Shown here: piece after piece, positions 1 to 31,100 of the stretch
Layout: each line of letters opens with the position of its first letter
Position numbering within the stretch: the stretch's first letter is position 1
Virus record (IMG/VR): IMGVR_UViG_3300020411_002168
Location: 1 to 31,100 of that record
DNA from: a virus
Direction: 5' to 3' (one strand)
Length of the DNA: 31,100 bases
Position numbers and translations under genes: made by a program
Notes under the pieces: generated by a model
Databases searched by the model: none
Told to the model about the DNA's origin: nothing
Seen by the model: only the letters and a program-made list of their open reading frames with translations

Positions 1-55
1 CTGGCTTGTTTGTTGGGGTGGGCATAGGAACTGGCTTGTTTGTTGGGGTGGGCAT
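1..55 (-). repeat. 30-bp tandem repeat in collagen-like gene
   Basis: Bases 1-25 and 31-55 are identical, giving a 30-base period. On the minus strand each unit encodes the ten residues MPTPTNKPVP or the matching part. The array is cut by the window edge, so the number of copies is unknown. It lies directly after the Gly-X-Y segment and is probably a flexible linker that varies by slippage. Confidence 0.85.
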
Positions 56-1141
56 TGTAGCAGGGGTAGCACTTCCTCTTTGTCCAGAAGCTCCTGTAGC
101 TCCTGTAGCTCCTGTAGCTCCTGTAGCTCCTCCTGCTGGACCAGCTGCTCCAGTGGCTCCCGTGGGTCCAGGCTGGCCATAATATCTCAACTCTTGCACT
201 TGCCTAGGGGGCATACGCTTCAATAAGTCTAGTTCTTCTTTAGTCATATCTGGTTGACCTGTGGGTTTAGGAGGAATTTCTCCTGTAAATAGAGATTGTT
301 CGGCAGCAGGTTTGGTAGGAGGTTTGGTAGGAGATTTGGGGGGCTGGTCGAATACTCCCTTACGCTCAAGATCGGATTTCAATCCAGCAAGTGCTTCTTC
401 GGCGCTTTGCATTGGTGACTCCTCCTTGGACTCACCGCGCTCCTCCTTGGAAACATCACCATACAATTCTGGACGGTCATAAGTCGTTACTGTCCCATCT
501 CCCCGCAGGCCCCCATCGGGTGGCTCTTGAATGAACCAATCAGGTTGACCAGTATTGCTTGGATTAATTTCTTTATCACCTCTTTCCCATGCATCAAAAC
601 CCTTGCCAAAGGCAGGAACAGAACCGCCTGGTCCGTAGGCTTCAAAGTTGGGTGTATAGATGTCTCCCTCTTTCCCCCATGGCCATTTAGTTGCCCCTGC
701 ATGCATTTCTTGCTCAGACTTATGAAAAGGGGCATTTCGAGGAAGACCAAAAGCATTTAGACCCGCATCCTCATGGTCTCCCAAACCAAAAAAGATGTTG
801 CCAATGTCCCCCCTAAGATCTTTTGCAAATTCACGACCAGTTATTGCCTTATACTGAAACATGAATTCCTTAGCCAATTCGTCACTATTTGACCAATCAT
901 AGGACCCGTCATCCCTAGGCACAGATACCCCTTGAATTACTTTGCCTATACTCTGGACAGTCTTTAATTGCGTTCCTGTACCGTCAAGGGCTGGAACCAT
1001 CCTCTTGGCTAACTGTTTAGCAAACTCTATTTTACCAGCCTTACTTAGGTCAGAGTATTTTTTTTGCCCTTTTGTGGACTTGACTGGTTCCGGTTCTTCA
1101 ACCGCTTTTTCTTTAGTCTTAGAAGCTGGCATAGCTGGCAT
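1..1141 (-). CDS. Collagen-like phage structural protein, cut by left edge
   Basis: An open frame of about 380 codons starts at ATG 1141-1139 and is still open at base 1, so the C-terminus is missing. The first 300 or so residues are hydrophilic with short Lys/Glu and Pro-rich stretches (KSPTKPPTKP). They are followed by Gly-X-Y triplets (GPTGATGAAGPAGGATGATG) and then a Pro/Thr repeat, MPTPTNKPVP, seen almost twice. Collagen-like Gly-X-Y segments in phages usually form trimeric stalks in tail fibres or head appendages. The gene lies downstream of the large terminase on the same strand, which fits a virion or packaging-associated product. A second in-frame ATG lies at 1132. A G-rich run about 14 bases upstream is a weak ribosome site. 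The coding status is firm; the virion role is inferred from the triplets alone. Confidence 0.8.
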   Translation of the reverse strand, partial: MPAMPASKTKEKAVEEPEPVKSTKGQKKYSDLSKAGKIEFAKQLAKRMVPALDGTGTQLKTVQSIGKVIQGVSVPRDDGSYDWSNSDELAKEFMFQYKAITGREFAKDLRGDIGNIFFGLGDHEDAGLNAFGLPRNAPFHKSEQEMHAGATKWPWGKEGDIYTPNFEAYGPGGSVPAFGKGFDAWERGDKEINPSNTGQPDWFIQEPPDGGLRGDGTVTTYDRPELYGDVSKEERGESKEESPMQSAEEALAGLKSDLERKGVFDQPPKSPTKPPTKPAAEQSLFTGEIPPKPTGQPDMTKEELDLLKRMPPRQVQELRYYGQPGPTGATGAAGPAGGATGATGATGATGASGQRGSATPATMPTPTNKPVPMPTPTNKP

Positions 1142-1191
1142 AGCTATAAATTTAACCCCCTTTATAGGGATCGCAATAGCGTAGATTGTAT

Positions 1192-1254
1192 TGTCAACCC
1201 CTTAATAAAAACTCTCATATGTAACGTACTTAATTATTTGCAAATAATTAAGTA
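1192..1254 (-). promoter_or_regulatory. Palindrome plus -35-like element (promoter cassette, copy 1)
   Basis: Bases 1227-1254 form a perfect 28-base palindrome centred on TTATTTGCAAATAA. On the minus strand it is followed, 36 bases after the core TTTGCAAATAA, by TTGACA (1197-1192). The stretch AGTTTTTATTAAGGGG precedes the hexamer. No good -10 element sits 17 bases further on; the best is TGCGAT at 16. The whole layout recurs at 30268-30323. It lies between the terminase and the collagen-like gene, so it would drive the latter. The palindrome has no T-tract and looks more like a dimer-binding operator than a terminator. The pattern is seen; promoter function is inferred. Confidence 0.5.
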
Positions 1255-1275
1255 ACCCTATTAGGGAAGGTTTTA

Positions 1276-3069
1276 TTAAGTGCCGGCCAGATTATCCACC
1301 GTTAGCACATTTGAGAGACCCTTTAGAGTTCTCCGCTGTCGAGCCATGCCAGATCCTGTTGTATCCTCCACAGGATCAACAGCAACCAAACCGTGACGCT
1401 GTCTCGCCAAGTCGATACATAGGAAGGCAGCGTCTGCTAAGTCAGGGCTTCTTCCAAATCGGGATTTGTAATCTGGCTTTGACTCTATCTTCATGCGTAG
1501 AGTTGCCCCCTTCACCATGTCATAAAACCTACCTGTTATCTCTTGGGCTAATTCATTAGAAATACCAAACAGTTGTTTAGTTCGGACGAACTCCTTGCCA
1601 ACAAACCATAATTCACTGACCCTATTTACATACAATTCCTGTCCCACCATTTTACTATTTGCAGAAACCCGACGATCAGAAGCTTTCCCCCCGAATGATA
1701 CCCGTAAAAACTGGTCACTCCACTCCCCCGCAAGGACATCGCAAAAAGGAGCGCCGGCTCCTGTTGCGTCTACTGCAACGTCTTGGGCTTGAATTTTTCG
1801 TTTCTCGCAAGCCTCCTTCACCTGGCGCACAATCTGATAAGTGCGTGGCACAGAACTGTTGGTGGCATCGTCATTGAGATGAAGAGCCTCCCCAAGCTCA
1901 CAAACATATTGTCCACTTTTATTATAACCTACTCGTCCAGTATACAGAATTGTTCTGTCGCCTCCATTAGTAAACGCTGGGTCTAGCCCCGCTATATTTG
2001 TTGGGGTTCCCTCCCAATCAACGCTACTCATAGCTCCCGATCTTGCTATCTCCGCTTCGTTATATATGCCTTCTGTTTCATCAGAGTCGAAGAAAACAGC
2101 GCGGACCATTCGCATATATCCTCGTGACTCCTGACCCAATAAGGCTTTGTCCTCGTCGAGTTTACTTATAGTTGGTAGCCAAGGGTAAATTGTTTCCCCT
2201 GCCAAAACATTGGGGCTTTTTTCTGCATCGAAACGGAGGTATTGACCTCCCCACTTTGTGTCCCATTTTTCATCCGTATTTGTATCAACAGACTCCCAAC
2301 CATGCTTTGGTTCACTCCATACGCCAAAGGCATCGAAGCGACTGTTGGGGTTACTCATACCTATCATTTGAAATGATGGGTTTTTGGAAAGGTTTGTTAG
2401 ACCAGCCTGTAGGATTGCTTCACTGAGTTCCGACAATTCGTCCGCAACGACAATACAACGCTTTTGTTTGATACCGATAAATTTGCCTACCGCCTCTCGT
2501 GTCTTGCTCTTTTCGGCAGCAATCAGGGATAATCCGGCGCGTTCCACCAGATTTCCTTGCTCATTGATATAGGCGGCATTTCCAATTGAGTCCCTAATCT
2601 TTATTGGTGCGCCATCAATTGCGGAGAGCATGGAAATAACAGAACCCCAAATACGTTTACGCGCTTCTCGTAGAGTTGTGGACGTAAGTAGCACCAATGT
2701 ATCCCTTGGGGCAGACAACCAAGATATAATCCCCCACGCTGCCATTGTGTGGCTTTTACCAGATGAAGCAGCCCCACCAATTGAAACATACTTATTTCTT
2801 ATAACGGCACGGATCATTTCTTCGGCCCATGGATGACGAACCATCAATGGTTCCGGTAAGTCATCATGGTTGAACAACTCATCGCACACTCTCCAAAAAT
2901 AATACTCCCGCGCTTTATAATTATCGTGGTGTGCAAAACCATAAAGAAGAGCCGTCAAAATACTAGTTGGTGGAATAAGTATTCCGCCAACATCCATTTT
3001 ATGTGAAACAGCTTCTATCCTTGGTTCATAGATATGAAGCTTACGACTAGCTGAACTTGAATTAACCAT
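1276..3069 (-). CDS. terL: Terminase large subunit
   Basis: This 597-residue protein is the packaging motor: an ATPase that pumps DNA into proheads and a nuclease that cuts concatemers. The ATPase shows a Walker A variant GGAASSGKS (about 98-106) and Walker B CIVVADE (about 205-211). The RNase H-like nuclease shows acidic residues in GLDPAF (D363), VAVDATG (D434) and SPDLADAAF (D543, D546). The length is at the upper end for the family. The ATG at 3069 gives a short N-terminal extension; Met25 is an alternative start. The start lies only 25 bases from the divergent small-terminase-like gene, so the promoter must overlap coding sequence. The minus-strand ATTATA complement (TATAAT at 3090-3085) is a possible -10. 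Confidence 0.95.
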   Translation of the reverse strand: MVNSSSASRKLHIYEPRIEAVSHKMDVGGILIPPTSILTALLYGFAHHDNYKAREYYFWRVCDELFNHDDLPEPLMVRHPWAEEMIRAVIRNKYVSIGGAASSGKSHTMAAWGIISWLSAPRDTLVLLTSTTLREARKRIWGSVISMLSAIDGAPIKIRDSIGNAAYINEQGNLVERAGLSLIAAEKSKTREAVGKFIGIKQKRCIVVADELSELSEAILQAGLTNLSKNPSFQMIGMSNPNSRFDAFGVWSEPKHGWESVDTNTDEKWDTKWGGQYLRFDAEKSPNVLAGETIYPWLPTISKLDEDKALLGQESRGYMRMVRAVFFDSDETEGIYNEAEIARSGAMSSVDWEGTPTNIAGLDPAFTNGGDRTILYTGRVGYNKSGQYVCELGEALHLNDDATNSSVPRTYQIVRQVKEACEKRKIQAQDVAVDATGAGAPFCDVLAGEWSDQFLRVSFGGKASDRRVSANSKMVGQELYVNRVSELWFVGKEFVRTKQLFGISNELAQEITGRFYDMVKGATLRMKIESKPDYKSRFGRSPDLADAAFLCIDLARQRHGLVAVDPVEDTTGSGMARQRRTLKGLSNVLTVDNLAGT

Positions 3070-3085
3070 TAAAGAATAGTATATA
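3057..3085 (+). promoter_or_regulatory. Candidate plus-strand promoter of replication operon
   Basis: TTGAAT (3057-3062), 17 bases, then TATATA (3080-3085), with the GTG start of the next gene only 9 bases further on. If used, the transcript would be nearly leaderless. The -35 lies inside the first codons of the divergent terminase gene. The region is very AT-rich, so chance similarity is possible. A promoter-like sequence with the same -35, the same 17-base gap and the same distance to the start codon precedes the gene at 31009. Confidence 0.4.
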
Positions 3086-3094
3086 TTATATGAA

Positions 3095-3691
3095 GTGGCT
3101 AAGATAACACAAAAACAGGAGCTAGTTAGACGTGCTTTAGAACTGTATAATCAGGACTATAAGCTCGTAAACATTGCACGAGAATTAAATATTCACCCGT
3201 CCACGCTACGCCGCTGGTTGCGTGAAGTAGGTGCAAAGCCTAAAAAAAATCCACACGGACCAAACCCGAAGCCAGAAGACACGGATCCTCTTGAGACAGC
3301 ACTCAACGCTAACTTGGGGGAAGCAACAGATGATGCCATTAAGTTGGCACAACATGATGCTAGGAATGAAGAAGACCAATCAATGATGGAGCTTGCAGAT
3401 GCTCAAACGTCACCAGCTGAAAAATACCAATCATATATTGCAGCAGCTGGCGTCAAGCTCCTGCGGGACGCCATTAAAAACTTGAGGGGTCCTCGCTCCG
3501 TGCGGGAGCTATCAGAATTAGACCAACTGATAAGGAGAAACCTGGGGTTAAACGCCAAGAGTGGTGGCGGGACAGGTAAAGTCCAAATTGACATTTCGAT
3601 ACTTAATAACACAAAAGCAGATAGAGGGGGTGGCGCTGTAAAGGTTAGTCCTACCAAAATAATTGATGCGGAGCCTCTAGATGACTCTTGA
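3095..3691 (+). CDS. terS: Probable terminase small subunit (HTH protein)
   Basis: A 198-residue protein starting at GTG 3095; no usable ATG lies near. Residues about 10-45 form a helix-turn-helix (LVNIARELNIHPSTLRRWL) of the kind found in phage small terminases and transposase-like DNA-binding proteins. The C-terminal half contains LSELDQLIRRNLGLN, followed by a Gly-rich segment and a beta-like tail (VQIDISILNN), which resembles small terminase C-termini. Small terminases recognise the packaging site and stimulate the large subunit. Here the gene lies head to head with terL rather than upstream in the same operon, which is unusual, and it leads the replication operon. A transcription regulator is the main alternative. 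No Shine-Dalgarno sequence is visible. Confidence 0.7.
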   Translation: MAKITQKQELVRRALELYNQDYKLVNIARELNIHPSTLRRWLREVGAKPKKNPHGPNPKPEDTDPLETALNANLGEATDDAIKLAQHDARNEEDQSMMELADAQTSPAEKYQSYIAAAGVKLLRDAIKNLRGPRSVRELSELDQLIRRNLGLNAKSGGGTGKVQIDISILNNTKADRGGGAVKVSPTKIIDAEPLDDS

Positions 3692-3693
3692 TT

Positions 3694-3963
3694 ATGTCTG
3701 AAGAAAAAGCTTATGAAGAGCCGGAAAGTACACTGTTGCTCTATTCAGGACTAGAGGATGCCTTCATAGGCACTGTCGAGACCTACGGTAGACCACCTGT
3801 GGCCTGTTACTCAAAGAAAATTACCTTGAGTCTGCTACAGTCTAATTTTGAATTAACAGAAGAAGAGGCTCGTGATAAATATGAATATGAGTATCTCCAG
3901 TCAAACTTTGATGTAGCCACTCCTGTATTCCTAGATGATGAACCTCCCCCCATTATTTCCTGA
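3694..3963 (+). CDS. Small conserved phage protein, unknown function
   Basis: An 89-residue acidic protein. ATG 3694 is preferred over the TTG at 3688 because it lies just after the TGA of the previous gene (3689-3691). The central core GLEDAFIGTVETYG...ACYSKK...LSLL and the ending PVFLDD match a layout I associate with a small protein common in phage genomes, but I know no function for it. It looks distantly related to the last gene of this operon (12130-12405): both carry G-[LI]-[ED]-[DN]-x-F-[IV]-G, a central Tyr-Lys segment and a terminal PVF[LI]D. The frame overlaps the next gene by 29 bases. Confidence 0.75.
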   Translation: MSEEKAYEEPESTLLLYSGLEDAFIGTVETYGRPPVACYSKKITLSLLQSNFELTEEEARDKYEYEYLQSNFDVATPVFLDDEPPPIIS

Positions 3964-4186
3964 CAGGCTACTTGTCACAAACCCCAAGGCACTTGTGAGA
4001 GAAGATGTTCCTCCACGAGATTTCAAGTTTGTGACCATATCCCTGATGGGCGACTACTACTTAGTAGTCCCGTGTATTGCCAAGGAAGTTTACTTCCTGC
4101 AAATGTTGGGAAAAAACATAGATGTGTTCTTGCCTACCGAAGGCGAGGGGTTGCTCGTCCGTAAAAAAGCCATAGACTCCCTGTGA
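3935..4186 (+). CDS. Hypothetical protein, 83 residues
   Basis: Not recognised. The frame begins with two adjacent ATG codons (3935, 3938) inside the end of the previous gene and ends in a TGA that overlaps the next gene's GTG (GTGA, 4183-4186). That chain of overlaps is typical of the operon and supports real coding. The product is small and mixed, with a hydrophobic beta-like core (FKFVTISLMGDYYLVVPCIA), and shows no signal peptide, metal site or coiled coil. No function can be given. Confidence 0.6.
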   Translation: MMNLPPLFPDRLLVTNPKALVREDVPPRDFKFVTISLMGDYYLVVPCIAKEVYFLQMLGKNIDVFLPTEGEGLLVRKKAIDSL

Positions 4187-4659
4187 TCATCGGAGTTGAT
4201 AATGGTCTGACGGGAGGGCTTGTTGCCATCTCAAAATGCACAGGTGCAGTTATAGACAAGACCGTTATGCCTACCCTTCATCGGCTCAAGAAAAGGGAGG
4301 TAGATACAAGGAAGGTATATGAGTGGATCATGTCCTTGGAATCTGATTTTGAATTGGCAATAGAGGAACCATTGCACCACGCCAGGTCGTCACAAGCGGT
4401 ACGCTCCATGGCTTTATCTTTTGGGAAGCTGTTAGGCTTGGCTGAGAGCCGACAGTGGAAAGTGAACTGCATTAGTGTTCACAAGTGGCAAAAGGTCATG
4501 TTGGGTCGTGTCCCTAAAGGGAAGACCAAGGAGGTAGCCTTGGCAGTGGCCAACGAGATCGCACCCGAAGAATGCTGGCTAAAGAGCAAGAGGGCTTCCA
4601 AGCCTCATGATGGGATGATTGACGCCTTTTTAATTGCTCGCTTTATGCGAGGAAAATAA
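4183..4659 (+). CDS. RuvC-like Holliday junction resolvase
   Basis: A 158-residue protein with GTG start in a GTGA overlap. The N-terminus IIGVDNGLTGGLVAI carries the first catalytic Asp of the RNase H/RuvC fold. LAIEEPLHHARSSQAVRSM supplies the central Glu with the usual following helix, and HDGMIDAFLIARF supplies the C-terminal Asp. The length fits phage RuvC-like resolvases. These enzymes cut four-way junctions and debranch replicating DNA before packaging, which suits its place in a replication operon upstream of a helicase. Specificity cannot be read from sequence. Confidence 0.88.
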   Translation: MIIGVDNGLTGGLVAISKCTGAVIDKTVMPTLHRLKKREVDTRKVYEWIMSLESDFELAIEEPLHHARSSQAVRSMALSFGKLLGLAESRQWKVNCISVHKWQKVMLGRVPKGKTKEVALAVANEIAPEECWLKSKRASKPHDGMIDAFLIARFMRGK

Positions 4660-4704
4660 AATTGGACAAGAACTTGACTAACGATTATAGTCTCTCCCGT
4701 TCTT

Positions 4705-5997
4705 ATGAAAGCACTTTATCCCAAGCAGGGGGAAGCCGCCGACTTCTTCCTTAGCGTCCTAATGGATGGTGGCAACACCATTGACACATCAAGTGTCGGG
4801 ACAGGCAAAACTGTTGTTGCTGCTGAACTAGCATACCAGCTAAACCAGCCAGTAGCTGTCATCTGCCCCAAGGCGATTATCCCAAGCTGGGAGCGTGAAC
4901 TGGAAGAATTTGGTGTAACCCCTGAGTTTGTTCTCAATTACGAAAAAATCAGGACGGGTAAAACGCCTCACATGACAAAGCGGGGTAAAAAAATAATGAA
5001 GTGGCATCTCCCGAAAGATACGCTGGTCTTTGTTGATGAAATCCACAAGTGTAAGGGACCATACACACAGAATGCACAACTTGTTATCTCATTGGTTCAG
5101 CAGGGGTATCAAGTTCACGGAATGAGTGCGACAGCTTGTGAGGATCCTACTGAGATGAGAGCCATCGGTTACCTCTTAGGTTTACACAACTTAAACAAAA
5201 GCGATGGTGAAAAGAAAAATTGGTACTCATGGATGCTTGCCAACGGCTGCGCTCAGGATCAGTGGAACCAATGGAGACTTTTAAGTCGCTCCAAGCTAAC
5301 TGCTGTAAAAGAATCTATTTATGGGATTAACGGATACCGCTTAACGGTGGCGGACTTTCCTGACTCTTTTAGAGCAAACCGTGTTTTTATTGAACCCGTG
5401 CAATTTGCTGACTCCAAGAAAATCATAAAGGCATATGACGACCTTGGCATCACCCCAACAATCATTCAGGAATATATTGAGCAAGGCTCAGTTACAGAAA
5501 GTGAGCATATTTTAGTAAACCTTCTCCGTGCTAGAATGCTAGCTGAAAGCTTTAAGACACCCTGTATTGCTGAACACGCGGAAGATTTAGTAAGCCAAGG
5601 CAACTCTGTTGTGATATTCCTTAACTTTAGAGAGAGTATGGACGCCTTGTGTGAACGGCTTAACTGCCGACGGATTGATGGGGGGCAGACTGCTAAGGAA
5701 AGGCAGTGCGTAGTTGATGCTTTCCAGGCGGATGAACTGCATGTTATTGCCGTCAACACAGCAGCTGGTGGTGTTGGGTTGTCACTCCATGACACCCATG
5801 GTAACCGTCAAAGGATAAGTCTTATAAGCCCTTCCTTTTCTGCTAAGGACCACTTACAAACCTTGGGTCGCATTCACCGTAACGGAGCCAAATCGGATGC
5901 ACTACAGAAGATTCTCGTGACCGCAGACTCCATTGAGGAAAACGTCATGAAAGCAATTAACAAAAAACTCAGAAATTTAACTGCCTTGCACGGATAA
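4705..5997 (+). CDS. SF2 DNA helicase / ATPase
   Basis: A 430-residue superfamily 2 helicase. Motif I is SSVGTGKT (29-36), motif II is VDEIH (about 110-114), motif III is GMSAT (about 139-143), motif V is NTAAGGVGLSL (about 350) and motif VI is GRIHRNG (about 388). The layout, with a DEIH box and a compact second RecA-like domain, resembles phage DEAD/SNF2-type helicases that remodel forks or recombination intermediates. It follows the resolvase after 45 bases, and the two may process branched DNA together. No Shine-Dalgarno sequence precedes ATG 4705. Direction of travel and substrate cannot be told from sequence. Confidence 0.92.
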   Translation: MKALYPKQGEAADFFLSVLMDGGNTIDTSSVGTGKTVVAAELAYQLNQPVAVICPKAIIPSWERELEEFGVTPEFVLNYEKIRTGKTPHMTKRGKKIMKWHLPKDTLVFVDEIHKCKGPYTQNAQLVISLVQQGYQVHGMSATACEDPTEMRAIGYLLGLHNLNKSDGEKKNWYSWMLANGCAQDQWNQWRLLSRSKLTAVKESIYGINGYRLTVADFPDSFRANRVFIEPVQFADSKKIIKAYDDLGITPTIIQEYIEQGSVTESEHILVNLLRARMLAESFKTPCIAEHAEDLVSQGNSVVIFLNFRESMDALCERLNCRRIDGGQTAKERQCVVDAFQADELHVIAVNTAAGGVGLSLHDTHGNRQRISLISPSFSAKDHLQTLGRIHRNGAKSDALQKILVTADSIEENVMKAINKKLRNLTALHG

Positions 5998-5999
5998 TT

Positions 6000-6081
6000 T
6001 AGGCTTCAGGACTAGAGTCGTAGGAGAGCTACGGACAGAGGTTGTTTATGTTGTTCCTCGTCATTTAACACCTGGAGCCTA
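6000..6081 (+). ncRNA. Structured RNA leader (three-way junction) before nuclease gene
   Basis: The gap between the helicase and nuclease genes folds by eye into a three-way junction. The outer stem is 6000-6010 with 6071-6081 (11 pairs, one G-U). Hairpin 1 is CGTAG/CTACG (6019-6023/6029-6033). Directly adjacent is hairpin 2, GAC, bulged A6037, GAGG (6034-6041) with CCTCGTC (6056-6062) and a 14-base U-rich loop. The outer stem contains GGAG (6074-6077), the only purine-rich candidate ribosome site before ATG 6092. Hairpin 2 recurs before the DNA polymerase gene. The pairings are seen; the regulatory role is inferred. Confidence 0.5.
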
Positions 6082-6091
6082 CCTATTTAAA

Positions 6092-7210
6092 ATGAAAGAC
6101 ACACCAGACCACACAAGTAGAGACCACGCGGAATTTAGTCCGTCATCGTTGAAGTATGTTGCAGCCTGTTCTGGCTATAATGGTCGGTCAGGCACAAGTG
6201 CCGCCGCTGAGAAGGGAACCAGGATTCATGAAGCCTTGGAGATTAGGGACTACTCCGCGCTCCATGATGAGGAAGAGATGGACATCTATGAGCGGATTGT
6301 TCGAGATGAAGAAGAATTCCTTAACACTATTATTGGTGATGCAGAGCGAACCGAATACAATGAGGTTGTTGTAGACGTAACCTTAGATGGAACAAGCACT
6401 TGGGGAACTTGTGACCGTCTAACAATCTACGGTAACAAGGCAGTCATGGGGGACTATAAGACCGGGATCAGTGTTATAGATACACCTACAGAGAATTGGC
6501 AAGCCAAGGCTTACACAGCAGGGGCTTTCCAAAAATTTCCTAAGTTAGACGAGATTATATTTGTTTTCTACATTCCTGTGCGAGACGAGGTTCTTCACGG
6601 TAAGTTTACGAGAGATGACCTCCCACAACTCATTAAGGACTTGTCATATGTCATCAAGTCAGGTGAGTTGATCAGACCCCAATGGGAAGATGGAACCCCT
6701 GACTTGGATAAGCTCTCGCCCAACATAAACTGCCGGTTCTGCGCTTACGAAGAACGCTGCCCCGCGCTAGGAGCAATTGCTATTGAAGTAGCCAATCGTG
6801 TTGCTGAAAACACACTGCCTAAAACGGATATCGTGGATCCTGAAGACCCTGAGACATTGGAACAGTTATGGTCTGTAGCTAAAATTGTTACTAATTGGGC
6901 TACACGGATTAAGGCGAAAGCTATAGCAATGGCCAAGGATGGCACGGAATTCCCTACCCTAAGATTGCGCTCAATGGGGGCTTCCAGGAAGTGTATAAAC
7001 AATCAAAAGCTACTGGAAATAGCAGACTCTTTTGACATGGATCATGAAGAAATTGTAAAACTAGCATCTTTTCCCTTGAAAAAAATATCAGAGGCTGTAG
7101 GTAAGTCCGCCCCAGATGGCGAAAAAGGCCAAGTTGCCAGAGATTTTATGGATGCCGTAGAAGAGGCAAACATAATAGAAAAATCGGATACGAGATTCAC
7201 TCTATCCTAA
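6092..7210 (+). CDS. Cas4/RecB-like PD-(D/E)XK nuclease (DUF2800-like)
   Basis: A 372-residue nuclease. The catalytic core shows an Asp in TCDRLTI and GDYKTG (about 120-125), the D-x-K of the PD-(D/E)XK fold. One Cys near the N-terminus (C26) and three in NCRFCAYEERC (about 214, 217, 223) match the iron-sulphur cluster layout of Cas4, AddB and DUF2800 proteins. Such proteins process DNA ends in phage recombination and replication. In many phages a DUF2800 gene lies just upstream of a DUF2815 gene and a family A polymerase, and the order here is similar. The start ATG lies 10 bases after the closing stem of a structured leader. Confidence 0.85.
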   Translation: MKDTPDHTSRDHAEFSPSSLKYVAACSGYNGRSGTSAAAEKGTRIHEALEIRDYSALHDEEEMDIYERIVRDEEEFLNTIIGDAERTEYNEVVVDVTLDGTSTWGTCDRLTIYGNKAVMGDYKTGISVIDTPTENWQAKAYTAGAFQKFPKLDEIIFVFYIPVRDEVLHGKFTRDDLPQLIKDLSYVIKSGELIRPQWEDGTPDLDKLSPNINCRFCAYEERCPALGAIAIEVANRVAENTLPKTDIVDPEDPETLEQLWSVAKIVTNWATRIKAKAIAMAKDGTEFPTLRLRSMGASRKCINNQKLLEIADSFDMDHEEIVKLASFPLKKISEAVGKSAPDGEKGQVARDFMDAVEEANIIEKSDTRFTLS

Positions 7211-7240
7211 ACAGAGAAATAGTAAATATAGTATAAACAG

Positions 7241-7894
7241 ATGCCAAAAGCAGTAGAAAAGAAAAAACAGGAAGTAGTAGAAGTGGAAACACAAGAACTA
7301 ACAGAGGCCCCTAAGTGGCAAGTCACAGCGGATGATATTGATATCCCCCGCCTTAATATTAAACAGAAGTCCTCGCAGTTTGATGCAGGTGAATTTGGGT
7401 CTCTTGTCAGTGAGAAGACTCATGTTATCCTAGATCCGGGCGAGTCAACGGAAGTTATCGTAGTTAACGTCATGAAAGCTTGGCGGGAATTAACTGACTT
7501 CGGGGGAGAGAAAGGGCGTGTAGCCTATACTGAAGAGGCATACAAAGACCTTGCTAGCGATTCAGAACACGATGTGATCGAATTTGCTGACATAACCATG
7601 CTCTTCTCGAAACCTGATGGTGGTGACGAGACAGCATATCCTTTTCCAATAGGGGATAAGTTTTACTCCATGGGTAAGCTGGATGTCTCAAAGGGAGCCT
7701 ATAGAAATACCTTCAAGAGGCTGGCAACCTTTGCGGCGTTTAACCCCGATGTTCCATTGACCCAAAAGTTGTGGACGTTCAAAACGGAACTCCTTACTAG
7801 GGGCCAGGTAGCATGGTATAGCCCGTCACTTACAATCGCTGTCGGGGATGCCCCTAAAGCTGTTGTAGACTTCATGGACAAATTCACCTCTTAG
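7241..7894 (+). CDS. Hypothetical protein; possible ssDNA-binding protein
   Basis: A 217-residue protein that I do not recognise directly. The N-terminus is charged (KKKQEVVEVETQE) and is followed by a mixed beta-rich body (HVILDPGESTEVIVVNVM, WYSPSLTIAV). No nuclease, ATPase or zinc motif is visible. The neighbourhood is suggestive: the gene sits between a Cas4-like nuclease and a DNA polymerase, where DUF2815-type single-stranded DNA-binding proteins often occur. Unlike classic SSBs, its C-terminus is not acidic. The ssDNA-binding role is inference from position only. The start ATG follows an A-rich leader with no Shine-Dalgarno sequence. Confidence 0.6.
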   Translation: MPKAVEKKKQEVVEVETQELTEAPKWQVTADDIDIPRLNIKQKSSQFDAGEFGSLVSEKTHVILDPGESTEVIVVNVMKAWRELTDFGGEKGRVAYTEEAYKDLASDSEHDVIEFADITMLFSKPDGGDETAYPFPIGDKFYSMGKLDVSKGAYRNTFKRLATFAAFNPDVPLTQKLWTFKTELLTRGQVAWYSPSLTIAVGDAPKAVVDFMDKFTS

Positions 7895-7898
7895 GGAT

Positions 7899-8108
7899 AT
7901 GGATAAATCGTCTAAAGAAATAGAAGTAGTTGGAAAGCACATCCAAGAATTGGAAGGTCTACAAAATGAGTATGCTGAGAAAATAGCATTGCTTGATAGC
8001 CAACGAAATGACTTTTCAATCCTTATTGAAGCCCTCAAGAAGGAGAAATCCTTCTTAGAAGGTATAGAAACACAAGCTCCGCTTGAGCTAGCGGATGCTG
8101 AGTCTTAA
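7899..8108 (+). CDS. Small coiled-coil protein
   Basis: A 69-residue protein, almost entirely a predicted helix with heptad-like hydrophobic spacing (VVGKHIQELEGLQNEYAEKIALL). It starts five bases after the upstream stop and has AGGG four bases before the ATG, one of few ribosome-site-like sequences in the operon. Small coiled-coil proteins beside phage replication genes may bridge partners or regulate them, but no function can be assigned here. Confidence 0.65.
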   Translation: MDKSSKEIEVVGKHIQELEGLQNEYAEKIALLDSQRNDFSILIEALKKEKSFLEGIETQAPLELADAES

Positions 8109-8114
8109 AAATCC

Positions 8115-8181
8115 GGCGTGTACACCGCCAGCCCCAACGGCTACTGAGGTCTTATGCTTTCTTCCTCGTAGCTGTTGGGGC
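8115..8181 (+). ncRNA. Structured RNA leader before DNA polymerase gene
   Basis: A short hairpin GGCG/CGCC (8115-8118/8126-8129) is followed one base later by a long hairpin. Its lower stem pairs 8131-8144 with 8168-8181 (14 pairs, one G-U). Above a single bulged T8145 lie GAGG (8146-8149) and CCTC (8164-8167), closed by a 14-base U-rich loop. The 3' arm contains TTGGGG, the only ribosome-site-like run before ATG 8193, so the hairpin could hide it. The layout parallels the RNA at 6000-6081. It recalls, by analogy only, the translational operator of T4 gene 43. No T-tract follows, so a terminator is unlikely. Confidence 0.55.
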
Positions 8182-8192
8182 AACTTATATAC

Positions 8193-9956
8193 ATGAATAC
8201 CTATGCCCTAGATTATGAGTCCTATTACGACAAGGACTGCTCCATAAAGAAGCTTGGTCCAATGGGGTATTTTAATCACCCCAATTTTGACGCATACTTA
8301 ATGAGCGTTGTTGGGGACGAGGGGACCAAATGGGTAGGTCACCCCAAGGATTTTGATTGGGAAAAATTAAAGGGGCAGCGCGTGTTATCCCACAACGCAT
8401 CCTTCGATGAGACCCTCTACCTTCTTGGTGTAAAGAAAAAGTGGTGGCCAAATGTCGATTATGCAGAATGGCATTGCACTGCGGACATGGCTGCTTTCTG
8501 TGGCTTGCCTAGATCCTTGAAAGGGGCTACTACTGAGCTATTTGACCTGGAAGTTGATAAATCAACACGGGACAACATGAATGGGAAAAGCTGGCAAGAC
8601 ATGCCAGAAGACTTTAAAAAGGAAGTAAGTGAGTATGCATTAAAAGATTCTGAACTATGTCTGAGGTTGTGGGAGGCCCTTGAGAAAGAGTGGCCCCAAA
8701 GAGAGAAAGATATAAGTGTAGCGGGGCGCAGGATAGTGCAACGGGGCATCCCTATTGATTTAGAACTTCTAAAGAAACAGAAGGAGTCTGTTTCACAACT
8801 ACTGTTTGATTCAGAAAACAGAATTCCTTGGATCGAAGAAGCGCCACCACTTTCAAGAAAGGCATTTAACGAAGAGTGTCGGCGGTTGAATATTGAGCCT
8901 CCAGCTAGTTTGGCACTATCAAGTGAGGAGGCAAACGAATGGATAAATAAATATGGTAAGGAGTATGCTTGGATCGAATCTGTTAGAGACTACCGGCGCA
9001 TCAATGCCCTTAAAAGGAAATTAGAAGCCTTTGATTATGCGACATTATCTGACAGCCGCTTTTATGGTGGACTAATGTATCACGGGGCGCACACAGGACG
9101 GTGGTCTGGATCCGGTGGAAACCTTAATCTTCAGAATCTCCCAAGGGGTGACCTCTTCGGAACAAATTTAAGGAGTCTTATCTCCCCTAAACCAGGCAAC
9201 AAACTTATCGTCGCAGACCTGTCTCAAATTGAAGTTAGGACGTTGGCTTGGCTCTCCAAAGACAAGGCCGCCTTACATACAATTGAGACCAGTGCGGACA
9301 TATACGAAGGATTCGCCATCCACTTTAGACAATGGGACCCAAAGGGGGATTCCTCTTTAAAGGATAAAGACCCCAGCTTGCGACACAAGGTAAAACAAAT
9401 GGTTTTAGGTTGTGGCTATGGGGCTTCCCCCGCAAAGTTCGCAATAATGTCAGGACTCCCACTTTGGGAATCCAAAATATCTGTGATGATCTACCGAAAG
9501 CATATGGGCGGGGTCGTTAAGTTTTGGAATGAATTGTCAAGGAAGATGCACATGGCATACAGCAAAGGGGAAGAATTGGTATTCCCCCTGCCTTCTGGGC
9601 GCTCTTTGAATTATGGAAAAATAACGACTGCCCTGCAAAAAGGAAAGCGTAACTACATATCCATGGTTACAAAAGGTTCCAAGAAGATACCCGTAAGACT
9701 CTGGGGTGGTCTCTTGGCAGAGAACCTTTCTCAAGCATTAGCTCGCTGCATATTTGCTGATATGCTTCTTCGGGTAGAGAGCTTGGGTTTAAAAATAATT
9801 TTCCACGTCCATGATGAGCTTATCATAGAGTGCAAAGAAGGGGACGCGGAAGAAACACTAAGAAGTGTAATTGAAAGCATGTCCACTCCTCCTGACTGGA
9901 TACCGGATATTCCATTAAAGGCAGAGGGCAAAATACTAGATAGATATGAAAAATGA
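8193..9956 (+). CDS. polA: DNA polymerase I, family A, with 3'-5' exonuclease
   Basis: A 587-residue replicative polymerase from ATG 8193; a TTG at 8175 would start inside the leader hairpin and is less likely. The exonuclease shows DYE (D7, E9), NASFDE and YALKDSELC. The polymerase shows motif A DLSQIEVR (about 341), motif B R397-HKV-K401 to YG410 and motif C HVHDE (about 538). No 5'-3' exonuclease domain is present, as is usual for phage PolA. The residue matching E. coli Phe762 is Leu405. It overlaps the next gene by four bases (ATGA), so polymerase and primase-helicase are translationally coupled. Confidence 0.97.
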   Translation: MNTYALDYESYYDKDCSIKKLGPMGYFNHPNFDAYLMSVVGDEGTKWVGHPKDFDWEKLKGQRVLSHNASFDETLYLLGVKKKWWPNVDYAEWHCTADMAAFCGLPRSLKGATTELFDLEVDKSTRDNMNGKSWQDMPEDFKKEVSEYALKDSELCLRLWEALEKEWPQREKDISVAGRRIVQRGIPIDLELLKKQKESVSQLLFDSENRIPWIEEAPPLSRKAFNEECRRLNIEPPASLALSSEEANEWINKYGKEYAWIESVRDYRRINALKRKLEAFDYATLSDSRFYGGLMYHGAHTGRWSGSGGNLNLQNLPRGDLFGTNLRSLISPKPGNKLIVADLSQIEVRTLAWLSKDKAALHTIETSADIYEGFAIHFRQWDPKGDSSLKDKDPSLRHKVKQMVLGCGYGASPAKFAIMSGLPLWESKISVMIYRKHMGGVVKFWNELSRKMHMAYSKGEELVFPLPSGRSLNYGKITTALQKGKRNYISMVTKGSKKIPVRLWGGLLAENLSQALARCIFADMLLRVESLGLKIIFHVHDELIIECKEGDAEETLRSVIESMSTPPDWIPDIPLKAEGKILDRYEK

Positions 9957-12133
9957 AATACCGCTACATTAAAAACCTCACAGAAAAGAAAACGATCAAG
10001 ACAGATGACATTTCAAAACTTGCGTTTCCCAAGCCCATCTGCGAAACCAAAACACACTTTAGGGAGTGGTGTAAAGAAAAGGGAACTGAGTATATTTTTT
10101 ATACCTTATGTGAGGGGGACAACCCTAACTTACGCATATCTAATGATAACCCTATTAACGCAGTGCATGGATTTGCTGCGGATTATGATGCGCCGCCAAA
10201 GTGGGAGTCCGTTGAAACATTAATCAAAACACAATGTAAGGAGTTACCACCCACCTGGTATTCTAAAACATATTCAGGTTACATACGTTTGGTCTGGGAG
10301 TTTGAAGAGCGATTGCTCATAGCACCGGATATGTATGACTCCTTTATAAGGAAGCTATCCTCCCACTTAAAGGCAGAGAGACTTTTTGCTGGCTTTGATG
10401 ATGCTTCCTACAGACCTAGTCAAGTGTTTGCGCTGGGGACAGAATGGGTAAAAATAGGGGAACCGTTGCCCAAGGAAGTTTACAGAACGGTTCTATTGAA
10501 GACGGCCAGTAGTAAGCCTCCTCAAACATCAGGAACAGCAATACCTATCGAAGTTATTGAAGAGGAAATGCAAAAGCGTTTTCCTGACCGTTGGGAGGGA
10601 TCCTTTGTGGTAGGGGCGCGTGGACCTCTTTTTTGGATTGATCCTTTTGTAGAGCGTGTGGGGTGCCAGGTATCTGATGCAGGGATGATATGTTACAGTG
10701 ACAGGGCAGGAAAGGGGTTTGTTCCTTGGGAAGAAATTTTTGAATCAGACTTTATTAAGGAATATGAAGTCAAGAAAATGGGAAACCTTTTGGACCAATA
10801 CTGGTTTAATGGTAAAGCGCACTACAAACTATTACACGGTGCTGCTCAACAAATCCCCAAAGATCAATTAATGCTTGAACTACGCCAAGCTGGCTTTTCC
10901 CCAAGACCAAGAAAGGGGAAAGCACTTTCTGAAATGGAAGAGGCAATGCTGGCTATAGCCAACGAGAACAGAATTGACGAAATTGCCCCCGTTGTTTTTA
11001 GCCCCGACAGGGTTGTCACATATAACAGTCATCGTATACTCAACACTGCGAACATTAACCCCGTAGAACCAGCAGAGGACGGTGACGAATCTAAATGGCC
11101 CTTCCTTCATAAATGGCTACACCAACTGTTTGCAGACAGTGTGGAACATGGAACCGTGCTTTACTTCTTTGCTTGGCTAAAGCGGTTCTATACGGCTGTT
11201 TTAGAACGTAAACGTAAACAGGGACACGCCCTTCTGTTAGTTGGGCCTACTGGTGTGGGCAAATCATTGCTGTCTAACAAAGTTATATCCGCTTTGGTAG
11301 GTGGCTTCTCAGATGCTTCGGACTACTTATCCGGTCAAACGAATTTCAACAAGGACCTCGCACGGGTCGCTGCCTGGGTTGTTGATGACACAACGTCTGC
11401 TGCCTCTTTCCAAGAACAAAGGAGAGCAACAGAATTAATAAAACGGTCTGCCGCGAATCCTAGAATGGAATATCACGCCAAATATGTGGACGCAATTAGC
11501 GTCCCGTGGACGGGTCGTGTGGTCATGTCACTAAATATGGATGCTAACAGCCTTAGTGTTATTCCCAGCCTTGACTCATCAAACAGAGATAAGTTGATGG
11601 CTTTGCGTATGAGTGACACAGCAACCTCAAAGTTTCCCCCCAATGACGAACTTGAGCAGATTATAGAGAACGAATTGCCTTATTTAGCTCGTTGGTTACT
11701 GGATTGGGAAGTCCCAAAGGAAGTTAGGGGGGACTCCCGTTTTGGAGTTTATGGCTATATTGACAAGACAATTGCATCCGCTGCGTATGATAACTCTAGC
11801 CGTTCCACGGTAGCTGAACTGGTCGAGTTTTTCGTTAAGAGGGCGCGAGAGTATTTCACCAACCCAATATGGCGGGGAACCCTTACTGAGTTCCAAGGGA
11901 GCATCCTTGAGTTCAACGGGGGTCGGAATATAGGTGTATCCGGCAATATGGAGTTCGTTAGGAGGGGGTTCCTAACCTTGGAGGAAACCAGTAAGAACAA
12001 CAAGAAGGCTAGACCTATAAAGTCCATAGGCTTTGGGGGCGGAAAAATATGGGAGATTGACTTAGACTCAAAATTTGATATAGACAAAGAACCAATGAAA
12101 CAGGAAACCGCTAAAGAAAAAGTAATGTCATGA
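9953..12133 (+). CDS. Primase-helicase (SF3-like / DUF5906-type)
   Basis: A 726-residue two-part protein. The N-terminal third contains GFAADYDA (about 73-80), an acidic motif of the type seen in archaeo-eukaryotic primase (AEP) domains, and a following region with GFDDASYRPSQVF that also fits these primases. The C-terminal half carries Walker A GPTGVGKS (about 431-438), a Walker B-like WVVDDTTS, and a sensor-like VVMSLNMD, as in the SF3/virulence-associated E helicases. It would unwind DNA and lay primers for the polymerase next to it. Its start overlaps the polymerase stop (ATGA) and its own stop overlaps the following gene (ATGA). The helicase call is firmer than the primase call. Confidence 0.85.
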   Translation: MKYRYIKNLTEKKTIKTDDISKLAFPKPICETKTHFREWCKEKGTEYIFYTLCEGDNPNLRISNDNPINAVHGFAADYDAPPKWESVETLIKTQCKELPPTWYSKTYSGYIRLVWEFEERLLIAPDMYDSFIRKLSSHLKAERLFAGFDDASYRPSQVFALGTEWVKIGEPLPKEVYRTVLLKTASSKPPQTSGTAIPIEVIEEEMQKRFPDRWEGSFVVGARGPLFWIDPFVERVGCQVSDAGMICYSDRAGKGFVPWEEIFESDFIKEYEVKKMGNLLDQYWFNGKAHYKLLHGAAQQIPKDQLMLELRQAGFSPRPRKGKALSEMEEAMLAIANENRIDEIAPVVFSPDRVVTYNSHRILNTANINPVEPAEDGDESKWPFLHKWLHQLFADSVEHGTVLYFFAWLKRFYTAVLERKRKQGHALLLVGPTGVGKSLLSNKVISALVGGFSDASDYLSGQTNFNKDLARVAAWVVDDTTSAASFQEQRRATELIKRSAANPRMEYHAKYVDAISVPWTGRVVMSLNMDANSLSVIPSLDSSNRDKLMALRMSDTATSKFPPNDELEQIIENELPYLARWLLDWEVPKEVRGDSRFGVYGYIDKTIASAAYDNSSRSTVAELVEFFVKRAREYFTNPIWRGTLTEFQGSILEFNGGRNIGVSGNMEFVRRGFLTLEETSKNNKKARPIKSIGFGGGKIWEIDLDSKFDIDKEPMKQETAKEKVMS

Positions 12134-12405
12134 CCAGAGAAGAAATAGAAGAGTTTATAGCAGGAATAGAGGGGTCTATTGTATTAACAGATGAACTGTT
12201 TATTCCAGGTATCGATAACGGGTTTGTCGGTTGGGATGGTTGGGGTGAGCGGATAGTCTACGATTGGAAACTCTGCTTGTCAGGACTTGTAAAATCAATG
12301 GGCAAAGATGGCGCGGAAGATCATCTTAATCGATTAAGGCAACAAGCGGAAGACTTAGCAAAAGAGGGAGGCTATAATCCTCCCGTCTTTATAGACACCC
12401 CCTAG
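12130..12405 (+). CDS. Small conserved phage protein, paralogue-like of 3694-3963
   Basis: A 91-residue acidic protein beginning in an ATGA overlap with the primase-helicase. The core GIDNGFVGWDGWGERIVYDWKLCLSGL and the ending PVFID follow the same pattern as the 89-residue protein at the start of the operon. I recognise the pattern as a small protein frequent in phages but know no function. It is the last gene of the plus-strand block and ends two bases before the end of the convergent gene, so transcripts from both strands meet here. No T-rich terminator is visible at the junction. Confidence 0.75.
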   Translation: MTREEIEEFIAGIEGSIVLTDELFIPGIDNGFVGWDGWGERIVYDWKLCLSGLVKSMGKDGAEDHLNRLRQQAEDLAKEGGYNPPVFIDTP

Positions 12406-12406
12406 T

Positions 12407-12946
12407 CTACTTAAACCGTGAGGGGGGATTAAGTTCGCTTATCGCAATTTGATACCCATTGGATTTGAACACAAACCCCGTATCATCCTCATCCCCCACT
12501 TTCCTAAACGTGGCCTCATCAAGGAACGTGGGAGCCGGTAACCACCCGACTAAATAAACCCTGGCAAGGTCGCGCCTCACGCGAGTGAAAAAAAAGACAT
12601 CGTTCTCAGGGACGATGTCTTTTTTGCAGTTTACAAAGGCGCTAAACTCTGGCTTAGGTTGCCCGCTGCACGTCTTGGACTTCACCTCAACCTTCTGTTT
12701 TTTGTATACAACATCATGGGTGAAAATTTCATTACCTACATACCGACTACGCGGAAGATAGGCATTCACGGCAATCTCCCCCAAGCAACCTGTTAAATTT
12801 CCCAGACCCCGCATATAGGAATTAGGAAGGATGCCCATGGCACACGAACGCTCATGAGCTAATGCAATGTCTTCACCCGTGGGAGTGAACACAGCAAAAT
12901 CATCCACATTTTTAAATCGCTTTCGTCTTCTGCGCGGGCGACTCAT
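12407..12946 (-). CDS. PD-(D/E)XK-fold nuclease-like protein
   Basis: A 179-residue protein with an Arg/Lys-rich N-terminus (RPRRRRKRFK). GCLGEIAVNAYL carries E57, THDVV carries D78, and KVEVKSK carries E87 and K89: the order and spacing E...D...ExK are those of restriction-endonuclease-like nucleases. The family is not identified. It is the last gene of the minus-strand block and overlaps the tail lysozyme gene (TAATG). It could degrade host DNA, trim packaged DNA, or act on DNA at injection. The basic tail suggests nucleic-acid binding. Confidence 0.65.
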   Translation of the reverse strand: MSRPRRRRKRFKNVDDFAVFTPTGEDIALAHERSCAMGILPNSYMRGLGNLTGCLGEIAVNAYLPRSRYVGNEIFTHDVVYKKQKVEVKSKTCSGQPKPEFSAFVNCKKDIVPENDVFFFTRVRRDLARVYLVGWLPAPTFLDEATFRKVGDEDDTGFVFKSNGYQIAISELNPPSRFK

Positions 12947-13632
12947 TAAAACCCTGGGATAGCATCTATTTTCTTTTTAAGGTCTTCCGCGTATTGGAAC
13001 CTGACACCTTCCCTTTCAATCCCTGCTTTTTCATAATCTTTTAGAAAAATGTGCGTGGCTTCCCTTACCGTCTTGGCTTTGTTCATTCTATCCCTCACAC
13101 CACCATACTCTTTAGTATTGTCCATTTCAGACCCCATGAAACCTAACTGGACATCCACCCCATAAGGGTCAACTCCTTTGGCCTTGGCATATGCTAGCAT
13201 ATTATTTCTGTCAGTATCCCACCGACCACCTGTCTCCCATTGAGCAAGACCCCTGCCGCGCCCTATTTTTCCGCCCGCCAATTTCTGTTTTGCCTTGGGG
13301 TCTAATTTGGATTCACCATACAGGTTAGCAACGGCTCCAATGGCTGCTGTTTTATTTAACTTAGCGACCTCCATTAACTTCTTAACCAAATACTCAGGAG
13401 ATCCAGACGGTAAATCAGAAGCCGACAAAGAAGACGGCTTTGCCTGTCTCTGGGAAAGTTGGCTAATGCCAGCCTCCACAGCCTCTTGGAAAGTGCGCGG
13501 GATCCATGGTGACTGTGATTCTTTCTTCTCAGGTCGTTTAGCTCCGGCTACCTCATACCAAGGGTCATCTGGTCTCTTCGCCCCCGCAATTTCATACCAA
13601 GGGTCATTATACTTTTTATCTTTATTAGGCAC
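12946..13632 (-). CDS. Phage tail lysozyme-type peptidoglycan hydrolase
   Basis: A 228-residue protein with GTG start. Residues about 95-225 resemble the phage tail lysozyme family: AAIGAVANLYGESKLDP carries a likely catalytic Glu107, followed by RGLAQWETGGRW and VQLGFMGSEM. These enzymes open a local hole in the cell wall during DNA entry and are usually part of the virion. The N-terminus carries two 13-residue repeats, [ND]DPWYE[IV]AGAKRP (residues 9-21 and 22-34), then a Ser/Pro-rich linker. There is no signal peptide. The position beside the amidase could also make it a second endolysin, but the repeats and linker favour a virion-borne role. Confidence 0.75.
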   Translation of the reverse strand: MPNKDKKYNDPWYEIAGAKRPDDPWYEVAGAKRPEKKESQSPWIPRTFQEAVEAGISQLSQRQAKPSSLSASDLPSGSPEYLVKKLMEVAKLNKTAAIGAVANLYGESKLDPKAKQKLAGGKIGRGRGLAQWETGGRWDTDRNNMLAYAKAKGVDPYGVDVQLGFMGSEMDNTKEYGGVRDRMNKAKTVREATHIFLKDYEKAGIEREGVRFQYAEDLKKKIDAIPGF

Positions 13633-13641
13633 AATTAAATG

Positions 13642-13950
13642 TTATTTTTTGCGTTCGATTCTCTTTAAAATTGTTTCCCAGGCTGGAAAAAATATTTCTT
13701 CCATGCAACGAACCACTGACTCCTGCTCATAGCGTTCTGCCCAAGCTAACCCAGATATAAACAGGCTGGCTTCCATCATCTCATGCCTGAGTGTTTCTAA
13801 AGCATCTTCGTCAGTTAAGCCAGTGTTCAACTGGATCAGCTTGTCATCATGAAAATATTCCCCAAAGGTGCCGCTATCTGCTCCCTTAAACTCCTCGACA
13901 ATCAACCTAATCCGCTTTCCAGCGATTGTGACTGTCTTCGGGAATTTCAT
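13642..13950 (-). CDS. Small metallopeptidase-like protein with altered HExxH
   Basis: A 102-residue protein. The layout (short beta-rich N-terminus with TIAGKRIRLIVEE, a GEYFHDDKLIQLN strand region, then LETLRHEMMEA) matches small phage proteins of the IrrE/SprT-like zinc-peptidase type, which end this segment in HExxH. Here the helix reads H56-E57-M-M-E60, so the second His is replaced by Glu. It may be inactive, or Glu60 may act as a ligand as in some zinc enzymes. It lies between amidase and tail lysozyme genes. Proteolytic function is uncertain. Confidence 0.65.
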   Translation of the reverse strand: MKFPKTVTIAGKRIRLIVEEFKGADSGTFGEYFHDDKLIQLNTGLTDEDALETLRHEMMEASLFISGLAWAERYEQESVVRCMEEIFFPAWETILKRIERKK

Positions 13951-13956
13951 AGGTTA

Positions 13957-14511
13957 TCACCATTTGCTGGCTAATTCGTTATAAAGAACTATACCACCTG
14001 TAATGGCAGTAGCCAACCCGTCCCTGTGATCCTTTGCCAATTGCCAATCATCCTGGTTAGTGCCAAAGAACGGCTCTGCAATCACAGCAGGACAGTGGGT
14101 TAGGCGCAGGAAGCTGGCTCCACGGGATCCTTTTCCACGCGCTTTGATACCCCTGCTGGTGAACTGCGGGAATGCGTCCTCCATGGAGTCTCGTAAAGAG
14201 CGAGCCAGAAGGCGCCCTTTCTCACTGGTGTTCCAATAAAGCCACTCATGTCCAGTGGCAGAAGCTCCGGCGGCGTTAAAGTGAAGCTCTATAGCAAACT
14301 CAGCACCGTCTTTTTTGAGTTTTTTAGCCAGCCATCTCATTGCACTGGTATACCCCGTTCCTCCATAGGCATTATATATGCGAATTTCTTGCTGAGTCAT
14401 GCAAGAAATCCTTTCAGCCAAGTCACTGTTGTAATCCCATTCAGTGGTTCCATCAACGGAAGCGGCTCCGCTATCTCCTTGTCGGCTGTGTCCTACGCAA
14501 AGTGCTATCAT
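13957..14511 (-). CDS. N-acetylmuramoyl-L-alanine amidase (endolysin)
   Basis: A 184-residue amidase of the Amidase_3 type that cuts the bond between muramic acid and L-alanine. The N-terminal CVGHSRQGDSGA supplies zinc ligand His8, E24 in TTEWDYN fits the second ligand, and ELHFNA supplies His77. AVIAEPFFG (around 146) holds the catalytic Glu. There is no separate cell-wall-binding domain and no signal peptide, so release through a holin is expected. The start overlaps the stop of a 37-residue membrane peptide (ATGA), placing it at the end of the lysis cassette. Confidence 0.9.
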   Translation of the reverse strand: MIALCVGHSRQGDSGAASVDGTTEWDYNSDLAERISCMTQQEIRIYNAYGGTGYTSAMRWLAKKLKKDGAEFAIELHFNAAGASATGHEWLYWNTSEKGRLLARSLRDSMEDAFPQFTSRGIKARGKGSRGASFLRLTHCPAVIAEPFFGTNQDDWQLAKDHRDGLATAITGGIVLYNELASKW

Positions 14512-14621
14512 GCTGGGCCTATTCCAAATAGTATTGAGGTTAATGGGACAATAAATAAAGCGGCTATTGCCAAGATGATGATCAAAAGAATGATCAGGGT
14601 ATTGATGAAACGGAGGATCAT
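14508..14621 (-). CDS. 37-residue hydrophobic membrane peptide in lysis cassette
   Basis: The frame begins MILRFINTLIILLIIILAIA and continues with a hydrophobic stretch, forming one long membrane helix or two short ones. Its ATG overlaps the TGA of the lipoprotein gene upstream and its TGA overlaps the ATG of the amidase, both as ATGA. Such exact coupling on both sides makes a real gene likely despite the size. It could be an accessory holin, antiholin or pinholin-like peptide. No homologue is recalled. Confidence 0.6.
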   Translation of the reverse strand: MILRFINTLIILLIIILAIAALFIVPLTSILFGIGPA

Positions 14622-14854
14622 TTGCCTCCCCCTATGATTATAGCCCTGCGATATGAGTAATCTGAGTGAAACTTCTGCCCTCGTCCCTGTAGGGTTCCTT
14701 CCGCGAAAGGATAAGTAACCCCATCAATTAGGGTCACCGTTGGTGGGTCATAAAGTGCGCTCTCGTTCAAGTCTCTTTGCGAGTCGTTCCAAACGCAACT
14801 TTGCAGCAGGACTGCCATCGGCAGCCAGATCATCAATAGTATCTTCCAGATCAT
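14618..14854 (-). CDS. Small lipoprotein, candidate outer-membrane spanin (Rz1-like)
   Basis: A 78-residue protein from ATG 14854; a TTG lies two codons upstream. The first 20 residues form a lipoprotein signal with the lipobox-like LLQSC, so Cys20 would be lipidated and the 59-residue mature part anchored in a membrane. The 5' third of the gene is read in another frame inside the preceding gene, the nested layout typical of Rz/Rz1. The mature part (YDPPTVTLIDGVTYPF, GRGQKFHSDYSYRR) is less Pro-rich than classic Rz1. The spanin call rests on the lipobox, nesting and neighbours. Confidence 0.65.
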   Translation of the reverse strand: MIWKILLMIWLPMAVLLQSCVWNDSQRDLNESALYDPPTVTLIDGVTYPFAEGTLQGRGQKFHSDYSYRRAIIIGGGK

Positions 14855-14933
14855 AGACAAATGTTCTTTGTCGCCACTTCGCGTAAGCGATGTAAGCCTC
14901 CAGGGCGGTTGTTAACAACCGGAAGAACTTCAC
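14748..14933 (-). CDS. Small helical protein overlapping the lipoprotein gene
   Basis: A 61-residue protein with a GTG start in a GTGA overlap with the preceding holin-like gene. The N-terminus (FFRLLTTALEAYIAYAKW) is amphipathic rather than a clear membrane helix. The rest is charged and helical (DLEDTIDDLAADG, AAKLRLERLAKRLERE), suiting a coiled coil. Its 3' end overlaps the lipoprotein frame by about 107 bases. An inner-membrane spanin partner is possible given the layout, but the membrane segment is weak; a cytoplasmic helper is the alternative. Confidence 0.6.
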   Translation of the reverse strand: MKFFRLLTTALEAYIAYAKWRQRTFVYDLEDTIDDLAADGSPAAKLRLERLAKRLERERTL

Positions 14934-15094
14934 TTCTTCTTGTTCAGCACCGACCAGACGAGTCCGACAAGTGTTACAACGGCTGATACACCAGTTGTCA
15001 CCTGATCTCCGTCAGCAAGTCCAGCTTGCGTAAGGAATCCGCCGCCGAATGTGAGACAATGACGAATTATTCCTAAAATAGCTTCTTTACTCAT
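14930..15094 (-). CDS. Holin-like protein (Pam3-gp28-like), 54 residues
   Basis: The frame begins MSKEAILGIIRHCLTFGGG and ends VVTLVGLVWSVLNKKK. The pattern of a polar start, a GGG-containing first hydrophobic stretch, a short polar turn with Asp, then a strong membrane helix closed by Trp and a Lys tail fits a small putative holin family I know from cyanophage Pam3 gp28. It overlaps both neighbours by four bases (ATGA at the start, GTGA at the end). A holin would form the membrane lesion that frees the amidase. Confidence 0.75.
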   Translation of the reverse strand: MSKEAILGIIRHCLTFGGGFLTQAGLADGDQVTTGVSAVVTLVGLVWSVLNKKK

Positions 15095-15270
15095 TTCTTA
15101 TTTTTGTTATTTAATAAATGGTAGAGCGAAACCACCGCAACGGCAATTCCTAAAAGCCCTCCCAAAATCTGAATAGCCCACTCCATCTGCTCTTGATAAG
15201 GAGAGAGAACCGCCAAGACTGAGCCAGCAATCCCTGTAGTCCCCTTGGTTATTATCTCTCCGGTGTTCAT
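15091..15270 (-). CDS. Second holin-like small membrane protein
   Basis: A 59-residue protein; the ATG at 15270 is chosen because it forms an ATGA overlap with the gene before it, although the frame stays open further upstream. It has one clear membrane helix (IQILGGLLGIAVAVVSLYHLL), a weaker hydrophobic stretch near residues 9-22, and a Lys/Asn tail (NNKNKK). Size, topology and position just ahead of the other holin-like gene suggest a holin/antiholin pair. Which does what cannot be told. Confidence 0.65.
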   Translation of the reverse strand: MNTGEIITKGTTGIAGSVLAVLSPYQEQMEWAIQILGGLLGIAVAVVSLYHLLNNKNKK

Positions 15271-15521
15271 TGTAATCCATTCAGTAGCGTCTCTAGCGGG
15301 GAATACACCCAATCGGCAGGTATTTCATCTACAAGAGAACCTTCCTCTTCTGTAGTTAATAAATGATAGCGGCTCGATACTTTAATTATACCCCTGTTAG
15401 CTCCGCCCTCTTCAGCATATACAGACCAAACCATAGGCGTTGATAAACCCTCATCGGTAGCCCCTTTTTCAGAACGCTCTACGGCTTCTTGGTAGCTGTC
15501 AAAAACTAGATATTTTTTCAT
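15267..15521 (-). CDS. Small protein downstream of adhesin, possible fibre chaperone
   Basis: An 84-residue soluble acidic protein beginning MKKYLVFDSYQEAVERSEKG. No motif is recognised. It overlaps the adhesin gene by one base (TAATG) and the holin-like gene by four (ATGA). Small proteins directly after receptor-binding genes often help fold or attach them; that role is an inference from position only. The segment TPMVWSVYAEEG and the later YSPLETL resemble no catalytic motif. Confidence 0.6.
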   Translation of the reverse strand: MKKYLVFDSYQEAVERSEKGATDEGLSTPMVWSVYAEEGGANRGIIKVSSRYHLLTTEEEGSLVDEIPADWVYSPLETLLNGLQ

Positions 15522-16564
15522 TAAAAGTGATTAAATGCGGCGTTTATATTAGCTACAATACCTGAATCATTTGATGACTGATTAGAGTCATAAACAATGA
15601 ATTCTTGAATTGGCCCGTTGTGGGAGTAGTTACCACCAAGACTGTGGTGACCTATACCTTGATTACTAGCCGTCCCTGCAAAGGAAACACTATTAGCAGA
15701 AGAACCGGAGTGAGAGCCAGCAGTTCCGTTATGGCTTATAGTCTGAGAAGACGTAGACGCATTGAAGGAAAAAATTCTTGGAATATCAAGGTAGTCAAAA
15801 GCGGCAGACGGCCCTCCTCCTGCGAATGGGCCACCTGGGTATGGAGGGTCGGGATTAGTTGTATCTTCGTGCGGCCCTGTCTTAATAGAACCTAACCCTA
15901 AGTTAGAATAAAATATCTCATCACCACTGCTATATAAAAGATGACCGCAATATTCGGTAGACCCATCACTTAACCACCATGTGCTACCTATTGGAGCCGC
16001 ACCATAAGATAGGGCAAGATCGACCTTGCTTACCCAAAAAACAGATACGTTTCCTATAGATAGACCTGAGTTACTTACTTGCAGAAAACTGGTGTCAGCA
16101 ACGTCCGAATCAGTCACAAACTTTACAGCAGTATTAACTGTCCCGCCCGATCCACTTGTTACTAAGCTCCCTCCGTCATATATTCGGGGTTGCTCGCCGG
16201 GAGCATTAGAAGTCGCGTTAGACCCCTCTCCCGATTGGTCATACCAAGTATCCACATACCCCTCGTTGGCGGAACCCGTAGCCCCTGTTACAAAAGCATC
16301 TAAAGTGGCTCCTGACCCTCCCGATAAATTAGCAGTAGGTGAGTCCCCTGCCACGATTCCATTATCATTAAACGCTATGTCAGCAGTCTCATCATCGTCA
16401 TTCCTAACCTTCATGGCATACCCCGTATAATCAGTCCGTAGTTTACGAACCGAATACGCTCGATGAGCATTCGGGTAAGTGTCCAATAGCAACGGTGTGC
16501 TGGCAAACAACCCACTCGCTGGGTTAGCGGTTACGCCGCCACCTAATCCAAGTCGGGGAGCCAT
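15521..16564 (-). CDS. Receptor-binding / tail-fibre-like protein with lectin-like fold
   Basis: A 347-residue protein. The N-terminal part has AYSVRKLRTDYTGYAMKVR, an acidic stretch and later VDTWYDQSGEGSNAT...QPRIYDGG. This order matches the concanavalin-like domain of alpha-L-arabinofuranosidase B, a fold also found in phage adhesins. Catalytic residues cannot be verified. The remainder is rich in Ser, Gly, Thr and Asn with beta-like stretches, typical of fibre tips. It is followed at once by a possible chaperone and the lysis genes. Binding to a host surface sugar is a reasonable inference. Confidence 0.7.
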   Translation of the reverse strand: MAPRLGLGGGVTANPASGLFASTPLLLDTYPNAHRAYSVRKLRTDYTGYAMKVRNDDDETADIAFNDNGIVAGDSPTANLSGGSGATLDAFVTGATGSANEGYVDTWYDQSGEGSNATSNAPGEQPRIYDGGSLVTSGSGGTVNTAVKFVTDSDVADTSFLQVSNSGLSIGNVSVFWVSKVDLALSYGAAPIGSTWWLSDGSTEYCGHLLYSSGDEIFYSNLGLGSIKTGPHEDTTNPDPPYPGGPFAGGGPSAAFDYLDIPRIFSFNASTSSQTISHNGTAGSHSGSSANSVSFAGTASNQGIGHHSLGGNYSHNGPIQEFIVYDSNQSSNDSGIVANINAAFNHF

Positions 16565-16570
16565 GGTTCT

Positions 16571-16888
16571 TTAGGCGGCGTGGTAGCAGAGGACTGAACC
16601 GCTATCTAGCCCAACAGCAGTGAACTGTCCGTAGATTGTGACTCCTTTTGGTATGGTAATAGGGCTAGTATCACCTATAAGATTCTTTGTTGCTGAATCT
16701 GTTAGCTCTGGCCATACCGTATTCGTAGCGTGTAGCACCGAATCCTCAAGAGCTACAATGGCGCATATATCTGGGACAGTCTCTCCACTATGTAGTGCGG
16801 CCCATCGTGCGGCGACAGTTTCAGTTCCCGAAAGGGCAGTTGCTCCGGCCTGACCGAAGGATTGTTTATCAATGTTTGTTGTAGCCAT
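16571..16888 (-). CDS. Small virion-associated protein candidate
   Basis: A 105-residue protein with a low-charge, Ala/Thr/Ser-rich sequence and a beta-like C-terminal half (PITIPKGVTIYGQFTAVGLDSGSVLCYH). Sequences ending this way are common among small phage decoration and fibre-associated proteins. It lies six bases before the adhesin gene on the same strand, which supports a virion role. The family is not identified. The leader is AT-rich and has no Shine-Dalgarno sequence. Confidence 0.65.
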   Translation of the reverse strand: MATTNIDKQSFGQAGATALSGTETVAARWAALHSGETVPDICAIVALEDSVLHATNTVWPELTDSATKNLIGDTSPITIPKGVTIYGQFTAVGLDSGSVLCYHAA

Positions 16889-16910
16889 AGCTAATTATTG
16901 TTTGTTTAAA

Positions 16911-17627
16911 TTAATACATCCCTAATATGGAGCCTCCTGGTCCACTTGGGGCAACAAAGGGTCTTGGTTTTGCGCCACCCCTGTATGCGTCGAGGTCGGC
17001 ATCTAAAACTTTCTGGCAAGTCTGCCAGTGGTATTCGGCTCTCTGAACATCAGCGTTGTCTTCAGACAATTTTCCTAAGAAAGCATGTTTAAGAACCGAT
17101 GGGTCATTAGGCACGAACACCCTATGCGAATCCGCGCTGACATCAACATACTTTCGACGCAAAAGGAATGTCGCTTTTGAATCAGACTTAACAGGTGATA
17201 TCCTATACTGCCTTCTTGCGGGATCTAAAGAAGCTGATGTGTAAGGCTCTGTGGTGACATACCCATCGTCAAATACACCTGACATAAGGGAAGTTACATC
17301 TGAAGCAGCTGAAGTGCTTGGTTCCCCAAACATTCGGTAATCATGCCAAATTGAATACAATGCGGTTGGGCTATCCTCAAGGATACACGCAAGTATACTA
17401 TCGTAGCCCACACCAGTAGACTGACTGTCTTCAGGAAGCACATAAACCCCTTTGTGGACGGGCTGTTCTTCAAGCGTAGTCATCATGTCCCGCCAGAAAC
17501 CCATATTGTAAATACGGGGCATAATCTCGTTCAAGGCTTTGCGGAACTCCACTGCGCCTGTCTGAAGCGATGCATCCAAATACTTTTGGTATTTGGACTG
17601 TAAGTCCTCTGCGGTAACTGCTGGCAT
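16911..17627 (-). CDS. Structural protein, possible head-tail connector
   Basis: A 238-residue soluble protein. The N-terminus is helical (YLDASLQTGAVEFRKALNEIMPRIYNMGFWRDM), the middle mixed, and the C-terminus Gly/Pro-rich. ALNEIMPRIYNMG is similar in feel to segments of podovirus tail-tube A (gatekeeper) proteins, and the size fits, but this is a weak resemblance. It lies between the glycosyltransferase and the small protein before the adhesin. No enzymatic motif is visible. The virion role is likely from context; the connector role is a guess. Confidence 0.6.
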   Translation of the reverse strand: MPAVTAEDLQSKYQKYLDASLQTGAVEFRKALNEIMPRIYNMGFWRDMMTTLEEQPVHKGVYVLPEDSQSTGVGYDSILACILEDSPTALYSIWHDYRMFGEPSTSAASDVTSLMSGVFDDGYVTTEPYTSASLDPARRQYRISPVKSDSKATFLLRRKYVDVSADSHRVFVPNDPSVLKHAFLGKLSEDNADVQRAEYHWQTCQKVLDADLDAYRGGAKPRPFVAPSGPGGSILGMY

Positions 17628-17655
17628 GACTCGTTAAATATAGGGGATTTGGGGG

Positions 17656-18381
17656 TTATTTCAAGAGGGTAACCGTGCTACCCAGATTAGGCTGTAACTC
17701 GTCCGGTATATCCTCCCAGACACGTTTGGGGTCTATCTTACCACATACGTCACTGTAGCCCGCATCCTGCCCGCAGACCCAATCTGGGGGGCAGTATACA
17801 GGCCATTTGTGTTCTCTGTGGGCATCCTCAATAAGTTGGTCATTTAACCATGAAGGGTTCTCTTTGATCTTCTCAACATCATGTAATTGAGCGTAAAATT
17901 CTTTGAACGCCGACTTATGTAATGCGTAAGCGTGGGCGCGGTTCACGGACAATGGGATAATGACTTCGGGGGTGTCGGTAAATGTTACTGGCCCCCTGTG
18001 TTGCCCACCGAAATATAACTGACCCCAATCGTCAGGAACTGCCTCCATAAAGGTGTTAATCCGCTCCAGCGCATCCGGTAAAAAATAAACATCGTCCTCT
18101 AGGACAAGGACATTCTGAGGAGCTTCCCGCCGTAGATGGATGTGCAGAACATCCTCAATAACCCTACGGTGAGACTGAAGACATCCCCAAGCACCGTTAC
18201 TCAGCTTCCAATAATTTGGGGGTTGGGTATACTTTCCGATAACAGCAGGATATAAAATAACCTTGGAAATATCAACTACACCCGTAGACAGGAGGTTCTC
18301 CTTCAGGGCTTCCAGCCTGTCCTTACGATGGGCGCAGTGAATCACATACACTGCGTCGAACCATTCAGTTAGGGTCTTCAT
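17656..18381 (-). CDS. Family 25 glycosyltransferase
   Basis: A 241-residue enzyme of the GT25 (LPS glycosyltransferase) type. The N-terminus shows AVYVIHCAHRKDRLE, the family's opening strand and Arg-rich turn. GCLQSHRRVIEDVL follows, and VLVLEDDVYF holds the acidic EDD (95-97) expected to bind metal and nucleotide sugar. It lies in the middle of the virion operon and overlaps the upstream structural gene (ATGA), so it is made with virion proteins. It may glycosylate a capsid or fibre protein, or alter host surface sugars. The acceptor is unknown. Confidence 0.88.
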   Translation of the reverse strand: MKTLTEWFDAVYVIHCAHRKDRLEALKENLLSTGVVDISKVILYPAVIGKYTQPPNYWKLSNGAWGCLQSHRRVIEDVLHIHLRREAPQNVLVLEDDVYFLPDALERINTFMEAVPDDWGQLYFGGQHRGPVTFTDTPEVIIPLSVNRAHAYALHKSAFKEFYAQLHDVEKIKENPSWLNDQLIEDAHREHKWPVYCPPDWVCGQDAGYSDVCGKIDPKRVWEDIPDELQPNLGSTVTLLK

Positions 18382-19373
18382 TCTGGTTCTTCCCCGAAAC
18401 CCTCTGAGTAAGCCGTTACGGCGAGGTTTGATACACTTAGATAAATATCACTATGTATGTATTGAGTTACTATTGGGCCTGTTTTTTTGCCTGTAGGTTC
18501 AATTTTAGCCAATAGTATGTAGTATACCCCAAAGCGTAGTCTGTCTTCAGACGATCCACCCGTAGCTAACTTGTTCATTGTTGCTGGGATAACTGGGTCG
18601 GGGTCGGCTCGCATTATTTGGAGATCGGGGTCTGACGCATCATCATTTTTATCCACTATAGCCGCCGCCGCAATAGGGCGGTTAGCCGCACCGGATGTAG
18701 TATCAGTTTTGTTTTCTTCTATGACGGAAATAATATTTAAATCATTTGTCTCCCCAGAAAGCTCAATGCCTGTTGTGCTGTATTTTAAGACGTAACGCAG
18801 ATGGACATAATTAACTTGCTCAGGATCAAAATAAGTTGATGTGGATGTTAAGTTTGCATAACCATGTGCGGCATCAGAATTAGTAAACTCTTCTGCTAAG
18901 GCTTTCGTTGGGGAAACATATACAGCGTCATTTCCAAACGAGGGGAACCCATCATCACCGTTCACCGGGAATATGTCAGCAAGAGTAACACCTGTATCAT
19001 TAGTAGTGTCAGCGGCTTCATCCTGACCACCTGACGGCCCCAGCACGGTGACACCCCCAGCAGGGACAGTCGCAGAATCATTGGTAGTCAGATAAAATCG
19101 CCCCTCACGGACACGGATTTTCCACTGCTCGTCTTGCACATCAAAATACCTATTCACCTTGAACGGGTGGTCTGGTATCCTTTCCGGTGGGTGGTAGTCA
19201 GGGATATAGATATCACTAACCCCTTCTTCATATCGCGGGACACTGAAGTCGGGGGTCATCCCGTCAGGGAGATCGCCATTTTGGTTGGGTAACCAAAATG
19301 AGCCTAGTTGTGGAGAAACTTGACCACTGCCATCTGCACCTGTTTGTGGGAATTCTTTAGGGCTTTCATCCAT
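18378..19373 (-). CDS. Structural protein, 331 residues, unknown role
   Basis: An acidic, Asp/Thr/Ser/Gly-rich protein with a Pro-rich N-terminus (YHPPERIPDHPFKVNRYF) and beta-type C-terminal body. The segment WKIRVREGRFYL resembles parts of phage fibre or spike proteins that I have seen near receptor-binding genes. It overlaps its upstream neighbour by one base (TAATG) and the glycosyltransferase by four. There is no catalytic motif, signal or membrane helix. A minor virion role follows from context. Confidence 0.65.
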   Translation of the reverse strand: MDESPKEFPQTGADGSGQVSPQLGSFWLPNQNGDLPDGMTPDFSVPRYEEGVSDIYIPDYHPPERIPDHPFKVNRYFDVQDEQWKIRVREGRFYLTTNDSATVPAGGVTVLGPSGGQDEAADTTNDTGVTLADIFPVNGDDGFPSFGNDAVYVSPTKALAEEFTNSDAAHGYANLTSTSTYFDPEQVNYVHLRYVLKYSTTGIELSGETNDLNIISVIEENKTDTTSGAANRPIAAAAIVDKNDDASDPDLQIMRADPDPVIPATMNKLATGGSSEDRLRFGVYYILLAKIEPTGKKTGPIVTQYIHSDIYLSVSNLAVTAYSEGFGEEPE

Positions 19374-20923
19374 TATTCTTCTTCTGGGATATCATTATCT
19401 CCGAAATTATCTAATGATAGAGACACACCTGTATCTGGGCTGTAAGCAGTTACTTTTGTGCGGAGATACCCACCCCTAAATGGTTGTTGGTCGTCAGAAA
19501 TAACTAAATAGTCAGGCCAATTTGTCCAATTAGTTGCGGGCCAAGTAGCATTATATGAAATGTATTCCCACTCAGCATCATCGGTTCCTGTAGTATACAG
19601 GAATGTATACTCGTTATGCAGACATCTGGGGACTTTAATGTTAAACATCGGTGTAGTGAAAAACATAGCCATTGGCTCCATTGGCTTCACATTGGCTAAC
19701 TGAATGTTACTCCCAGCATCCCCAGTAGTTCCTGCTGGGGCATCGAAAGGTTCTCTGCGCCAAAACTGTTCTATCTTCATTTTTGTTGGGCCAGAATAAG
19801 CCTCGCGCAAAAACGTAGGGTAAGTTATTAACTGTGATGTTCCATTCCTACGCGGCCACTGCTGTGTAATAATTTCACCAAACACAGCGGGCCAACCCAT
19901 ATCCTTGTATGTAAAATACTCACTTACCTTCCCGTTAGAGTCCGTTATAACAACCATGCGCTCAAACAAGGCATACCAGTTGTCTGACAACTGCTTGCCT
20001 TCGCGCATGATGCCATATGTATCTACACCCCAAAAGGGGTGTTTCTGGCCAGCATCACCGTAGTCACCAGCAACTGCCGGAGTAGCTATTCCGGTATAAT
20101 ATGCTTCAGCATCGCTAAATACATACTCCGCTATTCCGTTTTCGGAATCTGCCCCATTAACTGGGTAAGTCGTGTTATCCACTCCAGGGCTGTCCGTGCC
20201 ACCATCATTGTCTAAAAAGTCAACGGTGGCTACCACTTGCTGATCCTTGTAGAAAAGAGTCTCTTTTGAGATCAACCCACCGTAAGGTTTAGTTGGGCTA
20301 GAACCGCCAAGGTCTGCTCTGCCGGAAAATTGTTGGTCTGCGTCTATACTGCGGATAGTGACTCGCTTAACGAAGACCCGCTGCTCTACAACAAACAGGC
20401 TATCGAGAACTTCATCCCCCGACCTAACCTGCTTCTTCTCAAATAAGATATATTTATCATCCGTCCCCGAAGTGGAAAAATTATTCACCCCAAATGGATC
20501 ATTTGTAGTAGTGGGCATTGATGTGTTCAATGCAGGAAGAGCTTCATCGAAATGAGTTTCTCCTCCATTACCACTCCCAAGTTTTCTTGGTAGGACGTAA
20601 GTCCTTACAACGGTATCAAAGCGTGGGCTACTCGCACCCGCTGCTTGGAACTCCCAATTGTATTCGTCTTGGTTGGCGCGGTCTTTAATATAATACCAAT
20701 CCTGAAACTGCCCTTGGTCATTATCCCCGTTCTTGATAAGGGCTAACTTGAAATCGGGAAACCTAGTAGTATCAGGGTGCGGTGTGCCATAAGCAGTCTC
20801 GTCGGCAGCATCCGCAGAACTTACGTTTTTACTGGCATCTACGCGCTCAACGACAACAAGGTCAGCAACCTTCGGGGTCGCAAATTCAATTACCCGTTGC
20901 CTTCTGTTTGAGGATATAGGCAT
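19373..20923 (-). CDS. Structural protein, 516 residues, possible tail or spike component
   Basis: The largest product between the capsid and adhesin genes, apart from none of the known tail enzymes. It is rich in Asp, Thr, Tyr and Trp, beta-type throughout, with no coiled coil or membrane helix, so it is not a tape measure. FERMVVITDSNGKVSEYFTYKDMGWPAV and the Trp-rich stretch WEYISYNATWPATNWTNWP are distinctive but not recognised. Size and position suit a short-tail tube or spike protein. It begins ten bases after its upstream neighbour ends. Confidence 0.65.
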   Translation of the reverse strand: MPISSNRRQRVIEFATPKVADLVVVERVDASKNVSSADAADETAYGTPHPDTTRFPDFKLALIKNGDNDQGQFQDWYYIKDRANQDEYNWEFQAAGASSPRFDTVVRTYVLPRKLGSGNGGETHFDEALPALNTSMPTTTNDPFGVNNFSTSGTDDKYILFEKKQVRSGDEVLDSLFVVEQRVFVKRVTIRSIDADQQFSGRADLGGSSPTKPYGGLISKETLFYKDQQVVATVDFLDNDGGTDSPGVDNTTYPVNGADSENGIAEYVFSDAEAYYTGIATPAVAGDYGDAGQKHPFWGVDTYGIMREGKQLSDNWYALFERMVVITDSNGKVSEYFTYKDMGWPAVFGEIITQQWPRRNGTSQLITYPTFLREAYSGPTKMKIEQFWRREPFDAPAGTTGDAGSNIQLANVKPMEPMAMFFTTPMFNIKVPRCLHNEYTFLYTTGTDDAEWEYISYNATWPATNWTNWPDYLVISDDQQPFRGGYLRTKVTAYSPDTGVSLSLDNFGDNDIPEEE

Positions 20924-20933
20924 GGGTTAATAA

Positions 20934-21491
20934 TTAGTCTTTGGCGATGCAGACGACTCTTATAATGTCAGTGGTTGCCGTCCAAGTAAATGTCACCTTA
21001 TTATCGGAAGCGGTAGCAAAGCGTGGCACAAGCAAGGCAGAACGGGCTACTCCCACCTCACCATCTAGTGTAAAAGTCCCCCCTAATTTTACTGCATTTG
21101 CTCCTGCGGTGGTAATAGTTACATCGCCATCATTATTAGCATCTGTCTCGTAATAAATAGCTATTATCTTAGCTACCGAGTTAGAAACTTCCGCTCCAGC
21201 AGCATCAATTATTCTTTCAGCGGCGCCACTAGCTCCAACTGGATTGGAAGATATCAAGTTAGTCCCTTCTGTGCCGCTAGAACCACTAAGTTCCAATTCA
21301 GAAGTGTCTAAATGCCAGTCTACGCTGTTATCAACGTGACCACTAGTTAGTGTAAAGTCATAAATAATATCTGCATCAGTGCTGGACAGCGAAACAGAGT
21401 TAGACCCCCCGACTTTTATGTTCTTCTGGAGTCCGGTAGAACTAACACGGGCAGAGATCATCTGCCGCAACTGTATGGAACTTAATGTCAT
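20934..21491 (-). CDS. Small beta-rich structural protein
   Basis: A 185-residue Ser/Thr/Ala-rich protein with repeated beta-like strands (VSLSSTDADIIYDFTLTSG, GANAVKLGGTFTLDG, TFTWTATTDIIRVVCIA). There is no enzymatic motif. The composition is typical of decoration or tail proteins. The start lies directly after the stop of the acidic helical protein upstream (TAAAATG), so translation is probably coupled. Confidence 0.65.
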   Translation of the reverse strand: MTLSSIQLRQMISARVSSTGLQKNIKVGGSNSVSLSSTDADIIYDFTLTSGHVDNSVDWHLDTSELELSGSSGTEGTNLISSNPVGASGAAERIIDAAGAEVSNSVAKIIAIYYETDANNDGDVTITTAGANAVKLGGTFTLDGEVGVARSALLVPRFATASDNKVTFTWTATTDIIRVVCIAKD

Positions 21492-21492
21492 T

Positions 21493-21852
21493 TTACTTCA
21501 TCCGTTTCTCAATCGAAATAAGGAAACCACCACCCATGTCACCGTCGTCCCCTCTGTCATCCCCATGCTCAGATTCGACGGCTTCCTTGTCGTGGACAAG
21601 ATAGTCATGAATGGCGGTTAAGTAGTCGTTGGCCAGGGTCAGCTTTGACTGAACCCAACCCTTGGAAAGCTTCTCGTCTAACTGGCCAGAGCCAATCATT
21701 TCAACCAACTCACACGACTTGTCATGGACAGCGCGGAGGTCAGTTGCGGACATAGAAGCATCATCCTTGTCACCCCCATTGTGGGGGTTACCCTTGGAGT
21801 TTCCCTTTTCGGTTGGGTTATTAACCGAAACCATATTGTCGTAGTTGTCCAT
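21493..21852 (-). CDS. Acidic helical protein, unknown role in head module
   Basis: A 119-residue protein. ATG 21852 is preferred over 21861 because it lies one base after the upstream stop (TAAGATG), the same junction seen at 26014. The central helix GWVQSKLTLANDYLTAIHDYL recalls a segment found near the C-terminus of several marine phage structural proteins. Flanks are acidic and Gly-rich (HGDDRGDDGDMGGG). No function is assigned. Confidence 0.65.
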   Translation of the reverse strand: MDNYDNMVSVNNPTEKGNSKGNPHNGGDKDDASMSATDLRAVHDKSCELVEMIGSGQLDEKLSKGWVQSKLTLANDYLTAIHDYLVHDKEAVESEHGDDRGDDGDMGGGFLISIEKRMK

Positions 21853-21853
21853 C

Positions 21854-22369
21854 TTATGCATACATTGGACCCGCTTCTGGCTCTGCGGGACTCCCTATCG
21901 GGGGTTCAGTCACGGGGGAACCCTCTGGTGGGGGAGACCCCATCTCACGATAAAGTTGGAGGGCAAACTCAGTCATGCTCACATCTCCTGACTTTAAGCC
22001 TTCAGCCATCGCAGGGTCCGCCTCCAAAGAAGCTTCGATTTGTTGCACCTTCTGTTGGTCTGCCGGTGATGCAGGATCGAAGGGTGACCCAAAAACAACT
22101 TCAAAAAGTTGGAGAACTAGCCCCTCATCAGGGAGCATTGTTGACTCTTCAGTTTCAGAAGGTTGCTCTTCAATAACCTGCTCTATAGCGGGTCCTTCCC
22201 CTGGGTCTTCTGGAGCCAGTTGAGCAAGAACTTCGTCGATGTATTCACCGCCCTCAGTGTCAATCTTTGCGTCGTCAGCAGCTGCCTGCTCAGGGGTTTC
22301 TCCTTCATAGAGAACTAAGTTACCCTCCTCGTCTCGTAATCTTTTTCCGGTATTTGGATTTCTCGGCAT
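21854..22369 (-). CDS. Acidic Pro/Glu-rich protein
   Basis: A 171-residue strongly acidic protein with a basic start (PRNPNTGKRLRDEEG), Pro/Glu-rich stretches and a middle helical segment (LVLQLFEVVFGSPF, QQKVQQIEASLEADP). The composition suggests an unstructured virion or assembly protein. It is the first gene after the terminator at 22391-22433, so it needs read-through or its own promoter; none is obvious in the 60-base gap. Confidence 0.6.
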   Translation of the reverse strand: MPRNPNTGKRLRDEEGNLVLYEGETPEQAAADDAKIDTEGGEYIDEVLAQLAPEDPGEGPAIEQVIEEQPSETEESTMLPDEGLVLQLFEVVFGSPFDPASPADQQKVQQIEASLEADPAMAEGLKSGDVSMTEFALQLYREMGSPPPEGSPVTEPPIGSPAEPEAGPMYA

Positions 22370-22390
22370 TGTATCAAATGGTTAAAATAA

Positions 22391-22433
22391 AGAACCCCGA
22401 TCCCCTCTCTAGTGTTAGAGGATCGGGGATTCT
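22391..22433 (-). terminator. Rho-independent terminator after 22457-23080 gene
   Basis: CCCCGAT (22395-22401) pairs with ATCGGGG (22422-22428), and CCTCT (22404-22408) with AGAGG (22417-22421), with AGAA/TTCT extending the outer end. On the minus strand the stem is followed by TTCTTTATTTTAAC. It lies just downstream of the 207-residue protein gene and would trim transcripts of the capsid region. Confidence 0.75.
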
Positions 22434-22456
22434 TGTGAATTATGGATTGTTACTGA

Positions 22457-23080
22457 TTACTGCAAGTGGAGTGGAGTAACGCAATCTTTGTAATCTGCGA
22501 TATCAAAAATATCTGCAAGAATCACAACTTGACCAGCAGACAGATCGTTAATGTGAACAGAGTTATCTGAACTCCCTACAGTTAACGTGACTATCAAGTC
22601 TTCATTAGCGGGGTCGTCTATAACAGGGTTGGTATATGTTCCTGTCATAGCTGAACCTGAGTTGTCGATGAAAGTGTTAACAGTTGCTGACCCTGTTCTT
22701 ACATCGAACGCATCAATAAACTCGTCGGGGTCGCTAGTCTCACCAACATCAATAGTCATTCCATTGCTTGTCTCCCCGGAGGCGGGTGCAAATAGCTCAG
22801 TGCAAACTGCTCTTACTACTGAAAGTCTCTCAGTAGCACTGAACGTGTGCAAAGTAATTGCTTGAGATATACTACTTGCGGCCCCGGCAGTGTTTCCTGT
22901 GAAGGAGGTATGATCATAGTTGATCACATAAGCGTGGGTGAATCCTTGAGCGGCAAGCCCAAGAGGAAACTGCTCGACCTGACTTGACCCAGAGGAGCTT
23001 TTGTCAACAACCGCAACAGGGTCGTTCATAGCTACCTTGTTATTGGTCTGGAGAATCGTGATATCATCTAAAGTTGGCAT
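22457..23080 (-). CDS. Minor capsid or decoration protein candidate
   Basis: A 207-residue protein, rich in Ser, Thr, Ala and Asp with beta-like segments (AYVINYDHTSFTG, LIVTLTVGSSDNSVHIND). It lies directly after the capsid gene and is bounded by a terminator on each side, so it may be made at a level different from the rest of the head genes. Position and composition fit a decoration protein. No motif is diagnostic. Confidence 0.65.
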   Translation of the reverse strand: MPTLDDITILQTNNKVAMNDPVAVVDKSSSGSSQVEQFPLGLAAQGFTHAYVINYDHTSFTGNTAGAASSISQAITLHTFSATERLSVVRAVCTELFAPASGETSNGMTIDVGETSDPDEFIDAFDVRTGSATVNTFIDNSGSAMTGTYTNPVIDDPANEDLIVTLTVGSSDNSVHINDLSAGQVVILADIFDIADYKDCVTPLHLQ

Positions 23081-23107
23081 AATTTTTTACTTGTTGAATT
23101 AAATTAT

Positions 23108-23136
23108 GCGGGGTTCCCCTTTACGAGGAACCCCGC
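23108..23136 (-). terminator. Rho-independent terminator after major capsid gene
   Basis: A ten-pair perfect GC-rich stem, GCGGGGTTCC (23108-23117) with GGAACCCCGC (23127-23136), begins six bases after the capsid stop. On the minus strand it is followed by ATAATTTAATTC, a weak U-tract, so termination may be partial. Confidence 0.8.
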
Positions 23137-23142
23137 TTTAGA

Positions 23143-24546
23143 TTAGATAGCAGCAGGTGTCGAACTGGAGCGTTTGAAGAAGATTACATAACCGAAGTCG
23201 GTTTTGATCGGCTTCGACGCACTAGCCATGATGCCCCTGAAGAAACCAATGGTTCCGTCGGGGTTACGGGTGACATCAGGGATGTTCGTCCACTTGAAGT
23301 CACCCTTATAGTTAACGGGGTCAAACTTCAAGGCTCCAGCACCAGTAATAGGCGCAGGGATTAAGGACTCCATCACATCTTGGTGAAGGACATAAGCAAC
23401 CTCAACATCAGCATTGTCATAATTAGTGTTCATTATGACCTTACCTGCGCCAGTATCTGAACCTGGCTGGTCTACAGTGTAGACAGGCACTTCAACAGGG
23501 TTGTTGTCAGTTGCGCCAGCACCAGATCCATCCGCAGTTGCGATGTTGAAACGAGGAGCCATATCATCAATCAAGTGGTAGAAACCCCTGAAGGACTTCT
23601 CAACACCAAGTGGTGCAATAAGATCGCTAACGGCGGCATTGTTGTAACGCACATCGTCGCGGAAACCGGCTTCAGTTTGAAGCTGGTAGGAAGCCTCTGA
23701 TGAACACACGAGGGTGAACACAGGGCGACCATTCTCACGGCCATATGCATTAGTTCCTGCACCTTTACGCACAAGCTGGTAATAAATCTTATCCAAAAGA
23801 GCATTGGAAAGATTAGCATCAGTGCCGATCTCATCGGTTGTTGCTGCGTCACCACCTGCGGTAATAGCTGCATCACAGTCTATAAGCTCAGTTACGTCAG
23901 TGCCATGCGTTGCTTTACCCTCTCCACCAGTAGCGAAGATGGATGAAGAAGCCTTAGCATAAACGACATTGTCTGCCTGTTTATCATACTGTTGGCGGTA
24001 ACGTGATTCCCACGTCTGACGAGTGGACTCTTTAAGCAAGTCCATGATAGCCCGAAGTTGTTCAGTCCGGTGTGCGGCGTAGCGAAGTTCCTCGACGTTG
24101 ATTCGTGGAGATTCGATAACAGCACGACTCAGGCTGTAAGACTTTAGGACTTTCGAGAAGTCAATCGTGTTGACATTGTTGTCCTCAGTTGGAAGTGAAG
24201 CTGTAGTTTCAGTCTGCCCGCCTGTGAATCCATTAGCACCGGACGCAGTTACAGCACCAAGTGCTGCCCAGTTAGTTCCTACAAGGGAACCTGCTGGATC
24301 ATGACCAAGGTCATTTGCAAGTGGTGTAATAGGTAGCGCACGGTCATAGATGAGCGTGTTAAGCGTATAACCCATTCCTTCAGGGAATGTGTTCTGCTTG
24401 ATAAGGTCGATCCACGGAGAAGTGTGGAGAGTCGCCTTGTGAATGTCTTGCCCAATGCGATTAGCTTCTTGGGTAAGAATTGTGTTAATATCAGCAACCG
24501 CGCCCGAAGCGGGGCTTGTTAGTGATCCTGGAGGTCCAAAAGCCAT
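23143..24546 (-). CDS. Major capsid protein
   Basis: A 467-residue protein of HK97-type size. It lies downstream of the scaffold gene and has its own promoter candidate, long leader and strong terminator, which is the layout expected for the most abundant virion protein. The N-terminus is followed by an extended helix (INTILTQEANRIGQDIHKATLHTSPWIDLI), as in the N-arm and spine region of capsid subunits. There is no protease-type cleavage signal that I can identify. The fold is inferred; the capsid call rests on size, order and expression signals. Confidence 0.85.
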   Translation of the reverse strand: MAFGPPGSLTSPASGAVADINTILTQEANRIGQDIHKATLHTSPWIDLIKQNTFPEGMGYTLNTLIYDRALPITPLANDLGHDPAGSLVGTNWAALGAVTASGANGFTGGQTETTASLPTEDNNVNTIDFSKVLKSYSLSRAVIESPRINVEELRYAAHRTEQLRAIMDLLKESTRQTWESRYRQQYDKQADNVVYAKASSSIFATGGEGKATHGTDVTELIDCDAAITAGGDAATTDEIGTDANLSNALLDKIYYQLVRKGAGTNAYGRENGRPVFTLVCSSEASYQLQTEAGFRDDVRYNNAAVSDLIAPLGVEKSFRGFYHLIDDMAPRFNIATADGSGAGATDNNPVEVPVYTVDQPGSDTGAGKVIMNTNYDNADVEVAYVLHQDVMESLIPAPITGAGALKFDPVNYKGDFKWTNIPDVTRNPDGTIGFFRGIMASASKPIKTDFGYVIFFKRSSSTPAAI

Positions 24547-24680
24547 GTTATTAAATGGTTAATTGTTAAGTGCAGACCACTTCCGCATATGCGTAGCAGC
24601 CTGTGTAATAATTATATTAAGGTGCAAACCAATCCTGATAGCCAGGAATGGCCTAGTTCAGTGTGAAGCCTGTTTACTTA

Positions 24681-24771
24681 GAACTATTTAGGTCGGGCTA
24701 GAGCAACCACACAGACTTCTTGGATATGTTGTTTCAGGAACCTGAACTAATATTGAACGGCTAGAGCAACC
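24681..24771 (-). repeat. Duplicated 28-base element in capsid leader
   Basis: On the minus strand, GGTTGCTCTAGCC, nine variable bases, then TAGTTC occurs at 24771-24744 and again at 24708-24681, 63 bases apart. Around the first copy CAGGAAC and GTTCCTG can close a stem. An imperfect nine-pair hairpin with a five-base loop follows near 24629-24651. The leader therefore can form several RNA structures. The repeats are seen; a function such as stability control or protein binding is inferred. Confidence 0.6.
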
Positions 24772-24791
24772 TAGTTCCTGTAACGTGTATA

Positions 24792-24820
24792 AAGATAAAT
24801 GGATAATTTAACAGGGTCAA
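24792..24820 (-). promoter_or_regulatory. Candidate promoter of major capsid gene
   Basis: On the minus strand TTGACC (24820-24815), 17 bases, then TATCTT (24797-24792). It lies just after the FmdB gene and about 245 bases before the capsid ATG. The remaining 24547-24791 holds no gene that I can support, only the repeats and hairpins of the leader. Confidence 0.45.
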
Positions 24821-24830
24821 TGGCTAATTT

Positions 24831-25058
24831 TTAGCCTTTTTTATCCGCAGCTTTGTCCCGCTTGTAGGAAGCACTCCTGTAGTCCGTAGAATAGAAGCCA
24901 GAGCCTTTGAATATAATTGATGAACCTGTCCCTATAAGACGCTCTACCTCGCCCCCACAAGCCGAATCAAGGCATTTCTTGAGCTTCTTGTCATTCATTG
25001 ACTGGAATACCTCAAAGGTGTTCCCACAAAGGCGGCATCGGTAATCGTAGTTGGGCAT
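24831..25058 (-). CDS. FmdB-type zinc-ribbon protein
   Basis: A 75-residue protein. MPNYDYRCRLCGNTFEVFQ and the later KKCLDSACGGEV give two Cys pairs (C8/C11 and C29/C34), and SSIIFKGSGFYSTDY is the typical ending of FmdB-family ribbons. These are small zinc-binding proteins of unclear role found in bacteria and phages. Its start overlaps the stop of a 44-residue membrane protein (TAATG). It lies between scaffold and capsid genes, so it may aid assembly or act as a regulator. Confidence 0.85.
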   Translation of the reverse strand: MPNYDYRCRLCGNTFEVFQSMNDKKLKKCLDSACGGEVERLIGTGSSIIFKGSGFYSTDYRSASYKRDKAADKKG

Positions 25059-25192
25059 TAATCAGGATACAGGCTTATTAGCAACAGCACAGAGGCGACC
25101 AAATAAAGTAGTATACTGCTAAAGACAAAGCTGTTTATCAACAAAAATACAGCGATTGGGCGGTATTTAGTTTTTAGGGGGTGTATGACCAT
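25058..25192 (-). CDS. 44-residue membrane protein
   Basis: The frame begins MVIHPLKTKYRPIAVFLL and continues as a hydrophobic protein with two likely membrane helices, ending ISLYPD. The ATG lies inside the end of the gene before it (overlap 25167-25192, other frame), and its TAA overlaps the FmdB ATG (TAATG). The charge pattern (basic start, hydrophobic body, acidic end) and coupled stop make real coding likely. Function is unknown; a small accessory membrane protein or holin-like peptide is possible. Confidence 0.6.
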   Translation of the reverse strand: MVIHPLKTKYRPIAVFLLINSFVFSSILLYLVASVLLLISLYPD

Positions 25193-25496
25193 TGTAGAGC
25201 TTTTCCATTATTTTCTCTACATCAAGCTCAAGCATCGAGATTTTAAGGTCTTGCCTAACATCAGAAGGTAAAGACCCACTCCCCCACTTGCCAGCAGGCC
25301 AAAGTTCCGTGAACTCTGAGTTCTTAGCCACGTCCTTAGCGATCATCTTGATTTGGAAATCGTTGTGCTGGACTTCCGATTGTAGCTTGGATGCCCACCA
25401 AACAATACCACCTGCCTGCACAGCCAACCCTACGAGCAGGGAAATAAGGAACTTAGGGTCGATAGGACTGTTGGATTTGTCGTTGCACTCGCTCAT
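25167..25496 (-). CDS. Small membrane-anchored coiled-coil protein
   Basis: A 109-residue protein with one membrane helix (FLISLLVGLAVQAGGIVWWAS, about 17-38) followed by a charged helical part (KLQSEVQHNDFQIKMIAKD). It resembles many small phage proteins annotated as holin-like or spanin-like by topology only. It overlaps the upstream gene by 44 bases, which is long for this genome, and no internal start avoids it. Its place between scaffold and capsid genes is unusual for a lysis protein. Confidence 0.65.
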   Translation of the reverse strand: MSECNDKSNSPIDPKFLISLLVGLAVQAGGIVWWASKLQSEVQHNDFQIKMIAKDVAKNSEFTELWPAGKWGSGSLPSDVRQDLKISMLELDVEKIMEKLYNGHTPPKN

Positions 25497-25761
25497 CTAT
25501 CAGATTCTTTGCCCCTTTTTGAGGTTCCTCAAAGGTATCATCTATTAAGATGAGGGGCAATATCTCAGATAATTTACCGTTAGCCCGATCTATCTGAGCG
25601 GATAGGACATCTTGGGTAGCCTTAATCTCTACCAGATTAGACTCAATCCTAGAATCTATAGTCTGGACACCGCTCCACAACTGCGCGGCGGCTCCTACAA
25701 ACACAGAAGCAACGAGAACAGTAATGGCATTGCATACGATTTTATTCCAATCCAGATTCAT
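25453..25761 (-). CDS. Small membrane-anchored coiled-coil protein
   Basis: A 102-residue protein with an N-terminal membrane helix (ITVLVASVFVGAAAQLWSG, about 13-31) and a following coiled coil (IDSRIESNLVEIKATQDVL, IDRANGKLSEIL). The topology parallels that of the next gene, and the two may form a pair. An inner-membrane spanin or a membrane-docking assembly factor are both possible. It overlaps the preceding gene by 20 bases. Confidence 0.65.
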   Translation of the reverse strand: MNLDWNKIVCNAITVLVASVFVGAAAQLWSGVQTIDSRIESNLVEIKATQDVLSAQIDRANGKLSEILPLILIDDTFEEPQKGAKNLIDERVQRQIQQSYRP

Positions 25762-26014
25762 TAATCTTCAGGCGTTCCCACACAATATCCTCTGCCAAGT
25801 GGCTGTCTTTGATATCATCAGGCATATTAGTGTTCTCCTTCAGCCAAGCAAGCGCATTATGTAAACCCGTCTTGTAGAGGGCGCAACGATGCTGTAGCTC
25901 TATCTTCTGCTCTTTCAGAGCGTTATAATCCTCCCGTATACCATATCCACTAGCGTGTGGGCTGGATTTAAGGTGATTGTGGTAGTCCGTGTTGGAGATG
26001 TGGTCGGAAGGCAT
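25742..26014 (-). CDS. Small hydrophilic protein, 90 residues
   Basis: ATG 26014 is chosen because it lies one base after the scaffold stop (TAAGATG); the upstream extension of the frame runs inside the scaffold gene and looks non-coding. The product is hydrophilic and helical (DYNALKEQKIELQHRCALYKTGLHNALAWLKEN), with no motif. It might be a scaffold or head accessory protein, but no function can be given. Confidence 0.6.
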   Translation of the reverse strand: MPSDHISNTDYHNHLKSSPHASGYGIREDYNALKEQKIELQHRCALYKTGLHNALAWLKENTNMPDDIKDSHLAEDIVWERLKINESGLE

Positions 26015-26015
26015 C

Positions 26016-27191
26016 TTAACCACCCAGAGCAGCATTAATTGCATCCGCAAAGCTCAAGTCAGCATGTGGTCGGGTCGAGCCATCAGCTGCTGGTGACCCC
26101 GACATAGTGGGTTCTGCACCCTCATACTCAGACAACTTATCCATTAGAGCTTCAGCTTCCTTGCGAGAAGTCATATACTCACGAACAATAGTCGGCAGTA
26201 ATTGAGCAGCCACGGCGTTGTATGCAAAATCAACAGGGTGAACGACACTGGGGTCTAACTCTGCGGCTTTCGTCTGAATGGCTCCCATGTCAAGATTCTC
26301 AACACCACTCAAAAATGGTAACTTCTCATTGATCCGATCCACCACATTACGAGTCACATTGGAGCGGACTTCAGCGCGTTCCGCAGCAGCGGCATTCCGT
26401 CGCTGCTCTTCCAACATTTGCGCCTCTTTATAAGCCGCTTCCGCATTAGCGGCTAAATGGTCACGGCGTTGGATTACAGGTTTCAAGTCCTCAATAATTC
26501 GATAAATCTTTGCCCTGTCCCGATCATGCACGTCTGGTAACAACGCAGTAAGCCCCGCATCCTGTTGTGCTTCGTCCTCCATGGAGATAACATCAATAAG
26601 TGCGTCCTTATCTATCTCATACTGCTCGGATATGGCATCGGCTCGCTCAACCAAACTGTTCAGAGGGTCAGTGACCGCCTCTTTATATGCTTGGGTTCCC
26701 TCCAGGTTGGTCAGAAACTTTTCTTCCTCATAAGCAGCCACACGGGACTGAAGCTCTTCAATGTCACGGTTCTCAACAAGCCCTGCCATTTCCTGCATCT
26801 TTGACTCCTGCTCCTTGACTGTTTGGCGCAATCTCTCAACCTCTGAGCGGTTATCTTTAAGCTCAGACTTTAACTGCTTGAACCTATTGGCTGCCTTGGG
26901 AGTCCAATCATCCCCGACATCTTCAGATAGATTTTCAATGGGTTCCGTAGCCTCCGTGCTTTCCGCCGTGCTTTCCGCAGGTTCCGGTGTAACCTCGGTG
27001 CTTGCTTCCGGTTCGGGGGTAGGTGTAGGCTCAATGGCAACAGGCTCCTCCTGTTGGGGGCTACTGTCTAAGTTCGATAACGCACTCTCCAATGCATCAG
27101 CAAAACTTTCCGGCTCTGCATTAGGAAGTTGCTCAACAGCGGGAGCCTCTGGTGCTTCTGCTACTGCGGCGGTGTCTGTATGTGTGTCCAT
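26016..27191 (-). CDS. Scaffolding protein
   Basis: A 391-residue acidic protein. The first 100 residues are Pro/Glu/Ala/Thr-rich and unstructured, then coiled-coil helices run from about residue 105 to 290 (FKQLKSELKDNRSEVERLRQ, EAQMLEEQRRNAAAAERAEV). The C-terminal part is more compact. This composition and the place between portal and major capsid genes are typical of internal scaffolds that guide prohead assembly and are then lost. No protease motif is present, so removal by exit or outside proteolysis is expected. Confidence 0.85.
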   Translation of the reverse strand: MDTHTDTAAVAEAPEAPAVEQLPNAEPESFADALESALSNLDSSPQQEEPVAIEPTPTPEPEASTEVTPEPAESTAESTEATEPIENLSEDVGDDWTPKAANRFKQLKSELKDNRSEVERLRQTVKEQESKMQEMAGLVENRDIEELQSRVAAYEEEKFLTNLEGTQAYKEAVTDPLNSLVERADAISEQYEIDKDALIDVISMEDEAQQDAGLTALLPDVHDRDRAKIYRIIEDLKPVIQRRDHLAANAEAAYKEAQMLEEQRRNAAAAERAEVRSNVTRNVVDRINEKLPFLSGVENLDMGAIQTKAAELDPSVVHPVDFAYNAVAAQLLPTIVREYMTSRKEAEALMDKLSEYEGAEPTMSGSPAADGSTRPHADLSFADAINAALGG

Positions 27192-27466
27192 TCGTTAGGT
27201 TGGTATACTGGTTTATTTTCCTTAAACTTAGTTAGTTTGAAGAGATCGTTAAAAGCGTCACGATAACCGGCATACCAGGCATAACGATTATTATTCGTGG
27301 TAGTGTCGGCACTGACCGTGCTGTTTGTAGGTCCTGCGACTTCTTTAAGGATGGCTGTTGCCGTCTGGAAAGCCTCAGAGTCCAAGACTTTTCGCAGTTC
27401 CTCAATTTTTTTGACATCTTTGAACCACCTATCCAAGGGGATCGGCACGGGGACTTGTTTGGACAT
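27161..27466 (-). CDS. Small head-module protein, unknown
   Basis: A 101-residue soluble protein with a basic N-terminus and helical middle (KKIEELRKVLDSEAFQTATAILKEVAG), then an aromatic stretch (NRYAWYAGYRDAFNDLF). The latter pattern occurs in small phage proteins next to portal genes, but I know no function. It starts six bases after the portal stop and overlaps the scaffold gene by 31 bases. Confidence 0.65.
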   Translation of the reverse strand: MSKQVPVPIPLDRWFKDVKKIEELRKVLDSEAFQTATAILKEVAGPTNSTVSADTTTNNNRYAWYAGYRDAFNDLFKLTKFKENKPVYQPNEWTHIQTPPQ

Positions 27467-27472
27467 AAATTG

Positions 27473-29701
27473 TTAGGACTCGCGCATTTCCATGACATTC
27501 TTGGCGTCACGCATGGCTTGTTCCTGCTCGAATTTGGCCTGTGTAAGGCGCATGTCAAGCTCGGCTTTCTGTTGGGCAATCTGCATTTTAACTTGGTGAT
27601 CTTGTAACTTCTCTTCTGCTGATGACATTCCCTGTTGTTCCTGCCCATTAACTGCCTCTTGCTCCGCAATTGCGGTATCACGCTGTATCTTTTGAACTTG
27701 TTTGGATGTGTTATTTATCATCTCTTCAGCAAATTGCAGTATTTGATTAGCCTGTCCAACCAATCCTTCCTGTGCAGGATCAGTTGCAATCAACTGCACG
27801 GTCTCAGATATATGCTGGTAAAATGCTTGGAGCGCGGGTAACGCTTGAACAGGATCTGTTGCTCCTGCATTCAGCTGCTCAATGAGTTGGTTTAACGCAG
27901 GAAGGTGAATATTCAAATGTGCGCCATGTAATTCATTTGTAACTACAGGAACCGCACCACCACCCATAAGTTCTTGGTTCTCGAAGAATGCAATCTTATT
28001 ATCAACAGTGGGTCGGGCTTCCTCTTGCTGAGGGGTATACCGGTCAGCAAGATCGTGACCTACGCGAGTTGACACAATATCCCGCGTGAGGTTGCGGCGA
28101 CCCACCTCATCGAAGGAGCCTGAGATACCCTGCAACTCACGCAAGGCCACGAGTCGATTGGCATATGATCCATTCCCAATGGAACGAACAGCCTTGGTCT
28201 TGGATATATCCAAAGTCCTAATAAATGATTCCGGCACACCGCGCATGGCACACCGACGATAAAATTCTTTTAAGGCAACGTCACTCCTTTTTGAAGTTAC
28301 CACACGACGAACAACTTCACGCAGCAACCGTGTCCAACTTGCGTAGAATAAATTCAAACTCGCCCCCGACAATCGGGTGCTGACATCCATGTCAGCTACA
28401 ACCTGCATCTGATTCCTGTAAGGTGAACTCTGCTGCGGGCCGTAGGTGCTGACCGTGTCCGTGTTTAAAGCTAATTGATTCGAGATGTCATCAAGGGCGG
28501 GTTGAACCGCTTGCCCCAAGTTGGGTATGGCTTTCTCAATAATATTGACACCAGGAGAAAGCACCGCATAGGGTCCATAGTGGGTAAAGCCCAATTCGTC
28601 CAACGAACGCTGACTCTCAGGTTGGATCATCACAGCAGAAGCAAGCATCGCCCCGTCAACCATCTGACAACGAAGTCTGTTGCTCGTTTGTATGTGATTA
28701 AAAATTCTGTGTCCTAAACCCCTAATCGAATGATACGTCCCATTAGACCCCACCCCATAAGAGAAAAGAACGTATGCCTGTTCGGGCTTCTCATATCGGG
28801 AAACCTTCTTGTAAAGAAACTCCTTCGGGGAATCCTCCGCACAAATGTAATGCGAAATCGAACTGTCTAACTCACGAACCCAGAAATGTAACACGCTCAC
28901 AGTCGGGTTCTGATAACCCGCATATATGTCATTGTTCTTCATCTCCTGCTGTAACACCTCCCAATCCGAATACTGGCGGGAACCATTACGCCCGTCCGTA
29001 TTCGTATTTTTCATGATTACACGCTTCACTTCATCCACATCCCAACCCACACGAGCTGCAGCCTTCTCATTCTTAATGAAGGCAAATAACTCATGCAAAT
29101 GGTATTGCCTCCTGCCTACTGCGACATCGATCATGTCTTCTGAAGAAGGAGTTTGGCGCGGAATCAGGATGTCAGCAAAACTGCCCACCCTGAACCTCCA
29201 ATCATCGGGAGTATCAAAATAGGATACCCCAACCCCGTGCTTGATAAAGGTGTTGCAGAGACGCAGGTAACTGGAATGGAACTCAGGCCAACTACGCAGC
29301 ATATGGGTGATCTCTTCTGAAACAATGTCCTCTTGGGGTCCAATCTCTGCTGCTTCGCCCTCTGTTCCCTTTACCTCAACCAACTTCTCAAGAGAAGAAT
29401 AAAGATCAACGTAAGCAGACATCGAAATATCCAGTAAGCGTTGCGCCTCCCCAAAGTTAAGATTTGTTTTCAACCCCTGCCCGCTACGGTTCAAGCTACC
29501 TTGATCATACGGACTGGATCCGTCAAACATCGCATCAACCCGTGTGCGGTTAAGCGAAGATTGCTCGTCCGCTTTTCGTAAATTGTCAAAGATCGCAAGG
29601 GCGCTCTTTACGTCCTTCAAGCGACTTTTGAGTGGCTTGCCCTTTTCGTCAAAAGCACCTAAACCATCAAGAGCTTCTATTTCCAATTTATCAGTTGGCA
29701 T
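27473..29701 (-). CDS. Portal protein
   Basis: A 742-residue protein from ATG 29701; a TTG three codons upstream is less likely. The portal forms the twelve-subunit ring through which DNA enters and leaves the head. Evidence is size, place before scaffold and capsid genes, and typical features: an N-terminal helical part, a central clip/wing region, and a C-terminal coiled coil rich in Gln/Glu (about 660-742: AEQEAVNGQEQQ, QKAELDMRLTQAKFEQE). Large portals of this kind are common in podoviruses. The fold itself cannot be proven by eye. Confidence 0.85.
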   Translation of the reverse strand: MPTDKLEIEALDGLGAFDEKGKPLKSRLKDVKSALAIFDNLRKADEQSSLNRTRVDAMFDGSSPYDQGSLNRSGQGLKTNLNFGEAQRLLDISMSAYVDLYSSLEKLVEVKGTEGEAAEIGPQEDIVSEEITHMLRSWPEFHSSYLRLCNTFIKHGVGVSYFDTPDDWRFRVGSFADILIPRQTPSSEDMIDVAVGRRQYHLHELFAFIKNEKAAARVGWDVDEVKRVIMKNTNTDGRNGSRQYSDWEVLQQEMKNNDIYAGYQNPTVSVLHFWVRELDSSISHYICAEDSPKEFLYKKVSRYEKPEQAYVLFSYGVGSNGTYHSIRGLGHRIFNHIQTSNRLRCQMVDGAMLASAVMIQPESQRSLDELGFTHYGPYAVLSPGVNIIEKAIPNLGQAVQPALDDISNQLALNTDTVSTYGPQQSSPYRNQMQVVADMDVSTRLSGASLNLFYASWTRLLREVVRRVVTSKRSDVALKEFYRRCAMRGVPESFIRTLDISKTKAVRSIGNGSYANRLVALRELQGISGSFDEVGRRNLTRDIVSTRVGHDLADRYTPQQEEARPTVDNKIAFFENQELMGGGAVPVVTNELHGAHLNIHLPALNQLIEQLNAGATDPVQALPALQAFYQHISETVQLIATDPAQEGLVGQANQILQFAEEMINNTSKQVQKIQRDTAIAEQEAVNGQEQQGMSSAEEKLQDHQVKMQIAQQKAELDMRLTQAKFEQEQAMRDAKNVMEMRES

Positions 29702-29741
29702 TAACCACAAAATTAAGGTCTTTTTATGCTGTCAGCAAGGG

Positions 29742-30230
29742 CTAATCCTCCCAAGCTGACTTAACTACCCAGGCTACCTGTTTCCTGCGACTTGTGCCAT
29801 CCGACTTGTAGAGGGTCACATAGGGCTTGCCTCTGGACAAGTTCTCACTAACCAAGTAGCATTGACCAGCATTCCGGCCACGCTTCGGGGGATCAATGCA
29901 GTAGACTGCACCGTAGGGCGTAGCTACATAGCGCGGGAATTCGGGGACGGTTCTTACCTTGTAACTCTCCTCTATAAGGTCTCTCGTAAGCACTTCTTCG
30001 TTCCCATCGAACAGGGTGCGGGCTAACTTTTCAGAGTCGAAAGAGTGAGCTTTTCCTTTGTCGTCGTAAATATACGCGAACCAATTAGGTCCTTGGCGGC
30101 GCAATTTCAGTTTCTTGTCGTTGCGGTAAACAAACCCGTAGGAATCAATTTCGTATTGAGAGGCATACGGGATAGTCATCCTCTTTGTTTGCAGAAATTG
30201 TGATGCGTTGTTTTCTTGAATTGCTTGCAT
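29742..30230 (-). CDS. NUMOD4-like DNA-binding protein without nuclease domain
   Basis: A 162-residue protein with two similar modules: YEIDSYGFVYRNDKKLKLRR...DSEKLARTLF (about 26-75) and YVATPYGAVYCIDPPKRG...KQVAWVVKSAW (about 100-160). Each has the aromatic-Gly-x-V-Y turn and closing helix of the NUMOD4 type, a module found beside HNH homing nucleases. No HNH motif is present. It is the first gene after the palindrome-containing promoter region and precedes the portal, so a regulator of the virion operon is conceivable. Confidence 0.6.
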   Translation of the reverse strand: MQAIQENNASQFLQTKRMTIPYASQYEIDSYGFVYRNDKKLKLRRQGPNWFAYIYDDKGKAHSFDSEKLARTLFDGNEEVLTRDLIEESYKVRTVPEFPRYVATPYGAVYCIDPPKRGRNAGQCYLVSENLSRGKPYVTLYKSDGTSRRKQVAWVVKSAWED

Positions 30231-30244
30231 TTGCTAGGATTTTA

Positions 30245-30323
30245 ACTGTAAAACAGAAAAGAACTTGATGCAACCCCCTATATAAAACTTTTCTATAGAG
30301 AGGTTTTATTTATTTGCAAATAA
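30245..30323 (-). promoter_or_regulatory. Palindrome plus promoter cassette, copy 2
   Basis: On the minus strand, TTATTTGCAAATAA (30323-30310) is followed, 36 bases after TTTGCAAATAA, by TTGCAT (30273-30268), 17 bases, and TACAGT (30250-30245). AGTTTTATATAGGGGG lies before the -35, as in copy 1. The ATG at 30230 is 14 bases past the -10, so the leader is very short. This is the better of the two copies as a promoter and would start the virion operon. The equal spacing is seen; promoter function is inferred. Confidence 0.55.
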
Positions 30324-30419
30324 TTAATTACGCTCTCTGAGAAAGTTTTAGGATTGAATGACCGGAGGACTTTATAAGTAACCAAGCATTTGTTTAAGCT
30401 TAATAAAGCTTTTTGACTC

Positions 30420-30468
30420 TCTGAGCGCGTTTCAGCTTTTCTGAGCGCAAAGAGTAAACCCGCTCAGA
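30420..30468. repeat. TCTGAGCG repeat cluster
   Basis: TCTGAGCGC occurs at 30420-30428 and 30440-30448, exactly 20 bases apart, and its inverse CGCTCAGA at 30461-30468 at the end of the basic-protein gene. CTCTCTGAG also occurs at 30333-30341 and 30417-30425. The second direct copy and the inverse can pair as an eight-base stem. Two-turn spacing suggests a protein-binding cluster or iterons; a leaky terminator of the basic gene is the alternative. The rest of 30231-30463 holds promoter copy 2 and no gene. Confidence 0.45.
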
Positions 30469-30700
30469 TATCTTTCTTGGATAAACGCTCCGCCCTCTTT
30501 TTGCGAATGCGCTCTCTGTTCCGCATATAGTATTCCCTATTGTATTTACGGACTTTTTGCACCCAATCCAGGTCTTCTTCTTGCCGCAGCTCGCGCTTTC
30601 TTTTTATCCACTCCCTATTTTTATTATAGTATTCCCGTTGGTAGTTAAGACGTTTTTCACGGTGTTCTTGGTAGTATTTCTGCTTCTTGGGATCAGGCAT
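30464..30700 (-). CDS. Small highly basic repeat protein
   Basis: A 78-residue protein, mostly Arg, Lys, Glu and Tyr. The unit Y-Y-x-x-[HN]-R-E-x-R/I recurs (KYYQEHREKR, REYYNKNREW, REYYMRNRER), giving a long charged helix. Similar stretches precede nuclease domains in other proteins, but none is present here. Nucleic-acid binding is likely from charge alone. AAGGA touches the ATG, so it is not a normally spaced ribosome site. The upstream minus strand has TTGACA at about 30735-30730 without a good -10. Confidence 0.6.
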   Translation of the reverse strand: MPDPKKQKYYQEHREKRLNYQREYYNKNREWIKRKRELRQEEDLDWVQKVRKYNREYYMRNRERIRKKRAERLSKKDI

Positions 30701-31008
30701 TCCTTAATTTTCCGTTGATGGTAAAGTTGTCAAATTTTTTCACATGCTCACATATATACTCGGGGCCACCTCCAAAAAAACTCGCCTGGGACCGGTGGCG
30801 TGGGGCCGGCTCCTTGTGCATCAACCACTTACACCGGCTTCTTACGCCTGGACTATGATAAAGGGCGCAGGGTTCTTATGCAAGAAAAGTGTTTTCTTGC
30901 GTTATTCCCTAATCCGCAGCGACTTAGGTCTACTCCAGGGCTAGCACTTAAAGAATATCTAAAGAATTACTTGAATATTCTTATATTATCCTGTATAGGT
31001 TTCTTCAT
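30701..31008. other. Non-coding stretch with GC-rich segment and hairpins
   Basis: No convincing gene lies between the divergent genes at 30700 and 31009. Bases about 30760-30870 are GC-rich compared with their surroundings. CGCC (30783-30786) and GGCG (30797-30800) can pair, and on the minus strand the stem is followed by seven T residues (30780-30774), as in a weak terminator. GCAAGAAAA (30880-30888) and TTTTCTTGC (30892-30900) form a perfect nine-pair hairpin with a three-base loop. A small RNA or control region is possible. Confidence 0.4.
30971..30999 (+). promoter_or_regulatory. Candidate promoter of right-edge gene
   Basis: TTGAAT (30971-30976), 17 bases, TATAGG (30994-30999), then nine bases to ATG 31009. 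The hexamer, spacing and 38-base distance from -35 to start codon equal those before the gene at 3095. The transcript would be nearly leaderless. The setting is AT-rich, so chance is possible. Confidence 0.4.
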
Positions 31009-31100
31009 ATGGCAAAAACAGCTAAAACCAAAACGGCTTCCGTAAGGAAGGGAACTAAAACTGCAACTTCAACTCCGGCTCTCTTTGTAGGGCGAGCTTT
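31009..31100 (+). CDS. Start of a plus-strand gene, cut by right edge
   Basis: An open frame from ATG 31009 to the end of the window, about 30 codons, with a Lys/Thr/Ala-rich start (MAKTAKTKTASVRKGTKT) and then ALFVGRA. It resembles unstructured basic N-termini of DNA-binding or replication proteins, but too little is visible to assign a function. A promoter-like sequence directly upstream supports it. Confidence 0.55.
   Translation, partial: MAKTAKTKTASVRKGTKTATSTPALFVGRA

Follow-up and report, generated by a model that had tools for sequence, protein, structure and literature searches.

A predicted three-way-junction RNA family of phages, and a separate polymerase hairpin, in two leaders of one replication operon

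Do two leaders of a phage replication operon that carry similar hairpins belong to one regulatory element? The operon lies in a 31.1-kb phage record of the IMG/VR type (G000), referred to here in its entirety as ‘the window’. It reads rightward, and includes, on the plus strand, genes for a helicase (4705–5997), a PD-(D/E)XK exonuclease (DUF2800; 6092–7210), an uncharacterized ORF that is SSB-like by position only (7241–7894), a small ORF (7899–8108), and a family A DNA polymerase (8193–9956); a primase-type protein is also encoded. The polymerase ORF is listed from a TTG at 8175, and the start that agrees with relatives is the ATG at 8193. A preliminary description held that ‘leader A’, upstream of the exonuclease, and ‘leader B’, upstream of the polymerase, share an identical bulged hairpin, and proposed that a phage protein might bind both. 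The two hairpins are present as it described them. In leader A, GAGG (6038–6041) and CCTC (6056–6059) enclose the loop TTGTTTATGTTGTT, with A6037 unpaired; in leader B, GAGG (8146–8149) and CCTC (8164–8167) enclose the loop TCTTATGCTTTCTT, with T8145 unpaired. Both leaders also fold better than their shuffled versions (z −2.8 for A and −5.7 for B).

The identity of the two designs, in contrast, does not rise above chance, whether judged by hairpin counts, loop shuffles, relatives or cross-searches with models. The plus strand of the window holds 157 perfect hairpins with 4 bp and a 14-nt loop, and in 14 of them a single unpaired 5′ base is joined by two or more further pairs. The loops of A and B are identical at 7 of 14 positions, a score that 54% of the shuffles of one loop equal or beat. 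The pattern GAGGT-N8..16-TTCCTC occurs twice against 0.11 expected, for a pattern picked after both sites had been seen. The GAGG/CCTC hairpin with its 14-nt loop is absent from all the close relatives of leader A (the third stem is GCAG...CTGC in L002, CAG...CTG in L005 and TGGG...CCCA in L016), and the bulge of leader B is gone in L002 and L005, where the stem is a continuous UGAGG/CCUCA. A covariance model of leader B, run on the window, matches B and finds nothing at leader A; likewise, of the models of the two leaders, neither matches the other element. We regard leaders A and B, with high confidence, as unrelated. The earlier idea of a conserved RNA fold, with stems that differ and still pair, holds for each leader separately, for covariation is present in the homologs of both (111 sequences for A and 12 for B), and fails for the two as one element: relatives keep the fold of leader A without the GAGG/14-nt hairpin, and that of leader B without the bulge.

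A single phage protein that binds the bulged hairpin in both leaders thus has in its favor their sequence resemblance in this one genome; with that resemblance at chance level, the hairpin lost in relatives of both leaders, and no cross-match between the two models, such a protein is scarcely credible. Because A and B are not one element, and differ in relatives and in models, a common operator that balances nuclease and polymerase synthesis finds no support either. Nor does masking of a ribosome site by the outer stem: most genes of the window (gene starts on both strands, 3069–30230) have no Shine–Dalgarno (SD)-like run, a pattern that suggests non-SD initiation in the host of this phage. 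SD sequestration by leader A in particular was rejected for this reason, and because the basal helix (P1) of its relatives has no such run.

Leader B alone could be an operator specific to the polymerase. It is a long stem–loop (8131–8181, plus strand), the stem of which (8131–8149 with 8164–8181) carries the conserved loop UCUUAUGCUUUCUU (8150–8163). The core of the loop is UGCUUUC, and GCUUUC is invariant in 12 aligned relatives; 96.5% of the stem is paired across the 12 sequences, and in 8 of the 12 lower pairs both partners vary. Close relatives keep the element as GAGG-UCUUAYGCUUUCUU-CCUC, and a fuzzy search upstream of polymerase genes found the loops UUUCAUGCUUUCAU, UUUAUGCUUUCU and UUUUUGCUUUCU on quite different stems of 17–18 bp. 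A simple regex scan missed bulged members, and a covariance model was used instead; it matches, once in each genome, about 20 polymerase leaders (E < 1e-9) and, more weakly, leaders in L016, L013 and L018. In every case the hairpin adjoins a DNA polymerase gene, and in homologs it stands immediately before it. Of the U tract that would follow the GC stem of an intrinsic terminator, the signs are mixed: one follows on the 3′ side in L005, L044, L045, L049 and L053, and none in the window. Leader B is probably a control hairpin for polymerase synthesis that is recognized through its loop; the loop would be a protein-binding site, and the bound protein would control, or mark, the initiation of polymerase synthesis. 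The DNA polymerase genes of phages T4 and RB69 have an operator hairpin with a conserved loop near the gene start. Leader B resembles it in its conserved loop and in its position, and is unlike it in having a 17–18 bp stem, a U-rich loop of 12–14 nt, a polymerase of family A and, as yet, no known binding protein. Beside leader B lies a small GGCG/CGCC hairpin (8114–8131) that, on the minus strand, has a T run and scores as a terminator; a short hairpin resembling it occupies this position in L002.

Leader A proves to be a three-way junction, a member of what we term ‘class A’. It occupies 6000–6081 on the plus strand, beginning 2 nt past the helicase stop codon, and is matched by the class A model at E 4e-16, the window copy being one of the sequences from which that model was built. 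The basal helix, P1, pairs 6000–6010 with 6071–6081, and all 11 of its pairs show compensatory changes; it stops 10 nt short of the exonuclease start codon (6092). Next comes J1/2, ACUAGAG (6011–6017), which is near-invariant in 111 sequences (CAUGGUG in the second subtype, described below), conservation that the search patterns partly fixed, but that is also seen in most of the 16 sequences that came from the model only. P2 (6018–6034) is a 6-bp hairpin with the loop GAGAG (6024–6028); 95% of its alignment cells are paired, and 6 of 6 pairs covary. J2/3 is AC (6035–6036; 98% conserved). The hairpin of the preliminary description is P3 (6038–6059), the variable part: it is swapped for other stems or loops in L002, L005, L016, L045 and others, and every relative departs from it in both sequence and length of the loop. 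The circle is closed by J3/1, AUUUAACA (6063–6070; family consensus AUUGAACA), in which AACA is 98–99% conserved and which covaries with J1/2. The closest relatives keep this frame (P1, ACUAGAG, the GAGA hairpin P2, AC, a variable P3 and AUUGAACA). For class A at large, the layout is a variable P1, J1/2 A(A/C)UAGAG, P2 (6 bp, capped by GAGA), AC, a variable P3, and J3/1 UUGAACA, about 80 nt in all.

Relatives of leader A came from a tblastn-confirmed scan with the exonuclease (39 IMG/VR loci), and from pattern scans of IMG/VR, which found the class A frame in unrelated loci; one such scan gave many chance matches, which were removed by inspection. The covariance model of class A, built from 20 sequences, and that of leader B were calibrated in shortened form, and their E-values should be read accordingly. 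The class A model made at least 43 matches in 73 loci, including some copies selected by no pattern, and at least 100 in the next 95 loci; counts from both large scans of the virus collection are lower bounds. In the 20 sequences, 17 of the 21 pairs change on both sides, and in 58 and in 111 sequences, all 21 do. Among 111 distinct sequences, 87.5% of the structure is paired, against 52.8% after shuffling, and the covariation score is 0.869, against 0.216 when shuffled and at most 0.137 when slid. Fitting to the model, as was done for the alignments of 58 and 111 sequences, favors the structure; the 20-sequence alignment, made with plain MAFFT, already gives 87.7% paired against 60.6%. Every one of the top 18 mutual-information pairs is a proposed class A pair. 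Conservation of several core bases was partly imposed by the search patterns; the 16 model-only sequences mostly keep A-N-U-A/G-G at J1/2, GAGA (GAAA once), AC and AACA.

Covariation extends beyond the three helices. Alignment columns 20–129 and 16–128 covary, outside P1–P3, the combinations at these two junction column pairs being A.G, A-U, U-A and A-U, G-C, G.G. The core exists in two subtypes that change in concert: J1/2 UAGAG goes with J3/1 UUGAACA, and GCAUGGUG with UGAAACA. Leader A of the window is subtype 1. A scan for subtype 2, in which the rare J1/2 form GCAUGGUG was specified and the matching J3/1 bases were left free, gave at least 70 matches confirmed by the model; among the matches listed, 69 of 70 sequences with G16-U20 carry G-A at the matching J3/1 positions. 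The change in J3/1 could also be described as an indel shift; either way, the core change is concerted.

P2 contains many U-G pairs and almost no C-A, a pattern expected of RNA, so that the molecule is most probably an RNA in the sense of this strand. The alternative is that class A works as folded single-stranded DNA, for example as a replication origin or primase site. Such a role would agree with its presence at, mostly, one locus per genome, often in replication operons. We consider it very improbable, since U-G pairs are kept without matching C-A, the strand of class A follows that of the upstream gene, tandem copies occur, and some copies precede terminase or portal genes or tRNAs.

Rfam 15 gave no match, at E-values up to 5–10, to leaders A and B of the window, nor to 12 + 12 other loci representing both subtypes of class A; no known Rfam ribozyme is matched. 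No description of class A was found in the full text of openly accessible journal articles, the literature that the search covered. From the comparative evidence, class A is almost certainly a real, previously undescribed RNA family.

Class A is present in 27 of the 30 virus records searched, as one copy, a tandem pair, or at two sites, and usually as a single copy or pair. In L007, L013, L018, L023 and L026, it is missing at the exonuclease and present elsewhere in the genome. Tandem copies, a few nucleotides (up to about 20) apart, occur in at least eight groups (e.g. L073, L105, L090, L114, L128 and L203). One carrier is a virus record of 407 kb. Among named phages, Ayaqvirus S45C18 (AP013544), which has class A before its RNA polymerase gene, alone matched a class A query; queries from the other groups matched none. 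A strict pattern found nothing in 84,980 cellular genomes. A looser pattern found 13 stretches in cellular assemblies, and the nine of these that score well lie mostly on phage- or prophage-like contigs. The apparent hosts are diverse: Verrucomicrobia, Acidobacteria, Armatimonadota and gammaproteobacterial bins. No protein family is common to all carriers (BLASTP, 23 phage records; the best family reaches at most 12), and two records that lack class A encode the same protein families as carriers. A dedicated phage protein partner was rejected on these two counts.

The genes that follow class A are a mixture. By PHROGs, their products include RNA polymerase, DNA polymerase, exonuclease, RuvC, RecT, excisionase-like proteins, terminase subunits and portal; in L037, L039, L155 and L161, it is class A instead of leader B that precedes the polymerase. 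Some copies sit between convergent genes. In four loci class A lies 2–7 nt 5′ of a tRNA on the same strand, and a tRNA of any kind occurs in just 13 of 217 loci. Where the neighbors differ in strand, class A follows the upstream gene 29 times and the downstream gene 10 times (p 0.003, from automatic ORF calls and uncorrected for phylogeny). The RuvC group has its start codon within P1, and the 5′ arm compensates; in the RNA polymerase and exonuclease groups, P1 ends 2–10 nt before the start codon. An intrinsic terminator was considered and rejected, a U tract after P1 (at least six T in 10) being present in just 16 of 129 cases. Three further observations concern individual groups. In a large group of phages (L064, L118, L132, L212 and similar loci), class A lies ~120–390 nt upstream of a short, conserved ORF (MKDIDKLL..AMPFWQGC), and the leader in between may hold further structure. 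In a sister group (L112, L115, L156 and L163), it lies ~265–286 nt before an SbcD-like exonuclease (phrog_284). And in L265 (969–1630), where there are several phage tRNAs, class A of subtype 2 precedes tRNA-Lys by 2 nt, and another, degenerate copy that resembles class A (E 8.5e-4) lies further along.

What might such an RNA do? Because it has no common gene and no common partner protein, and stands in varied positions (5′, 3′ and in front of tRNAs), we favor a self-contained element that acts on its own RNA at the level of the transcript, a tentative proposal, plausible without being probable. The junction core (J1/2, the P2 GAGA loop, AC and J3/1) would fold into a compact site, and this site would cleave the transcript, or block nucleases or polymerase, at the gap in the operon; no dedicated phage protein would be needed, whatever gene follows. 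The single version that we favor is a candidate self-cleaving ribozyme or processing site. Among the specific readings we rank self-cleavage or processing first, guardedly, then capture of a host factor, and then a riboswitch. In its fullest form the proposal is rather doubtful: class A would be a small, natural self-cleaving ribozyme of a new class, in two core subtypes, with which a wide range of marine and other phages process polycistronic messages and tRNA precursors. Counting against a self-acting element are the tandem pairs, which are typical of riboswitches, and the single copy per genome, which also suits a trans-acting RNA.

Binding of a host factor by class A would also agree with its presence as a single copy, or a single tandem pair, in each genome, in unrelated phages that share no partner protein, and in any intergenic position, including before untranslated tRNAs. 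RNA polymerase, an RNase, or a ribosomal or defense protein might be bound, in cis or in trans, with class A as antiterminator, stabilizer or decoy. This is possible, though not likely: with apparent hosts so diverse, such a factor would need very wide conservation, and convergent 3′ positions are unsuited to antitermination.

In a riboswitch, a ligand would stabilize P1 and so cover the start of the downstream gene, and the start codons in or near P1 in the RuvC, RNA polymerase and exonuclease groups suit such a translation switch. Class A has the conserved, multi-stem, aptamer-like core and covarying helices of a riboswitch, occurs in the tandem arrangements noted above, and has two core subtypes, as riboswitch variants do. 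It is not, however, a consistent 5′ leader of functionally related genes, being found before mixed genes and tRNAs and between convergent genes, and it has no regular terminator or SD platform. We judge this reading unlikely.

Known phage RNAs offer partial parallels to class A. The put RNAs of phage HK022 are pairs of stem–loops at operon starts that are believed to need no phage protein for their action. Class A is proposed to be alike in the latter respect, and differs in being a three-way junction that is also found at 3′ ends. The glnA riboswitch candidates sometimes occur in tandem, as class A does. Like manA, wcaG and glnA/Downstream-peptide, riboswitch candidates of marine origin and of phages (PMC2864571), class A is a structured intergenic RNA of phages; those three, however, are Rfam families, none of which matches class A, and class A has no fixed type of downstream gene. 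Separately, one phage record that holds class A (L263) also has a sub-threshold manA match at 2547–2727 (36.4 bits; gathering threshold, 55.2). The HDV-like theta ribozymes of gut phages, the cleavage site of which is at the 3′ end of tRNAs, are likewise small structured phage RNAs found beside tRNAs and elsewhere in the genome (PMC10879173). Class A, unlike them, is a three-way junction on the 5′ side of tRNAs, with most copies distant from any tRNA; where tRNAs are close, they lie 2–7 nt 3′ of class A, rather than ending within 5 nt of a cleavage site.

Class A, then, is an RNA of ~80 nt found in unrelated tailed phages that have no single protein in common, usually at one locus per genome. 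A near-invariant core on stems that are free to vary, with no common protein, marks an RNA that is active in its own right, by catalysis, by binding a ligand, or by capturing a universal host factor. Neither Rfam 15 nor the open literature searched contains class A, yet it is abundant in the virus collection, where our counts are lower bounds. What is new here is the RNA family; its function may show it to be a new ribozyme or a new riboswitch, and in that sense a newcomer to a known kind of RNA, and being short, it is open to direct work in vitro.
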